The translations under genes and the position numbers were made by a program. Below, one piece after another: positions 1-64,000 of a stretch of DNA of 64,000 nucleotides. The notes beneath the pieces were generated by a model. That model was not told the origin of the DNA, searched no databases, and worked only from the letters and a program-made list of their open reading frames with translations. Positions within the stretch are counted from its first letter, which is position 1; each line of letters begins with the position of its first letter. Source of the stretch: a virus. The stretch is taken from IMG/VR virus record IMGVR_UViG_3300005289_000016, positions 124,001 through 188,000 of that record. One strand, given 5' to 3'.

Positions 1-51
1 ACATCAGCAATGATTGGGGTCACGTACGTGACACTGTCGGTCAACACGTAA
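1..51 (+). CDS. C-terminal end of an upstream gene (partial)
   Basis: The first 16 codons of the window read open in frame 1 and stop with TAA at 49-51. The next gene starts 28 bases later behind an AGGGAATC ribosome-binding region, so this fits the tail of a preceding plus-strand gene. Too short to assign a function. A chance open stretch is possible. Confidence 0.45.
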   Translation, partial: TSAMIGVTYVTLSVNT

Positions 52-78
52 GCTTAGCCATTAACTAAGGGAATCATC

Positions 79-1539
79 ATGCATACTTCTCAAACGACCC
101 ATCACCGCATCTTCTTCGCCAACGTTACCAAACCAGACTACCTTGAAGGTCTGTGTCTGGACCTTGGCTTCGAGAAGGTGAGCGACACCATCTACGACCT
201 CGTTCTGGACGAAGGCCACTCGATGAGCGTGGAAGGCGCCTGCCGTATCGCCGTCAAGGTAGCTGCACTGGGCAACGCCGAAGGCGATCCGGAAGACCTG
301 CAATTCATGCTGGGTGCGCTGGCACGCTTGCTCGCTGAACGTGGCTACACGCCTCACAGCACCACCTTCGACGCTGACGTCGATCTGGAACTGTTGGTCG
401 ATCAAGACATCTCGTGCCTGGAACTGTTCGACCTGCTGTCGGCATTGTCTTACGGGTACGAAGTGCGCGGCATCTACTCTCAATGGGCCATGAACAGCAG
501 CAAGGCAGAGTTCGGTGCTCATGCTGGCGGAACCCGCATCACCATGCGCGATTTCTCCATCCCGTGCCAAGTGTATCCGAACGATGCAGAAGGTCTGATC
601 CACCTGCTCGCTCAGCACAGTCCTGAGAACATCGGCGACATCTACCTCATGAAGCTGATCCTGCCTCTGATCGAGATGCCGGGTATCTTGAACAAGACCA
701 TGGAGCTGTCTGTCCATGCTGCCCTAGCCCGTTTCTTGGGCGGTGTGCCTCAGATAAAGTTGTACCACGAACGCCCCAACGCACCGGTCCCGGATATTGG
801 ACCCGACCCACTGGCTCGTGAGTACACCCCACCGATCGCTCCAGCGTTGATCGCTCAGACGTTTGCGAGTATGCAGCGTCAAGGCATCGACCCGAAAGAC
901 ATCGAGATCAAGGGTGTAAAGTTCCGTGATTCCAAGCCTCTTACTCCGAACGACTTCCGCAACTTCCAGCCGGCACCATTGAGCGGTATTCCGGTCGACC
1001 TGCAATTCTACCTGCTGTGGTACGGCTACTCACCACTGAGCTACATCCGCGGTGAGCTGGAGATCGCTTGCGACATGGAGAAGATCTCTGCTCAGGTGCA
1101 GGCAATTCGTGAAAGTCTGGAATGTGGCGATGATTCGAAGATCCCGCCGATGGGCCGGTTCAACGAGCAGTACATCTCCTCGCCGAAAGACCCGGTCCTG
1201 CGTCCTGACGACGTTCTGGAACGCGGTCGTTCGACCATGCTGTCTCAGACTGGTTTCGAGCAGGATGCGGTGCCGTTTGACCGTGGAGTTTTGCAAGACA
1301 TCCACAATGAAGCCGCAGGCATGGCACGCAGCAGTCAACGTGACGTGATCGACCGTGAAACCCATCGCCCTACCTCGCAGAGTGAGCCGGGTATTCCAAG
1401 TGTCATGGTTCTAGAGAAGACCGGCCCAGACTATTCGGAAGTGTCTTCTTCACGCCAGTCGTTTGCTGAACCTTCCCCGTCACCGTCTCCAGACAACAGC
1501 CCAAGCAGCAGCGACAACAGCACTTCGTCGTTCGACTAA
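79..1539 (+). CDS. Hypothetical protein, 486 aa, Ser/Pro-rich tail
   Basis: Not recognised. The first 340 residues look globular and mixed alpha/beta. From about residue 395 the chain becomes polar. The last 30 residues are a Ser/Pro/Asp tract, probably disordered. The start is the ATG preceded by AAGGGAATC. The gene is followed immediately by a hairpin terminator, so it ends its own transcription unit. No export signal or membrane segment is visible. Confidence 0.85.
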   Translation: MHTSQTTHHRIFFANVTKPDYLEGLCLDLGFEKVSDTIYDLVLDEGHSMSVEGACRIAVKVAALGNAEGDPEDLQFMLGALARLLAERGYTPHSTTFDADVDLELLVDQDISCLELFDLLSALSYGYEVRGIYSQWAMNSSKAEFGAHAGGTRITMRDFSIPCQVYPNDAEGLIHLLAQHSPENIGDIYLMKLILPLIEMPGILNKTMELSVHAALARFLGGVPQIKLYHERPNAPVPDIGPDPLAREYTPPIAPALIAQTFASMQRQGIDPKDIEIKGVKFRDSKPLTPNDFRNFQPAPLSGIPVDLQFYLLWYGYSPLSYIRGELEIACDMEKISAQVQAIRESLECGDDSKIPPMGRFNEQYISSPKDPVLRPDDVLERGRSTMLSQTGFEQDAVPFDRGVLQDIHNEAAGMARSSQRDVIDRETHRPTSQSEPGIPSVMVLEKTGPDYSEVSSSRQSFAEPSPSPSPDNSPSSSDNSTSSFD

Positions 1540-1551
1540 CCAAACATAACC

Positions 1552-1571
1552 GGAGGGGCGTGTGCCCCTCC
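1552..1571 (+). terminator. Hairpin after the 486-aa gene
   Basis: Perfect 8-bp stem (GGAGGGGC/GCCCCTCC) with a GTGT loop directly after the stop codon. There is no T-run, so termination efficiency is uncertain. Confidence 0.6.
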
Positions 1572-1605
1572 ACCTTAACCGTATAGACAACTAGGAGTTT
1601 CACCC

Positions 1606-2289
1606 GTGGACGAAACCACCAAAGCAGTTGACAATATCGAATTCGATACTCTGAAACAAGAGTCGGCCATCTTGGACATGTTCGAGGCGATCAAGAACCC
1701 GAACTACAAGAAGGTCAAGAAGTTTGCTGCTCGCATGTACAACGAGTGCACCCTCGAGATCCAGAAGCGTCTGTGCCGGGACATCTACCGCGCTGACGAT
1801 CCGGTCAAGTACATGCGTTCGTGCATCAACAAGATTCGTGACTGTGCCATTCTCGTGGAACAGTTCATCGAAGACGGTTGCCACGGCATGATCTTCACCG
1901 GCGCCAACGGTACTGACGTGTGGCCTGTCCAACTGACCACTCGCATTGCCGTGAGCTGGTTGGAAGACGGCAAGCGTTGGGACGAAGAGCAGGAAATGAT
2001 CATTGCTCACGACGCAGCAAACTCGTGGATGAAGGAGCACGACAAAGGCTACTTCTTCGGCAAGGTGGTCCTGTTCCCTAAATTCGGCTTCTCCGGTGAA
2101 CCACGTATCATCGAGATGGCCTGCGGGGATACTGAAGGCATGGTGAAATACCCAGGCACCAACTACTACGTCAAACCTGAGGCGACTCACGCCATGCGTG
2201 TGTTGAACGAAGAGATGGCGGCTCAGATCAAATCGGGTAATGGGACTGCGGCTGTACGTCAGTTGTTCCACCTCACCCACAACGCGTAA
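1606..2289 (+). CDS. Hypothetical protein, 227 aa (GTG start)
   Basis: Not recognised. The start is GTG at 1606 with TAGGAG upstream at good spacing. The N-terminal 90 residues are helical and Cys-containing, and the rest is mixed. No export signal is seen. It is followed nine bases later by the next gene, so it heads a small operon 1606-3272. Confidence 0.85.
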   Translation: MDETTKAVDNIEFDTLKQESAILDMFEAIKNPNYKKVKKFAARMYNECTLEIQKRLCRDIYRADDPVKYMRSCINKIRDCAILVEQFIEDGCHGMIFTGANGTDVWPVQLTTRIAVSWLEDGKRWDEEQEMIIAHDAANSWMKEHDKGYFFGKVVLFPKFGFSGEPRIIEMACGDTEGMVKYPGTNYYVKPEATHAMRVLNEEMAAQIKSGNGTAAVRQLFHLTHNA

Positions 2290-2298
2290 GGAAGTCTT

Positions 2299-2895
2299 AT
2301 GGCACACCGTCTCTTTGTCCGCGACACCCCCAAGGTAGCCAAGCAGATGGGCCGTCTGGCATTTCGCCAGACCCCTAAAGGCGTGTACCAGCTTGACGCG
2401 TTCATTATGCAGCACTTGGACATTCAAGAAGAGTGTCCTCAAGGCTATCGTCCGGTGGCCGTGCACATCCTGCCGTACACTATGGTCGAGGATGAGCACG
2501 TCTATTACGCGTTTAACAGCCTTGGGGCACCTACGCTGTATGTGAGCTTCCAAATCGGCCCAGAGGACTTCGTAGCGGCCTCTGAGACCGATCCGTACAT
2601 GTCTCTGCCACGTAGCATTGTTGGCAAGATTGTACGGACCTTGGATGCCCCGCACATCGACATTGCACTGGACATGGAACGCTTCATGTACCCGTCGGTG
2701 GTAAACGGGGAATTCATATGGGCGATGGAAGTCAAAGGCGATGACAACCACACCGTCGATGAACTTGTCGCTCAACTGGGAACTGTTCTCGGACGGATCA
2801 CCAAAGCACAAGTCCTCAACAAAGACATCGAAGTCAACACCCTGTCGTTGGCCGCGATCAACTATAAAGCACCTGCATCAGACCTAACCATCTAG
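2299..2895 (+). CDS. Hypothetical protein, 198 aa
   Basis: Not recognised. Soluble, mixed alpha/beta, with AAGGAAG before the ATG. Second gene of the 1606-3272 operon. Codon use matches its neighbours (CGT/CGC arginine, GGC/GGT glycine), which supports real coding. Confidence 0.83.
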   Translation: MAHRLFVRDTPKVAKQMGRLAFRQTPKGVYQLDAFIMQHLDIQEECPQGYRPVAVHILPYTMVEDEHVYYAFNSLGAPTLYVSFQIGPEDFVAASETDPYMSLPRSIVGKIVRTLDAPHIDIALDMERFMYPSVVNGEFIWAMEVKGDDNHTVDELVAQLGTVLGRITKAQVLNKDIEVNTLSLAAINYKAPASDLTI

Positions 2896-2909
2896 GAGTA
2901 AGCGGCATC

Positions 2910-3272
2910 ATGGGAGCCCAATTGGCCATCCAGATTCACCTGTTCACAATGTCACTAACGATCGTGTTGACCGTGGCGTACATCGTACACGGACTGATTT
3001 ACCCGAGGGTCAGTGGAGAAATTCCACTGGGGCCTCATCAGGTGGATTACAAGGTAGGTCGGATTCCCTTCGTCAACTCGGGCAAGTTCTTCATCAATCT
3101 TTACCGGCACTGGTGGTGGGTAGAGAACGTTGATGAATTCCTGTCAACCACTGGTAAGCAACTGCGCTACGAGACGAAGTCGTACTGGGCACACATCCTT
3201 GATTGTGGCCTGTTGTACCCGGCGTTGTTCGTGTATGTGTGGAACGGCTATCACTGGATGTTGTTCAAATAA
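2910..3272 (+). CDS. Small membrane protein, 120 aa
   Basis: One clear hydrophobic segment at about residues 11-31 (LFTMSLTIVLTVAYIVHGLI). A second aromatic-rich, moderately hydrophobic stretch lies at the C-terminus (VYVWNGYHWMLF). This suggests an inner-membrane protein with a central cytoplasmic or periplasmic domain rich in Trp and Tyr. Function unknown. Last gene before a strong terminator. Confidence 0.82.
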   Translation: MGAQLAIQIHLFTMSLTIVLTVAYIVHGLIYPRVSGEIPLGPHQVDYKVGRIPFVNSGKFFINLYRHWWWVENVDEFLSTTGKQLRYETKSYWAHILDCGLLYPALFVYVWNGYHWMLFK

Positions 3273-3277
3273 CACAA

Positions 3278-3320
3278 AGGTCCAGAGCGGGGCTACCGCT
3301 CTGGACCTGCTATTTCTTTT
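3278..3320 (+). terminator. Strong hairpin terminator
   Basis: A perfect 13-bp stem (3278-3290 with 3296-3308) with loop GGCTA, followed by the T-rich GCTATTTCTTTTG. It closes the 1606-3272 operon. Confidence 0.85.
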
Positions 3321-3329
3321 GTCGTGGTT

Positions 3330-3357
3330 AAATAAAACGCATGCTTCATCCACTATG
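3330..3357 (+). promoter_or_regulatory. Putative phage promoter, AAATAAAA-16-TATG class
   Basis: AAATAAAA at 3330-3337 and TATG at 3354-3357, separated by 16 bases. The same pair with the same spacing occurs at 3826-3853, and with 17 bases at 60907-60935, each time in an intergenic gap ahead of a gene. A TATG element is reported for late promoters of phiKZ-like phages. The match is by eye. Confidence 0.45.
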
Positions 3358-3369
3358 GGACAACCCACC

Positions 3370-3403
3370 GGCCAGGAGACACATTCTCTTGGCCCTTATA
3401 CCG
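3370..3403 (+). promoter_or_regulatory. Leader hairpin followed by TTATACCG
   Basis: A 10-bp stem (3370-3379 with 3385-3394, one G-T pair) with loop CACAT, followed by CTTATACCG. It lies in the leader of the 135-aa gene, just downstream of the putative promoter. It may be an attenuator or a 5' stabilising hairpin rather than a simple terminator. Confidence 0.5.
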
Positions 3404-3416
3404 GAGAGTCAAAATC

Positions 3417-3824
3417 ATGTTTAAAGGCGCTATCAAATCGGAGTTCGTAGCTCTGCCAGCCGCTACAGGTTACATCATCGTCTGTGTACCGACCAGACGC
3501 CACGTCAAGGCCCTTCAGACGCTACTGGGGCCACGTATCTCCCAAGAGGAGGCGGTAGACTGGGATACCTTCAACGCCAACCCTGAGGCGTATCCAGACA
3601 AGAGCCGTCTGATCTTCATGGAAGCGCACACTACCTCGGAGACCATCGCCAAGATGCCTCCAAGGATGACCTTCTTGGCTGCGGAGGTCTTCGTTCTGGC
3701 AGGCAGTGTTCAGTTGATGGCCTTGCGTGACCAGACTGGTTGCAAGTGGGGTGATCTCGAGAAGCGCATCAGTAGTGACAGTGTGTTCGAGGGGTTCGCA
3801 GCGGCGTTAGCCAAGACTGAGTGA
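3417..3824 (+). CDS. Hypothetical protein, 135 aa
   Basis: Not recognised. Alpha/beta pattern with an early hydrophobic strand (GYIIVCVPT) then a basic helix. Later it has alternating strand and helix, recalling a small nucleotide-binding-like fold but without a P-loop. Start at the ATG after CCGGAGAG. It stands alone between two putative promoters. Confidence 0.82.
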   Translation: MFKGAIKSEFVALPAATGYIIVCVPTRRHVKALQTLLGPRISQEEAVDWDTFNANPEAYPDKSRLIFMEAHTTSETIAKMPPRMTFLAAEVFVLAGSVQLMALRDQTGCKWGDLEKRISSDSVFEGFAAALAKTE

Positions 3825-3825
3825 G

Positions 3826-3853
3826 AAATAAAACCTCATTCTCTTCACCTATG
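3826..3853 (+). promoter_or_regulatory. Putative phage promoter, AAATAAAA-16-TATG class
   Basis: AAATAAAA at 3826-3833, overlapping the end of the preceding gene region, and TATG at 3850-3853 with a 16-base spacer, identical in layout to the element at 3330. It lies 26 bases upstream of the next start codon. Confidence 0.45.
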
Positions 3854-3878
3854 ACTAACCTGATAGCTCGAGGCTACA

Positions 3879-4295
3879 ATGCGGTTGAAACCCTTAGTGT
3901 TGGCCATTGCTAACCTGCACCAGTCCCACCATGACAGTTCGTTGGAAGTGGGTGAGATCAAATCTCTCTACAAACCAAAAGGCGGACTGACAGTTGTCAA
4001 ACCTGAGTTTGTGCCTGCTCGTCATGCTGTCGAGCTCGTACGCATCGAAGGCGAAGACTTCGTCCTCAGGCCGGGACTGACCATTGTCGATGGGATTGCC
4101 AGACGGGTCATTGAGACCCCTGACTACATCCATGTCTTCTCAGTGAAGGCTAACTTTGCCACAGGTGACGTTGTCGGTCACCTTCAATCCTTTGAGTACG
4201 GGTCGCACGAATACGTCTACATGAAAGGCGAATGGGCGATCACCACGTACACCACCAATCTTAACCGGGGAACCCGTCATGTACAATCGCTCTAA
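3879..4295 (+). CDS. Hypothetical protein, 138 aa
   Basis: Not recognised. Strand-rich, soluble. The start ATG follows CTCGAGG. It overlaps the next gene by 17 bases, so translation of the two is probably coupled. Confidence 0.8.
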   Translation: MRLKPLVLAIANLHQSHHDSSLEVGEIKSLYKPKGGLTVVKPEFVPARHAVELVRIEGEDFVLRPGLTIVDGIARRVIETPDYIHVFSVKANFATGDVVGHLQSFEYGSHEYVYMKGEWAITTYTTNLNRGTRHVQSL

Positions 4296-5016
4296 CACGT
4301 TGGGCTTTGCGGCCCTGCTGGATGCACTGGTCATTGATTTGGCTACGGAGCTGGAGATCCTCGTGGATCAAGCCCCGACTGTCCGTGACCACTTCGCCAC
4401 CCTCGCCGCTGCTAAGACCCTCGTGAAGCATGAGGTGGATGTGCACGGCGTACAAATGAAGGAAGAGCTGCTTGAGGTCCGTGAGTGGTTCGAACTGAAA
4501 GGTTGCCCTGGTGTTTCTTTTACCGTCATCATGTCCTTCAACGACGACCTGGCCTTGATCAAGTCCGACGTTGAAGTGCGTGGCGTGACTGCTGCTAAAG
4601 TCGGTGGGGACCGATTTATGCAGTGGGGCTCGATGGAGAAGAAATGTCTGGTGTTCGAGAACATCGACCTGTGCCAGTTCGTGGCCACTCCTAAATTACT
4701 CGGCCCATTGGCTGCGGTAATCTTCTCGATGCTGTTCAACAGTCAGTACTCTGATGACTTCGTCGAGATGGCAGAGCTGTCGCTGGACTTCGCTCAAGGG
4801 CATCACCAGATCTTCATCAATAACGAGCACTATGGTTCCGTCCACGACCATCAGAACTTCACCTTCTATCCGAAGAAGGGGTATCACGACCTGATCGAGT
4901 TGGCTGCGCTGTCGTTCTTGGGCACTTGTCCTCAGCACCGTGACATCTACTTCGTCCCTGAACCGACCGGTTCCAAAGGCACGGATCTGTTTCTGGCAGT
5001 CGAGCCCGAAGAGTAA
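4279..5016 (+). CDS. Hypothetical protein, 245 aa
   Basis: Not recognised. The N-terminal 80 residues are helical and possibly coiled. The rest is mixed with several His-rich turns (GHHQIF, VHDHQNF). The ATG at 4279 lies inside the end of the preceding gene behind GGGGAAC. No export signal. Confidence 0.83.
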   Translation: MYNRSNTLGFAALLDALVIDLATELEILVDQAPTVRDHFATLAAAKTLVKHEVDVHGVQMKEELLEVREWFELKGCPGVSFTVIMSFNDDLALIKSDVEVRGVTAAKVGGDRFMQWGSMEKKCLVFENIDLCQFVATPKLLGPLAAVIFSMLFNSQYSDDFVEMAELSLDFAQGHHQIFINNEHYGSVHDHQNFTFYPKKGYHDLIELAALSFLGTCPQHRDIYFVPEPTGSKGTDLFLAVEPEE

Positions 5017-5073
5017 GGAGCGAGTGTGATCTTATGGCAATAATCCGAATAAAGCAACCTTAGGTATTTGTCT

Positions 5074-5559
5074 ATGGATCGCACTCCCTTGTCCCTTTGG
5101 GCCAAGCACCTGATCCGCGCGGCCATTGACTACTTCAATGAACGTTCGGTTCAGGCTTGCCTGATTGTGGACAACACCGTTCTGAAGGACGGAGTCCTCG
5201 CTTCAATGAAACAGGACGGCGGTGACTTCATCGTGTGCGTTGCACCTGGCTTCACTACGCAATTGGATTTCGATGAAGCCGACCTCACGATCGCCGTGAA
5301 GTTCGACAACCTAGCCCACGTCATGTGTATCCCGTATAACGCCATTAGAGCAGTGATTGCCGCTAATGCGGGCGGGGTACTCACTGAAGATGGTCACATG
5401 AACGTAATCAGCATACCGCCGGTGGTCTACCCACCTGCGTCACGTTACCGCACCGAGCGCGAGTTGGCAGAGAAGGCCCAAGCGGCTATCGAAGTCGAGA
5501 TGCATGCTCAGCCTAAACAGGAAGAGTTGCAGCTTGTCGCTAAAAAGAAAAGGTCATGA
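5074..5559 (+). CDS. Hypothetical protein, 161 aa, ClpXP-adaptor-like features
   Basis: The first 110 residues alternate helix and strand. They resemble the layout of SspB-type stringent-starvation proteins (a short helix, RPYLLRA-like region here SLWAKHLIRAAIDYF, then strands with NLAHVMCIPYNAIRAV). The tail is a charged linker ending in a basic patch, as in SspB. This is a layout match only. The ATG at 5074 follows TTAGG. A TTG two codons earlier is a weaker start. Confidence 0.78.
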   Translation: MDRTPLSLWAKHLIRAAIDYFNERSVQACLIVDNTVLKDGVLASMKQDGGDFIVCVAPGFTTQLDFDEADLTIAVKFDNLAHVMCIPYNAIRAVIAANAGGVLTEDGHMNVISIPPVVYPPASRYRTERELAEKAQAAIEVEMHAQPKQEELQLVAKKKRS

Positions 5560-5566
5560 GGACAAA

Positions 5567-5872
5567 ATGATCGAACAAGTCTGGTACGACACCTTCAACA
5601 AGCTGGAGCAATTCACCCACGAGCTGGAGAAGGTCAAGTCCTATGTGGCATTGAGTGAACTCAAGCCCCTCTGGCGGATCATGAAGTCTGTCCAGTTGCG
5701 TTACATCCCCATAGTCACCGAAGAAGTGAGCAACCGCTTGCATCAAGTGGTCACTCGCCTTGAGATCCGTGATGTGGGTGCCAGTGCTTGGGACGCAGAC
5801 GCGGCCATCAGGTTCATGCGCAACATCAACATGTCCTGTTCTCTTGATCCAGTTTCTCTGGGTGACGAATAA
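5567..5872 (+). CDS. Hypothetical helical protein, 101 aa
   Basis: Not recognised. Predominantly alpha-helical with amphipathic repeats. The ATG at 5567 is chosen because TGAGGA sits seven bases upstream. An in-frame extension back to 5504 overlaps the preceding gene and has poor coding character. Eight bases separate it from the preceding stop. Confidence 0.78.
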   Translation: MIEQVWYDTFNKLEQFTHELEKVKSYVALSELKPLWRIMKSVQLRYIPIVTEEVSNRLHQVVTRLEIRDVGASAWDADAAIRFMRNINMSCSLDPVSLGDE

Positions 5873-5918
5873 CGTTACTTATCATCATTGAACTTCACCA
5901 GTAGTAAAGGGATAGACC

Positions 5919-6581
5919 ATGAAAACTCAAGATAACGCCAACCCGAAAACCCTTCTCGGTCACGCCATCGTGTTCGTTGCATCCTACGAGGCTGCTGCGG
6001 AACTGATCAAGCGTCTTCCGGATGTGAAGGAGTTCTTCGTCATCGGCGACAATGTGCGGAAAGTGCCAACACCGGTCCAGACGCTCTTCAAAGAGCGCAA
6101 CGCAAGACCGTTCCGCATCCGGACTTCCGGTACATGGAATCCCTTGTTCAAAGCAATGGGCGAAGTAGATGACGTGCGTAATGAAGGCGTCAAATACGGT
6201 AAGGTAGGAGATCTGATGTTCATCTCCATCCTCAGTGCCCATGAGATCTCTTCGGCCCTCAACCGCCATCGTGCGGTGAGCCAGATCTCGTGCCGCGAAA
6301 TGTATTGGCTCGACACTCTCAGCCTAGGAGAGGAGGCAGACGAGTCCATCGACCTTGCATTGCGCAGCATGCCGTCCGTACTGACCCCGATCGCTTACAA
6401 GGACCTGACCGCACAACAACGGTTTGACTTGACAGCGTTCGAGTTTGCCCGGTTTACCCGTCCGATCCATTGCGTGGACTCAGTTGAGAACTCGTACAAC
6501 GGCGTGGCGTTCTACACGAACTTCAAACTGGGCGAGTCGTTTCACGGCACGCGTGCTGGCATCAGTACTCGTGCAGCGTAA
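5919..6581 (+). CDS. Hypothetical protein, 220 aa
   Basis: Not recognised. Alpha/beta in the N-terminal half (HAIVFVASYEAAAELI, then EFFVIGDN), helical afterwards. Its start follows TAAAGGGATAG. It is followed within six bases by a TTCG-loop terminator. Confidence 0.82.
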   Translation: MKTQDNANPKTLLGHAIVFVASYEAAAELIKRLPDVKEFFVIGDNVRKVPTPVQTLFKERNARPFRIRTSGTWNPLFKAMGEVDDVRNEGVKYGKVGDLMFISILSAHEISSALNRHRAVSQISCREMYWLDTLSLGEEADESIDLALRSMPSVLTPIAYKDLTAQQRFDLTAFEFARFTRPIHCVDSVENSYNGVAFYTNFKLGESFHGTRAGISTRAA

Positions 6582-6586
6582 TACCC

Positions 6587-6616
6587 GGGGAGGGCTTCGG
6601 CCCTCCCCTTATGCCG
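6587..6616 (+). terminator. TTCG-loop terminator followed by TTATGCCG
   Basis: A 9-bp perfect stem (GGGGAGGGC/GCCCTCCCC) closed by a TTCG tetraloop, then TTATGCCG at 6609-6616. The same octamer follows several other hairpins in this window. Confidence 0.85.
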
Positions 6617-6676
6617 TGTGACATGTGTTTTTGAACAAACCCGACCTATCAAATAGGTAACCAAGAGGAAGCCATC

Positions 6677-6964
6677 ATGGAACGCACGTTTATCAGTAAA
6701 CAGGAGGGTCCGACTCAGGTCTGGATCACAGATGATCCTGAGAAGATCGCAATGTTGACCCGTCCTGGTGTCTTTCCGCTGCAACGTCACACCGTCGTAC
6801 TGAAAGGTCATCAGTTTGAACTCTTCTTGTCGGGTCCTGATACTGATCAATACATGCACGATACCCACGGTGCTACGGAGTTCGCTAAGAACTTCATGAC
6901 CAACGATTCGAGCGAGCTGATGGACTGGGCTCGCGTACTGTTGCTTCACGAGGATGGACGATGA
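6677..6964 (+). CDS. Hypothetical protein, 95 aa
   Basis: Not recognised. Small acidic soluble protein. Good AAGAGGAAG ribosome-binding site. First gene of a run of overlapping genes (ATGA overlap with the next). Confidence 0.8.
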   Translation: MERTFISKQEGPTQVWITDDPEKIAMLTRPGVFPLQRHTVVLKGHQFELFLSGPDTDQYMHDTHGATEFAKNFMTNDSSELMDWARVLLLHEDGR

Positions 6965-7371
6965 GTGTATTTGAATCGGCTCTGGATGCATTCAAGGAGC
7001 AGGCACGTAACGACACACAGAGCTACTTGAGCGTCGAGCAGCTTAAACTCCGAGTGCGCATGTACAAGGACTTCGATCCGTCCTATGACGACACGTGGCC
7101 TGAGGATGTACATGCACTCTTCGCAACCGGTGCACTGCACATGGTCTTTGCGCCTAAGTTGGCTTGCATCCAGCGCCGTGACTTTGTAAATCACCCAGGG
7201 CATCGAGTGGGCAATTATGCTATCTACCTTCTTCAGTCAGCAATGAACCGGCAAGGGGGTATCAGGGGAGAGGGCTTCTGCATTGCACGGATCAGTGCCA
7301 CTCATCCATTGTTCGACCCTGTCACAATCGCAATCATTAAACCGTTTTGGTACAACCTGCATGTCGACTAA
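6961..7371 (+). CDS. Hypothetical protein, 136 aa
   Basis: Not recognised. Helical N-terminus, then mixed. The start overlaps the preceding stop in an ATGA quadruplet, so it is translationally coupled. No membrane or export signal. Confidence 0.8.
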   Translation: MSVFESALDAFKEQARNDTQSYLSVEQLKLRVRMYKDFDPSYDDTWPEDVHALFATGALHMVFAPKLACIQRRDFVNHPGHRVGNYAIYLLQSAMNRQGGIRGEGFCIARISATHPLFDPVTIAIIKPFWYNLHVD

Positions 7372-7402
7372 ACACCGGAAGAAAATGAAGAAGGAGCGCA
7401 AG

Positions 7403-7945
7403 ATGCGCCGTCAACAACTCAATGTGTTCAAGGGTATTGGGTTTCTGATCGTACTGGCAATTGGCCTTGCTGTCTTCCAGCCTGCCAAAGCTGCTTCGGT
7501 CGCGATCACGGCCAGACCAGTGGTTATCTCAAGGCCGGCAGTATCGACCCCGACTGTGCGGGTCTCTACACCAACGCCTCCTCCGGCACGAGTGTCTCCG
7601 CCACCTATGCGATCATCAGGTTCCTACCGGAGCATGAATGAAAGCGCACCAGCATCGACTCCCATGCCAATGCCGTTGTACGTACCCATGTTCATCGGTG
7701 GCAGTGGGGCCAGTGCTAGTGAGGCGACTGAGGTAGCGACTCCTCTACTGACCAAGTGCACGGTCAAGGAGTTCGAACAGGCCAGGCTTTGGCAGGAAGA
7801 CTGCAAGAACCTGAAAGAAGTGCAGTCGGGATACTGTCCTCTGCTGTCTTATTTCCGCTACTGTAAAGAAACCACCCCGGAAGAAGCGCAAGACCTCAAG
7901 CCAGCCGGTGAGAAGTACAAGCACGTCTTCCTAACTGGGAGCTGA
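7403..7945 (+). CDS. Exported protein with signal peptide, 180 aa
   Basis: From the ATG at 7403 (AAGGAG six bases upstream) the protein opens with a basic n-region. A 17-residue hydrophobic core (GIGFLIVLAIGLAVF) follows, then an AKAA-type signal-peptidase I site at about residue 31. A Pro/Thr/Ser-rich linker of about 80 residues precedes a C-terminal domain with four Cys (near CTVKEF, DCKNL, YCPLL, YCKET), probably disulphide bonded in the periplasm. Function unknown. Earlier in-frame starts at 7361 and 7385 exist but have weaker ribosome-binding sites. Confidence 0.8.
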   Translation: MRRQQLNVFKGIGFLIVLAIGLAVFQPAKAASVAITARPVVISRPAVSTPTVRVSTPTPPPARVSPPPMRSSGSYRSMNESAPASTPMPMPLYVPMFIGGSGASASEATEVATPLLTKCTVKEFEQARLWQEDCKNLKEVQSGYCPLLSYFRYCKETTPEEAQDLKPAGEKYKHVFLTGS

Positions 7946-7947
7946 AC

Positions 7948-8271
7948 ATGAACGCAGACACCGATCACGCGTTGAAGAACTGGAAATCCTCCAAGCTGCT
8001 GAAGAAACAAGCACGGCACTTGAAGGAAGAACCACTCTACGCGAAAGAGGACCCTGAGGCTAAGGCAGAGCTGTTCAAGTTCTGCTACGCCGTACGGGCA
8101 AAGCTGCGTGACATTCAGGAGAAGCCGCTTGAAGAAAGACCGGCCCTTCTTGAAGAGTTCCGCAAGGATTATAAACTGGCTGTCTCAACGCAAGACTTCA
8201 AGCGTTATGACGTCGACGTCCATGGGTATTCCTTAGGGATGATCATGGAGATTTCTGAGGAGGTGACATGA
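7948..8271 (+). CDS. Hypothetical helical protein, 107 aa
   Basis: Not recognised. Charged, Lys/Glu-rich and almost wholly helical in the first 75 residues. Starts two bases after the preceding stop and overlaps the next start, so it is part of a coupled operon. Confidence 0.78.
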   Translation: MNADTDHALKNWKSSKLLKKQARHLKEEPLYAKEDPEAKAELFKFCYAVRAKLRDIQEKPLEERPALLEEFRKDYKLAVSTQDFKRYDVDVHGYSLGMIMEISEEVT

Positions 8272-8489
8272 GCATTACTGAAGAACCAATCGGCGCTATC
8301 CTGTTGGATAACTACGAGGCCATTGAAGAGGCTATCTTTGACGGTACTGGGTTCCATGCTTCCGAGACAGCTCCCACTGATCTTGCGGATATGATCCATC
8401 GCTTTACCGAGCATGGTGACAACGTAGCCTTCGTGAATCCGACTCATGAAGAGTACGTGGAGCTCATCATCCGCATCCCGAGGGTCTAG
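8268..8489 (+). CDS. Hypothetical acidic protein, 73 aa
   Basis: Not recognised. Small, very acidic. ATGA overlap with the preceding gene and GAGGTG upstream support the start. Confidence 0.75.
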   Translation: MSITEEPIGAILLDNYEAIEEAIFDGTGFHASETAPTDLADMIHRFTEHGDNVAFVNPTHEEYVELIIRIPRV

Positions 8490-8491
8490 TC

Positions 8492-8968
8492 GTGATCGAA
8501 TCTGTAACGGACAACGTCTACCTGCTCGGTGGCAAGCTTCGCGATCAATACGGTGAGCACTGCTGTTTGCACGTACACGATCAAGAGCTGGCTGAGTACA
8601 TGAAACAGTTCAGGGGCAAGTACGTCACGATGCGCTACTGGGTCAATGATCGTGAACTCACGTCCGTTGAACACGCCACTGAGTTGACGCTCGAGCAAGT
8701 CATGGGCGCTGGTGCTGTATCGGCCAAGTGTGATCATCACTGGTCAGAGGCGACGGGCTATCTATACACCACAGAAGATGCTCAGGTCGGTGGTCATGAT
8801 CTGTTGGCTGAACTGGAAAGCTGGGTGGGCAAGTTCCTGCTGCTGGAGATTGAGGTGCACGACGAAGCACCAGCCAATGCTCAAGTCAATGAGGTGGCCA
8901 AGAAGATCACCCATGACACGCCAGCGATCGATGCACTGCTGCACACGCTCATGGGCAGGCCTCTATGA
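8492..8968 (+). CDS. Hypothetical protein with a weak internal duplication, 158 aa (GTG start)
   Basis: Not recognised. Two stretches resemble each other: about residues 27-50 (HDQELAEYMKQFRGKYV) and about residues 100-124 (HDLLAELESWVGKFLLLEIE). Each is a helix then a strand, which suggests a duplicated small domain. It starts with GTG two bases after the preceding stop. Confidence 0.78.
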   Translation: MIESVTDNVYLLGGKLRDQYGEHCCLHVHDQELAEYMKQFRGKYVTMRYWVNDRELTSVEHATELTLEQVMGAGAVSAKCDHHWSEATGYLYTTEDAQVGGHDLLAELESWVGKFLLLEIEVHDEAPANAQVNEVAKKITHDTPAIDALLHTLMGRPL

Positions 8969-9177
8969 TCCATCATGAAACGCGGACCATTGACCTGATG
9001 GCTCACGTCAAGGGCATGTATCCGCCACCCAATAACAACTGGTCGATGAAACGTAAAGTCAAGCATCGCAAGTTCATTGCGGCAAAGATGAAACGTCACC
9101 AGAACACCATTCTCTCCGTAATCAAGGAAGTCGCACATGACACCATTCGTTCTGAACACCCGTCTGACACCAACTGA
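8965..9177 (+). CDS. Hypothetical basic protein, 70 aa
   Basis: Not recognised. Lys/His-rich middle (KRKVKHRKFIAAKMKRHQ) could contact nucleic acid. ATGA overlap with the gene before. Its last 41 bases overlap the start of the thymidylate-synthase-like gene, which is an unusually long overlap. The true end or start of one of the pair may differ in use. Confidence 0.68.
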   Translation: MIHHETRTIDLMAHVKGMYPPPNNNWSMKRKVKHRKFIAAKMKRHQNTILSVIKEVAHDTIRSEHPSDTN

Positions 9178-10759
9178 TGATGCGTACCACAACCTCATCG
9201 AGGATGTGTTGCACAACGGCAACTTCAAGGGTGACCGTACTGGCACTGGCACCTACGCAGTAGTTGGTCGTCTGGCCCGCTACAACCTGATGAACAAGCG
9301 TTCGCCTCGCCTGACTACCAAAGGCATGCAGGATACTGCTGAGCGCGAGATGCTCTGGTTCTGCGGCGGTAGCTCCAGCATCAAGGAACTGCGTGATCAG
9401 AAGATCGGTATCTGGAACAGTTGGTTGATCCCGGGCACGGCCAAGTACCGCACCCGCACCAATGATGAACTCATTGGGCTGTTGGCGCGGAAGTACGATA
9501 ACGATACCGCCACGATAAACTTCTGCACCAATGATCACCTTCTCGAAATACAGAAGGGTCGCGGCATCAACATCTTCGACAAGTTCACCGTCAAGATCAC
9601 GGTCAAAGAAAGCCTGTCGAGGACAGTCGAGATCTACGGCAGTGACGCATACTTCACTTCTGTTGAAGGCGTGCTTCATCACGCGGCTCAGTACCACAAC
9701 ATCGCAGTGGAAATCCTGACCGACGGCAGCATTGGTCCAGGCGCTTACGGTCCACAATGGCGTCACTGGCAGGACACCCAGATCATCACTCAAGCTGACT
9801 TGGTCCAGTACCAACAGCAAGGCTACACTCTGCGCGGCGAGATCGCTCCAGTGGGCCTGCCGGACACTGAAGAAGCTCTGCTGGCAGAACTGGATCGTGT
9901 GGCCGAAGCGAAAGGCTACGTCCGTACCGACGTCGTGAAGGTGCAGTTCGACGAAGTGGGCGATAAAGGTTACGACGTCTACAACAACGGCGGTACGCTG
10001 TGGGCTCGTTACACTGACGACAACGGCCTGCGTAAGATCTTCACTGCCATCGCTGACCTGCCACGTTTTGTGGTGCATCGTGAAGTCGACCAGTTGGTCA
10101 ATGCGATCCAGTTGCTTAACCATGAGCCGAACAGCCGTCGTATCATCGTTTCGGCCTGGAACCCAGCGCTGACGTGGAAGGCTGCTCTGCCGCCATGTCA
10201 CCTGTACTTCCAGTTCATCTCGCATGAGTTGACTCTGGAGCAGCGCTACATGATCGCCCGCGACCGTATGGCTCTTCAGAAGTACGACCTGAAGAAAGAA
10301 GCGGACAAGGGTTTCATGGACATGGCTCTGCGTACGTGGATGCAGTACGACCTCGAGGCAGATCGTAAAGACTGCACCGATGAAGAACTGCACGGCAACA
10401 TGGACGCAGTCGGCATCAAGCGTCGTGGCCTGTACTGCTTCCTCCTGCTGCGTTCCAACGACCTCGGTCTCGGACAACCGTTCAACGTGGCTCAGTACGC
10501 AACGCTGACTCACATGGTGGCTCAGTGTGTCGGTATGGAAGCATTGGAGCTGGTGTGGGCTGCGGTAGACGCTCACGTGTACTCCAACCACGTACAAGCG
10601 CTGGAACATCAGCTGACTCTGGAATCGAAGGACTGTATCCCTCGGTTGAAACTGAACCCTAACGTCACGTCGATCGACGGCTTCAAGATCAGTGACATCC
10701 AGATCATCGACTACGATAGTCACCCGGCACTCACCAAAGAAATGCCTGTAGCCGTATAA
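9137..10759 (+). CDS. thyA-like: Thymidylate synthase family enzyme with three large insertions, 540 aa
   Basis: All thymidylate synthase landmarks are present in order. They are the phosphate loop DRTGTGT (33-39), ELLWF-like EMLWFCGG (71-78), YGPQWRHW (204-211), SRR (333-335), the catalytic LPPCH with Cys354, RSND with Asp442, PFNVAQYA with Asn450, and DAHVYSNH (478-485). Asn450 matches the residue that selects dUMP over dCMP, so the substrate should be dUMP. The product could be dTMP, or 5-hydroxymethyl-dUMP as in SPO1-type hydroxymethylases. Usual family size is about 265 aa. Here about 100 residues are inserted after IWNSW (96), about 100 after the QWRHW motif, and about 65 after FQF. GDAH is VDAH. 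Strong, neighbour-like codon use argues for an intact gene. Confidence 0.93.
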   Translation: MTPFVLNTRLTPTDDAYHNLIEDVLHNGNFKGDRTGTGTYAVVGRLARYNLMNKRSPRLTTKGMQDTAEREMLWFCGGSSSIKELRDQKIGIWNSWLIPGTAKYRTRTNDELIGLLARKYDNDTATINFCTNDHLLEIQKGRGINIFDKFTVKITVKESLSRTVEIYGSDAYFTSVEGVLHHAAQYHNIAVEILTDGSIGPGAYGPQWRHWQDTQIITQADLVQYQQQGYTLRGEIAPVGLPDTEEALLAELDRVAEAKGYVRTDVVKVQFDEVGDKGYDVYNNGGTLWARYTDDNGLRKIFTAIADLPRFVVHREVDQLVNAIQLLNHEPNSRRIIVSAWNPALTWKAALPPCHLYFQFISHELTLEQRYMIARDRMALQKYDLKKEADKGFMDMALRTWMQYDLEADRKDCTDEELHGNMDAVGIKRRGLYCFLLLRSNDLGLGQPFNVAQYATLTHMVAQCVGMEALELVWAAVDAHVYSNHVQALEHQLTLESKDCIPRLKLNPNVTSIDGFKISDIQIIDYDSHPALTKEMPVAV

Positions 10760-10769
10760 GGAAAACGGA

Positions 10770-10979
10770 ATGAAATCTATCAACCATACTCGCAACGCAG
10801 TGCGGTTTGCTATTGTGGTCTTCTGGGTTGTCGTCCTCGGACTGACATACACCGCGTTTCAGAACTCCGGCAACGCATTCGCGCTGGGTTGGGGAACGTG
10901 GCTGTTTTACGCAGTCGTGGCAATCGTTGTGTTCTACGCCGGTGTCGTTTACACCATCAAACTCTGGAGCTTCAAATGA
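10770..10979 (+). CDS. Two-span membrane protein, 69 aa
   Basis: Two hydrophobic segments (about residues 12-32 and 41-64) joined by a short loop, with basic residues at both ends, so both termini are probably cytoplasmic. Its stop overlaps the start of the SPFH lipoprotein gene (ATGA), suggesting joint expression and perhaps a shared membrane complex. It could be holin-like by topology, but nothing else supports that. Confidence 0.8.
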   Translation: MKSINHTRNAVRFAIVVFWVVVLGLTYTAFQNSGNAFALGWGTWLFYAVVAIVVFYAGVVYTIKLWSFK

Positions 10980-11677
10980 AAAATGTAGTAGTAGCTGTTC
11001 TTCTCCTGCTGGCGATTGCTGGCTGTAGCCGTACCCCGTCGAACGTCCACGTGATCGCGACGTCCAACTGCGGCGCTAAATGGGAGAAGCTCTCCGTTGG
11101 CTCCACTGTGCCTAAACACACCGGCAATCCATGTGGCTACAACGTGGCCCTGCCGAACTGGCCGATGGCTGGCGACACTCAGTTCAAGACCCAATTCTCC
11201 AAGAAGGTCCTGAGCAATGCCAAGATGTCGTACACCTACACCATCACCGATCCGCTTCTGTTCATCAACGAAGCACGCTACCTCGGCAAGATGGGCGGTT
11301 CCCTCGAACTCTCCTCTGACACTGTTGGCAGCCGTTACGAGATGGCCGAGAACATCATCATCGACAAGATGCTGCGTGAGGTGACGACTGAGCTGACCCG
11401 TGATCTGGACGTCGTTGATGCCAACCCGGCAGAGATCGAAGACGCGATCCTGAAGCAGGCCAAAGATACCCTAGAGAAGAAAGGCATCGTCCTCAGCGAC
11501 CTTGCTTTGGTCATCGAGAACGACGACCTGACCCGTCTGGCTATCGACGCTGCTACTGCGATCCGCGTGTACGAAGCTGCTGGCATCCGTACCGTTGGTG
11601 AAAGCGTGATGACGGCTCGTGCCGGTGCCACCAAGATCCAGGTCATCACTGCGTCCGAGCACAACTCGGAACAATAA
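10976..11677 (+). CDS. Lipoprotein with SPFH/Band-7 domain, 233 aa
   Basis: Starts with MKNVVV, a hydrophobic core and a lipobox ending AIAGC, so Cys17 is probably lipidated. The region from about residue 75 to 200 has the pattern of stomatin/prohibitin (SPFH) domains. A beta region (SYTYTITDPLLFINEA) is followed by long helices with ELTRDLDVVDANPAEI and EKKGIVLSDLALV, then an Ala-rich helix. SPFH proteins form membrane ring scaffolds. This one would sit on the outer leaflet of the inner membrane or on the outer membrane. The start at 10976 overlaps the stop of the two-span membrane gene. Confidence 0.82.
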   Translation: MKNVVVAVLLLLAIAGCSRTPSNVHVIATSNCGAKWEKLSVGSTVPKHTGNPCGYNVALPNWPMAGDTQFKTQFSKKVLSNAKMSYTYTITDPLLFINEARYLGKMGGSLELSSDTVGSRYEMAENIIIDKMLREVTTELTRDLDVVDANPAEIEDAILKQAKDTLEKKGIVLSDLALVIENDDLTRLAIDAATAIRVYEAAGIRTVGESVMTARAGATKIQVITASEHNSEQ

Positions 11678-11687
11678 GGAGCAGTCC

Positions 11688-11966
11688 ATGCCCCAGCCTC
11701 GGTTGCAGGAAGGTAAGCAGCCGAACATGACTCACTTGGGTGGTGCGATGTTTATCGTGCGTACCCAAGCGGGTCTTCGTAAAGCCATCAAGCAACAGTT
11801 TGACGACTGGAAGGAGATGGAAGTTTACGGTCGGCCTAAGAAGTACCCAGCCATTGTCGCGATCATGAGTGGTCGGTCTTGCGGCATTGATCATATCCAG
11901 ATTGCCAGCACGCACCTGAACGTCGTTAAGGACGCATTGGCCCAACAAGGTGAAATCGCACCATGA
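11688..11966 (+). CDS. Hypothetical protein, 92 aa
   Basis: Not recognised. Small basic alpha/beta protein. The ATG at 11688 follows AAGGAG. It overlaps the next gene by four bases. Confidence 0.78.
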   Translation: MPQPRLQEGKQPNMTHLGGAMFIVRTQAGLRKAIKQQFDDWKEMEVYGRPKKYPAIVAIMSGRSCGIDHIQIASTHLNVVKDALAQQGEIAP

Positions 11967-12478
11967 AGACAGACCGTGGATCATTAGCAATAATGGCACC
12001 GCTCCTTGACCAGATCAAGTCGGATGAAAACGGGGACTATGAGTTCCATCCGACTGAGAAGGTCTATCCACTGATCGTCATTGATCGGGTGATTGACTTG
12101 TATGCTCGGGTGTCTCATCTGGGCCTGCAAGATGCAATCAAGGACATCAGTCGGGTCTTTGAACTGACGTACATTCCGGAAGAGGAACGCACCATTCGTG
12201 GAGTGGGGGCGTTCATGTTCAAGGTCGTGGGTCAGCGTGTGGATGTAACACTCGAATACCTGCTGCGCAATCCCGACCACACAGATCACCCCGAGCGTGT
12301 CTCAGTCGACAGTGTGATCGAACTGGCCAACGCAGCAGAGCGGGTTTACCTGTGCCGTGCGTTGGGCGGGATCAACGTGAATGTTGCCGTTCATCGTTGG
12401 CGCACACGGGACTTCACTTTTGCCTTCGATGGGGAAATGCTGAATCTGCTCCCTGTCGAATCTGACACTCAGGTATAA
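11963..12478 (+). CDS. Hypothetical protein, 171 aa
   Basis: Not recognised. Acidic, mixed helix and strand, no export signal. ATGA overlap with the preceding gene. Confidence 0.8.
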   Translation: MKTDRGSLAIMAPLLDQIKSDENGDYEFHPTEKVYPLIVIDRVIDLYARVSHLGLQDAIKDISRVFELTYIPEEERTIRGVGAFMFKVVGQRVDVTLEYLLRNPDHTDHPERVSVDSVIELANAAERVYLCRALGGINVNVAVHRWRTRDFTFAFDGEMLNLLPVESDTQV

Positions 12479-12487
12479 GGACTTGCC

Positions 12488-12733
12488 ATGACGGCACCAT
12501 CTGCCACTATCACCGTTCCTGAAGTTGCCGAACGCTTCAGAGAGTACTGGCTGGACAATCCAGCCTGGGGTTCTCTGCACATCGTTCTTGATGACTTCAA
12601 TGTCGACAACCACCACGTAGAACACTGCATCGAGTACGCCATCCAGAATGGCGACAAAGAAGGTGAGGCACTGGCCCGCATTCTGTTGCAGATGTCCAAA
12701 TCACAGCGCCTGAAACTCTCGCGCATCGGTTAA
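12488..12733 (+). CDS. Hypothetical protein, 81 aa
   Basis: Not recognised. Small acidic helical protein behind TAAGGAC. Sits between a soluble unknown gene and a lipoprotein gene. Confidence 0.77.
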   Translation: MTAPSATITVPEVAERFREYWLDNPAWGSLHIVLDDFNVDNHHVEHCIEYAIQNGDKEGEALARILLQMSKSQRLKLSRIG

Positions 12734-12743
12734 AGGAATCGCC

Positions 12744-12956
12744 GTGAAGAATGTACCAATCCTGCTGCTCATGTTGTTTGCTGTGGTGAGTTGCGGTCCT
12801 CAACAAGCCCAGTCCAGTAATCGAGCCTCCACCCTTAGTTACGTGGGAGAGACTCCTGGCTGCACGATCTATTCGGGGTTTGAGCATGGCGTTCGTTTCT
12901 TCGTAGCCGACGCCAAAGCAACCCACGATGTCTGCTCTATCTCCACTGCCCAGTAA
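12744..12956 (+). CDS. Small lipoprotein, 70 aa (GTG start)
   Basis: GTG at 12744 behind AAAGGAATC. The N-terminus is MKN, a Leu-rich core and lipobox AVVSC (Cys17), followed by a polar Gln/Ser linker and a short domain with two further Cys. It is the second lipoprotein in 2 kb. It may act in the envelope (for example superinfection exclusion), but no family was recognised. Confidence 0.8.
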   Translation: MKNVPILLLMLFAVVSCGPQQAQSSNRASTLSYVGETPGCTIYSGFEHGVRFFVADAKATHDVCSISTAQ

Positions 12957-12965
12957 GGAATCGAC

Positions 12966-14138
12966 ATGTGCTTTGAACGTCTTTACAATGTACCGTTCGT
13001 TGAAGAACCGGACTTCACTCGCGAGATCAAGGTCCTCAAAGGCATCGCTGACATCCCGTTTAAGGACGCGGTGGAACAGATCGGCACTACCGCCAAGATC
13101 ATCCTGGACGGCGCTATCATTGATGCTGTCATGCGCGAAGCCAATAGTCGTTTCGCACACGTCAACGTCATCGGTGCTGATGACACACTGCAAGAGCTGG
13201 AAGACCGCTCTGTCGTGTTCTCGTCCCCAGTCATGAGCAGCCGGTTCCTTAACGGCAGCGTGCATCCTGAAGTACTGACAGTCAGTCATCACAAAGACCT
13301 CCAAGGCACTGTGGTTGTACTGAAGTTGAAGGACTTCTCGTTCGTCGCCATGTACAGCTTGGTTGTTGCTCCGCCGACTGGGCTGCCAGAAGACACGATC
13401 GCCTTGGCTGAGCTGCGCATCAAGTTCGGCCTTGAATCCGAGTCAGTCCGAATCTATCGCGACTATGCCAGAGAGGTAGAGTTGCTGACCCCAGCACCAC
13501 AAGTTCTCTCCACGTTCCGCAAGCTGTGGAACCACAGTCCGATGAACTTCCCACCGTTCTCGGACACTCGCATCATGATGATGCCGGTGAAGATCGGTCA
13601 TCTGGACGGTATCCCTGAGCACTACTGGCGCTTCATGGAACAACTCTTCGGCATGACTGAGGAACGTTTCCACGGTGAGATCGGGTATCTGACCATCGAC
13701 GAGCGTGAGCTACAACCAGGTGAGACTCTGCGCCGTTCGGGTCTGCACGTGGACGGCTACTACCAAGGCCGTTGCGGTGCATGGGGTGGCGGTGGCGGTT
13801 GGGGCAGCGTGGGCAATGGCATGCTGGCGGTTTCCAGTACTCCTCACTGCAAAGCGTGGCTGGGCATCGCTCGTGGTGAGATCGGTAGCGAAGGTGAAGC
13901 CGATCAGATGGACCTCAGCTCCTGCGGTTCGATCATCTTCGGCGCTGGTGATGTTTACTGGGTCGACGGCGCGTGCATTCACGAATCGCTGCCGGTGGAA
14001 GAAACCACCAAGCGTCAGTTCGTGCGTCTGTCCATGCCGAACAACGGTCCTTGGTTTGAAGGCTACACCGAGAACCCGACTGGCATCAAACCGTCGAACG
14101 ACATCCTGCCTACTCGTGACAAGTTCATGAAGGGCTAA
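12966..14138 (+). CDS. Putative 2-oxoglutarate/Fe(II)-dependent dioxygenase, 390 aa
   Basis: The C-terminal third carries the pattern of double-stranded beta-helix oxygenases. His261-Val-Asp263 (SGLHVDGYY) is the first metal pair. The distal His339 (ACIHES) follows a GAGDVYWVDG turn, and Arg354-x-Ser356 (FVRLS) could bind the 2-oxoglutarate carboxylate. A glycine-rich loop (about 272-285) lies between. The N-terminal 200 residues are not recognised. The substrate cannot be read from sequence. Phage members of this fold can modify nucleic acid bases or proteins. An iron enzyme without 2OG use is also possible. The start follows AAGGAATCGAC. Confidence 0.68.
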   Translation: MCFERLYNVPFVEEPDFTREIKVLKGIADIPFKDAVEQIGTTAKIILDGAIIDAVMREANSRFAHVNVIGADDTLQELEDRSVVFSSPVMSSRFLNGSVHPEVLTVSHHKDLQGTVVVLKLKDFSFVAMYSLVVAPPTGLPEDTIALAELRIKFGLESESVRIYRDYAREVELLTPAPQVLSTFRKLWNHSPMNFPPFSDTRIMMMPVKIGHLDGIPEHYWRFMEQLFGMTEERFHGEIGYLTIDERELQPGETLRRSGLHVDGYYQGRCGAWGGGGGWGSVGNGMLAVSSTPHCKAWLGIARGEIGSEGEADQMDLSSCGSIIFGAGDVYWVDGACIHESLPVEETTKRQFVRLSMPNNGPWFEGYTENPTGIKPSNDILPTRDKFMKG

Positions 14139-14281
14139 TGGCCACGGCAAAGAAGCCGCCCACTGCTGAAGAGCGGTGGGCACGGTGGAGGGAGGATAAT
14201 CGGCCTATCCTCCCTGACATCGAAAAAGCTAAAGACCAGATTACTGCTATCCAGCTCAAGAAGGCTGGTAAGCTTCATTAA
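14138..14281 (+). CDS. Small protein, 47 aa
   Basis: ATG at 14138 overlaps the preceding TAA stop (TAATG). 47 sense codons run to TAA at 14279-14281. The product is basic and helical (TAEERWARWREDNRP then KAKDQITAIQLKK). The next gene starts nine bases later behind AAGGAAG. Tight packing and codon use like the neighbours support it. Confidence 0.68.
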   Translation: MATAKKPPTAEERWARWREDNRPILPDIEKAKDQITAIQLKKAGKLH

Positions 14282-14290
14282 GGAAGATTC

Positions 14291-14497
14291 ATGAAAGCTC
14301 AAGCCACTCCGACTCAGATCAACCCATCTAAGCGCGACTTCATGTTGCAGTTCATTCTGAACGCTCGCTTGAGTGGTCGTGGCCAGGACATCGGTTCTGG
14401 CGGTGAACGTGGTCGTCGTGAAATTGTTGAGGCCGCTGAAGACCTCTACAACCTGACCATGAAGAAGTGCGAAGAACCTATCCCCGAGGAGAAGTAG
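14291..14497 (+). CDS. Hypothetical protein, 68 aa
   Basis: Not recognised. Helical with a central GRGQDIGSGGERGRR turn rich in Gly and Arg. The stop is immediately followed by the next ATG. Confidence 0.75.
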   Translation: MKAQATPTQINPSKRDFMLQFILNARLSGRGQDIGSGGERGRREIVEAAEDLYNLTMKKCEEPIPEEK

Positions 14498-14986
14498 ATG
14501 GGTACGTATACGACGTTTGTATGTCAGCGCAAGATCGGGGACAAGTGGTTCATCGTTCTGCCTGAGGGTCATGGATATAACCCTGAGATTCCTCATTCGT
14601 ACGGCAAGCTGGACATGATGGATGACATCGACAAGTCGATGGGGTTCAACCTGAAGTCTGACCAGCGCATCTACGCCAAGCGTCAGGACTTCCAGTCTCC
14701 TGGCGAGTACAGCGAGTTGACTTCTCGGGCACCGTGGGCCAACCGGGGTTATCCTGACGACATCGACGATGAAGTCAAGGAGATCTTCGAAGGCGCTTAC
14801 CATGGCGACGCATCATGGGTCATGCTCGATGAGCTGTTGGCGTATGACTTCGACAAGGAACTCGTCCACACGGGCTACGGCGACGATATGGTCACCTGGA
14901 CCGAGCACTTGAAGCCTGCGTACCGCATGTGGTTCGAGCGGCTGAAAGCCATCGGCGTTGAGCGGGTCATCTACACCAATCACTGA
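14498..14986 (+). CDS. Hypothetical protein, 162 aa
   Basis: Not recognised. Acidic, Tyr/Trp-rich, soluble. GAGGAGAAG upstream within the preceding gene provides the ribosome-binding site. Confidence 0.8.
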   Translation: MGTYTTFVCQRKIGDKWFIVLPEGHGYNPEIPHSYGKLDMMDDIDKSMGFNLKSDQRIYAKRQDFQSPGEYSELTSRAPWANRGYPDDIDDEVKEIFEGAYHGDASWVMLDELLAYDFDKELVHTGYGDDMVTWTEHLKPAYRMWFERLKAIGVERVIYTNH

Positions 14987-14996
14987 GGGGGTAAAC

Positions 14997-15230
14997 ATGT
15001 TGCCATATGGTCATATCCTGAGCGACATCCACATCGGCAATTATCGTGAAGGTAAGTCGCGCAGTACTGATGAACTCCTTCGTTTGATGGAGGACCTCGG
15101 TCCCGATCCATGCCAAGATGATCGCTTCCATGGCGATCATCCTAATGACCAAGGCGAACGCACCAACAAGAAGCTCCGCGTTCAGCCATTCTATCACCGC
15201 GGCCGCGATGGAAAGATGAAGAGGTTCTGA
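14997..15230 (+). CDS. Hypothetical protein, 77 aa
   Basis: Not recognised. His/Asp-rich centre (DDRFHGDHPNDQGE) and a basic C-terminus. The ATG at 14997 follows GAGGGGG. Its stop overlaps the start of the HD-domain gene (TGATG), so the two are probably co-translated. Confidence 0.75.
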   Translation: MLPYGHILSDIHIGNYREGKSRSTDELLRLMEDLGPDPCQDDRFHGDHPNDQGERTNKKLRVQPFYHRGRDGKMKRF

Positions 15231-15955
15231 TGAAAGCTACATTCCCCTTGGAGACCATCTTGGCGAGCATGCGGCAACACGAAGCCGTCTGTGTCAAGAT
15301 GCCTGCTCTGAACCATTTCCAGCAGCGACTCGAGGATAAGTTGCTGGACGTGTTGAAGCGTAACCCATCGGCCGACGTACCTTACCACAACAACAACCAC
15401 ATGAGGGGCGTGTGGGACATTGCTCAGGTTGTGTGGGAGGCTGAGAAGGAAGACATCGGTCTCGGTGGTGACTGGGCGTTCATCGCGCTTATGTTTGTCT
15501 GTCTGCTGCATGACTACGGTCATTCGGCTGGACATGACAACGACCACTACAATGTCCTGAGTACCCGGGAGTTCGTCTCGGAGTTAATTGCACAGAACGG
15601 TTATAGTTTGCCTGGTCGCGTCATCGAAGCCATCGATAAGGCCATCGAGTGCACCGAGTTCCCATTTGTGATCCCTCCACGCAACAAGCTGGAGATGGTC
15701 ATGCGGGACTGCGATGTGCTCTATGCCACCGTGAGCCTCGACCCTACTCTCGTCATGGAAGACCTCCGTGCTGAGATTCAAGTAGCGGCCAAACGTGACG
15801 TGACCTATGAGGAGATGCTGGTCGGACAATCCAAGTTCATGGAGTCCGCAGAGCTCTTCACCGAAACCGGTCGTGCTATCTGGGAGATCTACTCTCCTCG
15901 TTACCTTGTGCGGCTTCAAGAATACGCGAAAGAAAAGGGAACATCCGATGTCTGA
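15230..15955 (+). CDS. HD-domain phosphohydrolase resembling cyclic-nucleotide phosphodiesterases, 241 aa
   Basis: Motif order matches metal-dependent HD phosphohydrolases. PYHNNNHMRGV (51-61) gives His57, HDYGHSAGHDN (94-104) gives His94-Asp95 and His98, and MRDCD (158-162) gives a downstream Asp. The YHNxxH...HDxxH arrangement is closer to class I cyclic nucleotide phosphodiesterases than to dGTPases or YfbR nucleotidases. A role in degrading a nucleotide signal is therefore plausible, including one used by host defence. Nucleotide pool control is the alternative. Cytosolic, no export signal. Coupled to genes on both sides. Confidence 0.82.
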   Translation: MKATFPLETILASMRQHEAVCVKMPALNHFQQRLEDKLLDVLKRNPSADVPYHNNNHMRGVWDIAQVVWEAEKEDIGLGGDWAFIALMFVCLLHDYGHSAGHDNDHYNVLSTREFVSELIAQNGYSLPGRVIEAIDKAIECTEFPFVIPPRNKLEMVMRDCDVLYATVSLDPTLVMEDLRAEIQVAAKRDVTYEEMLVGQSKFMESAELFTETGRAIWEIYSPRYLVRLQEYAKEKGTSDV

Positions 15956-16346
15956 TAACAAAATGCGCAACTTCCTGCTCTCCAATGAAGCGCTGGAAGT
16001 GTTTGCCCTGCTGTACAACAAAGGCCCTAAGGAAGACGAAGACCTTCCGAGCAAGGCAGGCATGGCTGATCTGATCACTGCTGGTCTGGCCAAGAAAGAT
16101 CCGCAGGACCCGAACCGCAACATGCTGACCAAATTGGGCAACCATGAAGCGGGCATCTACTTCACCTTGCTGGCCGTCAACGCAACCAAGACCGGCACGC
16201 CTGTCGAGCTGGAAGTGGCAGGCAAAACCCTCAACATCGACATCGATCCGGATGATCAAGATCCAGTCGGAACTGTCGAGTTCATTCAGGCTGAAGTTCT
16301 GAAGGCCAATGGCGGAGATGTCCAGGATGAAGCCGAGTCGGCGTAG
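15948..16346 (+). CDS. Hypothetical protein, 132 aa
   Basis: Not recognised. Acidic. Helical first half (NEALEVFALLYNKG), strand-rich second half. The ATG at 15948 lies eight bases inside the HD gene, behind AAAAGGGA. Confidence 0.78.
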   Translation: MSDNKMRNFLLSNEALEVFALLYNKGPKEDEDLPSKAGMADLITAGLAKKDPQDPNRNMLTKLGNHEAGIYFTLLAVNATKTGTPVELEVAGKTLNIDIDPDDQDPVGTVEFIQAEVLKANGGDVQDEAESA

Positions 16347-16611
16347 TTTCCTTCGGCTAGTCGGCATCGGTACAGGGGCGGTTATCGCTGCTCCTGTTCT
16401 GGCACGCATTCCTGAAACCACTCTGACGTTGCCTCCCGTGGAACCACTGGCAGCAATTGCAGAGATCTCTGATGACAGGGTGGTGAATTGGGAAGAGATC
16501 ATCAACCCGCCGGAGCAGTTCCTGCCGAATGAATACAGTAACCCGTACCTCATCACCAAGGCAGACCTCGGACTCTGTTCCAAAGGGCAGCTTCTCCGAG
16601 TAGTCCGCTGA
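16327..16611 (+). CDS. Small exported protein with a twin-arginine (Tat) signal, 94 aa
   Basis: The N-terminus reads MKPSRRSFLRLVGIG, which fits the Tat motif (S/T)RRxFLK. A weakly hydrophobic core and an APVLA cleavage region at about residue 25 follow. The mature part is about 68 residues with Pro and hydrophobic residues. Tat export normally carries folded or cofactor-bearing proteins. A protein this small may ride with a partner or simply be anchored. It overlaps the preceding gene by 20 bases and GGCGGAG provides the ribosome-binding site. ATGs at 16309 and 16318 are alternatives. Confidence 0.7.
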   Translation: MKPSRRSFLRLVGIGTGAVIAAPVLARIPETTLTLPPVEPLAAIAEISDDRVVNWEEIINPPEQFLPNEYSNPYLITKADLGLCSKGQLLRVVR

Positions 16612-16619
16612 CACCAATT

Positions 16620-16645
16620 GCTCCGGGGTAATCCCCGGGGCTTAT
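16620..16645 (+). terminator. GC-rich hairpin terminator
   Basis: A 9-bp stem with one T-G wobble (16620-16628 with 16633-16641), loop TAAT, then TTATATCCC, a variant of the TTATGCCG sequence seen after other hairpins. Confidence 0.7.
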
Positions 16646-16663
16646 ATCCCGATAGGAGGCTGT

Positions 16664-17128
16664 ATGGCTTTCAATATCACGATCGTGACATTCGACAAAG
16701 AACCCGACACGTCAGAAGAGAAGCTCCTCGATTACCGAGGCTTTGACCCTGTACTGGTTGGCCAGACAACCCAAGGCGGCATGTACTTCTACGTCGTCAA
16801 GACCGAAGTGCCGGGTGCCAACATCCATCACGTTCAGATTCGGGATGAGTTGATTGACTCACCTAACATGGTGTTGGTGTTCGAGAACCTCTTCCCGCAA
16901 GGAGGCAATGAGAACGACCCGCTCCCTGAGCTGTTCAATGAACGACTGAGCGGGATCATCAAGGAAACTGTCCATCGGTTAGGCATTACTGACGTTAAGC
17001 AATTGGAAGGTCCGTGGTTCGCATGTGGAGTCATGGCCTACACTGTCCTCAATGTCGGCAAGGCTTTGTCAGACGACTTGGCCAAAGCTGAACGTAGTGC
17101 AATCTTTAAGGGGAACAAACATGATTAA
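16664..17128 (+). CDS. Hypothetical protein, 154 aa
   Basis: Not recognised. Alpha/beta, acidic, with no export signal. TAGGAGG is a strong ribosome-binding site. First gene after a terminator, so a promoter should lie within 16642-16663. No clear motif was seen there. Confidence 0.8.
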   Translation: MAFNITIVTFDKEPDTSEEKLLDYRGFDPVLVGQTTQGGMYFYVVKTEVPGANIHHVQIRDELIDSPNMVLVFENLFPQGGNENDPLPELFNERLSGIIKETVHRLGITDVKQLEGPWFACGVMAYTVLNVGKALSDDLAKAERSAIFKGNKHD

Positions 17129-17399
17129 TGCGCCCGAGGAGTCAGGTCCACTGACTCCTGAGCAGCACGATGAGATGCTGCGCCACCCACTGAAAGGTCA
17201 ATCTTTTTTTGACCTTGAGGAAGACCTGAAGTACTACGACAACATTCTGCGCAGTACTACCGAAGGCGATCCTGTATATAGCCGCTTCACTCAACAGAAG
17301 GAGATCACTGAGCGTTACCTGCATCTGCTACGTCGTTTTACCACTGATGGCGTGAGCGACATCATCACGCTGGATCAAGTGCACGACACCCGCCGATAA
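17121..17399 (+). CDS. Hypothetical helical protein, 92 aa
   Basis: Not recognised. Mostly helical, acidic first half and basic second half. The ATG at 17121 follows AAGGGGAAC and overlaps the preceding gene by eight bases. Confidence 0.77.
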   Translation: MINAPEESGPLTPEQHDEMLRHPLKGQSFFDLEEDLKYYDNILRSTTEGDPVYSRFTQQKEITERYLHLLRRFTTDGVSDIITLDQVHDTRR

Positions 17400-17404
17400 T
17401 CAAC

Positions 17405-17425
17405 TTTATTTCAGCGATACATTAT
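17405..17425 (+). promoter_or_regulatory. Putative phage promoter, TACATTAT class
   Basis: TTTATTTCAGCGATACATTAT: an AT-rich stretch followed six bases later by TACATTAT (17418-17425). It sits in the only gap between 17399 and 17457. At least six other intergenic gaps carry the same pattern. Confidence 0.55.
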
Positions 17426-17456
17426 TGCGTTGAATCCCTAACCATTAGGAACACCC

Positions 17457-18227
17457 ATGAATTGGTTTACCGACCAGATGCAGAAGTTCGGCATCCTTAA
17501 AGCTCCATTGCCTGCTGTAGAGATGGCGCCAGTGGTTGAACAGCCTGCCCCACCGCCACCGTTTGATCTGGACGCCATCATGAAGCGCGTTCGTGAATGC
17601 AAACGTGACCAGTACGTCGTGCTGTGTGGCAAGCTGTTCATGTACGTTGATGATCGCACCACGCATTACTCGCCATTTGACGGGCGTGGCAAGCCTATTC
17701 CATTGCTGACCTACATGCCGGAGAACTTCCACGTTCACATGGACTACATGCCGGTAGAGCCTGAGTTCTATCCGAAGTCTCCAGAAGACATCCAGCGCCC
17801 TGATGACTGGATCGAGTGGATCGATCAGTGCGAGACCCATTACGGTCGGATGCGTGACTTGGTGGAACAGATGGACTGGGCGTTCCGCCTCATCAGTAAA
17901 GACGACCCACTGCTTTTCGTCAAGTCTCGTGGATGGCATGTCCCAGTTATCAAGCTGTACACCGACTTGAGCTGGATCGATGCCGGCTGGGAAGGACCTG
18001 CTATTGCCGTGGGTTGTCAGGGGGATCGTCGTTACCCAGTCGCCATGGGGTTGATTCCAGATGACACCAAACTGCACAGTCTGAAGGAAGTGGTGGATGA
18101 GTTCACCAAGTTCCGCGATGGGCCGTTGCAAGAAATGTTCACCAATCACGAATCGGTCATCAAGTTCAACGACACCTACGATTCGTTCATCAAGTATCTG
18201 GACGAGAAGTCCATCAACTACCGCTGA
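17457..18227 (+). CDS. Hypothetical protein, 256 aa
   Basis: Not recognised. A Pro-rich linker (about 22-40) separates a short N-terminal helix from a globular Trp/Tyr/Asp-rich domain. First gene of a unit reading from the TACATTAT-type promoter. It is followed eight bases later by the next gene. Confidence 0.82.
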   Translation: MNWFTDQMQKFGILKAPLPAVEMAPVVEQPAPPPPFDLDAIMKRVRECKRDQYVVLCGKLFMYVDDRTTHYSPFDGRGKPIPLLTYMPENFHVHMDYMPVEPEFYPKSPEDIQRPDDWIEWIDQCETHYGRMRDLVEQMDWAFRLISKDDPLLFVKSRGWHVPVIKLYTDLSWIDAGWEGPAIAVGCQGDRRYPVAMGLIPDDTKLHSLKEVVDEFTKFRDGPLQEMFTNHESVIKFNDTYDSFIKYLDEKSINYR

Positions 18228-18235
18228 GGTCCATC

Positions 18236-19183
18236 ATGGAAAAGAACGCCTACATCTCGATCTGGGGTTACCTCGTCTTCGTCGTCGATTCCTCGTTGGA
18301 TATCTACGAAAAGTGGGAGACCTTCCAGCGTCACGGCATTGCTCGCAAGGAAACCTTGGATGAGCGCAAGGAGATCTTCATTGAAGTGCTCATGCGTGAA
18401 GGTCTGGTCAACGAAGTCAGCGATGCCGAAGTCATCCCGGACAACATCGACAGATACTTCGACTGGTTCTTCATGAAAGCCGATCCGAAGGCTGAATTGG
18501 TCCCAAGTCCGGACTGTCTGTTGCGATTGCAGCAGGCGATTGGCGATGAGCAGTTCGATGCAATGTCCGTGTACGAACGTGAGCTGTTCGCCACGGGTTA
18601 CCGCTGTCCACTCATCACGGATGCTAACTTTGATCGGCAGACGTATTTCCGTTGGGTCGGCGACCACAAGGCCGGTAGCTTCGAAACGAAGAAGATGGCG
18701 TTGTTCAATAGCTGGTTCAAGCGCAATCAGGACATGGCCACTGAAGCGCAAGGCTTCGCTGTCCAGAACGTCTACTCCAATGACCCGAAAGACAAGTGGG
18801 CCTCGTACTCCTACACGTACGGCGCACAAGGCAAACTCGGGTACGAGGTGTTGATTGTCAACGCTGGTCAGACCTCTGGCGGCATGTTGGCGAAGATCAC
18901 CAAATGGGCCATCGAAACGGGTGGGTTCATCGAGAACGTGCCGTTCACGGTACCGGGTTACACCGTTGGGGCTGCTGGTGAGCTGCTGAAGGCTGTCGCT
19001 ACTGAACAGGTCATGGGTGATGTTGCCCGGACGCGCATGTTGGGGGCTATGAACATCGGCATGACGCGCTACATGCAGGTCTTCATTGGCGACAAGAATA
19101 ACATCTTACCCGGTGAAGAAGGTTACGACACCACCTTCGTGCAAGAACTCACCCCGGAGACGGAAGATGAGCAACGTAACTGA
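18236..19183 (+). CDS. Hypothetical protein, 315 aa, DUF4262-like C-terminal region
   Basis: The N-terminal half is unrecognised and helical. Around residues 180-250, strand SYSYTYG, then GYEVLIVNAGQTSGGMLAKI and ETGGFI, resembles the pattern of DUF4262 proteins (YT-GL...PEL-V-G...). This is a weak match and no function is known for that family. Cytosolic. The next gene begins 17 bases before its stop. Confidence 0.8.
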   Translation: MEKNAYISIWGYLVFVVDSSLDIYEKWETFQRHGIARKETLDERKEIFIEVLMREGLVNEVSDAEVIPDNIDRYFDWFFMKADPKAELVPSPDCLLRLQQAIGDEQFDAMSVYERELFATGYRCPLITDANFDRQTYFRWVGDHKAGSFETKKMALFNSWFKRNQDMATEAQGFAVQNVYSNDPKDKWASYSYTYGAQGKLGYEVLIVNAGQTSGGMLAKITKWAIETGGFIENVPFTVPGYTVGAAGELLKAVATEQVMGDVARTRMLGAMNIGMTRYMQVFIGDKNNILPGEEGYDTTFVQELTPETEDEQRN

Positions 19184-19838
19184 CTTCGTTGCGTTCAACG
19201 AGCGCAAGGCTGAAGAAGCGGCTGCTGCACGGCGGACTTACCTCATGGGGTTCGCCAAGAAGATCGCAGACATGACCTTTGTCCCGGGCTTCTTGTATCC
19301 CTTGGCTGGCCAGAGCATCTGTGCTGGCTGGAAGGGGTATCTTGACATGCCTCAATGCACTGACTGGTGGTTGTCTGCGGTGGTACCCGTACTCCTCGAT
19401 AATGGAAACATGTCGTGGGAGTTCGAGTTCTACAACTGTCGCATCCAACAGAAGGGCACTGACTTCCCTAAGGTTGGCAAGATCGAAGTAGTAAGCAGCC
19501 GACAACCTGTCCCCAACACCACGGTGGATTGTCTGACCGTGTTGGAGGAGTTCACGAACGGACTTGGCGACGGAGCAAGCAACCCTGCGTTGCCGTTCCA
19601 CTGCATCATGTTCTTTGCACAGAAGGACATGGGCTTCAAGTACGTCAACCACGTTGTCGACGGTACCGTCATCACAATCACCCTTCAATCGCTCACAGAG
19701 CGCATGACAGTGACGTTCTACGCAGACCAATGCATCGCCCTGCTGGAACACCTGAAACAGACTGTCGAGCGTTACAACCGCCGTGATGGTAAGTCCATTG
19801 ATGTCGAATGGGCTGACCAAAACAAACCCGCCGAATAA
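19167..19838 (+). CDS. Hypothetical protein, 223 aa
   Basis: Not recognised. A helical first 25 residues precede a strand-rich domain with several Cys and Trp. The ATG at 19167 follows GGAGACGG, inside the end of the preceding gene. Confidence 0.8.
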   Translation: MSNVTDFVAFNERKAEEAAAARRTYLMGFAKKIADMTFVPGFLYPLAGQSICAGWKGYLDMPQCTDWWLSAVVPVLLDNGNMSWEFEFYNCRIQQKGTDFPKVGKIEVVSSRQPVPNTTVDCLTVLEEFTNGLGDGASNPALPFHCIMFFAQKDMGFKYVNHVVDGTVITITLQSLTERMTVTFYADQCIALLEHLKQTVERYNRRDGKSIDVEWADQNKPAE

Positions 19839-19856
19839 ACACCAGGAAACTCACCC

Positions 19857-20504
19857 ATGTCGTACGGTATCTACCTACTCAAAGCTCACCATCCAAGTGC
19901 CCTCGGTCTGGATGAATTCCCCATGCAGTCGCATACGTCCCTTGCATCGGCAGTACATGACACTCGCTTCCTGACGTTCGGCAAGACGACGCTGGAAGTC
20001 AAGGTCGACCTCTTCAAGTTCCTCGCTGAGCAACTTCAAGATAAAATGGACCGTCGTGTTCCGGATGACTTGGAATTGATGTACACCACGGAAATGAAAC
20101 CGATCGAAGGCCACGATCCTGACATGGAAGTGGTCCGTTCGTTCCGTGAACTGGACCTTGATCACAAGCACCGTGAACTGGACTCCATGTTCTCCGGGTG
20201 TTCGCTGGAATGCGTGGCTATGTTGCCTCCGTCGATGTGCGACCTCATTGATGAGGCGCGTGAGATCGTGCGGGATGGCGAGGTTACTCGTGCACTGGCG
20301 TTGGCAAGTAATCCGCGTGGTCGTGTCACTGAGCTTAATGGGCTGATCCATGACATTGATCGCAAGTCAAAGCGGTGCGTGTCGTATAGCGCCATGAGCG
20401 ATCAAGACTTTTCCGCGCAAGAACTGCAAGCCGCAGTCACTGCGTACACCAACTTCTTGGCAACGATGCGAATCATTGCTCACCCATCTCAGAAGGAGTC
20501 CTGA
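19857..20504 (+). CDS. Hypothetical protein, 215 aa
   Basis: Not recognised. Begins MSYGIYLLKAHH. The next gene begins MSYAIYALNWKQ, so the two may share an N-terminal module. Otherwise acidic and helical. ACCAGGAAAC precedes the ATG. Confidence 0.8.
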   Translation: MSYGIYLLKAHHPSALGLDEFPMQSHTSLASAVHDTRFLTFGKTTLEVKVDLFKFLAEQLQDKMDRRVPDDLELMYTTEMKPIEGHDPDMEVVRSFRELDLDHKHRELDSMFSGCSLECVAMLPPSMCDLIDEAREIVRDGEVTRALALASNPRGRVTELNGLIHDIDRKSKRCVSYSAMSDQDFSAQELQAAVTAYTNFLATMRIIAHPSQKES

Positions 20505-20505
20505 T

Positions 20506-21438
20506 ATGTCGTACGCCATTTACGCCCTGAACTGGAAACAGCAAGAACTCCATCATGAGTTCGTCAGCCGTAAGAAAGATGCGTTCCATGTCTGGGGCGA
20601 TGTGATTGCGTTCATCACTGAATACAATCGCGGACTGGTAACGGACCGTACTGACGATGTGACCGCATTGCAGAAGCAGCACGACGATCTCAACGCGTTC
20701 ATCCTCGAAGAACTGCCCAACTGGACTCTGGTGACATTGGAGATCATGGACAAGGACACCGAAGAACGGCTCGACGAAATCTTCGACTTCCTCAATCGCT
20801 ACCGTGAATATTGCGACGAGTTCTCCTTCGTCGACAATCGTGATGCACTGGTCCTGATGAGTCGTCTGGACTTCGGCCTGCGGCGGTTGGTGGATCGTCG
20901 CTTCCATGCTAACTGGTTGGAAGGTACGCAGGAAGCCAAGGACAAACAGCAAGCCGAGTTCCTTTGGTACTCCAATCAAGTGAAGGTGTTCAAGGCGCTT
21001 CTGCGTATGGACATCGATATGGAGAAATATAACCAGTTGATCGAGCAAGGGCTCGGACACCACTCTATCATCCGTGATGCTGAGAAAGTTAAGGATGTCG
21101 ATCCTAACGGCGAGTACATCTGGTGGACCAATCAAGGCGACTGTGAAGGCGTCATGGCGTATCACGAGAAGGCTCGTTTCGAAGGCATGATTCCGTGGGG
21201 CGGACCACTTCGTGACCACGTATTCAAAGAGCTGTCTTCTCGCAATGGGCGTCATGCGGCGGGCTGCGTCTGGGGGTTGAAAGATCAGCCGACGTTCGAT
21301 CGGAGTAACGACTTCCATCGTTACATCATCAAGTACTGTGGCGGGGTGCTCATTACCTACGAGGACCTGATGACTGTCCGCCATAACCAAGGGTTCGTCA
21401 CGGACCTTAAACTCAAACCGCTTTGGGAATTAAAATGA
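20506..21438 (+). CDS. Hypothetical protein, 310 aa
   Basis: Not recognised. The N-terminal 120 residues are a long charged helical region (coiled-coil likely). The C-terminal 120 residues are globular with many aromatic residues (IWWTNQGDCEGVMAYH). It shares its first residues' pattern with the gene before. The ATG at 20506 follows AAGGAGT one base after the preceding stop. Confidence 0.82.
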   Translation: MSYAIYALNWKQQELHHEFVSRKKDAFHVWGDVIAFITEYNRGLVTDRTDDVTALQKQHDDLNAFILEELPNWTLVTLEIMDKDTEERLDEIFDFLNRYREYCDEFSFVDNRDALVLMSRLDFGLRRLVDRRFHANWLEGTQEAKDKQQAEFLWYSNQVKVFKALLRMDIDMEKYNQLIEQGLGHHSIIRDAEKVKDVDPNGEYIWWTNQGDCEGVMAYHEKARFEGMIPWGGPLRDHVFKELSSRNGRHAAGCVWGLKDQPTFDRSNDFHRYIIKYCGGVLITYEDLMTVRHNQGFVTDLKLKPLWELK

Positions 21439-21782
21439 GCAGTATTCCGGGGTACACGCTCGAGGACTACGTCGCATGGCAATGGAACCTCGTTGTCGAC
21501 GAAGCGCCTGAAAACAACATCAGCCTCGGATTTGCGGAGGCGTTGGGTAATGTTACCCCGCGCCCTCGTTTGACCAAGGAGCAGTTCGCTCCGATCGTGG
21601 CTATCTATGAACCGTTCCGTGAAGACATCGAACGTCGGCTGGATGACTTCGATGAAGACCGGCAGTCTTGGCGTGACTACGCGAGTTATGTTGATTGTGA
21701 CATGACAGACGAGATGAACGCCGAAGCAGAACGACTTGTCAAGGAGTTAAAATGCGCATTGTTAACCGTGCCGAGTTCTTAG
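21435..21782 (+). CDS. Hypothetical acidic protein, 115 aa
   Basis: Not recognised. Strongly acidic (DDFDEDRQSWRDY) and helical. ATGA overlap with the preceding gene. The next gene starts 31 bases before its end behind AAGGAG. Confidence 0.77.
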   Translation: MSSIPGYTLEDYVAWQWNLVVDEAPENNISLGFAEALGNVTPRPRLTKEQFAPIVAIYEPFREDIERRLDDFDEDRQSWRDYASYVDCDMTDEMNAEAERLVKELKCALLTVPSS

Positions 21783-22120
21783 CCCTTCCAGGCCAAGTGC
21801 TCTACTCGAAAGTCCACAAGGGTTCACCCGAGGAAGGCATCTGCATCAAGTACCCTCATAACGAGGGTGAGGCCCGCAACGACTGGAACTACGACGCTAT
21901 CAGTGGTTGTGGTGCCATGGAATGTGGTGGCTCGGACGAGCTGTGGGACAACATCCACAAGATGGAACGCGATCCGACCATGTCGGTACCCACTGACTTC
22001 CATTATACCGGTCGAGATGGCTGCTACGATGGAGACGAAGTCCAATTCCTCATCTTCGAGAAGGAGGACATCGTCAAACTGAACAGTCGTTTCGCCGAAC
22101 TGCTGGAGAACATGGCGTGA
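21752..22120 (+). CDS. Hypothetical protein, 122 aa
   Basis: Not recognised. Asp/Glu/Gly-rich, soluble, with a CGAMECGG segment that could bind metal but lacks a full motif. Strong AAGGAG before the start. Confidence 0.78.
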   Translation: MRIVNRAEFLALPGQVLYSKVHKGSPEEGICIKYPHNEGEARNDWNYDAISGCGAMECGGSDELWDNIHKMERDPTMSVPTDFHYTGRDGCYDGDEVQFLIFEKEDIVKLNSRFAELLENMA

Positions 22121-22380
22121 ACCAGATCAAACGGCTCCTTGTTAACCCTGTAGAGTTCCATTACCCGAACCATGTACCGGATAACGAGAAACACTACTAC
22201 GCAACGGCCGATGAGCACGGCCATGTTCACATGCCTGCCGGGGTTGAACCCGGCGATCGGGTGACGGTGTCGTACGAAGTACCGAATCCCATTTATCAAC
22301 GCATCCCCACGCTGGAACCCAAGCGCATTCCGCGCAACCAGCGTATCCCTCACCTGCAACGCGGCGGCTATCGTCGCTAA
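22117..22380 (+). CDS. Hypothetical protein, 87 aa (GTG start)
   Basis: Not recognised. Pro-rich C-terminal half with Arg (PKRIPRNQRIPH). The GTG start overlaps the preceding stop (GTGA) and CTGGAG lies upstream. Confidence 0.75.
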   Translation: MNQIKRLLVNPVEFHYPNHVPDNEKHYYATADEHGHVHMPAGVEPGDRVTVSYEVPNPIYQRIPTLEPKRIPRNQRIPHLQRGGYRR

Positions 22381-22389
22381 GGAAATGAA

Positions 22390-22623
22390 ATGACCGAACG
22401 TCAATCCGCTGTAGACTTCATCCTGGATCAGGGTGAACAGTTTGACCCTACCACTGTTCCTGGCTTCGAGGAACGCGATCAGAAAGGCGAGTTCAAGGGC
22501 CTCGACAATGCAGCTATCCGCACCAAGCTTCTCTCCGAGGCTGAAATGCAAGACTACAACGACGAAGAAGCTGCTACCATGGCTGAAGAAGATCGTCGTG
22601 CTGAGGACCGTGAAGATGACTGA
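22390..22623 (+). CDS. Hypothetical very acidic protein, 77 aa
   Basis: Not recognised. The last 25 residues are almost all Asp, Glu, Ala and Arg. Such acidic small phage proteins can be DNA mimics or host-enzyme binders, but nothing specific is seen. Confidence 0.75.
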   Translation: MTERQSAVDFILDQGEQFDPTTVPGFEERDQKGEFKGLDNAAIRTKLLSEAEMQDYNDEEAATMAEEDRRAEDREDD

Positions 22624-22945
22624 CGTCCCAGGCGCTCCAGTCGTCGATGAATCCGAACTGGACGATGCGGTCATTGACCTGCGTCAAGCCAGCTTCGGTA
22701 AAGGCACGCGCATCAAGGTACAGCTCAAGAAAGCCAAAGAACTCAGTCTGACCAAAGTCGACAAGTTCAAGGCTGGCAAAGCGTACCGCGTCAAAGAACA
22801 GCCAGAAACGGCGTTCTACATCAATGCAATCGGTTACCATCCTGTGTCGGCTCTGCCTGCTGGGTTTGGTTTCCTGTGCACCGAGACTGAGTTCAAGCCG
22901 ATGTACTTCTGCTTGCACGAACTCGGTGGAGAAGTGTTCTTCTAA
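22616..22945 (+). CDS. Hypothetical protein, 109 aa
   Basis: Not recognised. Basic middle (KGTRIKVQLKKAKEL), hydrophobic strands after it. The ATG at 22616 overlaps the preceding gene by eight bases. Confidence 0.77.
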   Translation: MTDVPGAPVVDESELDDAVIDLRQASFGKGTRIKVQLKKAKELSLTKVDKFKAGKAYRVKEQPETAFYINAIGYHPVSALPAGFGFLCTETEFKPMYFCLHELGGEVFF

Positions 22946-22954
22946 GGGGGCAAC

Positions 22955-23191
22955 ATGGGCGATCTTAAACTGATCGTACCGGTAGCCAATGCTCGACCTG
23001 ACTTCACTGTGCGTAGCGATACGCACATTCTGTCGATCCAGGCCAGTTTCTGGTTCAAGGTACGGGCCGGCGTCTCTAAGGACTGGGCAATTGCTCAGCT
23101 CAAGGAGTACGCTCGTAAAGAACACGGTGTCGATCCCAAGTCGATCTACTCGATCATGGCTAACGGTCGCTATCCGATATACACCAAGTAA
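22955..23191 (+). CDS. Hypothetical protein, 78 aa
   Basis: Not recognised. Mixed strand and helix. AAGGGGG precedes the ATG. Last gene before a hairpin terminator. Confidence 0.77.
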   Translation: MGDLKLIVPVANARPDFTVRSDTHILSIQASFWFKVRAGVSKDWAIAQLKEYARKEHGVDPKSIYSIMANGRYPIYTK

Positions 23192-23197
23192 CAGGAG

Positions 23198-23217
23198 GGA
23201 GGACCTACGTCCTCCTT
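23198..23217 (+). terminator. Hairpin terminator
   Basis: A 7-bp stem GGAGGAC/GTCCTCC with a CTAC loop, then TTACC, seven bases after the stop codon. Confidence 0.65.
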
Positions 23218-23239
23218 ACCTCACCACGTGAGAATCATC

Positions 23240-24043
23240 ATGAATGTAAAAGCCACCCCGGGCATCTTGCAATTCAACGCAGTGAACAACCGTGTGGAAG
23301 TCATCCGTACGGTAGTCCCTGTTGAGAGAGGCAAGGAAACGATGTACCAACTGGAAGAGTTCTTAACAGGGAATGCCTTGGCGTTGGTTCCTGCTGAAAA
23401 ACTCGACTCTATCCGTCAACACGAACACCTGCACCTGTGGAGCAAGGAACTGTTCATGATGGAGGTCTACACCAACATGGTCCGTGACGTCCACCGTGTG
23501 GTCGAACACCATGGCGCTAACGATGAGATCTTCGGGCCTCGTAACCAACACCAGCTGGTGATCTTTCACGGCAACGGCGGCATGAAGGTCGGTCTTCGGA
23601 TTGACAATGAAGCCATGCTGCTAGCGATCGATTGTCAGACGGCGGGTGTAACTCCAGATGGTCACATCCTGCGTCAAGGTACCGTGACTCGCTTCAAGAG
23701 CATTCTGGAGATGGTTGTGGGTAAAGCTCGTCATTTCATTGACAGCCTGCCCAAGAATGTTCATGACGCTATGAACCGTCAGTGGTCCGAATCCATCAAC
23801 GACGAAGTCGATGCAGTGGATCGGTTCTATTCTCGGTCGTTCAACGAAGGATGGCAGGACTTCCTGAACATCAATGCGGTGTGCGATAGGCTCAACGTCT
23901 CTCCGACAACCCTCAATCGTTATCGCGATGGTCGGGTTCCAGGTGACGCTCCAGTGTTCCCAGCTCCTGATCGTTTCAAAGGTCGTTCCCCGTATTGGCA
24001 CAAGACTTCACTCGTCCGTTGGGAAGAGAGTCGTCATCATTAA
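23240..24043 (+). CDS. Putative DNA-binding protein with C-terminal helix-turn-helix, 267 aa
   Basis: The last 60 residues contain INAVCDRLNVSPTTLNRYRD, which fits a helix-turn-helix. A segment follows with FPAPDRFKGRSPYWHK and LVRWEESR, as in excisionase/AlpA-like winged helices where a small-residue turn precedes the recognition helix. The first 200 residues are unrecognised. It could be a regulator. It is a single gene between two terminators. ATG 23240 is chosen over GTG 23228, because the same GAATCATC leader occurs before the first gene of the window. Confidence 0.78.
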   Translation: MNVKATPGILQFNAVNNRVEVIRTVVPVERGKETMYQLEEFLTGNALALVPAEKLDSIRQHEHLHLWSKELFMMEVYTNMVRDVHRVVEHHGANDEIFGPRNQHQLVIFHGNGGMKVGLRIDNEAMLLAIDCQTAGVTPDGHILRQGTVTRFKSILEMVVGKARHFIDSLPKNVHDAMNRQWSESINDEVDAVDRFYSRSFNEGWQDFLNINAVCDRLNVSPTTLNRYRDGRVPGDAPVFPAPDRFKGRSPYWHKTSLVRWEESRHH

Positions 24044-24045
24044 TA

Positions 24046-24075
24046 AGAGGCGGGCCTAGGCCCGCCTCTATGCCG
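24046..24075 (+). terminator. Long hairpin terminator followed by TATGCCG
   Basis: An 11-bp stem (AGAGGCGGGCC with GGCCCGCCTCT) followed by TATGCCG at 24069-24075. It closes the accessory array and precedes the virion genes. Confidence 0.83.
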
Positions 24076-24158
24076 TCTCACCGTTTATTTTTTCCAAGGT
24101 ATCCCTATGTACAGATTCTTTTTAACGGCCAGCACTGGCTCAACCAAGGTAGTAAATC
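24076..24158 (+). promoter_or_regulatory. Leader region of the fibre gene, possible promoter
   Basis: A gap of about 83 bases with TTTATTTTTTCC and, 13 bases on, TATGTAC. Similar TTTATTTT...TATGA sequences follow the hairpins at 47573 and 49998. A short ORF could start at 24105 but runs into the fibre gene in another frame, so it was not called. Confidence 0.3.
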
Positions 24159-25073
24159 ATGCCGCCCAGCCTCGACACACTGAAAACGAAACTCGCAGGC
24201 TTGCTGTCTGCCATTGCCTTGCGTGTGGACAGCAAACTGGATAAGACCGCTGCGTCTGTAAGTGCCGCACGTCTCACCAATCCCTTCACCCTCAGCCTGA
24301 CCAACGATGTACTCGGTTCTGCCAGCATCCATGGTGGAACTAACGTCGGTATCGCTGTAACCCTGCCGAACATTTCTTCGGCTGGAGTGTATCCAAAGGT
24401 CACCATCAACGCCAAGGGCCAAGTGATCGACGGTGAGTTGCTGATCGCCGCAGACATCCCTACGCTCGACGCTGCGAAGATCGGGACCGGTGCCTTTGAT
24501 ACCGCGCGCATTCCTGCGCTTGACGCCTCTAAGGTCACCACAGGCGTCTTCAACGCTGCACGTATCCCACTGCCTGCCCGTCTGGCCACTGCGCGTTCCA
24601 TCTCCCTGACAGGTGATGGCTCGTGGACTGTAAACTTCGACGGTAACGCCAACGTCACAGCGGCATTCACCTTGAGTGCATCGGGAGTTGCTGCTGGTAC
24701 ATACGGCGGAGCTACTCAGATCCCTCAGGTGACCGTGGATGCTAAAGGGCGTATCACTGGCGTCACGCTGATCGACATCAAAGCTCAGACCGCCATTGCA
24801 GTCAACGAGTACGTAACCGTGGCAGTCGATGGGGTTAAGCAATACGACTTGCAGACCCTGCTGGGTGCTGGCCATGCTGCCTTCGACAAGAAGACGGCCG
24901 AGATCTCGGTACGGGCTAAAGAGACCAACGGCGCTTCGCCAATGTTCAACGCTTACGCGAATGCTGAAGCCCTGATCAGTTACGGCATCAAGGACGAGCG
25001 CTACGTGATGATCGCCAACCAATCCGGCGGGGCTATCGACCTCTACGTCAAAGTCCTCGTGCACCCACTGTAA
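24159..25073 (+). CDS. Tail-fibre-like protein, 304 aa
   Basis: The first 40 residues (LKTKLAGLLSAIALRVDSKLD) match the N-termini of two other fibre proteins at 47643 and 48826 in pattern. Residues about 80-120 and 185-210 carry short fibre repeats. Examples are YPKVTINAKGQVIDG, PQVTVDAKGRITGV, and 'LDAAKIGTGAFDTARIPALDASKVTTG', a type common in phage side and tail fibres that form trimeric beta-structures. The C-terminus ends in a strand-rich domain. Likely virion surface or receptor-binding. AAGGTAG precedes the start. Confidence 0.85.
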   Translation: MPPSLDTLKTKLAGLLSAIALRVDSKLDKTAASVSAARLTNPFTLSLTNDVLGSASIHGGTNVGIAVTLPNISSAGVYPKVTINAKGQVIDGELLIAADIPTLDAAKIGTGAFDTARIPALDASKVTTGVFNAARIPLPARLATARSISLTGDGSWTVNFDGNANVTAAFTLSASGVAAGTYGGATQIPQVTVDAKGRITGVTLIDIKAQTAIAVNEYVTVAVDGVKQYDLQTLLGAGHAAFDKKTAEISVRAKETNGASPMFNAYANAEALISYGIKDERYVMIANQSGGAIDLYVKVLVHPL

Positions 25074-25083
25074 GGACTGAGTC

Positions 25084-27645
25084 ATGGCCGATATTTCTTT
25101 TGACGTCGCAGAGGGTTACTACCTCTCGCCGTTCACTGCGAATATGATCCTGAGCGGCAACGTTCAGAGTTTGCAGTTCAGCGTCAATGGGGCGCCTCCA
25201 TCCATTTCCAAGTATGTAGCGTACGACCAACTCGTTCCACCGAACCCGTTCATTGCGGTGACGCAGGACGGTAACGGTAACGTGGTGTACGATGGAGGGT
25301 TCCCGAAGTTCTATAACAACGTAGCTCCGATCCAAGGCATCAACGCTTCGATCTCGATGGAGTTCCGAGCGACTTGTACCGGTGTAGCACAGGGCGTCAA
25401 TGCCTACTACTACAACGCGTTCACCAACAAGAATGTGACCATTGCCATTGGTGACAAGTTGGTGTTCGACATGGCTCAGAACAGTGCCGATGCTCGAGTA
25501 GGTCTGGATGCAATCACGGCCAACGATCCGGCCCAATTCCCAGGTCAGTACTCGTTGCGGGATTGGGGTGCTCCCGGTGCGCCGTTGGTCAATGACCAGA
25601 ATGGTATCCGCATTCACCCAGCGCAAGACCTCGGTAACCGAGCAGTCAACCAATGGTACCACCGTGAGTTTGACCTTTCGCCTTGTGCAGGTCAGACGTT
25701 CATTAAGTGGTCGATGGCCTATGAGGGCGAAGTAGCCGGTGACTTCTACACACGGTTCCGTGACATCTACATTTTGGATCGCAATGGCAATATCAAGGCA
25801 ACGCTCTTTAAGGACGTCATAGACCTCCCTAACAGCTCGTCTGCTGAAGCCGGTGCGTCTGGTTACACCAACCTGCAAAAGACGCTGTACGATCCTCGTA
25901 GCCAGCTCACCGCCTCGTTCAAGTACCTGTACAATGCTATTCTCTGGACAGCGAATCCGAAGAAGGTCACAGCAGGTAACCGTAACATCTTGATCTTGGG
26001 CGATGCATTGGCTGCGGCCAACTACTCGGTTAAGGGTACTTCGGCCAACGCATTCAACACCAGTTTCATTCGGTTGTGCGCAGCCGTGGGCTTCACCCCC
26101 ACGTTCAAGGATGTCTCAGATTACACTGGCACCCAGCTAAACTGCACTCCTGCTGAGTTGGATCAGTACGCATGCGTACTGATGATGTCATCTGCATTTT
26201 CTACGTTCGCAGCCATCACTGATTCTGCTGTGCAGGCATTGGCGGCGTATCGTGAGGCGGGGAATGGTCTGATATTCGTCACTGACCACGGGCCAGTACT
26301 CACCAATATCTCCCAAGCCTATCCATTGGCGGCCGGTGCGTTCTTTGCTACGGCCAACAAAGTGATTGTGCAGTTTGGTGCGTACTTCAGCGGTGACTAC
26401 AACCGGACACCTGTGAACGTTGGTTTCCTTCGTTCCACGTACGGTGACCATCCGCTGTATGCAGGCATGACCAATGACGAGTATATCTCGGCGGGTGGTT
26501 CTGAGAGTCGGGTACAGGTGGCTACATTCACCTCATTGACTCCTGGGCAGGTGCAGCCGTTTGCCATTGGTAACGGAAAGACCACCATTCGGGTGGCTGC
26601 TATCTTGAACAGTGGCGAGATCGTCCCGTACAAGATCGAGTACAACGTAGTATCGTTCAAAGTCACCTTCTCTGATGGAACACAGGTCAGGGACAACGGT
26701 CAGCAATTGGACGTAGGTGCCAAGAACCAATCGTTGATTCAAGCGGCTGTGGCCGGTAGCTTGGCTGAGAACGCCGCAGGCATCGTCTACAAGAACGGTA
26801 CACGTGTAGGGACGTTGTCGTACACCCAAGCTGGCGGTTCGGTGCAGACGTGGGATGGTGCCGGAACGGGACCTGTGAAGGTTCAAAACGGAGACACGTT
26901 CAGCGTAGGTCTGACCACACCGTTGACCATGACCAGCACGATCACCATCAAGCGTTTCCAACCCGCGATCAAGGCCAAGCGTGACTTGTCCGAGATCATG
27001 AAGATCCTGCGTGGTTACAAACCTGCATTGACTGATGTCAAGCGTGTCGGCGCGATGATCGCTGAGATCTCCGCGGGCGTTCCTTGGTTGGGTATCAAAC
27101 AGCAGCTCAACATGCCCATCAACTTGAAGCTCTTGGGGGAGTACTTCAACAATGAAGGTCTGGCCTCGTTGGTCTTGCCCAACGCAGCGTCTAAGCCCTA
27201 CACCGTGAATGCTCGTCCGTGGGCAGCATCAGGCACGTTTGCCTTCTGGCAACCGCCAAACCCAATTACCGGTCAGCCGATTGATTTCGGTAACTTGTTG
27301 TTCTCGCCAGTATACGGTTCTGAATCGGTACCTGCGAACTTCAAGTTGGACTATTACGCCAATGTGTTCTTGCCGGCTGGGACCTATCAGGTGTTCAGTC
27401 AGGCAGATGACATCTTCGAGTTCTACATCGATGGGGAGTTGAGGGTCAATGCTCCTGGTCGTGGTCAGACAGCTATCATTACGCTCACTCAGAGCCGCTA
27501 CTATGCTCTGAAGGTGTCCAACATTAACACCCCCGCAAACACTCCGTCGTACTGGACCTTTGCGATGGTCGATACAACCTCAGGGGCTGTCGTGCTGAGG
27601 CCAGAGGCTGGAGTGTGGAAGACTCAAGAATACAGCGCTGGCTAG
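25084..27645 (+). CDS. Large virion structural protein with PA14-like C-terminal domain, 853 aa
   Basis: Three parts are visible. Residues 1-290 are beta-rich, perhaps a carbohydrate-binding jelly roll. Residues about 295-460 look like an alpha/beta domain (NILILGDALAA...CVLMMSSAF...GLIFVTDHG, then DHPLYAGM) of the type seen in ThuA/amidotransferase-like folds, without an obvious catalytic triad. Residues about 750-830 resemble a PA14 domain (LPAGTYQVFSQADDIFEFYI). PA14 domains often bind sugars. It follows the fibre gene by 11 bases, so it is probably a tail or adsorption component. Confidence 0.8.
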   Translation: MADISFDVAEGYYLSPFTANMILSGNVQSLQFSVNGAPPSISKYVAYDQLVPPNPFIAVTQDGNGNVVYDGGFPKFYNNVAPIQGINASISMEFRATCTGVAQGVNAYYYNAFTNKNVTIAIGDKLVFDMAQNSADARVGLDAITANDPAQFPGQYSLRDWGAPGAPLVNDQNGIRIHPAQDLGNRAVNQWYHREFDLSPCAGQTFIKWSMAYEGEVAGDFYTRFRDIYILDRNGNIKATLFKDVIDLPNSSSAEAGASGYTNLQKTLYDPRSQLTASFKYLYNAILWTANPKKVTAGNRNILILGDALAAANYSVKGTSANAFNTSFIRLCAAVGFTPTFKDVSDYTGTQLNCTPAELDQYACVLMMSSAFSTFAAITDSAVQALAAYREAGNGLIFVTDHGPVLTNISQAYPLAAGAFFATANKVIVQFGAYFSGDYNRTPVNVGFLRSTYGDHPLYAGMTNDEYISAGGSESRVQVATFTSLTPGQVQPFAIGNGKTTIRVAAILNSGEIVPYKIEYNVVSFKVTFSDGTQVRDNGQQLDVGAKNQSLIQAAVAGSLAENAAGIVYKNGTRVGTLSYTQAGGSVQTWDGAGTGPVKVQNGDTFSVGLTTPLTMTSTITIKRFQPAIKAKRDLSEIMKILRGYKPALTDVKRVGAMIAEISAGVPWLGIKQQLNMPINLKLLGEYFNNEGLASLVLPNAASKPYTVNARPWAASGTFAFWQPPNPITGQPIDFGNLLFSPVYGSESVPANFKLDYYANVFLPAGTYQVFSQADDIFEFYIDGELRVNAPGRGQTAIITLTQSRYYALKVSNINTPANTPSYWTFAMVDTTSGAVVLRPEAGVWKTQEYSAG

Positions 27646-27656
27646 AGGAGCGCATT

Positions 27657-28094
27657 ATGGACATTGCTTTGCCGCAGTACTCGTCGAGTTTGGACCTTAC
27701 TCCTAAGTTCTCCAACTTCGACACCCGGGAAGTCGGTAAACGTCAGTACCTCATGCTGGCTGACTTCTCGTACAATGATGAAGTCTACGGGTTGATCACT
27801 GCACCCAAGGACTTCGTCACCAACTACGCCTCCTTGGATGCGTTGCGTAACATCGTCTTGTTTCCTGTGTACGCGTTGCTTGCGGACTATGGTGACAAGT
27901 CAGCAACCATCCATGACTGGCTCTACAGTGGCGGCACCATCGTCGTTAACGGCGAGCGTGTTAAGCCTACTCGTGAGCAAGCGGATGAGATCTTCTACCG
28001 TGCTCTGCGCAGTGAAGGGATTGCCCGTTGGCGTGCTGGGATGTTCTACTACGGAGTGCGGGCTTTCGCAGCCAGTCACTTTGAAGCAGCATAA
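27657..28094 (+). CDS. DUF1353 family protein, 145 aa
   Basis: Key features of DUF1353 are present: ITAPKDFVTNYASL, then a hydrophobic region, then ATIHDWLY, then a helix with ADEIFYRALRSEG and GVRAF near the end. The family is common in phages next to tail or lysis genes and its function is unknown. The conserved His-Asp pair could be catalytic or metal-binding. The ATG at 27657 follows AGAGGAG. Confidence 0.85.
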   Translation: MDIALPQYSSSLDLTPKFSNFDTREVGKRQYLMLADFSYNDEVYGLITAPKDFVTNYASLDALRNIVLFPVYALLADYGDKSATIHDWLYSGGTIVVNGERVKPTREQADEIFYRALRSEGIARWRAGMFYYGVRAFAASHFEAA

Positions 28095-28096
28095 GG

Positions 28097-28124
28097 GGAG
28101 GGCTTCGGCCCTCCTTTTATTCCG
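28097..28124 (+). terminator. TTCG-loop terminator followed by TTATTCCG
   Basis: A 7-bp stem GGAGGGC/GCCCTCC with TTCG loop and CTTTT tail merging into TTATTCCG, a variant of the recurring octamer. Confidence 0.85.
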
Positions 28125-28125
28125 A

Positions 28126-28152
28126 TTCGAATTTATTTCAACCCTACATTGT
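28126..28152 (+). promoter_or_regulatory. Putative phage promoter, TACATTAT class
   Basis: ATTCGAATTTATTTCAACCC followed by TACATTGT (28145-28152). The upstream GATTCGAA is shared with the elements at 56787 and 62192, and the TTTATTTCA with that at 17405. It drives the 69-aa gene. Confidence 0.6.
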
Positions 28153-28202
28153 AGCGGTGAGTAAGGAGTTCCTTATTCATTAACCAATGTAGGAGATTCA
28201 CC

Positions 28203-28412
28203 ATGTATACTCTTAAACACATCCGCATGATCGATAACTATGCTGAGCTGGTCAAAGCTGGCCTGTCGAAACTGCATGCTCGTCTGATCACCCGCAAGAT
28301 GGCTACTCGTGTCATCCTGGAAGTCGCTGTCAGTGACGTAGGCGTTCACGTAGAGTTCTATGACACCAGTGTGCATGCCGAGAAGACCTGTGTCTTCCGG
28401 TTTGTGGCTTAA
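28203..28412 (+). CDS. Hypothetical basic protein, 69 aa
   Basis: Not recognised. A helical basic N-terminal half (VKAGLSKLHARLITRKM) and two or three strands after. It has its own putative promoter and terminator, so it is a monocistronic unit inserted among virion genes. This arrangement is typical of early-expressed phage genes. Confidence 0.8.
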   Translation: MYTLKHIRMIDNYAELVKAGLSKLHARLITRKMATRVILEVAVSDVGVHVEFYDTSVHAEKTCVFRFVA

Positions 28413-28414
28413 TA

Positions 28415-28444
28415 GAAAAGGGTAACACCTTTTCTTTTTTTTGT
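28415..28444 (+). terminator. Rho-independent-type terminator
   Basis: A 7-bp stem GAAAAGG/CCTTTTC followed by an unbroken T-run. This is the most classical terminator of the window. Confidence 0.88.
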
Positions 28445-28505
28445 TTTCCACCGTACGTGTATTTTATGTGGCTTCTTCTATCCAGTGCCCTGAAGGTATC
28501 TTTTA

Positions 28506-28757
28506 ATGAACATCACAGCTATTAAAGCGTCCGTCAGTCGTTATGCAGGTCTTGTCCTGCAAGCACTGGGCGGTAAGGTCGACAAGGTCGAGGGCAAACA
28601 ACTCTCCACTGAAGACTACACCACTGAAGAGAAAGACAAGCTCGGTGGCGTCAAATCCATGGCCATGCGTGACCTGCATGTCAGCACCCAACAACCTGAC
28701 AACGCTGTTGGCAATGATGGTGACATCTGGCTGGTCATTCAGCCGCCTCAGCAATAA
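28506..28757 (+). CDS. Small fibre-associated protein, 83 aa
   Basis: The segment GKQLSTEDYTTEEKDKL is a signature found in many phage tail-fibre and base-plate attachment proteins (K-LS-DYT-EEK-KL). It is preceded by a helical region (LVLQALGGKVDKVEG) resembling the N-termini of the fibres here. Likely a virion component or fibre connector. The start follows GAAGGTATC. Confidence 0.75.
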   Translation: MNITAIKASVSRYAGLVLQALGGKVDKVEGKQLSTEDYTTEEKDKLGGVKSMAMRDLHVSTQQPDNAVGNDGDIWLVIQPPQQ

Positions 28758-28769
28758 GCGAGGTGCGCC

Positions 28770-28976
28770 ATGCGTATTAAACAAGGAACGTATCCCGAAT
28801 CCACTGGCATTGCCGTTCGGGTTGAGGGTACTTACCAGAACGTACTCCAAGGTTACAACAAGATCAACGGCGTGTGGGTTCCGTGGGAAATGCCTTCGGA
28901 CAACGGTGACGTCGATCTGAACAGTGCTGTCAGCAACAAAACGCTGGATGGGTTGATTCTCAATCTTCTTGGCTAA
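28770..28976 (+). CDS. Hypothetical small virion-type protein, 68 aa
   Basis: Not recognised. Strand-rich first half, helix at the end (DLNSAVSNKTLDGLILNLLG). It follows the fibre-associated gene closely. Last plus-strand gene before the converging minus-strand block. Confidence 0.72.
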   Translation: MRIKQGTYPESTGIAVRVEGTYQNVLQGYNKINGVWVPWEMPSDNGDVDLNSAVSNKTLDGLILNLLG

Positions 28977-28985
28977 CGGCATAAA

Positions 28986-29010
28986 GAGCAGGGGCCAATG
29001 GCCCCTGCTC
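28986..29010. terminator. Bidirectional hairpin between converging units
   Basis: A 10-11-bp perfect stem (GAGCAGGGGC with GCCCCTGCTC). It lies between the plus-strand stop at 28976 and the minus-strand stop at 29034, so it can serve both. T-runs are absent on either side. Confidence 0.75.
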
Positions 29011-29033
29011 TATCACGCGTCGAACTAAGCCGA

Positions 29034-29582
29034 TTACTCTGCTGGAGGCAGATCGAAACCGGTCAGGTCTTGGTTGCTGTACACGGTGCTCATGCGCTCA
29101 CGGCCGTCCACAGGCTCAACCACAGTCACGGTGATCTGGCCGGTGTACAGGTACGAGCCGTTGATGGCACGCAGGGTCAGTGGAGCGGTTTCGCCGTCGA
29201 CGGTGCCGTCGTCCCAGGTTGGCATTTCGCTCTCGACGATTTCCACGTCGGAAGCAGCCAGACCCAGAGCAGCAACAGCGAATGCCTTCACGTCAGCGAT
29301 GGTCGAATCAACATCCGACTGGAACTCGCCGAGGGTCAGGATGCCTTCGATGGCAGCCAGGGTGTTACGGGTGTAGCGCAGGGTCTGAGAACCCTTGTAG
29401 GTAACACTGCCAGCTTTGGCACTGAAGGTCACCTGGGAGTTGCGAGTGTTGAGGCCTTCCGGGTCAACCCAGGCGGTCACAGCACTGATGTCCACTTCAG
29501 CAGCAGTCAGCGCTTTGCTGTTGGTGGTGTTTGCCAGCAGGAGAATGTTCTCCTGACCAGTTTTTGCTACGTCGATTTGCAT
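29034..29582 (-). CDS. Virion structural-type protein, repeated-module family, 182 aa
   Basis: It carries one copy of the module repeated through the minus-strand block: a helical start, strands ending in NSQVTFSAKAGSVTYKG and LRYTRNTL, then a helix, then LTLRAINGSYLYTGQITV. The ATG at 29582 follows GGAGATC. An earlier in-frame start at 29666 would add 28 residues of poor quality. It is separated from the rest of the block by 126 bases with a terminator, so it may have its own promoter and be expressed at a different level. Confidence 0.78.
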   Translation of the reverse strand: MQIDVAKTGQENILLLANTTNSKALTAAEVDISAVTAWVDPEGLNTRNSQVTFSAKAGSVTYKGSQTLRYTRNTLAAIEGILTLGEFQSDVDSTIADVKAFAVAALGLAASDVEIVESEMPTWDDGTVDGETAPLTLRAINGSYLYTGQITVTVVEPVDGRERMSTVYSNQDLTGFDLPPAE

Positions 29583-29669
29583 GGTGATCTCCAATGCAGG
29601 GGTACGAAAAGAGGTCGATTCTTCCGGCCTCATAGGATACGTCGTAAATAATTCCCGCCCAATCAAGCG

Positions 29670-29696
29670 AAAATAAGGAGGGGCACGTGCCCCTCC
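29670..29696 (-). terminator. Terminator of the minus-strand structural operon
   Basis: On the minus strand, a perfect GGAGGGGC/GCCCCTCC stem with an ACGT loop is followed by TTATTTTCGC. It lies 13 bases after the stop codon of the 511-aa gene. Confidence 0.8.
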
Positions 29697-29708
29697 TCTA
29701 TGGCCGAA

Positions 29709-31244
29709 TTACGGCTTGTAGTTTGTTGCACGAACGTAAAGGCGCTTGTTGTACGTGTAGTCACAGTGCGCTCCCCAGTTCCCGGCAAAGTCGGAAATTG
29801 GGCACATCCGGTTACTGCCTGCGGTACCTGCACCACCGCACGGACCACCTGGGCCTACCGTGGTGAAGAAGCCGAAGTTATCGGTTACTAAGGTATTGAG
29901 GTACCACCCATCACGTTGACCGTAGAGGTTCTTATTGCCGAGAGGGGTCCTGACTGGAACTGGCGTCCCTGATGTCCACAACGGGGTAGCTTGTGGAACC
30001 GTCTTACCGATCTGATACGCACCGTACAGCCCGATCCAACTTGGATTGTCGTGTTGCAGCATCCATTCGTCGGCGATGTTTTTCAGATGGCCTGACTTGA
30101 CGACAGGTCGATTCGTAGGGTCGGTGGTGAAACCTTGGATGTCGAGCCCTTTGACGATACACTCGCCGTAGAGCATCTGATCCGCCGATGACGGCACGGT
30201 CCCTGTCCAGTGGCCAATCTGAATCCAGTAGCCGCCATCCGTAACCATGTCGCAGTACGCTTTGAAGGTCGAGCCATCATCGCCGTAAACGTCGTAGATA
30301 CCGCTAACGCCAGCAACAGCGTTCTTGATACCACCGGTGGTAGGCGGCAAATCCCAACCTAACAGGTCGACTGTAGGGTAGATGTCCCGCATGTCGTAGA
30401 TGTTCTGGAAGTTAAACGTCGAACCTTCCAAGAAGAACCACGATCCAGCTTTTGCCCGCAACGTGAACGACTTGTTGACCTGATCGATCGGCCCGTCTTC
30501 GACATCAGCAGACGTCAGCGCCAAACCGTAGTTCGTGTTGAGCTGAGGAAGCACGTCGTAGATGGTATTCTTGCCAGTCAAGTCTAGCAGGGGTGCCAGC
30601 TTGCTGAACGGTTCACTGATCGGGAAGCGCTGGTAGTAGACGTACATCGACCCAGAGAAACCTGAGAGCGGTGTAGCAGTCACGCGCAGCTTGGTGTTCC
30701 AGTACAGCGGGTTGGTATTGACCTCAGGCAAGCCTGGAATCAACATGGCTGATGTGAAAGCAAACCCGTTCATCTGGTTGATGATCTGGAGCAATGTTGG
30801 CCAAGCAACGAGACGGTAATCTGGAGCCGAGTTATCGATCTCCAGATATTGCAGCCGCACAGTGGAGAGGTTGATGGAGTCGCGTGGACGCACCAAGACC
30901 TGTGTGGTCATCCGACGCAAACTGGTCGGACTTGCAGCGTCTTCAATGAACTGTGCTCGAACGCCGCGCAGGTTGGCCGGATTCTTTTCGATCACCAGGA
31001 ACTGTGTAGTGACTCGCCGCAACGAAGTTGGGTTACGGTAGTCTTCTGTAAACTGTGCACGCACAGATTTCAGGCTCACAGGGTCCCTGGCGATCGTCAG
31101 GATCTGGCCAGTCAGCCTACGGACACCCGTAGGACTTGCAGCATCTTCCAGTGTTTGAAGACGTACGTCTCGCAGCCGAGCCGGCGAATCATCGGGGACC
31201 AGGTATTGAACCCGGACGGACCTCAGGTTAGCGGCATCGGCCAT
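29709..31244 (-). CDS. Virion protein with eight 17-residue repeats and a fibrinogen-like C-terminal domain, 511 aa
   Basis: Residues 6-141 are eight tandem 17-residue units of the form xLRxVRxQxLxxxxxPx, alternating between two subtypes (34-residue super-period). Residues about 145-300 carry the repeated module of this gene block. From about 305, GIYDVYGDDG, STFKAYCDM and DGGYWIQIGHW match the start of fibrinogen-related or intelectin-type domains, with Cys and Trp spaced as there. The rest is Gly/Asn/Trp-rich (to 511). Such domains bind sugars or acetyl groups, so a receptor-binding role is likely. GGAGCC precedes the ATG. Confidence 0.83.
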   Translation of the reverse strand: MADAANLRSVRVQYLVPDDSPARLRDVRLQTLEDAASPTGVRRLTGQILTIARDPVSLKSVRAQFTEDYRNPTSLRRVTTQFLVIEKNPANLRGVRAQFIEDAASPTSLRRMTTQVLVRPRDSINLSTVRLQYLEIDNSAPDYRLVAWPTLLQIINQMNGFAFTSAMLIPGLPEVNTNPLYWNTKLRVTATPLSGFSGSMYVYYQRFPISEPFSKLAPLLDLTGKNTIYDVLPQLNTNYGLALTSADVEDGPIDQVNKSFTLRAKAGSWFFLEGSTFNFQNIYDMRDIYPTVDLLGWDLPPTTGGIKNAVAGVSGIYDVYGDDGSTFKAYCDMVTDGGYWIQIGHWTGTVPSSADQMLYGECIVKGLDIQGFTTDPTNRPVVKSGHLKNIADEWMLQHDNPSWIGLYGAYQIGKTVPQATPLWTSGTPVPVRTPLGNKNLYGQRDGWYLNTLVTDNFGFFTTVGPGGPCGGAGTAGSNRMCPISDFAGNWGAHCDYTYNKRLYVRATNYKP

Positions 31245-31246
31245 GA

Positions 31247-32305
31247 TTAGGCTCCAGTTTTGGAATTGATGAGAACTTCCAGAGCATCAATGGAATCGTT
31301 GGTCCAAGGCTGACCAGCCAGGTCGGTGTTGAAGCAACCCAGACGGTCAGACGCTGCACCGCGGTTGAAGTCCAGTGTCGGAACGGTCAAGGTCTTCTTG
31401 GTGCTGAGGTTGGCACCTTGTTTAACCTGAGCCTGCACGGTTGGAGCGGTACCGGTATCACGGTAAGCAAATACTTCTACCGACACCGCCTTGATGGACA
31501 GTTCAGCAGTAGGCTTCGCGAAGCCCACCGAGGAGACGGTTTCATCTGGCGAGGTGCGGATAGTCGGAGTCAGCTCGGTGTTCGGAGCCAATCCCAGCGT
31601 GTCCAGTACGACGTCAGGGTTGGAGCCGTCAGATACAGTCCACCCAGCCGCCAGTACAGTGCCTGCCACTTTCGCAGACTTGACCTTGACAGGGCCCAGA
31701 CGACCAGCAACGACACCGTCGGTATCGAAGGTATCGACTTCCCAGTAGAAGTCCTGATAGCAGTGGGTTTCAGACGCCACAGCACCGGACAACTGACCGT
31801 AGATCAGGTTGATATCGGTCATGACACTGATGCCAGCAGCCAATGCCACAGTGCGGATCAGGGTCCCGTCAATCCAGACCGTGGCTTGCAGGTTCACGGC
31901 ATCGATCAGGTACTTGATGTACACTTCGTCCGTACTGCGCTGAAGATCGTTCTCCGTTAGCAGGTTGTAGACCGTTGCAAAGCCAACGAAGGTCAGTCGC
32001 AAGATCGGGTCGGCAGTTTTGGTTACAGCGTTGTTAGGCACAACGTAACGGAACCCGCCGTAGATCTTCTTGGTCTTCATCTCGTCCAGCGTGATCTTCG
32101 CAGCCGAGAGGTTGCTGGTCAGGCTGGCGTTGACGCTACCGGTGATGCGCAACCAGTTACGACCATTGACCGCAGCGATCGAGGTGTTCGCAGAGGTCAC
32201 ACCCTGTGCAACACCAGGCAGAACACCCTTGCCCAGAAGCTGGAACGTTGGGTAGCGGGTGCCTGCTGGGAAGTCATCAGCACCCAAGATTTCTCTGATA
32301 GCCAT
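31247..32305 (-). CDS. Virion structural-type protein, 352 aa
   Basis: Beta-rich. The first 200 residues look like a concanavalin/laminin-G-type sandwich. It shares with its upstream neighbour (32308-33894) the C-terminal pattern PWTxxSIxxLxVxI followed by a short basic end, and the segment GRLGPVKVxxxxV, so the two are diverged paralogues. Three bases separate it from the next gene downstream. Confidence 0.78.
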   Translation of the reverse strand: MAIREILGADDFPAGTRYPTFQLLGKGVLPGVAQGVTSANTSIAAVNGRNWLRITGSVNASLTSNLSAAKITLDEMKTKKIYGGFRYVVPNNAVTKTADPILRLTFVGFATVYNLLTENDLQRSTDEVYIKYLIDAVNLQATVWIDGTLIRTVALAAGISVMTDINLIYGQLSGAVASETHCYQDFYWEVDTFDTDGVVAGRLGPVKVKSAKVAGTVLAAGWTVSDGSNPDVVLDTLGLAPNTELTPTIRTSPDETVSSVGFAKPTAELSIKAVSVEVFAYRDTGTAPTVQAQVKQGANLSTKKTLTVPTLDFNRGAASDRLGCFNTDLAGQPWTNDSIDALEVLINSKTGA

Positions 32306-32307
32306 GA

Positions 32308-33894
32308 TCAGTTGGCTCCACGTTTGGTTTTCAGTACAACCCGGAGAGATTCCAGGGATTCTTTGGTCCAGGCTGCACCGCCCGGCGTCTTCTGGAGAAG
32401 AGCGAGTGGCTTGACGTCTTCGGTGTGAGGCTTCAGCTCGTAGTCGACAGGGTTCGTCGAATCATTACCGACCTTCACCTTACCGATCAAGTGCTCAGAG
32501 CTACCTTGATCACGACGTGCCGCGATACCAACTTTGACAGCCAGTACATCGGCGGTGCCGAACGTGGGGATCTTAAACCCAACGCTACCCTCAGACTCAT
32601 CGATTGGCGGACGCAGGACGGGAGAGTCGAGGTCGGAGAAGCCGTAGTTAGCCGGACGATTGAGTGCGGCTTTAACGTTATTCTCGATGATGTCGGCTGG
32701 ATCGGACAACAGGTTGAAGTGGTAGAATTCAATCCGCGCCGAAGTTGCCACGCTGTTGCTCACAGCCAGACGGTAGTACCGGTAAGAACCGATCTTATCC
32801 GGAGCAAGCTTGAATGCGCCCACGCGGTCTGCTTGAGCCATGAACCATGCCGCTTGACCATTGGCGCGAACGTCCAAGTCCACCCACGTAGTCCCATCAT
32901 TACTGGCTTGGAACTTCCAGCCGTCGAAGGCACTCAACGTACTATAGCCTTGGATCACGTAACCGCTGACTTTCTTCGGTTCAGTGAATACCACGTTCAA
33001 GGCGATAGCTGTGGCGGCTCCACCAGACCAATAGCACCGGAAGGTGGTTGGGGAGATGCATTGTGCCGGAGTACCGGAGGTCATGGCTGGAACGGTGGTA
33101 AACGAGAACTGACCCGGTTGATCAGATTCAGTGGCGCCCTTCGGCATGATCACCGCGGCATCCCAGGTCCCACCGTCTTTCAGGTTATAGGTCTGAGTCG
33201 CGTCATCCAGTCCTTTCCAATTGACTGGGACCTCGATCTTGTCGACAGGGGTGGCGTAGACCTTGACAGGGCCGAGACGGCCAGAGGCAGTGCCATCCTG
33301 ATTGTCGTAGTTCAGATAGACGTCGGTAACGTGGAACGCAATACCTGTCGAACGCGGTGAGAAAGTCGACGAGATACCCCAGCGGAATATGCTGTCGAGT
33401 GTGAGTGTCGGAACGGAACGTTCGTGCACTACGACACCATTGAGAACGCTGCGGACCACTTTGTTCACCAAGTCGATCTCGAACTCAATGAAATGCTCAC
33501 CGACTGGGATACTGCTGAGGAAGTTGTTATCCACCGGAATGCCGTCGATGAAGAACAGGGAGTTCGTGGTCGACAAGGATAACAGAGCGGCACCCGCCGT
33601 AGGCAAGTCCATACGGAAACCGATACATGCTTTGGTGGTCACCGCTGGGTTATCGAACAACGAGCGAATCGTGCGGTTCCAGAATGCGTAGGTGTGGCCA
33701 GCAGCACCCAGCTGATCGAGGAAGGTGAAGCTGAGCGATAACCACTGCCGACCGCGAATAGTGTTGATGCCGACGGTGCTCAGCACTGCGTTGTTCAGAT
33801 CAAACACCGTGTGACCGTCGTAGGTCAGGTGCTGGAGCGAGATGAACGTCCGCGAAGGGATCTGGTCGAAACACGCCATGTTAGTAACAGTCAT
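32308..33894 (-). CDS. Virion structural-type protein with discoidin-like domain, 528 aa
   Basis: N-terminal about 200 residues look like a lectin-type sandwich (NTIRGRQWLSLSF, HFIEFEIDLV). Residues about 270-400 resemble an F5/8-type C (discoidin) domain: GWKFQASNDGTTWVDLD and YRYYRLAVS. The C-terminus parallels that of the 352-aa neighbour. Such combinations occur in carbohydrate-binding tail tips. The ATG at 33894 follows GGAGGGTTG. A TTG two codons earlier is weaker. Confidence 0.8.
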   Translation of the reverse strand: MTVTNMACFDQIPSRTFISLQHLTYDGHTVFDLNNAVLSTVGINTIRGRQWLSLSFTFLDQLGAAGHTYAFWNRTIRSLFDNPAVTTKACIGFRMDLPTAGAALLSLSTTNSLFFIDGIPVDNNFLSSIPVGEHFIEFEIDLVNKVVRSVLNGVVVHERSVPTLTLDSIFRWGISSTFSPRSTGIAFHVTDVYLNYDNQDGTASGRLGPVKVYATPVDKIEVPVNWKGLDDATQTYNLKDGGTWDAAVIMPKGATESDQPGQFSFTTVPAMTSGTPAQCISPTTFRCYWSGGAATAIALNVVFTEPKKVSGYVIQGYSTLSAFDGWKFQASNDGTTWVDLDVRANGQAAWFMAQADRVGAFKLAPDKIGSYRYYRLAVSNSVATSARIEFYHFNLLSDPADIIENNVKAALNRPANYGFSDLDSPVLRPPIDESEGSVGFKIPTFGTADVLAVKVGIAARRDQGSSEHLIGKVKVGNDSTNPVDYELKPHTEDVKPLALLQKTPGGAAWTKESLESLRVVLKTKRGAN

Positions 33895-33896
33895 GG

Positions 33897-34241
33897 TCAA
33901 CCCTCCACGCGGTTGTATTGCAGGTACAGACGACCAGTCGGGGTGACTGAATCACTGTTGAACTTCAGGACCAGCACGTGGCTGTACTTGGAGTTGGTAG
34001 CGAAGTCACGACTGTTCTTGCCGTTGTATACCACGGAAGCAGTGGAGAGGTTCCACTCTTTGTCACTGCCTTCCACGATCCAGCGGTCTTTGCCCTCGCC
34101 GGTGTCGGTTGCAGACAGGATGCTGACCAGAGCCATGCGCTGGTCCAGGGTCATCTCTGCTGCCACTTCGATTCCAGCCAAGCTCTCGGCACTTTCCGAG
34201 AAGTCGGTGTGGAAGAAGTAGTTGGTCCAGTTGGGTTTCAT
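33897..34241 (-). CDS. Virion structural-type protein, module C-terminal part only, 114 aa
   Basis: It corresponds to the C-terminal third of the longer family members (35634, 38389): an acidic helical stretch, then VVYNG, YSHVLVLKF and the closing GRLYLQYN, equivalent to the G-x-hydrophobic-aromatic-x-HY signature. It is therefore a short or truncated paralogue, with its own ribosome-binding site (GGAGTTGACAG). Confidence 0.78.
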   Translation of the reverse strand: MKPNWTNYFFHTDFSESAESLAGIEVAAEMTLDQRMALVSILSATDTGEGKDRWIVEGSDKEWNLSTASVVYNGKNSRDFATNSKYSHVLVLKFNSDSVTPTGRLYLQYNRVEG

Positions 34242-34244
34242 CTG

Positions 34245-34715
34245 TCAACTCCAGGTAAGGTTGAATTCCTTGATCGCCAAGGAAATAGGAGGCAGGTTTT
34301 GAAAGATCAACTTACCTGTACCGAACCACGCGAGTGATTCTGGCTTAGCGGTAAGCTGGACTTCAAAATTGCCGTCCTCACGAGTGACCACAGGTGCATC
34401 AACCAGGTCAGCCGTAGTGAATAACACCCCCGAATCTCGCAAGGAGGTCAGCATCTCGTAAAGAGTAGGCTTCGGGTCCATGCGAGGATAAACGGGGAAC
34501 ATACCAGGCAGTGTGGCAAGATCGCGTCGGTGATACTGGATCACCTTGGTCCCCCGGAACGTGTAATCGTTCAGGGCGGTCAGACGGACTTGTGCCAGAT
34601 TACCGACACCGGGAGACACGACACTGAAAGTCAGGCCGGTCTCCGACAGCGCGGTCGCACTTTCCCGGTTCAGGGCCAACACGAAGTCGACTTTATTGTC
34701 CTGTACCAGAGCCAT
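34245..34715 (-). CDS. Virion structural-type protein, repeated-module family, 156 aa
   Basis: One module copy: QVRLTALNDYTFRGTKVIQYHRRDL, then LYEMLTSL, LFTTADLVDAP and VQLTAKPESLAWFGTG (pattern shared with the genes at 35634 to 40170). It lacks the C-terminal third found in longer members and pairs with the adjacent 114-aa gene, which has only that third. Together they look like one ancestral long gene split in two. Confidence 0.8.
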   Translation of the reverse strand: MALVQDNKVDFVLALNRESATALSETGLTFSVVSPGVGNLAQVRLTALNDYTFRGTKVIQYHRRDLATLPGMFPVYPRMDPKPTLYEMLTSLRDSGVLFTTADLVDAPVVTREDGNFEVQLTAKPESLAWFGTGKLIFQNLPPISLAIKEFNLTWS

Positions 34716-34727
34716 GTGGCGTCCTCA

Positions 34728-35588
34728 TCATGCGTTGTAGTGCCAAATGATTTTACCGCAGAACCAACTACCGGCCTGAGGTGTGATCACCAGTGCACGG
34801 TTGAACTTCGCCGCATTGGCTTCTGGCAGGTTGACACTTGGCAATGTGAAGCGAGTGATGGTCAGACCACCGATCCCGCCTTCTTGAGTGTGACTGATCC
34901 GTGGGTCGATAGTCTTGCCGGTATAACCGGAGAACCATTCTGCCATGGCCCGCACGTCACTCGAGGTCGAGGTGATGGCAGAGCCTGTCACGATAGACGT
35001 AGCACCACCGAACCGACTGAAGTCAATCGACATCCCTACCAAGTTCATCAAGGGTTTGCCCTCGACGTAGTTGGCATCCCAGTACAACCCGGACATGCTA
35101 GAGACTGAGACGATCTGGTCAAGTGAACGTTTGCCTCGAGTCCAGCGAAGTCTGAAGTTACCCGAATACCCTACGGACGACGGATCGACTGACAGAGTGT
35201 ACAGATCACCACTGGCAGCCGCGCCGTATCCGGCTAGGACATCCGAGACATTCAACTTCAAACCGTACTTGGTGTTGATCAGTCGAATCCAGTCTTCTTT
35301 CGGCAAGTTGCCGACTGCCCACTCGTCGATCTCGAAGATCACGTTAGCAAACAACCGGTTCAACTGAAGCCGGCGGTAATGGATGACACGCTTACCGATG
35401 TAGAACGACCCGGGCAGAGCATACAACTCGATCGACGTGTCTTGGATCTCACCCGGTCCCGGAGTACGGACATACGGTACACCCAAGCGAGAGTTGACCA
35501 GATCTCGCATTTCAAGGAGACCGGGGTTGCTCTCATTGATGAGATTCAGTAGCAGCTCAAGCTGAGGCTTAGAGTAGTAAATAGACAT
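34728..35588 (-). CDS. Virion structural-type protein, repeated-module family, 286 aa
   Basis: Complete family member. It has LLLNLINESNPGL at the N-terminus, IELYALPGSFYIGKRVIHYRRL, LINTKYGLKLNVSDVL, SVDPSSVGYSGNFRL, a divergent middle, and the closing GKIIWHYN. No signal peptide. The order suggests a tail or base-plate component assembled in the cytoplasm. Confidence 0.82.
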   Translation of the reverse strand: MSIYYSKPQLELLLNLINESNPGLLEMRDLVNSRLGVPYVRTPGPGEIQDTSIELYALPGSFYIGKRVIHYRRLQLNRLFANVIFEIDEWAVGNLPKEDWIRLINTKYGLKLNVSDVLAGYGAAASGDLYTLSVDPSSVGYSGNFRLRWTRGKRSLDQIVSVSSMSGLYWDANYVEGKPLMNLVGMSIDFSRFGGATSIVTGSAITSTSSDVRAMAEWFSGYTGKTIDPRISHTQEGGIGGLTITRFTLPSVNLPEANAAKFNRALVITPQAGSWFCGKIIWHYNA

Positions 35589-35633
35589 GCGTCTCTACCT
35601 TTGTGGAGACCCCGGTTGCCCGGGGTCGATTAC

Positions 35634-36509
35634 TCAGACCTCGTTCGGATCGACCGGGTCGTCGTAATGGAGGTAGAACACGCCCGGTGGAGTGGTCACG
35701 TCGGCACGCATCAACAGACCCAGTACGTACTTGTACGAACTGTTGGTCGGCAGTACGCCGCTGTTGATACCGCTGTAAACCACCTCAGCACCTGCCAGCG
35801 ACCAGGTCAGTTGCGCAGGGTCAAGGTTCCACAGAGACTTACCAGCGTTGGTGTCCACTGCCTTGATGGCGTTGAGCAGCGCAGTGTCGCCAGCGCCCAA
35901 GAAGGTACCGACCTGATAAGTCTCGAGCACGGCCTTCTGAGACGTGAAGTCCAGACCGTACATGTAGGTCAATGCCGAACCCGCGGAGCCATCGCCAGGC
36001 ACTGCGTAATCCAGACCTGGAAGCTGCACGGTCGTCAAGTGCTGGCTCAGTACTGCCTGACCGCTTTGCACGGTCACAGCCAGCGTACCAGTCCAACCAA
36101 TAGCTTCCGGTTTAGCCACCAGTGCGATCTCTTCGGCGTTCTCACCCACGTAACTGAACGGTGCGTCGACGAAGTCTTCAGGCGACAGTACCAGACCGTA
36201 ACGACGGAAAAGAGCTGGGAAGAAGTCAGACAATTTGGTAGGACCGTAAACCTTGACCGACAGTGGGCAGAGTTTCGGGAAGTCATTGAGGTTCAGGCGG
36301 TCGTACGTGACTACCCGCGCCCCTTGGAACAGTGACTCAGGTTTGGCGGTGATCTTGATGGCAGTGTTACCTGCCACCAGACCTTCTCGCCATGTGCCTT
36401 CGGTCTCCTGAGGAGTACCGAAGTTCAGCTCAGCAACCGTGAGGCTGGAGCCGTTAGCAGTGTTGATGTAATTCACCAAACTCTGCTTGGAATCGTAATG
36501 GATCGACAT
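35634..36509 (-). CDS. Virion structural-type protein, repeated-module family, 291 aa
   Basis: Shows LVNYINTANGSSL, IKITAKPESLFQGARVVTYDRL, FRRYGLVLSPEDFVDAP, LVAKPEAIGWTGTLAV, LPGLDY and the closing FYLHYDDPVDP. Its last residues resemble those of the member at 38389 (DPVDP), so these two are closest to one another. 12 bases from its upstream neighbour. Confidence 0.82.
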   Translation of the reverse strand: MSIHYDSKQSLVNYINTANGSSLTVAELNFGTPQETEGTWREGLVAGNTAIKITAKPESLFQGARVVTYDRLNLNDFPKLCPLSVKVYGPTKLSDFFPALFRRYGLVLSPEDFVDAPFSYVGENAEEIALVAKPEAIGWTGTLAVTVQSGQAVLSQHLTTVQLPGLDYAVPGDGSAGSALTYMYGLDFTSQKAVLETYQVGTFLGAGDTALLNAIKAVDTNAGKSLWNLDPAQLTWSLAGAEVVYSGINSGVLPTNSSYKYVLGLLMRADVTTPPGVFYLHYDDPVDPNEV

Positions 36510-36521
36510 GGCTCAGTCCTA

Positions 36522-37544
36522 TTACACGTTGTAGTGGAGGTAAATCTTGCCCGTAGCCCACGCACGTTGCGTCGATGCACCGAAACCGGAGCCTGCGTAG
36601 CTTTCCGCCGTGCTGTAGATAACCACACGGTTGTAGAACTCGGAGTTGGCTTCTGGAACGTCGGGGTGAGGCAGGGAGTACCGCCGGGCCATGAGGCCAG
36701 TCAGGTCGTACTTGGTATTGATGCCGTTCACGACATCTTGCGGGCCGGCCGGTTGCACCAGAGTGTAGCTCGACCCATCGCGGGCTTTGAGCGTACGCAG
36801 CAGGTTGTCTTCGATCCACCGGCGCACTGTCTGACCACCGTCGTTATAGTTATCGCCGACGTAAACGTTGTTTCGTACACCGCCGACGTATCCGTTGGCC
36901 ACGTACATGTTTTCCAAGTAGGCGGCAGCGAAGGTGTAATCGACGTCGAAGCCGTCTGGTAGCACCCAGTACCGATGGTTGGCTTCAACGCTGAAGTCGT
37001 TACCGCCTGGGAAACGACGACCCAGCAATTGGTCAACAGGCAGAAGAGACTCGAGAGTCCGCTCACCGATTTCCCAACGGCAAGGCACCGTGCCCACAAA
37101 GGCAAGGTTGGTTGCCAGAGGCGTCAGGTTCCACAGGTCCCCACGAACGCCGTTGTAACCGGTCAGGTTGACGTCGGTCCATTCTGCTGGGTTGAAGTTG
37201 AACCCGTACTTCTCACCGTACAGCGGCAACAGGTTACGCGCTGTGGTCAGAACGGTACTGTTGGCGCCGGTGTTGGCAATCCAGTTCTGGACATGCGGCG
37301 TCACGTTCTTGAAGATACGTGCGATGTCCAGACGACGGTAAGTCAACAGCACGTTACCGGTGTAGTTGGTGTTCGGCTTGGCCATCACTCGAATGCGGGT
37401 GTTGTGACCATTGCCCGGGTCCGTGATGACTTCAGGGATACTGAAATCAAAGTCGGTTTCGTTGATCGGGAACGGCAACTGAGGGTTGCCGGCATTGATC
37501 AGAGCGACGACCATTTGCTTGGTCGTTTTGCTATAAATAGCCAT
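36522..37544 (-). CDS. Virion structural-type protein, repeated-module family, 340 aa
   Basis: The longest member. It has MVVALINAGNPQL, IRVMAKPNTNYTGNVLLTYRRLDI, YGEKYGFNFNPAEW, then an Asn/Tyr/Gly-rich insert (about residues 195-250) and the closing GKIYLHYN. The insert may extend from the virion. Confidence 0.82.
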   Translation of the reverse strand: MAIYSKTTKQMVVALINAGNPQLPFPINETDFDFSIPEVITDPGNGHNTRIRVMAKPNTNYTGNVLLTYRRLDIARIFKNVTPHVQNWIANTGANSTVLTTARNLLPLYGEKYGFNFNPAEWTDVNLTGYNGVRGDLWNLTPLATNLAFVGTVPCRWEIGERTLESLLPVDQLLGRRFPGGNDFSVEANHRYWVLPDGFDVDYTFAAAYLENMYVANGYVGGVRNNVYVGDNYNDGGQTVRRWIEDNLLRTLKARDGSSYTLVQPAGPQDVVNGINTKYDLTGLMARRYSLPHPDVPEANSEFYNRVVIYSTAESYAGSGFGASTQRAWATGKIYLHYNV

Positions 37545-37576
37545 GGATTAAAACCTTCTCAGGAAAAGGGACGAAG

Positions 37577-38380
37577 TCACCAGTTCAGATCATAATGGAA
37601 ATAGATCGGACCCATCACACCACCACCGGCGTAAGTCTGAATCATGACCCGCTCGAACGTTTGATTCGCTGTAGGAACAGCGCTGGTGGGCATGTCGACT
37701 ACGGCGCTGTTGTACCACGCGGGCATCCCGGCTTTTAGACCTACCGCCATGACCTGATCGAAGTTAGCCCAGCGGCCGGTCTTCGGATCAATCTTCAGTT
37801 GGTCTTTGTAAGCGGTGAAATCGAAGTTGTAAGCACTGACGTAGCCAGACTTACGTCCGCCGAGTTCAACCAAGTCAACCGGGTGGGTCAATACAGGCAG
37901 CAACTGAACAATGACCACGGTTTCCAGCAACGGGTTGCCGAAGGTCATCTCAAGGGTGATGGTGCCAGCCCAGTTCCATGACTGTTCCTTGACCACGATC
38001 TCGATAGGCTTGGTTTCTTCCAAGTTCTCGAAGATTGGAACGTTGATCGCATTCAGGTCGGTGGCTTCGAGATAGAAACCGTACTTCGCATTGAGCTGAG
38101 CAATGATCCACGCCGGAGTGATCTCGCCATTGGTCCGAAGGTTAGGCGTCAGGCCTGCATCCTCGAACAACTTAGGTAAGTCGTGACGGTTGTAGAAGAT
38201 CTCGATCTGGCCCTTGTAGCCCTTTCCGTGGATACCGGCGACTTGGACACCCGTGTTACGGACATCGGTCTCCTGCTTTGCCACAGGCAGCGAGAGGGAC
38301 ACGTTCTCCAACGTGAGGGGCCGACGTAACGAGCTGTTCGCTTCGTTAATCAGCTGGAGGATAGTTAGACGACCGTCCAT
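37577..38380 (-). CDS. Virion structural-type protein, repeated-module family, 267 aa
   Basis: Carries ILQLINEANSSL, VQVAGIHGKGYKGQIEIFYNRHDL, LNAKYGFYLEATDLN, VVKEQSWNWAGTITLEM and the closing GPIYFHYDLNW. Most similar in its N-terminal half to the 171-aa member at 40170 (GIPGKGFKN). Confidence 0.82.
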   Translation of the reverse strand: MDGRLTILQLINEANSSLRRPLTLENVSLSLPVAKQETDVRNTGVQVAGIHGKGYKGQIEIFYNRHDLPKLFEDAGLTPNLRTNGEITPAWIIAQLNAKYGFYLEATDLNAINVPIFENLEETKPIEIVVKEQSWNWAGTITLEMTFGNPLLETVVIVQLLPVLTHPVDLVELGGRKSGYVSAYNFDFTAYKDQLKIDPKTGRWANFDQVMAVGLKAGMPAWYNSAVVDMPTSAVPTANQTFERVMIQTYAGGGVMGPIYFHYDLNW

Positions 38381-38388
38381 GTATCACC

Positions 38389-39240
38389 TCACTGTGGTTC
38401 GGCGAACGGATCGACCGGCTCGCTGAAGTGGATGATCAGATCGCCCGTGATGCCGTAGGCGTTGTCATGATCCAAACGCACTTGCAGGCCGTAGTCGTAG
38501 CTGCTGTTGAACAGCCCGTTGTCCGCTGTGGAACCCGCCGCCAAGATCTGAGCACCTTGCAGGCTGTACTCGGCATAACCAGTGAATGCCCAAGCATCAC
38601 CCGTCACATCGGTCAAGATCGTGGCCAGTTCCTGAGGAATGGCTTGACCGACCGTCAAGGTCTTCAGGTACGCCACGTGCTCGGAGAAGTTACGCCAGTA
38701 GCTGTACATCTGCGCAAATGGCAGCGTTGCATATGGCGTTGGATAATCCAGACCAGGCAATGCCGTAACAGTCAGGTAGTTCTCCAGTGGGATCTCGCCT
38801 TGGGACACGGACACCGACACAGTGCCGATCCAACCCAAGCTACTTGGTTCAGCAGTCAGCTGTACGGTCTTGTAGTCAGAAAGGTCTTCAGCATCCACCA
38901 GCACCACATCTGTGGTTTCGAGGTTGGTACCGAACCGCGCATTCAGGAAAGGCAGCAGGTCGTGTGAGTTCGTCACACTCGGTGCTTTCAACGTCAGCGT
39001 GACCAGCTTGGCCAAGTCGTCCAGCTTCAGGCGGTTGTAGAAGATGTCCACATCGCCTTGGTACGGAGCCGCTGTGTTATTCGCCCGGATGGTTACGTGC
39101 GAGTTGTGATTGGGGTGTTGACCGGTCTGGTTCAACTGGGGATTGATGAAATCATAATCCTCAGGGTCCAGTACGATCCCGCCGTTATTGCTCCCCACGA
39201 CATTCAAGAGTGTCGTGACGGGGTCTTTATAAAGAGACAT
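38389..39240 (-). CDS. Virion structural-type protein, repeated-module family, 283 aa
   Basis: Carries VTIRANNTAAPYQGDVDIFYNRLKL, LNARFGTNLETTDVVLVDA, LTAEPSSLGWIGTVSVSV, LPGLDYPTPY and the end GDLIIHFSEPVDP, with His-Phe where other members have His-Tyr. Same layout and length class as the member at 35634. Confidence 0.82.
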   Translation of the reverse strand: MSLYKDPVTTLLNVVGSNNGGIVLDPEDYDFINPQLNQTGQHPNHNSHVTIRANNTAAPYQGDVDIFYNRLKLDDLAKLVTLTLKAPSVTNSHDLLPFLNARFGTNLETTDVVLVDAEDLSDYKTVQLTAEPSSLGWIGTVSVSVSQGEIPLENYLTVTALPGLDYPTPYATLPFAQMYSYWRNFSEHVAYLKTLTVGQAIPQELATILTDVTGDAWAFTGYAEYSLQGAQILAAGSTADNGLFNSSYDYGLQVRLDHDNAYGITGDLIIHFSEPVDPFAEPQ

Positions 39241-39253
39241 GGATCATCTCCGA

Positions 39254-40093
39254 TCAAGGATTGTAGTGGAAGAAGGCTGTCCCGGAATACCCGTTCGAGC
39301 GCAAGAGAGTCTGGACCACTACACGTGAGTACTCTCGGCTGGCGTCCGGATGATCCTTAGTAGCATAATCACGGAGCGTCATCTTGGACGTCGAGGAGAA
39401 GTCAATCCCCGGGAAGTTCTCGATGCCGTAGTATTCACTGAGTGCAGCCTGAAAGGCGGCCTGATCTACCCAGCTACCTTTGTAGTTGTTGCCGTACCGG
39501 TTCACTTTCAACTGTGGCGCAATGAACGAGAAGTCCTGTCCCCATGTGAGTAGACCGACACTGACGTACCCTTCCAGTACTGGATCGGGGTGTTTCAGTT
39601 CAGCGTATTCGCGAGTCGTTACCACACTCGTCAGCATGAGCTGTTCACGGTTGAACAACACTCGGGTGAAGCCGGTGTACGCCAGACTACCCGGCTTAGC
39701 CGTCAGTTCCAACGTGACCTGATCACCACCCGACAACAGCTTCAGGTCGATGTCGACGACATCTTTCTGGGTGAGGTTGATCCCCAGTGCCTTGTTCAGC
39801 TCAGGCAAGAGGCGGTACAGCGTGGATTGACCCAACGCCGAGAACTCAGGACGGTACGTGCCTCGATAGAGGACACCTAGGTCCAGACGGTCATAAAGAA
39901 GAGCCACCTTACCAGCATAGTCTTCAGCGTACACCCCACGAGCCATCACCGTAGTGTTGGAGTCAGGGTTGTCGAGGACGGTGCTGGCTTGACCGAAGAT
40001 GAGGTTGGTCGAATCAAACGCGATGATCGGTGTATTGGCGCGGTTGATCAGATCACGCACCATCTCATCTGGCGAGAGACTGTAGATTGACAT
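39254..40093 (-). CDS. Virion structural-type protein, repeated-module family, 279 aa
   Basis: Carries VRDLINRANTPI, VMARGVYAEDYAGKVALLYDRLDL, LNKALGINLTQKDVVDI, LTAKPGSLAYTGFTRV and the closing GTAFFHYNP. Complete member of the family. Confidence 0.82.
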   Translation of the reverse strand: MSIYSLSPDEMVRDLINRANTPIIAFDSTNLIFGQASTVLDNPDSNTTVMARGVYAEDYAGKVALLYDRLDLGVLYRGTYRPEFSALGQSTLYRLLPELNKALGINLTQKDVVDIDLKLLSGGDQVTLELTAKPGSLAYTGFTRVLFNREQLMLTSVVTTREYAELKHPDPVLEGYVSVGLLTWGQDFSFIAPQLKVNRYGNNYKGSWVDQAAFQAALSEYYGIENFPGIDFSSTSKMTLRDYATKDHPDASREYSRVVVQTLLRSNGYSGTAFFHYNP

Positions 40094-40169
40094 GGTTGGT
40101 TCTCTCTAAGCGACTAGGATCGCCGAGGCCCGTAGACCCCGACGAGTGTTCTGCTCAACCAGCCAGCAC

Positions 40170-40685
40170 TTAGGACAGGCTGAGGGTGAGACCGTCGAGG
40201 ACCTTGGTGGTCACGGCGGTGTTCAGATCCTGGTCAGCCTGCTGGATGGTGATGACTACTTGACCACGGTAAGCGAACGAGCCCGCTGCGGCGATCAGGG
40301 TGAACTGCTGAGGAGTGCTGGTCAGATCGCCCGGCAGGGTCAGGTCCGAACGCACGTCGTCCAGTTGCAGGTTGGAGCCGTAGAACGTGTTGAAGCCGTC
40401 CAGGATGTGCTGGATGGTGACGTCACCTTCTACCTGAATCTGAGAAGGGATCTGGATCTCGAAGTCTGCCAAGTTGATCCGGTTGTAGAGGATCGTGGCA
40501 GTGTTCTTGAAGCCTTTACCCGGGATACCGGTCATCACCAATTCGGTGTTACGCTGTGGGGTTTCGCCCGATGCAGCGACTGGTTCACCGAAGCTGACCT
40601 TCTCGAAAGTCAGGTTAAGACCTGGGTTCTTCTCGTTGACCAGGGCGAGTACCTGGTCCTTTGAAAGCAGGGAAATGTCAGACAT
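40170..40685 (-). CDS. Virion structural-type protein, repeated-module family, 171 aa
   Basis: First gene of the minus-strand block. One module only: VLALVNEKNPGLNLTFEKVSFGEP, MTGIPGKGFKNTATILYNRINL, YGSNLQLDDVRSDL, LIAAAGSFAYRGQVVI. It resembles the 182-aa gene at the other end of the block in length and in lacking the C-terminal third. Start ATG 40685 is taken. A GTG at 40724 would add 13 residues. The 76-base gap after it is larger than usual for the operon. Confidence 0.8.
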   Translation of the reverse strand: MSDISLLSKDQVLALVNEKNPGLNLTFEKVSFGEPVAASGETPQRNTELVMTGIPGKGFKNTATILYNRINLADFEIQIPSQIQVEGDVTIQHILDGFNTFYGSNLQLDDVRSDLTLPGDLTSTPQQFTLIAAAGSFAYRGQVVITIQQADQDLNTAVTTKVLDGLTLSLS

Positions 40686-40820
40686 GTCTTGATACCCGAA
40701 GTGGATTTGAAGAGCGGCTGACACTCGATAAATCGAGATGAGTTAAAGAGAGCAGCTACACATCATTTGACCACTCAAGATCCCGTAGATCTCTATAAAA
40801 GATATAAAGCAAATAAGGAA

Positions 40821-40846
40821 GGGATACAGGCCTTGGCCTGTATCCC
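40821..40846. terminator. 12-bp palindromic hairpin in the divergent gap
   Basis: A perfect 12-bp stem (GGGATACAGGCC with GGCCTGTATCCC) with loop TT, in the gap between the minus-strand block and the plus-strand non-coding RNA region. On the minus strand it is followed by TTCCTTATTTGC, on the plus strand by CTGTTTATAG. It may insulate the two units. Minus-strand promoter sequences (TTTATATC, TTTTATAGAG in minus sense) lie beside it at about 40793-40812. Confidence 0.6.
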
Positions 40847-40863
40847 CTGTTTATAGTGGATTT

Positions 40864-40887
40864 GATTTTACTCAAACCATACATTAC
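40864..40887 (+). promoter_or_regulatory. Putative phage promoter, TACATTAT class
   Basis: GATTTTACTCAAACCA then TACATTAC (40880-40887). Same class as the elements at 17418 and 50070. No coding sequence starts within 200 bases, so the transcript would begin with the structured segment 40927-41078. Confidence 0.5.
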
Positions 40888-40926
40888 TCTCGTAACCAAA
40901 AACCAATAATCGAAATCCTATTGTAT

Positions 40927-41078
40927 GTACAGGCAGTAGATACTGTCAGGTGAGGGGGTGATCCAGCACGAGCGTTTAACCCGAAACGGTTGAGCATCGA
41001 CGGGAGTCCGAAGCATACGTTTCAACGGCGCCTGTACCGGGCAGCATGGGCTCAAACTCATGCTGCCCATTTATGCCG
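40927..41078 (+). ncRNA. Putative structured non-coding RNA or leader RNA with its own terminator
   Basis: No credible ORF is present. GTACAGGC (40927-40934) is perfectly complementary to GCCTGTAC (41030-41037) and would close a domain of about 110 bases. Inside are a CGTTT/AAACG hairpin (40973-40988) and a small CAGT/ACTG hairpin (40934-40945, competing by one base). The closing stem abuts a 10-bp terminator hairpin at 41039-41068, followed by TTATGCCG. A TACATTAC element lies 40 bases upstream. Not a tRNA (no T-loop motif), and no known riboswitch class was recognised. It may be a free small RNA or a leader of the 51-aa gene. Confidence 0.5.
41039..41078 (+). terminator. Terminator hairpin followed by TTATGCCG
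   Basis: GGGCAGCATG pairs with CATGCTGCCC across a 10-base loop. TTATGCCG follows at 41071-41078, the exact recurring octamer. Confidence 0.75.
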
Positions 41079-41103
41079 ACACACATTTTGAAGGAGTATC
41101 CAA

Positions 41104-41259
41104 ATGGGCAGTGAAGTAGGTATCACAGGTAATCTGTTCGACACTCAGGAGAAAGAAGCTGAACCGAACACTCCTCAACCGGTCCGCCAACTCAGCGAGG
41201 GTTTTGCCCAACCGGAAGAGAAGGACGATCCGTATGAAGACCTAGGTTATCGGCGTTAA
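41104..41259 (+). CDS. Small acidic protein, 51 aa
   Basis: ATG at 41104 behind GAAGGAG. 51 codons to TAA at 41257-41259, then directly a terminator hairpin. Acidic and Pro/Gln/Glu-rich with little secondary structure (residues 14-45). Function unknown. Strong ribosome-binding site and flanking signals make it a real gene. Confidence 0.75.
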   Translation: MGSEVGITGNLFDTQEKEAEPNTPQPVRQLSEGFAQPEEKDDPYEDLGYRR

Positions 41260-41263
41260 CACA

Positions 41264-41291
41264 GGGCGGGGATGTCCCCGCCCTTATGCCG
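41264..41291 (+). terminator. Terminator hairpin followed by TTATGCCG
   Basis: 8-bp stem GGGCGGGG/CCCCGCCC with ATGT loop, then TTATGCCG at 41284-41291. Confidence 0.8.
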
Positions 41292-41304
41292 CTTCGCCAA
41301 TTGT

Positions 41305-41332
41305 AATTAAAAATTATAGGGCGATACATTAT
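41305..41332 (+). promoter_or_regulatory. Putative phage promoter, TACATTAT class
   Basis: AT-rich run AATTAAAAATTATAGGGCGA followed by TACATTAT (41325-41332). 44 bases upstream of the membrane-protein start. Confidence 0.6.
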
Positions 41333-41375
41333 ATCCATGGAATGACAACCATAACTCAAGTAAGGGGTAAGTAAC

Positions 41376-42125
41376 ATGCGGACCAATCTTCACGATTCTA
41401 ACCCAGGCGATGCTTTGGACATGACCGAACGTCGTCCTGTGGTGGAAACACTGAAAGATGAACACGGCGAGCTGATTGAGATCTACAGCTACCACGAGGC
41501 GACTGGCGATTGCCCAGCCACCGCCCAGACCAACTCGGGAGCTATCCTGATGTCTCGAGTAGAAGAGCTGCGTTTACTTGCGACTCTTCCGCAAGAGCAG
41601 CGCGAAGGCACTGACTCCGTTGATTTGCGCCGACTCATGGTTCGTCGCGATCCAGGCGCCAGTGCTCGCGAGAAGGTGCTCACTCGTGGGCAGAAGGTAA
41701 AGCGTGCTGTGGTCCGGACTTACATCCTGATCATCACGTGTGCCGTACTACTCGTGGCGGGGGCTGCGGGGTACGTGTATTACGAATTTACCAAGCCGGG
41801 TAAACGTATGGTGGACTTCCGCACCTGCCAGTTTGTCGATGAGAAGTTGGGCATCGAGATCACAGGCAAGCGCGAATACTCCTACCTCGAGCGGTCACTG
41901 TTCGGTGTTCACTTCCGTCTGGACAAGGACATCGAAGAGAAGACTCAGATCGACATCAAGGGCGAGTCCATCACCGTCGTAGGTATCAACAAAGACGGTA
42001 GCTGGTGGAACAAGTTCGCTGATGTTGGCGAGCGTGGGATCATGATCTTGAACCATGCTGATCAGTATGTGTTCGCCACCAAGAAGAAAGCGCCAGTGGT
42101 TGGTTACGACCAATTCTGTCGTTAA
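41376..42125 (+). CDS. Single-span membrane protein, 249 aa
   Basis: A charged cytoplasmic N-terminal region of about 110 residues ends in a basic patch (RGQKVKR). One hydrophobic segment follows (about 115-136), then a C-terminal domain of about 110 residues. That orientation is type II (C-terminus outside) by the positive-inside rule. The outer domain has strands and two Cys, one near the end. Function unknown. It has its own promoter element. Confidence 0.83.
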   Translation: MRTNLHDSNPGDALDMTERRPVVETLKDEHGELIEIYSYHEATGDCPATAQTNSGAILMSRVEELRLLATLPQEQREGTDSVDLRRLMVRRDPGASAREKVLTRGQKVKRAVVRTYILIITCAVLLVAGAAGYVYYEFTKPGKRMVDFRTCQFVDEKLGIEITGKREYSYLERSLFGVHFRLDKDIEEKTQIDIKGESITVVGINKDGSWWNKFADVGERGIMILNHADQYVFATKKKAPVVGYDQFCR

Positions 42126-42143
42126 GCAAAGACACCAAGAACA

Positions 42144-42162
42144 GGGAGACAAGGTGTCTCCC
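42144..42162 (+). terminator. Weak hairpin after the membrane-protein gene
   Basis: 8-bp stem GGGAGACA/TGTCTCCC with a 3-base loop. No T-run. It may only slow transcription or shape the leader of the next gene. Confidence 0.4.
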
Positions 42163-42197
42163 GCACTATCTATCTGTACGCAATCATCGAGAACATC

Positions 42198-42407
42198 ATG
42201 GCAGACATCGACGCAAACATCATCAACATCCAGCAAAGCCTGAACAATCTGCTGGAGCGCGTCAGTAAAGGGGAAGTTCTGTCCACGGAAGAAGCCCGTA
42301 CGCTCTTGGAGTGTCGTAAGGGGTTCGATCAGCTCAAGCAGGTCGACACGTACAAGGAAGTGATGAAGGGCGCCAAACTGAAAGCTATCACCGACAAGTG
42401 GGCTTAG
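42198..42407 (+). CDS. Small helical protein, 69 aa
   Basis: Not recognised. Mostly helical with heptad-like spacing (INIQQSLNNLLERV), so a small coiled-coil oligomer is plausible. A T4 DsbA-like or other regulator cannot be claimed. Weak ribosome-binding site (GAGAAC). Confidence 0.75.
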   Translation: MADIDANIINIQQSLNNLLERVSKGEVLSTEEARTLLECRKGFDQLKQVDTYKEVMKGAKLKAITDKWA

Positions 42408-42416
42408 GAGTTCACC

Positions 42417-42785
42417 ATGACGCAACGCAATCTGCCTGCTTGCTACAACTCTCGCGTGGGCTTTCAAGCCAAAGGCGAAGAGAAGAAATACATGAAGACC
42501 TTCGGCTATGGTGACAGAGGTCAACAGATGCTGGAGTACACCACCGATGTGAACGAGGCCAAACTGTTCCGCTCCCATGTAGGCTGGACGAGCCTTGATC
42601 CTGACTTCGACAACTACCACGTAGCGATGGACTTCTTTCGCACGTTCTTCTGTATGAACGGCGCCTATCGTACGGCAGTTGGCTGTGAGAACTTTGCCGA
42701 GCCAGATGGCAGTGTACAGTTCATTACCGAATCCCTAGAAGGCAAGCCCCGGCTGACCTTCGTCCTTATGAAGACCGAGACCTGA
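42417..42785 (+). CDS. Hypothetical protein, 122 aa
   Basis: Not recognised. Aromatic-rich, mixed, soluble. TAGGAG precedes the ATG. Confidence 0.78.
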   Translation: MTQRNLPACYNSRVGFQAKGEEKKYMKTFGYGDRGQQMLEYTTDVNEAKLFRSHVGWTSLDPDFDNYHVAMDFFRTFFCMNGAYRTAVGCENFAEPDGSVQFITESLEGKPRLTFVLMKTET

Positions 42786-42786
42786 A

Positions 42787-43137
42787 ATGACTGACGCCCT
42801 GGTGAATGTTGTCAAATGGCTACACTCCTCCTCGGGCCGCAGTAAACGAAGCGATACCACTAACCAAGGTTGCTACATGTTAGAGCATGTAGCGACTGGG
42901 CGTTTCTATCTGGGCCAAAGCGAGACCGTTTCATCTGAAGTAGATAAACAACTTTCCCTGCTCGCCATCGGTAAGCATCCCTGTAAGCTCCTTAACAAGC
43001 TTTACGAACGGGATGCTGAGATCCGGTTGTTCGAGTATCCGATCAAAGCTAAGAAGGCCCGTCAGGCGCTCCTGAAAGAGATTAAGGAGACTTGCCTGAC
43101 GGACTACCTGTGCCTCAACCCCAGAGACATCAAATGA
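42787..43137 (+). CDS. GIY-YIG-like protein, probably catalytically degenerate, 116 aa
   Basis: G28-C-Y30, ten residues, then Y41-L-G43 fits the GIY-x10-YIG core. It is followed by QSE and a helix, then GKHPCKLLNKL, and a Glu (IRLFEYP) as in GIY-YIG nucleases. The conserved Arg of the helix (S-di-xxR) is absent (SETVSSEVDKQ), so cleavage is doubtful. It may bind DNA only or have shifted residues. The start lies one base after the preceding stop. The next gene starts in an ATGA overlap. Confidence 0.66.
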   Translation: MTDALVNVVKWLHSSSGRSKRSDTTNQGCYMLEHVATGRFYLGQSETVSSEVDKQLSLLAIGKHPCKLLNKLYERDAEIRLFEYPIKAKKARQALLKEIKETCLTDYLCLNPRDIK

Positions 43138-43586
43138 CGGGACAAATCAAACTGTTTGAGGAGTTGACCATCTTCGATGCAGCCGATCCATTCACGGATG
43201 CGCCACGTCACAATGGCGTAACGTGGGTTACCCTGCCTAACAGCGCAGGCATCATCGACAATGAAGTGACTTCTCTTGTCCCTGACGACTTTGTGCCGAT
43301 TTACATGAACTGGCCAAAGCGTGACTGGGGTGATGAACCTATTGGCGAGTTCTATAACAAGCTCAAGGTCCGTCAGATCGGCGTCATGCGAGTCACGGCG
43401 CTGGTGAAAGAAAAAGAAAACTGGGTATTACATGGGAAGGTCAGCTACAACGCCGGCGATGCCGTGGACAGTACGTTGCTGACCCATCCATACCCCATTA
43501 TTCAAAGTGTCGACATCGAACGAGGCGATCCTACAAAAGGCCGTCGAGCAATTCGACTTGACCGCTTGATGGTAAACCTAAAGTGA
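43134..43586 (+). CDS. Hypothetical protein, 150 aa
   Basis: Not recognised. Strand-rich with many Trp, Pro and Asp. ATGA overlap with the GIY-YIG-like gene. It precedes the DNA ligase gene by 14 bases, so all three probably share a transcript. Confidence 0.8.
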   Translation: MTGQIKLFEELTIFDAADPFTDAPRHNGVTWVTLPNSAGIIDNEVTSLVPDDFVPIYMNWPKRDWGDEPIGEFYNKLKVRQIGVMRVTALVKEKENWVLHGKVSYNAGDAVDSTLLTHPYPIIQSVDIERGDPTKGRRAIRLDRLMVNLK

Positions 43587-43600
43587 GTTAGGAGCGCACC

Positions 43601-45640
43601 ATGGACAACCGCATCGAAGCTCTGCGAGCAGAGATCAGTCGTCTGAACCACCTCTATTACAACGAGGGGGAATCAGACGTTGATGATGACGTATACGACT
43701 CCCTCAAAGCTGAGTTGCGCGAGCTTGAAGGGGTAAGTGATGATCCGCTGTCGCCCTTGAACCAAGTGGGTGCGACGGCAGTAGGGGGCTTTGATAAAAT
43801 CAAGCACCTAACACCGATGTTGAGCTTGGGCAACGTCTACAACGAAGAAGAACTGACAGACTGGTGTCTTGGTTTGGGCTACGCTGCCTTTGCGCAGATG
43901 GAACTCAAGCACGACGGTCTGGCGATTGGCCTTCTGTACGACAAAACCAAGCTGAAGTACGCTGCTACCCGTGGCGATGGTGATATTGGTGATGACATCA
44001 CCGAGAATGCCGTGTATTTCGAAGGTGTTCCGGAAGAACTGCCTGAGTTCCCGGGTAAAGTCGAGATCCGGGGTGAAGCCGTCGTACCGCACAAGCACTT
44101 CAAGCGTGTTTGTGAGCTGCGTGAGGCTCAAGGCAAGAAGGTTTACGCCAACCCACGTAACATGGTGGCCGGATTGGCCCGCAAGAAGGAAGGTGCCGAC
44201 CTGATAGGCATGGGGATTCGCTTCATTGCCTACGATGCAGTGGTTCATACCCCTGTCGGACCGATTTCAGTGCCCATGTCGTACTTCAGTCCTGAAGTTC
44301 AGGCTCGGTTCCACATCTCCCTGCCAGTTTGGGAAGGGTTGACCAGCGATATTGGCAACATCATCGAGACAATCGAGGATGTCACCGAGGATCGCCCCAA
44401 CTTAGGACACGACATCGACGGCTTGGTGATCAAACTGGTCAAACCAGCTGAGCGTCAGACCCTCGGACAGCGCTCTACGTCTCCTCGGTGGGCTACAGCG
44501 TTCAAGTTTGAGGCTCAGACTGCCACAACGATCCTGGAAAGTGTCGAAGTGCAGGTCGGTCGGACTGGTGTATTGACTCCGGTGGCTAAAATCCGTCCAG
44601 TGAAGCTTTGTGGCGTGACGATCTCGTCTGTCACCCTGCACAACTTCGAGGAAATCGAGCGTCTTGACTTGCGGATTGGCGATACCGTGGTGGTTTCTCG
44701 TCGTGGTGACGTGATTCCGAAGATCGAGAGCGTGGTGATTGCGCTGCGGGTCGATGAACACGGTGTAGTTCGCACTCCAGTTGAGTGTCCGTGCTGTGGA
44801 TCGAAGGTGACCAAGCGGGATGTGGGCAAAGAGGAGGGGGTGAAGCTGTTCTGCACCAACTTGATCAACTGTCCAGCCCAGCTTATCAACCGGATGGCGT
44901 ACTTCGTCAGCCGCGATGGCATCGACGTGAAGAACTTAGGACCTGCTGCGGTTGAATCGCTGATCGCCACCGGGGTTCTGGGCTCGTTCAGCTCGTTGTT
45001 CTACCTGTCCGAGCAGGATTTCTACGCTGCGGGTATAGGTGAGGCCATGACGGACAAGATCATTGCTGGTCTGAACCGTTGCAAGAAGCTGCCGTTCTAC
45101 AAAGCACTGCGGGCTGTGGGGATTCCCGACGTCGGAGACAGCACTGCACGTGCCTTGGCTCAACGTTTCCCAAGCTTCCGTGATCTTGGCAAGGCCAGCT
45201 TCAAGACCTTGCAGGAAGTAGACGACGTAGGTCCTGCCGTAGCGACCAGCATCATGCTGACGTACATCGCCAACGACAGTGATCTGCATGCGCTCGACAG
45301 TATCTTCACATACACCGACGTGGCTATTCCGAAAGCAGCAGTTCAGGACCTTGCCGGTAAGACGGTCGTGGTCAGTGGCTCTGACTTCGATGGCATGACT
45401 CGTCGGGCGATGGAAGACGATGTGTTCTCACGGGGCGGTAAGCTGACCAAGAGCGTGAGCAAGAACACTGACATCCTCTATGCAGGGATTGGTGCTGGAC
45501 CTGACAAAGTCAGGAAGGCCAAGGAGCTGGGTTTCATCGAAGATGGGATCAAGTTCACCAACCCTAACTCTCTTACCACGCTGTCCTCAACCGACAACGG
45601 ACTTACACCTATCGCAACAGGAGATACCGATGAGCAATGA
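43601..45640 (+). CDS. ligA: NAD-dependent DNA ligase, 679 aa
   Basis: All domains are in order and of bacterial length. The Ia region has YYNEGESDVDDDVYD (19-33). The adenylation domain has ELKHDG with catalytic Lys103, RGDGDIGDD and VEIRGEAV. An OB fold has VGRTGVLTPVAKIRPV. A zinc finger has CPCC...C...C. Helix-hairpin-helix repeats and a C-terminal BRCT domain follow (about 590-655, KTVVVSGSDF, GGKLTKSVSKNT). It seals nicks using NAD+, adequate for replication and repair. A whole LigA on a phage is uncommon but known from large phages. The next gene starts inside its last codons. Confidence 0.96.
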   Translation: MDNRIEALRAEISRLNHLYYNEGESDVDDDVYDSLKAELRELEGVSDDPLSPLNQVGATAVGGFDKIKHLTPMLSLGNVYNEEELTDWCLGLGYAAFAQMELKHDGLAIGLLYDKTKLKYAATRGDGDIGDDITENAVYFEGVPEELPEFPGKVEIRGEAVVPHKHFKRVCELREAQGKKVYANPRNMVAGLARKKEGADLIGMGIRFIAYDAVVHTPVGPISVPMSYFSPEVQARFHISLPVWEGLTSDIGNIIETIEDVTEDRPNLGHDIDGLVIKLVKPAERQTLGQRSTSPRWATAFKFEAQTATTILESVEVQVGRTGVLTPVAKIRPVKLCGVTISSVTLHNFEEIERLDLRIGDTVVVSRRGDVIPKIESVVIALRVDEHGVVRTPVECPCCGSKVTKRDVGKEEGVKLFCTNLINCPAQLINRMAYFVSRDGIDVKNLGPAAVESLIATGVLGSFSSLFYLSEQDFYAAGIGEAMTDKIIAGLNRCKKLPFYKALRAVGIPDVGDSTARALAQRFPSFRDLGKASFKTLQEVDDVGPAVATSIMLTYIANDSDLHALDSIFTYTDVAIPKAAVQDLAGKTVVVSGSDFDGMTRRAMEDDVFSRGGKLTKSVSKNTDILYAGIGAGPDKVRKAKELGFIEDGIKFTNPNSLTTLSSTDNGLTPIATGDTDEQ

Positions 45641-46085
45641 ACTGATCATGTTTGATCGCCCCTTGACCGTGGCAGAGGCCGTAGCCAAGGCGCCTGACCA
45701 CAACAATGCATTGGGCTGGGGTATCCAGTCCATGGTGGTCGACACGGTTCGCTCGATGGTGTTGCTGGCCGCTGCACGCTCGGAGCATTTCCGTTATGCT
45801 CTGGGCGTCACGCCTGGCATCGCGCAGTATCTGTACGATCTGCCGGACGGGGCCATCACCAACCCAGATCACTTCAAGCGTACCGAGCAAGTCGGTAGCC
45901 TGATCGGCCACTTCGATAACCAAGAAGTGCATGCCATTCAGGAACTCACCCCCGAAGAGGACCAAGGGCTCATGCTCCTGGTTCTCAACGACGACAAACT
46001 CGCCGTGGGCTACCTCTACACGCAGTTGCGTGAATACGGCGACCACATCAACGTCAACAACATCCTGCCGAAGAAGACCAACTAA
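45630..46085 (+). CDS. Hypothetical protein, 151 aa
   Basis: Not recognised. Helical with an acidic C-terminal half. The ATG at 45630 overlaps the ligase gene by 11 bases behind ACAGGAG, and the stop overlaps the next start (TAATG). Confidence 0.8.
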   Translation: MSNELIMFDRPLTVAEAVAKAPDHNNALGWGIQSMVVDTVRSMVLLAAARSEHFRYALGVTPGIAQYLYDLPDGAITNPDHFKRTEQVGSLIGHFDNQEVHAIQELTPEEDQGLMLLVLNDDKLAVGYLYTQLREYGDHINVNNILPKKTN

Positions 46086-46678
46086 TGACCATCTTCAACA
46101 CCATCGTAGAAGCCCTGAAACCCCTGTCCAGCGACGACGTCCAACTGACTGTCGCTGGTAAAGAAGGCCATGGCAACCAGAACGTGCGCGTGCATTACAA
46201 GCGCGACAACCTGCTGTCGAAAGTCCTGTACCGTGCTGACCTGTCGGCGCTGGGTGCTGACTCCGAAGAAATGAAGCTGTACATCGGTGGGCTGACTCGT
46301 CCTCAGCAATCGCCATGGACCTCGCTGCCGGGCAAGGCACAAGTCCAGTTGACCGCTATCCTGAAAGCGGCCAGCATCGACAAGGACATGTTCCTGGACG
46401 CGTCGAACGACGTGGCCATGGCCGTGCTGGAAGCCTACGAGAAGTTCGACCGTACTCACGCGTTCGTTCGTCAGTGGCAAGCAGCAGGCAAGGGCATCGG
46501 CCTGGAAGTGATCGTGGTGTTCAAAGATGGCGAACAATTCGCTGTGTTCGAATCCTCGCTGAACTTCTACATCGAGCCGGATGCGGAGAAACTGATCCGT
46601 GTCCTGCGCGAGCGTAAGGAAGGCACCAAGGCACCTGAAGTCAAGGTCGTCGACGCTGGTGTCGTAACCACCGTTTAA
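46085..46678 (+). CDS. Hypothetical protein, 197 aa
   Basis: Not recognised. Mixed alpha/beta with an all-preferred codon pattern (GGC, CTG, ACC) indicating high expression. TAATG overlap with the gene before. Lies between ligase and DHFR in one unit. Confidence 0.82.
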   Translation: MTIFNTIVEALKPLSSDDVQLTVAGKEGHGNQNVRVHYKRDNLLSKVLYRADLSALGADSEEMKLYIGGLTRPQQSPWTSLPGKAQVQLTAILKAASIDKDMFLDASNDVAMAVLEAYEKFDRTHAFVRQWQAAGKGIGLEVIVVFKDGEQFAVFESSLNFYIEPDAEKLIRVLRERKEGTKAPEVKVVDAGVVTTV

Positions 46679-46693
46679 GGAGCATCATTCGGC

Positions 46694-47215
46694 ATGAGGA
46701 TCAGTCTGATCTATGCCCAGAACGAAGATGGGGCGATCGGCTTAGCCGGCCCCCATCCACTTCCGTGGCACCACCCTGAAGACCTGGCACGGTTTAAGGA
46801 ACTGACGATGGGCAAGCCGCTACTCATGGGCATGAACACCTTCGACAGCCTCCCTAGACTGTTACCAGGTCGCTTCCATTTTGTGCTGACTCGCGGGAAA
46901 GGTCTCCCTCGACTCGGTCGATTGGCAAGTGTACAATTTCTGAACAGTATCGCCGCATCGTTGTTGGCATGCCGTGACCTTGACATGAAGGAACTCTTCG
47001 TGATCGGAGGCTCGTCTATCCTGAACACCATGATCGGTAGAGCTGACACCATTTATCGGACTATGGTCCTCAACACTCCGCTCGAAGGCGATCTTGCCAA
47101 GGTGCACATGCCAGAGCATGAACATCCGGCATGGAAACAGTACGAGTGCGTCAAGACTGAATACGTCGAAGATCGCCTTGTATTCCAGACCTTCGAGCTA
47201 AAACACCAAGGGTAA
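46694..47215 (+). CDS. folA-like: Dihydrofolate reductase, 173 aa
   Basis: Family marks: MRISLIYAQNEDGAIG, the Met20-loop LPWHHPEDL with Asp30 as proton donor, RFKELTMGKPLLMGMNTFDSLP, LPGR, VLTR, and the NADPH-binding ELFVIGGSSI. Length is typical (160-175). It regenerates tetrahydrofolate consumed by the thymidylate-synthase-like enzyme encoded 36 kb away. The active-site Phe-Lys pair is conserved. It follows AAGGAGCATC. Confidence 0.94.
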   Translation: MRISLIYAQNEDGAIGLAGPHPLPWHHPEDLARFKELTMGKPLLMGMNTFDSLPRLLPGRFHFVLTRGKGLPRLGRLASVQFLNSIAASLLACRDLDMKELFVIGGSSILNTMIGRADTIYRTMVLNTPLEGDLAKVHMPEHEHPAWKQYECVKTEYVEDRLVFQTFELKHQG

Positions 47216-47222
47216 CTCAATC

Positions 47223-47567
47223 ATGAAATGGATGCTGGTATTGTTGTCGCTGTTCGTCTTCTCTGCCCACGCTGAAGAGAAGCCTGAGTTCATCATGAGC
47301 GAAGCTCATTGCGCTGTACTGAAGCAGCACGCCGTCATGGCAATCACTGCGAAGACTGCTGGGGTTGATTATAACCAGTACGTGCGCGAACGAGTTGAGG
47401 GTTATTCCAAACTCACTGGAATGGAGCGGGTGATCTATCTGGACATCCTTCCATTCACCTTTGAGATGGCGTACGAGTACTTCAACTCCGACTTCAATTC
47501 CAACACGCCATACGAAGAAGTGATTGAGATGCACTGCCTGGAACGAGTGGGTTCTGGAGCACGCTGA
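47223..47567 (+). CDS. Small secreted protein, 114 aa
   Basis: N-terminus MKWMLVLLSLFVFSAHA is a clear Sec signal peptide cleaved before EEKPEF. The mature part has two Cys and is helical. Periplasmic, function unknown. It ends just before a terminator. Confidence 0.82.
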   Translation: MKWMLVLLSLFVFSAHAEEKPEFIMSEAHCAVLKQHAVMAITAKTAGVDYNQYVRERVEGYSKLTGMERVIYLDILPFTFEMAYEYFNSDFNSNTPYEEVIEMHCLERVGSGAR

Positions 47568-47572
47568 ATAAG

Positions 47573-47598
47573 AGAGGGCTTCGGCCCTCTTTTTATTT
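47573..47598 (+). terminator. TTCG-loop terminator
   Basis: 7-bp stem AGAGGGC/GCCCTCT with TTCG loop and TTTTTATTTTG tail. It is followed by GTCATCCTATGACT, similar to the sequence after the hairpin at 49998. Confidence 0.9.
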
Positions 47599-47642
47599 TG
47601 TCATCCTATGACTCTGTCTTCTTTTATTTGGGAGCTTCATAG

Positions 47643-48800
47643 ATGGCTACTCCAGCTCAGTTGGCTGCAAAGCTGAGTACCCTGTTGGTTTCGATCAAGA
47701 ACAAGATCAATGGGAAACTCGATAGTGGAGCACGAGCAGCGGACTCCTCCAAGCTGGAGGGCCTCACTCTTGCTCAGGTCATGGCTAAGACCGTCACTGA
47801 TAACCTTGCCCAAGTCAACGGCCGTAGAGGCGAATCCGCATTCTTCAGTCAAGACGGTACACCGGGCGCACTGGTCGGAGCAGAGATGCTCACCTCAATG
47901 CGCATGGCATCTGACGACACCGCAATCGCTAACTTGAAAAGCGGTACGGTGTCGTTCTCAGACGTGTTCACCAAATGGAGCCGTATCAGTCACGGCACAA
48001 ACGGTCTGTTCCCAAGCATCCCTGCTGAACTGGATGGATGGTCCTACGACAGTGCCACCGACAGCATTGCCTCCACCATCAATAGCGTCAGCATGATCGG
48101 TATCATCAGTACCGACCGTTTCGACAGCTACGAGTTCGAGACAATCATGTCGTCGACTTCCAACGACGACGATGCCATCGGCATGTGCTTGGCCTTCAAG
48201 AAGGTCGGCGATAAAGAGCACAGTCTGACAGTCTTTGTCAGCACCGGCGGGATGAACGCACTTGGTCAGATTGCCAATGGTCAGACGCCTAAGTTGGTGG
48301 TTGTTGTCAACGCGGGTCAGACTGGCGCACAAGGGCAGCAGGTATTGGCGGTGCGGGAACTTGGCTCACCGGCCTCTGGGTTCAGTGGGATCAACTACTC
48401 TGCTGGCATTCGGGTTGTAGCCAAGCGCAGCATCACCGGCCTGATCGAAATCACTTGCACCAAAGCAGACGGTTCTGCATGGCCCAATCCAGTGTCGTGG
48501 TCGGGTTCTCTGCCAGCAATCTTCCAGAGCAAGTGCGCAATCGGTTATGTATCGATCTCCCAACCGTCGTCGACGTGGAAGAACATCAAGCTTCCCGTCT
48601 CCAAACGGGACATCATCGACACTCGTGATCTCACCGTGTGGCGGTTTACCAATAACGCTTGGGTCAATGCCGGTAAGGCGAACAACCCCGATGTCCTGCC
48701 TCCTGGTCGGATGTACAAGAACACCGAAGGTAACATGGGCTCGTACTACCTTGACTTTGAGGGTAACTTCGTGACGCTGGGGTTATCGGCGGTACCGTAA
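47643..48800 (+). CDS. Fibre protein with lectin-like domain (paralogue A), 385 aa
   Basis: The N-terminal 60 residues (LAAKLSTLLVSIKNKINGKLD, then AADSSKLEGLTLAQV) form a shared attachment module also present in the next gene and in part in the fibre at 24159. After a short linker the middle has the pattern of a concanavalin-like sandwich (WSYDSATDSI, STINSVSMIGIIS, NDDDAIGMCLAFKK). The tail has MYKNTEGNMGSYYLDFEGNF. Likely a tail-fibre or spike that binds the host surface. Confidence 0.83.
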   Translation: MATPAQLAAKLSTLLVSIKNKINGKLDSGARAADSSKLEGLTLAQVMAKTVTDNLAQVNGRRGESAFFSQDGTPGALVGAEMLTSMRMASDDTAIANLKSGTVSFSDVFTKWSRISHGTNGLFPSIPAELDGWSYDSATDSIASTINSVSMIGIISTDRFDSYEFETIMSSTSNDDDAIGMCLAFKKVGDKEHSLTVFVSTGGMNALGQIANGQTPKLVVVVNAGQTGAQGQQVLAVRELGSPASGFSGINYSAGIRVVAKRSITGLIEITCTKADGSAWPNPVSWSGSLPAIFQSKCAIGYVSISQPSSTWKNIKLPVSKRDIIDTRDLTVWRFTNNAWVNAGKANNPDVLPPGRMYKNTEGNMGSYYLDFEGNFVTLGLSAVP

Positions 48801-48825
48801 ATCGAGTTTATAACAGGGACCGGAA

Positions 48826-49992
48826 ATGGCCACTCCTACGCAATTGTCCGTCAAACTGGACACACTCTTTAAATCGATCAGCACCAAGCTTTCCAGTAAA
48901 CTGGATCTAGCCTCTGTTGCTGCCGATTCGTCTAAACTCGAAGGCATGACCTTGGCACAGGTCGGGGCCCTGACTGTCACCGACCAACTCGCTCAAGTCA
49001 ATGGACGTAAGGGTGAGATGGCATTCTTCAGTCAAGACGGTACGCCCATGGCACTGGAAGGCGGTGAAATGGTCGTCCAGTTGCGCATGGCTTCGGACGA
49101 TGCCGCCATCGATGCATTGAAAAGTGCTACGGTATCATTCGAGGACATCTTCAACAAGTGGGGACGAATCAGCCACAGTAACCAGCTCATCTTTCCACAC
49201 AACGTGACGGAGATGAACAGTTGGTCTTACGATCAGCCAACCGATTCTGTCCTGTCGACCGTGAATAGCGGAACAATGATTGGATTGATCAGTCCTGATC
49301 GGTTTGACCAATACACCTTCGAGACTAGCTTCAAGTCCACCAACGGGGATGATGACGCCATCGGCATGTGTGCTGCCTTTAAAAAGGTAGGAGACCGTGA
49401 GTACACGGTCTCGGTGTTGGTCAGTCCTCGTGGAATGAACCCTGACGGTAGTTACAACACCGCAGGCACTCCTCGAATCTGGTGCACCGTCAACTACAAC
49501 CAAGGTGCTGCTAACGGGATGGTGGTACTGTGGACCCAAGAGTTGGGCATTGCAGCATCGCCGTGGAACTCTGGTGAAATCGCAGCAGGTATTCGGGTTA
49601 AGGTAGTGCGTCGAGCTGGCGGTCTGTTGGAGATCACCTCTACCAGACCAGACGGCTCTCCGTGGCCTAACCCGGTATTCACTACGGTGCAGCTACCTAC
49701 CATGTTCCTCTCCAAATGCTCCATCGGGTACTTGGCCACTTCTCAACCAGCCTCCACCTGGCAGAACTTCCAAGTACCAACCGCCAAGACCGACATCGTG
49801 GACAAACGCGACATGACAGTCTGGCGATGGAACAACACCACAGGCACTTGGGTCAATGCCGGCAAGATGAGTAACCCGGCAGTCATGACTCCCGGACGCA
49901 TCTACAAGGATACCCAGCCCCCGTATTACGGGGCGTACTACCTTGATTTCGACGGCAACCTCGTGACAATTGGGCAGCCTTCTCAGTTGTAA
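48826..49992 (+). CDS. Fibre protein with lectin-like domain (paralogue B), 388 aa
   Basis: Aligned along its length with the preceding gene: LSVKLDTLFKSISTKLSSKLD, AADSSKLEGMTLAQV, MAFFSQDGTP, WSYDQPTDSV, NGDDDAIGMCAAFKK, and a similar C-terminus. The two differ most in loops, as expected for alternative receptor-binding proteins. Expressed from the same unit. Confidence 0.83.
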   Translation: MATPTQLSVKLDTLFKSISTKLSSKLDLASVAADSSKLEGMTLAQVGALTVTDQLAQVNGRKGEMAFFSQDGTPMALEGGEMVVQLRMASDDAAIDALKSATVSFEDIFNKWGRISHSNQLIFPHNVTEMNSWSYDQPTDSVLSTVNSGTMIGLISPDRFDQYTFETSFKSTNGDDDAIGMCAAFKKVGDREYTVSVLVSPRGMNPDGSYNTAGTPRIWCTVNYNQGAANGMVVLWTQELGIAASPWNSGEIAAGIRVKVVRRAGGLLEITSTRPDGSPWPNPVFTTVQLPTMFLSKCSIGYLATSQPASTWQNFQVPTAKTDIVDKRDMTVWRWNNTTGTWVNAGKMSNPAVMTPGRIYKDTQPPYYGAYYLDFDGNLVTIGQPSQL

Positions 49993-49997
49993 TAAGT

Positions 49998-50022
49998 GGA
50001 GGGCTTCGGCCCTCCCTTTATT
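49998..50022 (+). terminator. TTCG-loop terminator
   Basis: 7-bp stem GGAGGGC/GCCCTCC with TTCG loop and CTTTATTTTG tail. Confidence 0.88.
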
Positions 50023-50051
50023 TTGTCTCATCGTATGATTGGGTATTCCAC

Positions 50052-50077
50052 TCGATCGATTCATGACCCTACATTAT
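50052..50077 (+). promoter_or_regulatory. Putative phage promoter, TACATTAT class
   Basis: CTCGATCGATTCATGACCC then TACATTAT (50070-50077), in a 157-base gap before the 159-aa gene. Confidence 0.6.
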
Positions 50078-50149
50078 TCACGAGAATACTGCCAACACAT
50101 AACCGTGAATAGGAAGAGTCGCTGTTGAGTTTTAAAGGAATAGCTCTCC

Positions 50150-50629
50150 ATGTCGAAAGGCAAATATGTAGTACCGGTGATTTTGGGGCAACCGGGTAGT
50201 GAATTGTTTTTGGTCAAGGGAGAAGTTCCGGCTAAGCAAGGGATGGCACTCGTTCGATTCAGTGTGGAGCGGGGGCTCTGCATTAAAGACGAGAAGGCGT
50301 TGGAGCGCCTGTGGGAAAAGACGGGAACACCAAAGAACCGTCCAACCCGGGTAAAGGAACTTCACGTACTCGACACCAGCCTTGATGGTGTGACTCAGCG
50401 CGAAGCAACATTGGTGCAGGGCTACATCAACAACACATTGCCAGGGGCGTTCCGCGCTGTGGAACTGAACAACTGGTACATCTTCGAAAAGCAGGGTGAC
50501 CTCACTCCGCTTAAACTTGCACGTTTCGCCATTAACCTGCTGGAACGCAAGGAGCGAACGGAACTGTTAGGTAGTCTGGCACGTAAGGCTGTGTCCTTCA
50601 CGCATCCCAGCTATGACACTTACCGTTAA
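50150..50629 (+). CDS. Hypothetical protein, 159 aa
   Basis: Not recognised. Mixed fold, basic, no export signal. Single gene between a TACATTAT promoter and a terminator, an arrangement shared with other probable early genes here. TAAAGGAATAG precedes the ATG. Confidence 0.8.
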   Translation: MSKGKYVVPVILGQPGSELFLVKGEVPAKQGMALVRFSVERGLCIKDEKALERLWEKTGTPKNRPTRVKELHVLDTSLDGVTQREATLVQGYINNTLPGAFRAVELNNWYIFEKQGDLTPLKLARFAINLLERKERTELLGSLARKAVSFTHPSYDTYR

Positions 50630-50633
50630 TTCG

Positions 50634-50663
50634 ACGCCGTCCTTCGGGGCGGCGTTTATGCCG
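50634..50663 (+). terminator. Terminator followed by TTATGCCG
   Basis: 9-bp stem (ACGCCGTCC with GGGCGGCGT, one T-G pair) with TTCG loop and exact octamer at 50656-50663. Confidence 0.85.
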
Positions 50664-50717
50664 CATGTCAAAAGAAACAAACCTTCCAACAAGTATGTCA
50701 ACCAGCGAGATCTCACC

Positions 50718-51812
50718 ATGTCGTTACAGAACCTGTTTTATCCTGCCATCTCGGTAGGTGACACCCAAGCCTCGTTTGGCCAGCCCATCAAGCTTGAGAC
50801 TAACACCATCGAGTCTTTGCTCGTGGTTGTGCAGAAAAGCGAAAACATGAGCGTGCTGCCAGAGCGCAGTAAGCTCGAAGTCCTTATGCATGCCGATGGC
50901 CGCGGGTCCAAGCAACTGATCCGTTACAACAAGGTGTTGGTCGGCATGGCGTTGTATCCTTTCGAGGATCATCTGTACGACACCACCGGCGGTATTGAAG
51001 TCGAAGCAGCAATGACCATGGCGGCTAAGCTGTGTGAGGAAATCCCTCAACCACCGCTGACCGCCGATGACTGGCTCGACCGTCTCAAGTACGCCGCGAA
51101 CGACAATCCAGAGATCCTGGCTGTGATTGATTCCGTTCCTTCGTGTCTGCGTGATCTGGACAAAGTCGGCCAGACTCATGTGATCGTGCCTGACTCGTAC
51201 AACATGACCGAAGAGATGGAAGATGCCTCTCGCCGATTGCTGTTGTTCACCGACACCTACGGCAACCACCGTGCCGAAGAGATCCGTGATCAGATCGCTC
51301 TGCATCCGTGGGTGAAACGTGTCCTGCCCAAGTGGTTCAACGAGCAGCAAGGGCACCTGACCAAAGCAGGTCGTGCTGATCTGGCGTACCACTTGACCAT
51401 CTCGGCCTATATCGACCCAATGACCGATGAAGAACGTATCTTCGGCAAAGGGCGTCGTCCGTCGAACGTGGCTGACTTCTATTACGGGATGGAGCTGGTG
51501 CTCACCAACACCAGCGAAAACGAACTGCTGATCCAAAAGGCATTCGAGTCGTTCTGGGACAAGGTCAAGGATGGTGACACCTTCGACCTGCGCATCAACC
51601 GTCACGAATTGCCTGATGCATGGCGCAAGTACTTCAAGAAGCAAGCAATTGAAGTCAGCGGCCTCATCAGCAAGAACAGCGATGGTTCCCTGTGCCTGAT
51701 CAACGAGAAGATCCGCATGGGGCTGAAGAACGACTACGTCAGCTTCGTTGGCTGGAAGTTCCAACCGTCTGTCAAGGTCCCAAAGAAACAAGTCCGCAAC
51801 GTAGTCGAGTAA
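50718..51812 (+). CDS. Hypothetical protein, 364 aa
   Basis: Not recognised. Helix-rich, acidic, strongly codon-biased. Segments such as VRKRNK are absent, and no nucleotide-binding motif was found. The ATG at 50718 is used. An upstream extension to 50613 would run through the terminator. First gene of the 50718-53346 operon. Confidence 0.82.
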   Translation: MSLQNLFYPAISVGDTQASFGQPIKLETNTIESLLVVVQKSENMSVLPERSKLEVLMHADGRGSKQLIRYNKVLVGMALYPFEDHLYDTTGGIEVEAAMTMAAKLCEEIPQPPLTADDWLDRLKYAANDNPEILAVIDSVPSCLRDLDKVGQTHVIVPDSYNMTEEMEDASRRLLLFTDTYGNHRAEEIRDQIALHPWVKRVLPKWFNEQQGHLTKAGRADLAYHLTISAYIDPMTDEERIFGKGRRPSNVADFYYGMELVLTNTSENELLIQKAFESFWDKVKDGDTFDLRINRHELPDAWRKYFKKQAIEVSGLISKNSDGSLCLINEKIRMGLKNDYVSFVGWKFQPSVKVPKKQVRNVVE

Positions 51813-51818
51813 GTAAGC

Positions 51819-52109
51819 ATGAGCAGAAGAAGTAAAAGTCGCGTCGGCCTAGTGGAACTGATTTCCACGTTGACAGTTTGTGCTGGCGTCATTCTCGGTA
51901 ACGTGGGTTATGCCGATCCCGTGGGGACCAAGAAGATCTTGGAAGAAGACGGTTACACCGACATCCAAGTCGGCGGTCGCCAGTTCTTTGGCTGTGATCG
52001 TAATTTCTACCGCACCACCTTCACGGCCAAGAACTCCCGTGGCATCAAGACTCATGGCTTGGTGTGCAAAAGCTTTCTTGACGAAGCAGCGTATATCAAA
52101 AGGATGTAA
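51819..52109 (+). CDS. Small exported or membrane-anchored protein, 96 aa
   Basis: Basic n-region (SRRSKSR), then a hydrophobic segment at about residues 9-30 and a GYA cleavage-like site. The mature part has two Cys (FGCDRN, LVCKSF). It is probably periplasmic with a disulphide, or anchored by its uncleaved helix. Function unknown. Confidence 0.77.
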   Translation: MSRRSKSRVGLVELISTLTVCAGVILGNVGYADPVGTKKILEEDGYTDIQVGGRQFFGCDRNFYRTTFTAKNSRGIKTHGLVCKSFLDEAAYIKRM

Positions 52110-52111
52110 CG

Positions 52112-52585
52112 ATGGTTGAGAAGTCGGATGTAGGCGTTGCAGACGTGTCCCAGCACGTTCGTGTGGGTGTCGGTGTGATCATCATGCGTGGCACCAAGAT
52201 CCTCATGGGTAAGCGCAAGGGCAGCCATGGAGCTGGCACCTACTCTGTCCCGGGTGGTCATCTGGAGTTCGGTGAAACTGTTGGCACCTGCGCCAAACGT
52301 GAAGTGTTGGAAGAGACTGGTATCGTCCTGCACGACCCGTTGTTCCAGGCCGGGTTCACCAACGATCACTTCAAAGAGGAAAGCAAGCATTATGCTACCC
52401 TCTTTGTGGCGTCTCGTTTCAACGAAGGTGAGCCGCAGAATCTCGAGCCCGAGAAGTGCGAAGGCTGGGACTGGTACGATCTGGCTGAACTGCCAGAGCC
52501 TCTGTTCCTGCCGTTCAAGAACTACATGGAAAAGGTCTACGTGAGCCTCAAGGTAAACGAAGGCATGACCCGACTGGGGGCTTGA
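52112..52585 (+). CDS. Nudix hydrolase, 157 aa
   Basis: A complete Nudix box Gx5Ex7REUxEExGU is present at residues 49-71 (GGHLEFGETVGTC and KREVLEETGI) within a typical fold. A hydrophobic strand (VGVGVIIM) lies before it, and FKEESKHYATLFVASRF then WDWYDLAELP behind it. Nudix enzymes cleave nucleoside diphosphates linked to other groups. Substrates of this one could be oxidised dNTPs, NAD or capped RNA. Two bases after the preceding stop. Confidence 0.92.
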   Translation: MVEKSDVGVADVSQHVRVGVGVIIMRGTKILMGKRKGSHGAGTYSVPGGHLEFGETVGTCAKREVLEETGIVLHDPLFQAGFTNDHFKEESKHYATLFVASRFNEGEPQNLEPEKCEGWDWYDLAELPEPLFLPFKNYMEKVYVSLKVNEGMTRLGA

Positions 52586-52588
52586 CCG

Positions 52589-52861
52589 ATGTGCAGACGA
52601 CTTGGTAAGAAACACCCTGACTACATCGGTCCTGAGGGACTGGAACGTCAGAAGCACGAACGCTCGCATTGGAACCCCAAGCGCCGTTTGTCCGATACGT
52701 ACATGGTGCGGATCTTGAATGATCACACCTTCCTGCGCGATACCTTCTGGAATCCGCAGTGCAATAACCCGCAAGGGATCAGTAAAGGGCTGTCTCGCCG
52801 GAAAGCCTCGTTGTACGACAAACTTCAACGCTACTACGACCGTGCCGGAAACGGCAAATAG
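52589..52861 (+). CDS. Hypothetical basic protein, 90 aa
   Basis: Not recognised. Rich in Arg, Lys and His, with Cys at the start (MCRR). Could bind nucleic acid. Three bases after the Nudix stop. Confidence 0.77.
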   Translation: MCRRLGKKHPDYIGPEGLERQKHERSHWNPKRRLSDTYMVRILNDHTFLRDTFWNPQCNNPQGISKGLSRRKASLYDKLQRYYDRAGNGK

Positions 52862-52871
52862 GAGTGTCACC

Positions 52872-53117
52872 ATGGCAACTGCTCACAAAGTGAAAGCAGC
52901 AACCACCGATGAAGAACTGCGTCAGCAAGCCTACAACCTGATCGCTGGTCGTGATCTGTCTGCTGACAAAGACATCAAGAAAGACGGTAAGTACTGGAGC
53001 GAGATCAAGAAGCGCGCCATCACTGTACTGACCGAACGTGGCACTCCCGAGAACCTCGGCATAGTCGAGACGGTAGAAGCTGTCATGAAGTCTTACCGCG
53101 CAACTCTAGGGAAATGA
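52872..53117 (+). CDS. Small helical protein, 81 aa
   Basis: Not recognised. Helical, Lys/Glu-rich. TAGGAGTG precedes the ATG at 52872. An upstream extension overlapping the preceding gene lacks a ribosome-binding site. Confidence 0.78.
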   Translation: MATAHKVKAATTDEELRQQAYNLIAGRDLSADKDIKKDGKYWSEIKKRAITVLTERGTPENLGIVETVEAVMKSYRATLGK

Positions 53118-53118
53118 C

Positions 53119-53346
53119 ATGCAATTTCGATCTGTGTTGAATCCAAACCAACCTGTAACATTGGCAGCGACCAAGGCAGCGATTTGTCACTGGTATGACA
53201 ACAATGACGCCGCGTTAGACGTCTCCGCCACTGACCCCGAAAAACTCAAGGTGGAGCAACGGGGCAATGCTTGGGAGATCTCCTATTCGTTCTGGAGCAA
53301 TGGCAAGTACAGTGTCATTGGTCACTGCGACGAAGCTCCGCTGTAA
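53119..53346 (+). CDS. Hypothetical protein, 75 aa
   Basis: Not recognised. Small, mixed. Starts one base after the preceding stop. Last gene before the 627-aa gene. Confidence 0.75.
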   Translation: MQFRSVLNPNQPVTLAATKAAICHWYDNNDAALDVSATDPEKLKVEQRGNAWEISYSFWSNGKYSVIGHCDEAPL

Positions 53347-53400
53347 TGCTCCTACCACTCTCGTTTATTAACCCCATTTCGAAACAGTAAGGAAGTCTCC

Positions 53401-55284
53401 ATGTCCCAAGTTGCTGAAGCTTTCAAATACCACGAATCCCTCGACGAACTGCAAATGGCGGCGCAATCGAAACTGGCTCCTGGCGCCGGTGCGATCTTCG
53501 CTACCCAGCAGCGCAAGAAGATGATGAACCACTACCTGCTCTCCATCGAGAAGGTAGCCAAAGACGCTTACCCGGACCACATCCGTGAAATCGTGCAGCA
53601 TTACAACTGCTCGCAGTGCGCTCGCTTCATGTCCCGCGTTGGCCATCTGGTGGTTGAAGGCGAGCAAGGCCTGGAATCGGTGTTCTGGAACCCGAACGCC
53701 GTAACCGACCCTTTCTTCAAGGAAGTGGTCAAGCTGATGAAGATGTTCGTCGAGCAGGGCCGCATCACCACCCTGTTCAACCCGAACGGGCCGTACGCCA
53801 ACTACCAGAACATCACCAAGGCGGAAGACGGTGAGCAGACCTGGCAGCACTACTTCATCCAGCCGCAGTTCCTGCGTCACCGCTACGCCGGCCTGGATCG
53901 CGAGATCGACTTCGACGAGTTCCACAAGACCGCCGACCGTGTCAACTCGCTGATCAAGATCACCAAGGAAGTCGACCTTCCAACCGTGATGTGGGTTGAG
54001 CAGATGTTCCAAGCCCGTACCCTCGAGCACCTGGAACACAGCGAAGCGACCATCAAGTCGTTTGCTGACATGCTGGCTCAGCTGCAAGTGGCGCAGTCGT
54101 TGGTGTCGTACACCTCGGCCAACGAATACCAGCAAGAAACCATCCTGGTCAACCGCATCTGGGTCTTCGCCATGAAGCACCGTGCGCTGGCTGCTCTGCG
54201 TGGTTCGATGTTGGGTACGTTGCTTCTGGAAGCGGCCAAGCTGATGAAACAGCCGAACCGTTCGAAGGCGCAGGAATTGGGTCTCCAGTCTTTTTGGAAG
54301 TCTCAGACATCTACTTTGAACTACCGCCGCACTACCGCTGCGGCCTCCTCGGGCCAACTGGAACGCACCGCCAACTTCTTGCAAGAGAACAACTGGCTGC
54401 CGTCGCTCCAACAGCGTGAAGCGGCTGAACTCGATGTGCCTGCCCTGTGGGAAGCCAAGTCGCGTTGGACCTGGATCGAAGGCAAGCCTGTGTCCGCACA
54501 AGCTGACTTCGCCGAGTTCGCATCGCGTAAAGGCGCCGACATCGAGCAAGTCAAAGCACCGATCACCATGGACGTCGGCTACTTCTTCAACGAAGTGCTG
54601 AAACACGTGGTGGCACTGGGCGTGGACATGACCGACCTGTCGTGGAAACCTGCACTGTTGAACGTCATGGCAGATATGACTGCCAAGCCGATCTTCAAGT
54701 GGGACTCTGACGAGCGTCGTGCTCCGTTCATCCCGTGGACCTATAACGAGAACTTCCGTGCAGCCCAACTGGTCACTGACAAGTCGGTTGTGCAGAATGG
54801 TCGCGTGGTCCTGCCAGTACTGTCCATCACCTCGTCCTCGGTCATCGGTTACCATGGCCGTAACCCTGAGAACGAAGCGCTGATGTTCTTGTTCGCCGGT
54901 GTCGGCATGCCGTACGCTCCTCACCCAGCCCTGTTCGCAGAAGCTGTCAAAGACGAGCTGTACCAGCACCGTCGTGCCATCGAAGACTACAGCAAGTCGA
55001 CCCAACTGCCTCGTGCAGAAGGTCAACAGTCGCTGGGTCTTACCTTCGGTCCTCGTCACCCGCTGCAACAAGGTGAAGTGAAGATCACCCTGCACGCTCG
55101 CCTGAGCGATGAAGGCCAGGTCCTGTTCGGTGCCCGTGACATCCGCTTCGTAGTGGACGGTTGCGGTTACAAGATCAAGCCTGTGATTGAAGGTCGTCCA
55201 GTACTGCGTGATCGCCTGTCGGTCGACGCCGCTGCGCCAGTAGCACCTGAAGCCCCTTCGGCCTCGGCCTCCCTGCTGGTCTGA
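53401..55284 (+). CDS. Abundant-type hypothetical protein, 627 aa
   Basis: Not recognised. Nearly all codons are of the preferred set (CTG, GGC, ACC, CGT/CGC), implying very high expression, as for a structural or bulk infection protein. A CSQC pair (residues about 70-73) could bind zinc or iron. The N-terminal half is helical with a KLAPGAGAIFATQQ loop. The C-terminal half is mixed, with an Ala/Pro-rich tail. It is close to the size of the phage-nucleus shell protein of phiKZ-like phages, but no sequence similarity is claimed. GTAAGGAAG precedes the start. Confidence 0.83.
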   Translation: MSQVAEAFKYHESLDELQMAAQSKLAPGAGAIFATQQRKKMMNHYLLSIEKVAKDAYPDHIREIVQHYNCSQCARFMSRVGHLVVEGEQGLESVFWNPNAVTDPFFKEVVKLMKMFVEQGRITTLFNPNGPYANYQNITKAEDGEQTWQHYFIQPQFLRHRYAGLDREIDFDEFHKTADRVNSLIKITKEVDLPTVMWVEQMFQARTLEHLEHSEATIKSFADMLAQLQVAQSLVSYTSANEYQQETILVNRIWVFAMKHRALAALRGSMLGTLLLEAAKLMKQPNRSKAQELGLQSFWKSQTSTLNYRRTTAAASSGQLERTANFLQENNWLPSLQQREAAELDVPALWEAKSRWTWIEGKPVSAQADFAEFASRKGADIEQVKAPITMDVGYFFNEVLKHVVALGVDMTDLSWKPALLNVMADMTAKPIFKWDSDERRAPFIPWTYNENFRAAQLVTDKSVVQNGRVVLPVLSITSSSVIGYHGRNPENEALMFLFAGVGMPYAPHPALFAEAVKDELYQHRRAIEDYSKSTQLPRAEGQQSLGLTFGPRHPLQQGEVKITLHARLSDEGQVLFGARDIRFVVDGCGYKIKPVIEGRPVLRDRLSVDAAAPVAPEAPSASASLLV

Positions 55285-55291
55285 TCCATTC

Positions 55292-55311
55292 GGGGTGAGT
55301 TCGCTCACCCC
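55292..55311 (+). terminator. Partial terminator between two highly expressed genes
   Basis: 8-bp stem GGGGTGAG/CTCACCCC with TTCG loop, but no T-run. Probably sets relative expression of the 627-aa and the downstream Nudix-like gene. Confidence 0.65.
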
Positions 55312-55345
55312 ATCCACCCTTTCGCTGTCCATTAGGAGTTACACC

Positions 55346-56470
55346 ATGTCTCAAGCACAAATGCCGAAACTGTACGAGCGCACCAAGCGTGACGAAATGA
55401 CCTTCGGCATCCTGCCTGATTTCGTACCGAACGACCTGGTCGGCAACATGAAGGGCGATGCTCGCCTGTACGCCCCCAATGAAGTCCACGACCTGATGAT
55501 GGAAATGGATGCTGGTTTCGCTGGCATGCGCCGTTCCACCGTCGACAAGCTGGAAAACCTGCGTCAGTTGATCCTCTACACACTGGCCGGCAAGGTTGTC
55601 GGTGACACCGCTTACTGGGCCATGTACCAGCGCGCGGCAGGTGCTGAAGCTCAACTGAAAGACGGCTTCTCCATCGGCTTCGGTGGTCACCTGGAACGTC
55701 TGGATCTGGCATCGCACTACGTGGCCGGTCCTCAGGAAGGTCAACTGATGGAAGTGCCGGAAGTTCCTTCGAGCTTCTACACCACCCTGACCTCGGGCAT
55801 CCGTGAGCTGTCTGAAGAAGTGCGTTTCACTTCGCCAGAAGGCAAAGCGCGTCCACTGACCGAAGAAGAACAGCTGAAAGTCCTGGGCGCTGGCATGGGC
55901 CTGCCGGCAGGCCTCACTCACGAGAAGGTGGAAGCATTCACTGACGAACTGAAGCAAGATGCCATGATCGCCACCGATCTGTTCATCCTGCGTCGTGATG
56001 CAACCAACCCACAAGTCGGCACCTTCTTCACCGTGGGCGAAACCACCACCGAGCAACTGTTCACCGAAATCACCGGCAAGCCGCCGATCAGCCCTGAAAC
56101 TGCGGCTGAACTGAACAGCAACGTCGTGCCTTGCGGTTTCATCTCTGACCGCGACATGGACAAGCCTGGCTTCGTCGGCAACACCCACCTGGGCGTCATC
56201 GCCGTGTTCCGTGTCAAAGAAGACATGGACTTCAAGGTGATGGAAGAGAAATACACCACCATCGGCTGGAAGACCACCGCCGAAGTGATCGAAATGATCG
56301 GTCGTTGCGAGCCGTGGACTCAGTTCCTCTGCGAGCACTTCGAAGGCCTGGAAAAGGTACTGCGCGAACAGTGCCATACCGAACAGCCTCGCATGGATCA
56401 GCCAGAGGGTAACCTCGCTGACCAATTGGCTGCTCTGGCTGCCAACAACGACACCCAATTCCCACAATAA
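55346..56470 (+). CDS. Nudix-like (COG4112-type) protein with inserts, 374 aa
   Basis: Residues about 107-116 (DGFSIGFGGH) and about 151-158 (GIRELSEE) form a Nudix-type box interrupted by about 35 residues. Then GFISDRDMDK and THLGVIAVFRV appear, with a late WTQFLCEHF. This order matches the MutT-related predicted phosphoesterases (COG4112) that have GVGGH and RELxEE. An extra about 75-residue insert lies at 165-245. Highly codon-biased. Substrate unknown. TAGGAG precedes the ATG. Confidence 0.72.
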   Translation: MSQAQMPKLYERTKRDEMTFGILPDFVPNDLVGNMKGDARLYAPNEVHDLMMEMDAGFAGMRRSTVDKLENLRQLILYTLAGKVVGDTAYWAMYQRAAGAEAQLKDGFSIGFGGHLERLDLASHYVAGPQEGQLMEVPEVPSSFYTTLTSGIRELSEEVRFTSPEGKARPLTEEEQLKVLGAGMGLPAGLTHEKVEAFTDELKQDAMIATDLFILRRDATNPQVGTFFTVGETTTEQLFTEITGKPPISPETAAELNSNVVPCGFISDRDMDKPGFVGNTHLGVIAVFRVKEDMDFKVMEEKYTTIGWKTTAEVIEMIGRCEPWTQFLCEHFEGLEKVLREQCHTEQPRMDQPEGNLADQLAALAANNDTQFPQ

Positions 56471-56496
56471 CGCTGTACCCATTAGGAGCGACTCTG

Positions 56497-56745
56497 ATGT
56501 CCACTACTGTATCCGCTGAACAAGCACGTGCTGACGCTGTGACCTGCCTGACCGACGTCCGTCGCGATGCCAACGCTATCGAAGACAAGGCTCAGGCCAT
56601 CGACTTCGCTATCCAAGGTACCCTGACCATCGTCGACACCGCGATCGAAACCGTGTACGGCGAGCCGAACACCGTGACCCGCGATCTGGCCAAGCAACTG
56701 GCCGAAAGCTGGTCGTTCGAACCGACTGCTGAAGCAGCCGAGTAA
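56497..56745 (+). CDS. Small acidic protein, 82 aa
   Basis: Not recognised. Helical, Ala/Asp/Glu-rich, and codon-optimised like the two genes before it. TAGGAG upstream. It closes the highly expressed operon. Confidence 0.8.
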   Translation: MSTTVSAEQARADAVTCLTDVRRDANAIEDKAQAIDFAIQGTLTIVDTAIETVYGEPNTVTRDLAKQLAESWSFEPTAEAAE

Positions 56746-56757
56746 GCAAGTCTGGTG

Positions 56758-56786
56758 AGGGGCTTCGGCCCCTTGCCTTTATGCCG
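56758..56786 (+). terminator. TTCG-loop terminator followed by TTATGCCG
   Basis: 6-bp stem AGGGGC/GCCCCT with TTCG loop, a TGCC spacer, and exact TTATGCCG at 56779-56786. Confidence 0.83.
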
Positions 56787-56814
56787 ATTCGAAACTTATC
56801 TGACGCTACATCAT
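56787..56814 (+). promoter_or_regulatory. Putative phage promoter, TACATTAT class
   Basis: ATTCGAAACTTATCTGACGC then TACATCAT (56807-56814). GATTCGAA shared with the elements at 28126 and 62192. Confidence 0.6.
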
Positions 56815-56844
56815 TCACGTGTATACACCTACCTAGGGGACACT

Positions 56845-57270
56845 ATGAAGTTGAAGAAGATTGCTTCGCAGCTTGCTCAGCTCATTGAGCGTGAACTCAA
56901 CAAGCAGATCGATCGCACTCCGGGTCAAGAACCGAATGCGTCCGTTCTGACCAATGACTCATTCGTTACTCTGTTTCGTGAATGGAAGATCACTTCGGGT
57001 AAACCGGTGATCCGTTACGAGACAGAGATGATGGGAGCAGGGCCATCACTGTACGTCCGACTGGACCGTGTGGTGTTTGCCGTCCTCCACAACTACGATG
57101 CCAACCCAGATGGGATGAATCGTTTCGTGATGGCTGTGCCACTCTACGTCGATGTAGAGAAAGGCGGGTTCATCGTCCTAGGGGTACAAGAAGCCCCGAT
57201 GGAATTCATTGCTAACGCTTACGAGAAGCTTGTAGAGATCCTCGCCGATCTGCACAACGCTTCCCTCTAA
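56845..57270 (+). CDS. Hypothetical protein, 141 aa
   Basis: Not recognised. A basic helical N-terminus of 30 residues, then a strand-rich domain. The ATG at 56845 follows AGGGGA. Transcribed from the TACATTAT-type promoter. Confidence 0.8.
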   Translation: MKLKKIASQLAQLIERELNKQIDRTPGQEPNASVLTNDSFVTLFREWKITSGKPVIRYETEMMGAGPSLYVRLDRVVFAVLHNYDANPDGMNRFVMAVPLYVDVEKGGFIVLGVQEAPMEFIANAYEKLVEILADLHNASL

Positions 57271-57295
57271 CCGCACATACACCAGGAAACTCACC

Positions 57296-58036
57296 ATGCA
57301 AACCGTACCTGCAACCGTATTTGGCATCGCACGTAACGACGAAGTCGTCCAGATGTCGAGCCCAGATAACTACACGTTTCTTCCACTGCCCGGCGACTGG
57401 AAGCTGGCTGTGCTGAATGAAGCTGTGTTTTCCATGCTGGTCGAAAACGGCCATACCGAATTCGGCGTCATGTACAGCCCCGAAGCCGAGAAAGCATTCG
57501 GTTACATCGAACCCGACTTGACCAAGATCTCCCTCGATAAGGTCAAGCGGTTCTACGTCGATCCAACCACAGCTCACTTCTTGGGCTTGATGCTGGATTG
57601 GTCCACCGTTGGCATTGACGGCGGGACTTACGATGACCGAGATGGCAGGAACTGGACTCCGGTTGAAGACGAATGCTGGCACGGCGACATTGACTCCGTG
57701 ATCCTCAACCTCGTCATGCCGAAAGACGGCGGTGGCGCTTGCGGTTGTGGTGACAATGCCGGTGCGGTTGAAGCACTGGGCAAGTTCATCGAAACGCAGC
57801 GCAATCACCCGATCATCGTCACCGATGAAGCCCGTGACAAAGCCCGCAATGAAACCCTGTACGACAAAGGGATCAAGGGCAATGCTTTCCTCTTCATCGG
57901 CTACGTCCTGGACGCAGCTGGCTTCACCGAACACGGCGGTTCCGTCTACCACGGTTGGCTCGAACTCAAGGGCGTGTACCTCGCGTTCCTGATTGCCGAG
58001 TCCATCGCAGAAACCGCCCGCGTAAACGCCGAGTAA
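57296..58036 (+). CDS. Hypothetical protein, 246 aa
   Basis: Not recognised. A Cys/Gly cluster (GGGACGCGD, about residues 142-150) may bind metal. The remainder is mixed with acidic loops. CCAGGAAAC precedes the ATG. Confidence 0.82.
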   Translation: MQTVPATVFGIARNDEVVQMSSPDNYTFLPLPGDWKLAVLNEAVFSMLVENGHTEFGVMYSPEAEKAFGYIEPDLTKISLDKVKRFYVDPTTAHFLGLMLDWSTVGIDGGTYDDRDGRNWTPVEDECWHGDIDSVILNLVMPKDGGGACGCGDNAGAVEALGKFIETQRNHPIIVTDEARDKARNETLYDKGIKGNAFLFIGYVLDAAGFTEHGGSVYHGWLELKGVYLAFLIAESIAETARVNAE

Positions 58037-58044
58037 TCGGCGCT

Positions 58045-58061
58045 TTACCTTCGTACATTCA
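58045..58061 (+). promoter_or_regulatory. Possible weak phage promoter, TACATTCA
   Basis: TTTACCTTCG then TACATTCA (58054-58061), 27 bases before the ATPase start. A looser match than the others. Confidence 0.35.
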
Positions 58062-58087
58062 TTCTGAAATTCATCAAGGAACTACCC

Positions 58088-59341
58088 ATGGATCGCAAGG
58101 CTTCTATCAGCATCAACAACTTCGACAACCACATGGTCATCCGCATGAACGATGAGTCCAACCTCATCGACCACGTGCCGGCCATGGTGTACAAGGCTTC
58201 CATAGGTCGTCCTGGCATCATCATGGTCAAGGACCGTCCGAACTTCACCTTGCCTCAACTGCGTTTTGGCAAGCACAATGCCCGCGTCAAGCAGATCACC
58301 GCCAGCTACGACCGTTTCGGTAAAAGCAACGGCGTCCTGCTGCACGGTCTGAAGGGGTCGGGCAAGAGCCTGTTGGCAGAAGAACTGGGTAACTGGATGA
58401 TCGCGCAAGATCTGCCGGTCATCATGGTCACTGAACCCATGGGTGCTGAAGAACTGGGTATCATCATCAAGGCCATCGGTCCTTGCATGGTGTACTTCGA
58501 CGAGTTCGGCAAGACCTACAACGAGAAGGTCGAACGTGAGCGTCTGCTGCCGCTGTTCAGCGACACGTCGTTCCTGGGTGTGATGTTCGTCATCACTGGC
58601 AACGAAGCGGAAGAGTTCTCCGACTACCTGGTCAACCGTCCGCAGCGTTTCCGTTACAACATCGGTTTCGGCACGAGCATCGACCTCGAAACCCTCCACG
58701 ACATCATGTCCAAGATGCAGGTCTCCGAGCATCTGCACAAGGCGTTCGAAGCGTACGTGAAGCGCGAAAGCGGCAAGTTGAACTTCGACTCACTGCTCTG
58801 CGTCATCCGTGAATCGGCTGGCTGCAAAGACGCCATCGAAGTCGCCGACATGTGCGAAATCCTCAACGTGCCAGATTTCCCACGGATGCAGTGGTTCATC
58901 TCGCATGTTGAGGTTGTTGACACTCCGGAAGACTACGTGGGCTTCGGCTACATGATGCACGGTATCCGCCACGGCCGCGGCGACATGTCGATCAAGATCC
59001 AGGAATCTCGCCGTAATGCGGACGTCTCGTTCCTGAGCTTCGGCAACGCTAAGTCCGACCCGCTCCTTAAAGACGCGATGCTGCACATCGAGAACCTCGA
59101 AGAGTCGGAAGGCACTCGCGTGGTCGAGTACAAGGGGCTTCGTACGTTCCGCATCACGCTGACCTACGGCTTTGAGTACAACAGCTCTACGCTCAACCTG
59201 TCCGCTGTTGACTCGTTCAACGAGAAGGACGAAAACAAACTTCCTGGCATCGGGCGCATGCACAGCGAGTCGGTTGTCGTTGACAGCGGTGAACAGGCTG
59301 CCATGTCGGGTAAGCACATCCACGGCCAACGCATCAATTAA
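58088..59341 (+). CDS. AAA+ ATPase, 417 aa
   Basis: Walker A GLKGSGKS (87-94), Walker B CMVYFDEF (133-140, Asp138-Glu139), sensor FVITGNE, and an arginine-finger-like PQRFRY follow in standard order. The C-terminal 200 residues have no recognised domain. Strong codon bias. Phage AAA ATPases of this kind serve in replication, packaging or protein remodelling. Nothing here selects one. AAGGAACTACCC precedes the ATG. Confidence 0.88.
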   Translation: MDRKASISINNFDNHMVIRMNDESNLIDHVPAMVYKASIGRPGIIMVKDRPNFTLPQLRFGKHNARVKQITASYDRFGKSNGVLLHGLKGSGKSLLAEELGNWMIAQDLPVIMVTEPMGAEELGIIIKAIGPCMVYFDEFGKTYNEKVERERLLPLFSDTSFLGVMFVITGNEAEEFSDYLVNRPQRFRYNIGFGTSIDLETLHDIMSKMQVSEHLHKAFEAYVKRESGKLNFDSLLCVIRESAGCKDAIEVADMCEILNVPDFPRMQWFISHVEVVDTPEDYVGFGYMMHGIRHGRGDMSIKIQESRRNADVSFLSFGNAKSDPLLKDAMLHIENLEESEGTRVVEYKGLRTFRITLTYGFEYNSSTLNLSAVDSFNEKDENKLPGIGRMHSESVVVDSGEQAAMSGKHIHGQRIN

Positions 59342-59381
59342 TCCAACCCGCAACACCAACCCAAAGACTGAGGAGTCTTGC

Positions 59382-59705
59382 ATGAAAATCAAAGATATCG
59401 AGAAGCACCAAGCGATCCTGGCTTTCCTGGCCAAGGACAAGAAACCCTTCGAAGCCTTTGTAGCCAAGGCTGACAAGAAAGAGCTGGTGTTCCAAGTCGA
59501 CAAGACCATCCAGATGTCCGTGGAAGTCGAAGACTACGACAAAACCATCAAGGCCGGCTCCACCATCGCCATCGACGTCGAAACCGGCATCGTGACTCTG
59601 GTAGCCGAAACCGGCGTGGCTCCACAAGCCGAACTGCCGAAGTCCAGCCCTCGCAAATCCTGCTCCTCGCATGCCGAGTTGCAAGAATCCCGCGGCGGCT
59701 ACTAA
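59382..59705 (+). CDS. Hypothetical protein, 107 aa
   Basis: Not recognised. Lys/Glu/Val-rich strand-and-helix protein with a Ser/Pro C-terminus. Codon bias indicates strong expression, and GAGGAGTC is upstream. Likely in the same unit as the ATPase. Confidence 0.8.
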   Translation: MKIKDIEKHQAILAFLAKDKKPFEAFVAKADKKELVFQVDKTIQMSVEVEDYDKTIKAGSTIAIDVETGIVTLVAETGVAPQAELPKSSPRKSCSSHAELQESRGGY

Positions 59706-59713
59706 GCCTGCAT

Positions 59714-59745
59714 AGAGAGGACCTTCGGGTCCTCTCTTTATTTTT
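59714..59745 (+). terminator. TTCG-loop terminator
   Basis: 10-bp stem AGAGAGGACC/GGTCCTCTCT with TTCG loop, then TTATTTTTGGAG. Confidence 0.9.
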
Positions 59746-59754
59746 GGAGTTCGT

Positions 59755-60279
59755 ATGACTGCTATTGTGTACCATGATGGGAAGTTGATCGGCGACCGCA
59801 AGCAGGTGGCCTTAACGATACCTACAGCATTCGAAGACGGTCCTAAGGTCTTCATCAGCCGCGATAAGCAATTCGCTTACGGTGCCACTGGCTCCGCCAT
59901 CCATGATTCCATTCGTGACGAATTGGAAGCACAACTCCGTATGGTTCTTGAACGTCTGGTCCTGGACAAACGAGACGTTGTTCCTCTTGCTGACATCATG
60001 GGTGACGACAAGATTGAATGCTTCACCCACGGCACCGTGATGACGCGTGACCATCAATGGGGCATCATGTCCTACGGTTCTCGCTTTCGTCGCTTAGAAG
60101 GCCATACACACGGCGTAGGGACGGGTGGGACACTGCTGGCCTCCATGTTGGTCTGCGGTATGTCGCTCAAAGACGCCATGCCTGTTGTAGAACGTCTGGA
60201 TCACTTGACCGGCACGAAGGTTGATGTGATTTACGCAAGCCGACTCAAGCCATTTGTTATCAAAGGGACGCCACTGTGA
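59755..60279 (+). CDS. HslV/proteasome-like Ntn-hydrolase, 174 aa
   Basis: MTAIVYHDGKLIGDRK places a Thr at position 2, ready to become the N-terminal nucleophile after Met removal. Asp14 and Lys31 follow (GPKVFI), then FAYGATGS and a central GVGTGGTL turn. This matches phage peptidase-like proteins of the HslV/20S family. It may be a true peptidase working with a host or phage unfoldase, or an enzymatically silent relative. The next gene starts at GTG overlapping its stop. Confidence 0.75.
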   Translation: MTAIVYHDGKLIGDRKQVALTIPTAFEDGPKVFISRDKQFAYGATGSAIHDSIRDELEAQLRMVLERLVLDKRDVVPLADIMGDDKIECFTHGTVMTRDHQWGIMSYGSRFRRLEGHTHGVGTGGTLLASMLVCGMSLKDAMPVVERLDHLTGTKVDVIYASRLKPFVIKGTPL

Positions 60280-60869
60280 ACTTCCTAATCTATCGCCGCG
60301 GCAAGATCGGTTTCCCTGAAACTCACCATGCCAACGAAGGGGTGCATTTCAAAGTGCTCGAGGCCGACCCTGACACCTACTTCAGTGATCAGGGCTTCAT
60401 CTATCCGCTGTCGGGCACCGGACCTAACATTGCGGACGTTGTCAGCGGACGTCTGCGCATGGCCAACCACCCTCGTGTCTCGATGAGCATGATGGCTTTC
60501 ATGATCACCAAGCAAGGGGCGATCACGCAAGTCGACATCTTCAAGAACAACACTCATCCGGATGAGAAACGCTGGACGTTGGACTTCCATGGGTTGCCTA
60601 AGGGCAATTCCACGTACGTCATGTGCTCAGACACCATGACTCGTGACTCGTTGTTGGGTGCACTGGCCGCGTGGAAGGATGAGGAGAAGTTCCAGAAGGA
60701 CACCAACGCCATGTCGGTCGCTTCAAATTATCCGATCGTGTGGTTTACTGTGGAAGAGATCATTGAACGTCTCAATAAACTCTACCCAGAGACCAACACC
60801 AAAGATGACGAAGACAACACTGCCTCCGGTCACCGCCGTCCCCGTAATCGGCCTCTCCCCCGACGGTAA
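60276..60869 (+). CDS. Diverged partner of the HslV-like protein, 197 aa (GTG start)
   Basis: MNFLIYRRGKIGFPE, then HFKVLEADP and IYPLSGTGPNIADVV, follow the same layout as the gene before but with Asn at position 2, so the catalytic Thr is missing. It may be an inactive second subunit. The last 17 residues are Arg/Pro-rich and coincide with another ORF in a different frame (60805-60912), so the real C-terminus may lie earlier. Helix ending in IIERLNKLYPE precedes that tail. Confidence 0.75.
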   Translation: MNFLIYRRGKIGFPETHHANEGVHFKVLEADPDTYFSDQGFIYPLSGTGPNIADVVSGRLRMANHPRVSMSMMAFMITKQGAITQVDIFKNNTHPDEKRWTLDFHGLPKGNSTYVMCSDTMTRDSLLGALAAWKDEEKFQKDTNAMSVASNYPIVWFTVEEIIERLNKLYPETNTKDDEDNTASGHRRPRNRPLPRR

Positions 60870-60912
60870 AATCACCATCACTTACAGGCCCATAAGCACA
60901 CCGGGTAAATAA
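60805..60912 (+). CDS. Possible small overlapping protein, 35 aa
   Basis: ATG at 60805 inside the end of the preceding gene. It runs past that gene's stop to TAA at 60910-60912. The 35 residues contain a plausible strand pair (GLSPDGKITITYRP), more protein-like than the overlapping Arg/Pro-rich tail. It could be a separate gene, or the result of a frameshift extension of the preceding one. No strong ribosome-binding site. Confidence 0.35.
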   Translation: MTKTTLPPVTAVPVIGLSPDGKITITYRPISTPGK

Positions 60913-60935
60913 ATACGTTTTGCTCGTGATCTATG
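60907..60935 (+). promoter_or_regulatory. Putative phage promoter, AAATAAAW-17-TATG class
   Basis: AAATAAAT at 60907-60914 and TATG at 60932-60935, spacer 17. It is similar to the two elements near 3.3 and 3.8 kb and precedes the compositionally distinct region. Confidence 0.4.
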
Positions 60936-60964
60936 TAGTAGCACTGTGACATCATCCAAGGATA

Positions 60965-61165
60965 GTGCCATTGTTCGGATCGTTCTTAGGTTCCGTGCGC
61001 CGCATCTGGTCGTCACTACAACGTCTTCTAAAGGCCGTGTCACTCGTGACGCCGCCGAATGAGACGGACGACCCGCCGCGCATTACCGGGACCGTTACAT
61101 CCGTTTCAGTGACTTCGGTGCCCTACCTCACGCATAAGGCGCGTGGAACGGTAGGTGCACCGTAG
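60965..61165 (+). CDS. Small protein, amphipathic N-terminus, 66 aa (GTG start)
   Basis: GTG at 60965 behind CCAAGGA. The first 28 residues are amphipathic-basic (RRIWSSLQRLLKAV), a type that can insert in membranes. The rest is Thr/Val/Pro-rich. Codons (TTA, CTA, TCA, GGA) are unlike the neighbours. Could belong to a lysis or envelope cassette with the next gene, but no family is seen. Confidence 0.5.
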   Translation: MPLFGSFLGSVRRIWSSLQRLLKAVSLVTPPNETDDPPRITGTVTSVSVTSVPYLTHKARGTVGAP

Positions 61166-61221
61166 CACTGGAGACCTAAAATTACTGAGCGCCCATACCC
61201 TGCCCTCTAAGGAGCTACACG

Positions 61222-61524
61222 ATCAGATCCCTTCGCGGCGCCGCCGTGTTGGCTTTGCTTACCTTGTCAGTCGCCCTGTCGGTACAGGCGGAACCTCAAA
61301 AGGACCGCTACCAGGACAAGGCCGTTACTGCGACGTCCGATAAGTCATTTCCTCACCACTCGACACTAGGTCTGTTGAGGGCTGTGCCATCCGTGGCGCG
61401 GTTAGAGGGAGTGCTCTTCATGGCACGTGAGTCGCAGCGACGGATAGCGACAGCTACGACCGGGAAGCCCAGCACGGGCACTGATAGGACTATCCAGCGC
61501 GTGCCTAAGGTGCACGTCGGCTGA
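61222..61524 (+). CDS. Small exported protein with possible AUC start, 100 aa
   Basis: In-frame reading from ATC at 61222 gives RSLRGAAVLALLTLSVALS, a complete Sec signal peptide with basic n-region ending VQA before EPQKD. AAGGAG (61209-61214) sits seven bases upstream, the ideal distance. No ATG, GTG or TTG fits there. The first usual start is GTG 61246, which has no ribosome-binding site and would remove the basic n-region. Either AUC is used or a point change or sequencing error altered AUG. The mature part is basic. Codons (CGG, AGG, ATA, GGA) differ from neighbours. Confidence 0.55.
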   Translation: MRSLRGAAVLALLTLSVALSVQAEPQKDRYQDKAVTATSDKSFPHHSTLGLLRAVPSVARLEGVLFMARESQRRIATATTGKPSTGTDRTIQRVPKVHVG

Positions 61525-61529
61525 TCAAT

Positions 61530-61555
61530 AGTCTGAGTTCAGTGAACTACATTGA
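61530..61555 (+). promoter_or_regulatory. Possible phage promoter, TACATTGA
   Basis: GTCTGAGTTCAGTGAAC then TACATTGA (61548-61555), with ATTCCGATT after. A looser match to the TACATTAT class, just upstream of a non-coding segment. Confidence 0.35.
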
Positions 61556-61562
61556 TGACTAT

Positions 61563-61812
61563 TGATTCCGATTGAGTTCGGTTAAATTGGATGGCAATGG
61601 CCTCCAGTCTGATACTGACCTACGACTAAGTAACACAAGGCCTCGCACAATGCGAAGACGCGCTTGGTGAAAGGCCTCGGGGGATGAGGACGACAAGCGC
61701 TACACAGGGTTACGGGGCATCGTCGATAGTCGTTCCTATGGTGGGGTTGATCTCCCATTGAGGTGCGTCCGAACGATTGCCCCAAGACTTCTCTTTCTTT
61801 TTTTTGTTTTGC
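61563..61812 (+). ncRNA. Putative structured non-coding RNA region
   Basis: About 290 bases between the last ORF and the 100-aa gene with no credible reading frame. TCGCA/TGCGA (61643-61655) is a perfect hairpin. GCGCTTG (61660-61666) pairs with CAAGCGC (61694-61700) and encloses a CCTC/GAGG hairpin (61675-61678 with 61686-61689). The segment ends with a T-rich run (61791-61812) but no clear terminator stem. The antisense ORF 61582-61785 has no coding character. Boundaries are uncertain. Confidence 0.4.
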
Positions 61813-61850
61813 CGGGGTACCAATCCTATAGTTACCATTTGAGGTGTCCC

Positions 61851-62153
61851 ATGTCTCTTGTTCAGATCTCTACCGCTTACGCCAATTCAAGTCCTCCAGG
61901 GCACCGGGATAACCCAGAACGCTGGATGGCTGCCCGTATCACCGCTAGTCACATGAACACCATGTTGCAGCTTATCAAGAAGTCATCCTTCGATAAGCTC
62001 TCTGGTGAAGAGTTCGACTCTGCCAAGCACCTGATGAAAACCATCCAAGGGGCTGCTGGCATCTTCATTGACGCACTGCATACCGCAGATAGCATTGACC
62101 AGCTCATTGACATCAACAATGAGTTCTACAAGATGGCCTGCACCAAATGCTGA
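61851..62153 (+). CDS. Hypothetical helical protein, 100 aa
   Basis: Not recognised. A disordered-type first 20 residues, then helices (HMNTMLQLIKKS, TADSIDQLIDINNEF). The ATG at 61851 follows GAGGTG. It ends with two Cys. Confidence 0.8.
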   Translation: MSLVQISTAYANSSPPGHRDNPERWMAARITASHMNTMLQLIKKSSFDKLSGEEFDSAKHLMKTIQGAAGIFIDALHTADSIDQLIDINNEFYKMACTKC

Positions 62154-62157
62154 CATA

Positions 62158-62188
62158 GAGCCCGGGGAATCCCCGGGCTCTTTTGCCG
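62158..62188 (+). terminator. Terminator followed by TTTTGCCG
   Basis: 10-bp stem GAGCCCGGGG/CCCCGGGCTC with AAT loop, then TTTTGCCG (62181-62188), a one-base variant of the recurring octamer. Confidence 0.87.
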
Positions 62189-62191
62189 TCT

Positions 62192-62226
62192 CGATTCGAT
62201 TCGAAATATTTTCAACAATACATGAT
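62192..62226 (+). promoter_or_regulatory. Putative phage promoter, TACATTAT class
   Basis: GATTCGATTCGAAATATTTTCAACAA then TACATGAT (62219-62226). GATTCGAA and TTTCAAC match the elements at 28126 and 56787. Confidence 0.6.
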
Positions 62227-62264
62227 TCCGATGAATAACCTACCCTGATCATTGGAGATCAAAC

Positions 62265-62591
62265 ATGAACCTGCTCGCTAAAGCTGTAGAATTGAAAGCC
62301 GCTCAAGAAGCTGCTAAACCAGTTGAGAAAGTATCTCTGCTGGCCCGTATCAAAGCTTACTTCCGTAAGCGTGCTGGCAAGAAAGCATACGAGGCTCTGA
62401 AACAAGCCAAGCGTGAAGAGAAAGCCCAACTGGCTCTCACCAACGCTGAACGTGCTGACTTGCTGGACAAAGAATCCGATGAGCTGATCATGCAGTCCAT
62501 CGGCGTGAAAGACAAAGCCAAGGTTGACGAACTGATTGAACTGGCTACTGCCAAGTCGATCGAAGCCGCTTCCCTGCGCGTAGCATTTTAA
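62265..62591 (+). CDS. Small basic helical protein, 108 aa
   Basis: Not recognised. Almost wholly helical, rich in Lys, Ala and Glu with heptad-like spacing, and a basic patch (RIKAYFRKRAGKKAYEALKQ). It may be DNA- or membrane-associated. Expressed from the TACATTAT-type promoter. Confidence 0.82.
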   Translation: MNLLAKAVELKAAQEAAKPVEKVSLLARIKAYFRKRAGKKAYEALKQAKREEKAQLALTNAERADLLDKESDELIMQSIGVKDKAKVDELIELATAKSIEAASLRVAF

Positions 62592-62617
62592 TCCCCCGGA
62601 ACTGAAGGAGTTTCATC

Positions 62618-63337
62618 ATGGAAAAGCAAGTAGCCGTAATCGTTGGTGTTGGTGCTGTAGCCGCTGCTCTGGTTGGCGGTCTGGGTTGGAAGACTCTGAA
62701 GAACCGCACTGGCAGTGACAAACTGTCCCAAGAGGCCATGGACCAGCGCAAAGAAGAACTGCGTGCTCGTCTGGCAAACAAGATCACCCAGCCTGTAGAA
62801 GTACAGGTAGTTCACAAGGAAGCTGACCTCAGCACTCTGCGTGAAAGCGGTGTTCCAGTGTTGGCAAACATTGCCAGCCTGTTGGTCGAGACCACCGAAG
62901 CACCAACCATGGATCAGGTGGTGCAAACCATCCTCCATGCAGAAACACCTAAGGACATCGTCGAGGTGATCGAAGGTGCTCACGGTGAGAAGGTCGTCAG
63001 CATCTCCCGTCCTCGGGCGGTGACTGCTCCTGTACAACCCGATCAGACTCCGATGTTCTGGAGTTCGTTCGTGACCAAATTGCGTCGTCCCGATGTCATC
63101 GAGATGTCTTCGAAGGACTTCGATACGCGCAATGGAGACTTGGCTCGTGGGTACCACAAATGCCGCGTGGATGGCGTTGATGGTGTTCTGCACGTGACCA
63201 AGTCCAACGTCTCTGCCGTGCTGCACATGGGCGGAGATGAGTTCACCGGCATCAGTACTTCGGGTAGTCGCTTCAATGGCAAAGGGTTGGTTAACCTGAA
63301 CCATGAGCAAGCGAAGAACTTCTTGACCGGTCGTTGA
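62618..63337 (+). CDS. Membrane-anchored protein, 239 aa
   Basis: A Gly/Ala-rich hydrophobic segment at about residues 5-23 with no cleavage site anchors the protein. A polar helical region follows, then a strand-rich C-terminal domain. With Lys ahead of the helix and many charges behind, the bulk could face either side. Function unknown. Its start follows GAAGGAG. Confidence 0.82.
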   Translation: MEKQVAVIVGVGAVAAALVGGLGWKTLKNRTGSDKLSQEAMDQRKEELRARLANKITQPVEVQVVHKEADLSTLRESGVPVLANIASLLVETTEAPTMDQVVQTILHAETPKDIVEVIEGAHGEKVVSISRPRAVTAPVQPDQTPMFWSSFVTKLRRPDVIEMSSKDFDTRNGDLARGYHKCRVDGVDGVLHVTKSNVSAVLHMGGDEFTGISTSGSRFNGKGLVNLNHEQAKNFLTGR

Positions 63338-63405
63338 TATACCGCCATAATGGCACTTCACCATAACCCGGGACTCTGAGGGTCCCACTTGCAAGAGGCT
63401 TTACC

Positions 63406-63777
63406 ATGCGTCCTTTGAAACAAGCAATCTACTCCAGCCGTACTGCTGACAAGTTCGTTGTTCGTCTGCCTGATGGCATGCGTGAACGTATCGCAGAGGT
63501 TGCTAGGGATCACCATCGCTCAATGAACAGCGAGATCATTGCTCGCTTAGAGAAGAGCCTGGACCTGCCGGACGCTGAAGTGTTTGAAGTAGAAGCCCCG
63601 GAGGGTTCCATCTGGAATCCTTCCCTTCACAACTTGGTTCGTACCAAGGGTGGACAAATGGGCACTATCACGGAGTTCCGTGAAGTGTACAACAAGACAG
63701 CCGTCATCCAGGCTAAATTGGATCATCTGCATTGGCATGATCTCGGTGACTTGAAGCCGGTGTTTGTCAAAGCGTAA
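63406..63777 (+). CDS. Arc/MetJ-type ribbon-helix-helix DNA-binding protein, 123 aa
   Basis: Residues 15-52 fit the Arc family: strand [11 protein letters not shown], helix [12 protein letters not shown] and helix [13 protein letters not shown]. It dimerises to bind operator DNA with its paired strands. The C-terminal 70 residues are extra and unrecognised. Likely a transcription regulator of phage genes. AAGAGGC precedes the ATG. Confidence 0.87.
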
Positions 63778-63784
63778 CGGAATA

Positions 63785-63814
63785 GATCAGGGACCTTCGG
63801 GTCCCTGATCTTTA
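63785..63814 (+). terminator. TTCG-loop terminator
   Basis: 11-bp perfect stem GATCAGGGACC/GGTCCCTGATC with TTCG loop followed by TTTAG. It closes the regulator gene and faces a minus-strand gene end. Confidence 0.88.
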
Positions 63815-63830
63815 GTTCCTTTTTTCTTTG

Positions 63831-64000
63831 TTACCAACGCATGGTCGCTGACTTTCCTTTGACCGTGACCTTCTTGCCTTTGAGCCAGTCTTTCAGATCC
63901 ACCAACTCACAGCTATCAATCATCTTCGAGCCAATGACCGACTTGGTCTTGTACTCGTTGCTCATGCCGTTGTGCAGGTTGTCCACCTTGACCCACATGG
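63831..64000 (-). CDS. C-terminal end of a minus-strand gene (partial)
   Basis: On the minus strand the frame is open from the window edge for 55 codons from an internal ATG (at 63998) to TAA at 63831-63833. Residues include VKVDNLHNGMSNEYKTKS and DLKDWLKGKKVTVKG. The gene may begin beyond the window. Coding character is good, function unknown. Confidence 0.75.
   Translation of the reverse strand, partial: MWVKVDNLHNGMSNEYKTKSVIGSKMIDSCELVDLKDWLKGKKVTVKGKSATMRW

Follow-up and report, generated by a model that had tools for sequence, protein, structure and literature searches.

Thymidylate synthase (TS) is among the best-studied and most conserved of enzymes, and the Escherichia coli protein, ThyA, is 264 amino acids long. 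The TSs of phiKZ-like phages, including PhiPA3 gp274 and those of Phabio, Psa21 and 201phi2-1, are about 457–490 residues long and carry inserts at three sites, with 99–123 residues at site 1, 37–40 at site 2 and 51–79 at site 3; in most large phage TSs, site 3 holds 37–79 residues. The extent of the TS small domain is highly variable, and this domain needs bound cofactor to become fully ordered (PMC6479881). Human TS has insertions of 12 and 8 residues at human positions 117 and 146 (PMC5929524). The dUMP hydroxymethylases SPO1 gp29 and phiW-14 gp231 and the dCMP hydroxymethylase T4 gp42 belong to the same superfamily and have the catalytic Cys in common with TS. In the description of the T4 dCMP hydroxymethylase structure, an acidic residue (Asp or Glu) at the third position ahead of this Cys (Cys-3) is the signature of hydroxymethylation, and the C-terminal tail is missing (PMC6400193). 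The phiW-14 protein is annotated as similar to the SPO1 enzyme, and the report of the phiW-14 genome cautions that an assay is needed to settle the product (PMC5977210).

The DNA analyzed here, referred to as the window, is a stretch of 64,000 nucleotides covering positions 124001–188000 of a virus record of 276,032 bases (G000:C1). An open reading frame at 9137–10759 on the plus strand, with an ATG start and an AAGGA-like site 5' of it, encodes a protein of 540 amino acids that matches the ThyA family profile PF00303 with E = 5.8e-72 and 242.5 bits, against a curated cut-off of 24.3. The protein also matches phrog_160 over residues 11–538 (E = 6.9e-74), NCBIfam TIGR03284 with 216.8 bits (cut-off 108.35) and 120 PDB chains. 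The PRK01827 equivalogs scored under their own cut-offs, as expected for a protein with inserts, and the PDB and Pfam matches are split into three separate stretches, again as expected for an insert-interrupted protein. An AlphaFold2 model built on 48 related sequences (mean pLDDT 83.5, pTM 0.82) was matched by Foldseek to TS structures, with a TMt of 0.93 against E. coli TS 1zpr, and its best viral structural match was the TS of 201phi2-1; the TS core fold is thus predicted to be kept. The same protein, 540–541 residues long with 76–77% identity and all three inserts, was found in two relatives, both in 277-kb phage contigs. Because these relatives share it, and because purifying selection acts on the core and on inserts 2 and 3, a chance origin of the TS and its inserts is excluded. 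The protein is a genuine, oversized TS, and the profiles and alignment confirm the preliminary description of this locus as a TS with three large insertions and twice the usual size. An open reading frame for 576 amino acids on the minus strand (9122–10852) spans the whole TS gene. It was rejected as a codon-usage artefact, explained by the extreme scarcity of TTA, CTA and TCA codons, and it is closed by stops in the related contig L015 and in the cultured Pseudomonas aeruginosa phage pPa_SNUABM_DT01 (DT01). Other long antisense reading frames in the window, such as that at 53368–55332, probably have the same cause.

With the E. coli ThyA sequence serving as the ruler, the extra residues fall into the gaps between E. 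coli positions 83–89, 101–109 and 150–156. In ThyA these gaps hold 5, 7 and 5 residues, whereas the window TS has 101, 105 and 70 there. These values agree with the earlier estimate of about 100, 100 and 65 extra residues at three places. Insert 1 (9425–9724, plus strand; residues 97–196) lies in the first gap, where TSs have their small domain. Insert 2 (9773–10084, plus strand; residues 213–316) lies in the second and includes a lineage-specific extension of ~66 amino acids (9839–10048, plus strand; about residues 235–304). Insert 3 (10217–10429, plus strand; residues 361–431) fills the third gap and is mostly helical in the model, with helices at 367–388, 395–408 and 415–424. Insert 2 was modeled as strand-helix-strand plus more strands, with loops of low confidence; folded alone, it gave a poor, unusable model (pLDDT 49). 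The inserts hold predicted helices and strands, but almost all of the lowest-confidence segments of the model also lie in them, those with pLDDT <50 being residues 135–138, 141–148, 270–287, 301–307 and 389–403.

The three inserts differ in how strongly they are constrained. When the window TS was compared with that of either of its two nearest relatives, L015 and L016, dN/dS was lowest for the core (0.07–0.09), followed by insert 2 (0.17), insert 3 (0.23–0.28) and insert 1 (0.42–0.50); the comparison of L015 with L016 gave 0.05, 0.13, 0.08 and 0.18 for these four parts, respectively. The core, insert 2 and insert 3 are under purifying selection, and identity in insert 1 between close relatives is 48%. 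According to these values, insert 2, the most lineage-peculiar of the three, is well constrained and insert 1 drifts fastest. No profile recognizes insert 1 and it evolves fast, so its assignment as an enlarged TS small domain follows from its position alone and should be read as a probable one.

A tblastn search of phage records with the window TS matched 2477 records, with jumbo phages giving the best matches. In a tree of 36 TSs, the window protein belongs to a clade of 14 members (support 100/100) that is divided into two halves. The proteins of this clade are 473–619 residues long and have 87–261 residues at site 1; the very long forms of insert 1, 155–261 residues, are found in the half that does not include the window TS. 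Within the window half, site 2 holds 105–108 residues in six environmental phages (the window phage, L015, L016, L122, L123 and L124). The TS of DT01 (MW735835, PA10_00235, 473 aa; 62–64% identity) resembles the window TS in inserts 1 and 3, in having one residue more ahead of the catalytic Tyr, in the motif AVDAH and in its PVAV tail, but is unlike it in lacking the ~66-residue extension, with 40 residues at site 2 rather than 105. Since DT01 nests inside the six extension carriers (97/93), the simplest reading is that the extension was lost in this phage. Judged from the sequences, the extension is evidently specific to the subclade of six environmental phages, arose there and was lost in DT01.

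The sites themselves are shared much more widely. The phiKZ-like TSs, with ~30–34% identity to the window protein, have their inserts at the same three sites, although their insert 2 is just 37–40 residues long and they are without the extra residue before the Tyr. The Lactobacillaceae/Enterococcus-type TS with a small domain and, apparently, human TS have a site-1 insert like the window TS, but a much shorter one (55 residues in Weissella/Lactobacillus loci), and no insert 3. The two human insertions apparently correspond to sites 1 and 2 of the window TS. From the phiKZ-like, Weissella/Lactobacillus, small-domain and human data, we conclude that none of the three sites is new, each being a place where insertions are already known or recur. 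The preliminary description had treated the inserts as novel unless homologues with identical inserts proved common in annotated phage TSs. A search of the family found the same three sites in many annotated jumbo-phage TSs, and novelty accordingly falls for the sites and stands for the insert-2 extension, which is lineage-specific. The window TS is a variant within the known pattern of enlarged jumbo-phage TSs.

Equivalents of the catalytic Cys, the Arg pair, Glu58, Tyr94, Asp169, Asn177 and His207/Tyr209 are all present in the window TS. The nucleophile, Cys354, lies in the motif LPPCH (codon 10196–10198, plus strand), with Leu351 at Cys-3, as is typical of TS, and the protein ends in MPVAV, a TS-type closing tail. 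Cys354, Asp442 and Asn450 are invariant in our TS alignment (A1), in line with the earlier statements that every catalytic motif is kept and that the Asn is of the dUMP type, and the change of GDAH to VDAH noted at the same time is real in the alignment. A feature that the preliminary description does not mention is an extra residue immediately preceding the catalytic Tyr, in Gly202-Ala203-Tyr204 (9740–9748, plus strand; Tyr204 corresponds to E. coli Tyr94). In an alignment of 97 sequences, this extra residue is found in all 14 clade members as G[A/G/S]YG, most often GPGGYG versus GP-V-YG, and 81 of the 97 sequences have one residue fewer before the Tyr; outside the clade, two residues at this position occur only in L025 and in the divergent phiW-14 enzyme. 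Further substitutions in the clade are Ala, Gly or Ser for Val93 beside the catalytic Tyr, Leu or Met for Gln165 and, often, Val for Gly204. These changes, together with the extra residue, suggest that catalysis could differ in this clade.

Whether the enzyme makes dTMP or hydroxymethyl-dUMP had been left open. Production of hydroxymethyl-dUMP for a modified phage DNA would fit with the altered loop at the catalytic Tyr and the VDAH motif in the clade, and the phiW-14 enzyme apparently also has an extra residue in its Tyr loop in our alignment. However, the residues that distinguish the two activities are of the TS type. SPO1 gp29, phiW-14 gp231 and T4 gp42 have Asp at Cys-3, where the window enzyme has Leu; the motif at the Cys is PCN in the SPO1 and phiW-14 enzymes and MCT in T4, versus PCH here; and the three proteins are without the PVAV tail, which is complete in the window protein. 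Trp80/83 are kept in the window enzyme, whereas Ser replaces Trp80 in the SPO1 and phiW-14 enzymes, and T4 gp42 has Asp at the base-selecting position occupied here by Asn. The window enzyme groups with TSs, apart from the SPO1 and phiW-14 enzymes, whose branches are very long. The phage also encodes a dihydrofolate reductase (46694–47215, plus strand; PF00186, E = 5.9e-32, found at the same place in the genome search) and, just upstream of the window, a thymidylate kinase (G000:122174–122752) that is 78% identical to the DT01 tmk product. No thymidine-hypermodification gene was found in the genome by tblastn with selected phiW-14 proteins or with the HMUDK_hel profile, the latter searched without a positive control; to our knowledge, phages with plain hydroxymethyluracil need no hypermodification genes. 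The genome likewise yielded no PF00383-family dCMP deaminase. The signature residues, the reductase and kinase genes, and the absence of counterparts of the selected phiW-14 proteins and of a PF00383 dCMP deaminase together favor dTMP synthesis, and a dUMP hydroxymethylase is very unlikely. The product is almost certainly dTMP, as judged from the sequence and in keeping with the reductase and kinase genes, and the window TS gives no indication of a novel DNA modification. We thus consider it very probable that the protein is a dTMP-forming, folate-dependent TS of a ~276-kb jumbo phage, with evolving surface inserts.

The origin and role of the inserts were considered separately. Searches of the inserts against Pfam, PHROGs and PDB gave no convincing match, and no convincing homologues turned up in the rest of the genome or among phages and plasmids. 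A phmmer match of insert 2 to 2b33 (E = 0.0014) raised the possibility of a captured RidA/YjgF-like half domain. The match faded with deeper profiles, to E = 0.016 and then 0.082, PF01042 did not match insert 2, and hhalign profile-profile comparison gave a probability of 4.5%, so that this origin is largely refuted and exceedingly improbable. BURRH matches obtained with a six-sequence insert-2 profile were repeat-inflated, with only ~45-residue stretches matching TALE-type repeats, and searches with a single sequence and with a three-sequence profile gave none. An intein or intron was rejected by reasoning alone: all three inserts keep the reading frame and show conservation of a coding kind, and an intein would need to be longer.

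The inserts might pack into a single added domain that senses a ligand or serves as a docking site for a partner, such as a localization factor or dNTP-synthesis enzymes of the host or phage. The enzyme would then be regulated or localized through this domain, in addition to making dTMP rather than in place of it. Retention of inserts across the whole clade and a constraint on insert 2 close to that on the core (dN/dS 0.17 versus 0.07–0.09) are consistent with such a domain, but insert 1 is poorly conserved even between close relatives, DT01 has lost the insert-2 extension, and no interaction domain was recognized in the inserts; we therefore regard a single added domain as unlikely. Similarly doubtful is a broader proposal for the clade, in which the three inserts and the re-shaped Tyr loop would constitute a docking or regulatory module that ties the enzyme into a dNTP-synthesis complex or alters its chemistry. 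The best reading is that the ~265 extra residues are three surface elaborations that grew within the lineage at insert-tolerant places of TS, with a putative structural or accessory role such as cofactor gating, stability or docking.

For a dTMP-forming TS with such elaborations, Cys354 would attack dUMP, with Asn450 selecting uracil and Tyr204 acting as the general base, and methylene-tetrahydrofolate would donate the methylene and hydride. The resulting dihydrofolate could be recycled by the phage reductase, and dTMP would be handed to the phage thymidylate kinase for phage DNA synthesis. Insert 1 would represent an enlarged small domain, a region that becomes ordered on cofactor binding in other TSs, and inserts 2 and 3 would be additions typical of large phage TSs, the ~66-residue extension of insert 2 presumably having arisen in the subclade. 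With its double-length TS, extra residue before the Tyr and natural loss of the extension in cultured DT01, this clade offers a ready comparison set for the function of TS insertions.

Interruption of the TS gene occurs in some phiKZ-like phages. In a related contig, L017/L133, the TS match does not start until query residue 194 and contains many in-frame stops, which suggests that the gene there may be interrupted by an intron or other element.

Several other genes of the window attracted attention. The gene 3' of TS (10976–11677) encodes a protein with, by eye, a lipoprotein-like N-terminus and SPFH/band-7-like sequence; it shows 92–93% protein identity in DT01, L015 and L016 and 85% DNA identity to DT01, and is far nearer to DT01 than TS or the other neighbors are. 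The 390-residue protein encoded at 12966–14138 (phrog_8970) is 86–88% identical to its L015 and L122 counterparts in the C-terminal half and only ~37% in the first ~170 residues, indicating a mosaic gene, and matches L016 over its full length at 85%. The gene at 43601–45640 encodes a NAD-dependent DNA ligase of the full bacterial type, with adenylation, OB, zinc finger, HhH and BRCT regions. Two adjacent genes (47643–48800 and 48826–49992) match the same tail-fibre/virion profiles (phrog_21285 and phrog_33406) and are likely a tandem duplication.

Follow-up and report, generated by a model that had tools for sequence, protein, structure and literature searches.

Introduction

6S RNA is a decoy of RNA polymerase. 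The jumbo phage phiKZ serves as a model for nucleus-forming jumbo phages, and dRNA-seq and long-read transcriptome studies of it reportedly exist. Grad-seq revealed two noncoding RNAs during phiKZ infection, one in the PHIKZ298 3' UTR and one in the p40 5' UTR, as given in the part of that report drawn on here (PMC8545117). An archaeal ribosome-associated noncoding RNA, val-tRF, is described in the excerpt of its study used here as blocking mRNA on the 30S subunit (PMC11009984). According to similarly partial sources, removal of the anti-Shine-Dalgarno sequence (anti-SD) by a toxin almost abolishes protein synthesis (PMC12274833), and in Bacteroidia the anti-SD is masked by bS21, bS18 and bS6 (PMC9976891). 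The toxin effect and the masking in Bacteroidia together indicate that the anti-SD is a real control point. Here we describe a small, structured RNA found in phiKZ-like jumbo phages and having a nearly invariant segment that is complementary to this part of 16S rRNA.

Results

A small-RNA gene between virion-protein and ligase blocks

The window, which is the whole stretch of 64,000 nucleotides analysed, is part of a 276-kb virus record that holds one copy of the RNA gene. A sequence-only reading had proposed a promoter-like element, a discrete noncoding RNA of about 150 nt and a terminator at the divergence between a minus-strand structural block and a ligase operon. All the sequence letters that it quoted were present at the RNA locus, and the location was borne out by minus-strand virion-protein paralogues (phrog_1037) on one side and a plus-strand NAD-dependent DNA ligase block on the other. 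The features of the locus, in window coordinates, are as follows.

40919-40926 (+): promoter-like octamer TATTGTAT, AT-rich and conserved, immediately before the RNA 5' end
40927-41078 (+): small-RNA gene, structured, conserved in phiKZ-like jumbo phages
40927-41037 (+): structured RNA body with helices P1-P4 (covariance-model matches, covariation)
40927-40932 and 41032-41037 (+): P1, GTACAG pairing with CTGTAC (covariation)
40933-40946 (+): P2, hairpin GCAGT-AGAT-ACTGT (covariation)
40951-40967 (+): 17-nt arm TGAGGGGGTGATCCAGC, complement of 16S rRNA 1526-1542, with the invariant core at 40953-40966
40983-41023 (+): P3, GAAACG (40983-40988) pairing with CGTTTC (41018-41023) (covariation)
40999-41008 (+): P4, GAC-GGGA-GTC, with a GNRA-type loop (covariation)
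41039-41078 (+): terminator-like hairpin followed by ATTTATGCCG, a putative termination site

The minus-strand block contains several phrog_1037 virion structural paralogues, at 29709-31244 (-), 38389-39240 (-) and 40170-40724 (-). The divergent gap holds a perfect hairpin, GGGATACAGGCC-TTGGCCTGTATCCC, followed by CTGTTTATAGTGG (40819-40860); locus L005 has another stem with the same flank, and this hairpin is possibly the terminator or leader of the minus-strand virion operon.

Distribution among jumbo phages

The RNA was matched by covariance model in 28 loci, 27 of them distinct, including those of phiKZ, PhiPA3, PA1C, 201phi2-1, Noxifer, Psa21 and pPa_SNUABM_DT01. These form the final alignment, A7 (28 rows, 27 distinct), in which many rows are close kin and row counts are therefore not independent events. 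An IMG/VR search with the ligase yielded 11 loci. In 10 of them, of which L010 is truncated at the 5' end, the RNA element lies upstream of the ligase at a distance of about 3 kb; the remaining locus, the 5.2-kb contig L012, starts about where the element would be expected. By blastn, the copy in the Pseudomonas phage pPa_SNUABM_DT01 showed 88% identity over 128 bases, whereas matches across the 8 kb around it averaged 72%. The PhiPA3 copy was reached by a gapped pattern search, whose 46 stretches were judged by eye as 15 with the RNA and 31 without it. With the PhiPA3 copy as query, blastn led to phiKZ, PA1C, HPP-Temi, 201phi2-1 and Viktualia, considering the best 40 of 88 records and inspecting six; Listeria was among the weaker matches. 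The first covariance model (seven sequences, four helices) gave 23 matches in 25 sources, phiKZ among them. The second (R2), run on 22 whole records, found a match in 11, including Noxifer and RVTF4, with OBP marginal, while its locus scan took in 40 loci, leaving out pattern matches judged non-family, duplicates and stubs. Copies from Psa21 and D6 were added by blastn.

All confirmed isolates carrying the RNA are Pseudomonas phages. The phiKZ copy lies at 212,852-212,971, between PHIKZ203 and PHIKZ204, and p58 (PHIKZ204.1) adjoins it. A gene for an SNF2/DEAD-like helicase (PHIKZ203 homologue) adjoins the RNA gene in phiKZ, PhiPA3, PA1C, HPP-Temi, Psa21, D6 and Noxifer, and lies close by in 201phi2-1 and Viktualia (neighbourhood loci L060, L061, L062, L063, L064, L065, L110, L111 and L121).

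At E < 0.1, under strict filters that distant copies may escape, 12 of the 14 other jumbo phages searched gave no match to the RNA (SPN3US, Machina, FLC9, pVa-21, Goslar, Moabite, Ea35-70, PCH45, LucasX, VP4B, OBP and EL). The OBP match was rejected (E 0.30 with R2 and 0.137 with R3) and resembles coding sequence; matches in Machina (E 0.16) and LucasX (E 0.21) and weak second and third matches in G003 (L092, L093) were also rejected. Locus L003, a 17-base match, gave no score by nhmmer or R2, and L106, L107, L108, L109, L112, L117, L119, L120, L094, L095 and L105 gave no R2 score. L109 is cut at a contig end, and its R3 match covers 57 bases only (E 6e-4). A pattern scan of a bacterial and archaeal genome collection found no copy.

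Goslar, an Escherichia jumbo phage, has TAGGAGGTGATCC in a foldable stretch (L095 near 1502 (-), that is 87,361-87,373 (-)), followed by a hairpin and TTTATGCCG. Judged by its letters, this stretch is a candidate analogue of the RNA in an E. coli jumbo phage; it received no R2 or R3 score and had no near relatives in the phage collection.

Covariation supports the fold

Folding of the element together with its terminator gave z = -3.95, and folding of the element alone gave z = -2.02. In the final alignment, 94.3% of cells were paired, and 18 of 20 pairs were changed on both sides with pairing kept (119 cells), so that the covariation across related phages proposed as a check by the sequence-only reading was indeed found. 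The covariation score was 0.625, compared with 0.198 for shuffles, none of 500 of which scored as high, and 0.041-0.066 for slid structures, whose lower scores are partly due to the alignment having been fitted to the proposed structure. P1, for instance, reads GUACAG/CUGUAC in the window, AGCAAG/CUUGCU in phiKZ and GACAAG/CUUGUC in RVTF4, and the P4 stem varies while its GNRA-type loop persists in most rows. A first RNAalifold run, on alignment A1, showed no pair with changes on both sides. When all groups were aligned together with plain MAFFT, the first half of the RNA was mis-aligned, and structure-guided alignments, which are biased toward the model's structure, were used for this reason. 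The closing stem previously drawn from GTACAGGC (40927-40934) and GCCTGTAC (41030-41037), 103 bases apart, is real, with compensatory changes in relatives (100% of P1 cells are paired, and both partners have changed in 5 of the 6 pairs), but is better drawn as P1 stacked on the hairpin P2. These results show that the RNA is a conserved structured RNA with compensatory base changes in its helices.

Known RNA classes and coding potential

Rfam 15 gave no match at gathering score in the window or in the loci of five members, so that no family explains the RNA; at a permissive E-value the only match was sR32, at 8.1 bits (gathering 40) and on the opposite strand. ARAGORN found 0 tRNA or tmRNA genes in the window, in agreement with the earlier statement that no tRNA or known class was recognised. 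Searches of the PMC library, outside which lie most subscription papers and all preprints, turned up no description of the RNA. The RNA contains no conserved reading frame: a coding reading of its internal GTG (GUG) frame was rejected, as the copies share only VIQ, after which length and sequence vary, and the frame runs for 4 to at least 25 codons before a stop. Small hypothetical proteins are annotated across the RNA in DT01, Viktualia and HPP-Temi (MW735835 229921-230043 (-); PV037725 5522-5611; PP968062 92645-92734 and 92832-92927), and these ORFs are probably spurious. Conservation, covariation, the hairpin found after 28 of 28 copies, and the lack of a conserved frame and of an Rfam match all support a discrete noncoding RNA of about 150 nt.

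The 5' element and the terminator

In all 13 upstream regions compared, TATTGTAT or a close variant lies directly 5' of P1, and the phages on the phiKZ side have 5' elements of the AATGATAT, AATACTAT and GATAATAT types. In phiKZ, AATGATATAG adjoins the expected 5' end of the RNA (212,852-212,971). We regard the octamer as a putative promoter. The promoter-like TACATTAC singled out by the sequence-only reading is present at 40880-40887 but is not conserved, occurring in just 3 of the 13 upstream regions (window, L006 and L007), and is probably not the RNA's own promoter.

The 10-bp terminator stem of that reading was found at 41039-41048 and 41059-41068, followed by ATTTATGCCG at 41069-41078. 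A stem of at least 8 beside a TATG-like motif occurs within 140 bases downstream of all 28 copies, a raw count with no random baseline; for L064, the script did not pick the obvious stem. Of the 8 TTATGCC occurrences in the window, 6 are preceded by a stem of at least 9; the same holds for 6.9% of random positions and, among heptamers with one mismatch, for 3 of 42. Given this enrichment after stems, hairpin-TTATGCC looks like a terminator signature of the phage group. It occurs without a T run at 6609, 28984 (-), 41071, 41284, 50656 and 56779 of the window, and also in L006, L007, L011 and phiKZ. Past the RNA's terminator, TATATTAC or TATATTA is found in L060, L087, L110, L111, L113 and L114. 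These motifs resemble what we take to be the phiKZ early promoter motif, which makes the RNA and the next gene look separately transcribed.

An arm complementary to the 3' tail of 16S rRNA

The earlier observation is right but understated, as complementarity to 16S rRNA, the main point of the locus, was absent from it. Between P2 and P3, all 28 rows carry a nearly invariant core, AGG[A/G]GGUGAUCCAG, which is the complement of the 16S rRNA 3' end, that is, of the anti-SD tail. Contiguous pairs with the E. coli 16S tail number 17 in the window RNA (1526-1542, ending exactly at the mature 3' terminus), 21 in phiKZ and 18 in PhiPA3. With the window and phiKZ RNAs, 17 pairs with the last 30 nt of 16S were reached by 0 of 4000 dinucleotide shuffles. 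Over the whole 16S, with G.U allowed, runs of at least 17 occurred in 4 of 300 shuffles, which means that the rarity lies in the place and not in length alone, and that what carries the argument is the place, the invariance and the variation that keeps pairing intact.

The Pseudomonas 16S tail was GCGGCTGGATCACCTCCTTA in 80 of 80 sequences among the rRNA matches listed (titles mostly Pseudomonas, plus Stutzerimonas and one Pusillimonas). In 28 of 28 RNAs, pairing with this tail extends over the 14-nt core and the base that follows; conserved target complementarity, one mark of a trans-acting base-pairing sRNA, is thus found in every row through the core. Core position 4 is G or A, both pairing opposite U; the site just after the core is C or U, both pairing opposite G; and the site just before it is A or G opposite U, with C in Noxifer as the sole exception. 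In 22 of 28 rows the anti-SD core has a G.U pair at its centre (GGGGG, not GGAGG); the A that gives a full Watson-Crick pair is present in Noxifer, RVTF4, D6, Psa21, L113 and L114. The base facing the terminal 16S A is U in 23 rows and C in 5, and only 6 of 28 RNAs could also pair with the first base of the trailer, indicating that the RNA matches the mature 16S end. Predicted energies of the duplex with the final 20 nt of E. coli 16S ranged from -29.8 to -35.8 kcal/mol, and in unconstrained predicted folds the core was only partly unpaired (mean 0.30-0.59). Second complementarities, to 23S and to 16S 1083-1095, were rejected, being of chance length and not common to the seven RNAs tested.

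Discussion

Taken with the conserved structure, the complementarity makes it rather probable that the RNA would capture the 30S subunit via the anti-SD tail and reprogram initiation. The bolder proposal is a viral RNA decoy of the ribosome, in which 30S capture via the anti-SD tail would rewire mRNA choice, an RNA-only takeover of initiation; on the letters of the RNA and its relatives, the chances of this seem to us evenly balanced. We know of no counterpart to such an RNA-only viral takeover of translation initiation. In the decoy reading, the RNA would be transcribed from the AT-rich element at its own 5' end and the transcript stopped at hairpin-TTATGCC. On mature 30S subunits its arm would base-pair with the tail and mask the anti-SD, the RNA acting as an untranslated decoy mRNA leader, with a strong SD-like strand between helices and no start codon in evident use. 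Free 30S subunits with occupied tails would be withdrawn from host SD-dependent initiation, or initiation would be biased to phage mRNAs, and the folded body may serve stability or protein binding.

The mid-core G.U of 22 of 28 rows, the only partly unpaired core in the predicted folds and the absence from 12 of 14 other jumbo phages at E < 0.1 count against the decoy reading. Of 24 genes in a phiKZ stretch, 18 had an SD match of 4 or more, as did 15 of 21 ORFs of the window, compared with 0.38 and 0.42 for random windows. Since phage genes use modest SDs, blocking would also hit phage mRNAs if these are not spared by timing, amount or location, and the sparing of phage mRNAs is the weakest step of the decoy reading.

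Other functions can be imagined for the same arm. The conserved folded body with its GNRA-type hairpin around a conserved arm, and the helicase gene alongside in several phages, would suit a guide or tether, whose body would bind a phage protein and whose arm would lead that protein to the 30S 3' end in order to modify, cut or place ribosomes; we consider this unlikely, as the helicase gene does not adjoin among the window phage's annotated genes examined, and the synteny may only reflect genome order. It also seems improbable that the RNA pairs with the 16S tail as a shield against host anti-phage toxins or nucleases or against decay of the 30S 3' end. Pairing spans the whole tail to its last base and anti-SD-cutting toxins exist (PMC12274833; RelE1, PMC12620021; both as far as the portions used here extend), but the cutters met with are for Mycobacterium only, and a paired tail should likewise fail in SD initiation.

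The core might serve otherwise, in protein binding, a tertiary contact or pairing with another RNA target, with the 16S match a coincidence. Invariance by itself names no target, and the kept mid-core G.U (22 of 28 rows) would fit such a role; however, the tail match was equalled by 0 of 4000 shuffles and stops at the rRNA's last base, Noxifer, RVTF4, D6, Psa21, L113 and L114 have the full Watson-Crick A, and the core's complement occurs elsewhere in the window only on the RNA's own opposite strand, all of which leaves coincidence a small chance. Finally, a very strong SD-like sequence with a GUG inside the RNA is what a translated leader or ribosome-recruiting 5' UTR of the next gene would have. 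We regard this as very improbable, given a GUG frame in which the copies share only VIQ and whose length ranges from 4 to at least 25 codons, the terminator-like hairpin after 28 of 28 copies, neighbouring genes that vary among phages, and, in phiKZ, an TATATTAC element, presumably a promoter motif, between the RNA and PHIKZ204.

With 30S capture as the preferred reading, an RNA that is common to phiKZ, PhiPA3, 201phi2-1, Noxifer, Psa21 and their relatives and that matches the 16S 3' tail is a directly testable candidate for host-translation takeover, and a virus may in this way steer protein production with RNA. Should the RNA bind, it would be one of few natural RNAs directed at the anti-SD, would offer a means of tuning SD-dependent initiation and would give Rfam a new family.

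Judged by its sequence features, the RNA would be filed as a new family, decoy-like or base-pairing-sRNA-like with an unusual target, and no membership of a named class is claimed. As with 6S RNA, a structured RNA would capture a core machine by mimicking its natural substrate; unlike 6S RNA, the phage RNA is viral and has no Rfam match, and its target would be the 30S tail, reached by base pairing, rather than RNA polymerase. The two Grad-seq RNAs are likewise noncoding RNAs of phiKZ but, in the part of that report drawn on (PMC8545117), are located elsewhere, whereas the RNA described here sits between PHIKZ203 and PHIKZ204. With val-tRF the RNA shares the proposed action of a small RNA on the 30S subunit in competition with mRNA (PMC11009984, as excerpted); val-tRF is a tRNA fragment at the decoding site, whereas the phage RNA has a dedicated gene and an arm for the 16S 3' tail, to which it is predicted to bind. 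The masking by bS21, bS18 and bS6 in Bacteroidia, as presented in the extract used (PMC9976891), would be alike in that the same site is disabled and mRNA choice altered, with a host protein pocket as the means there and a viral RNA here.
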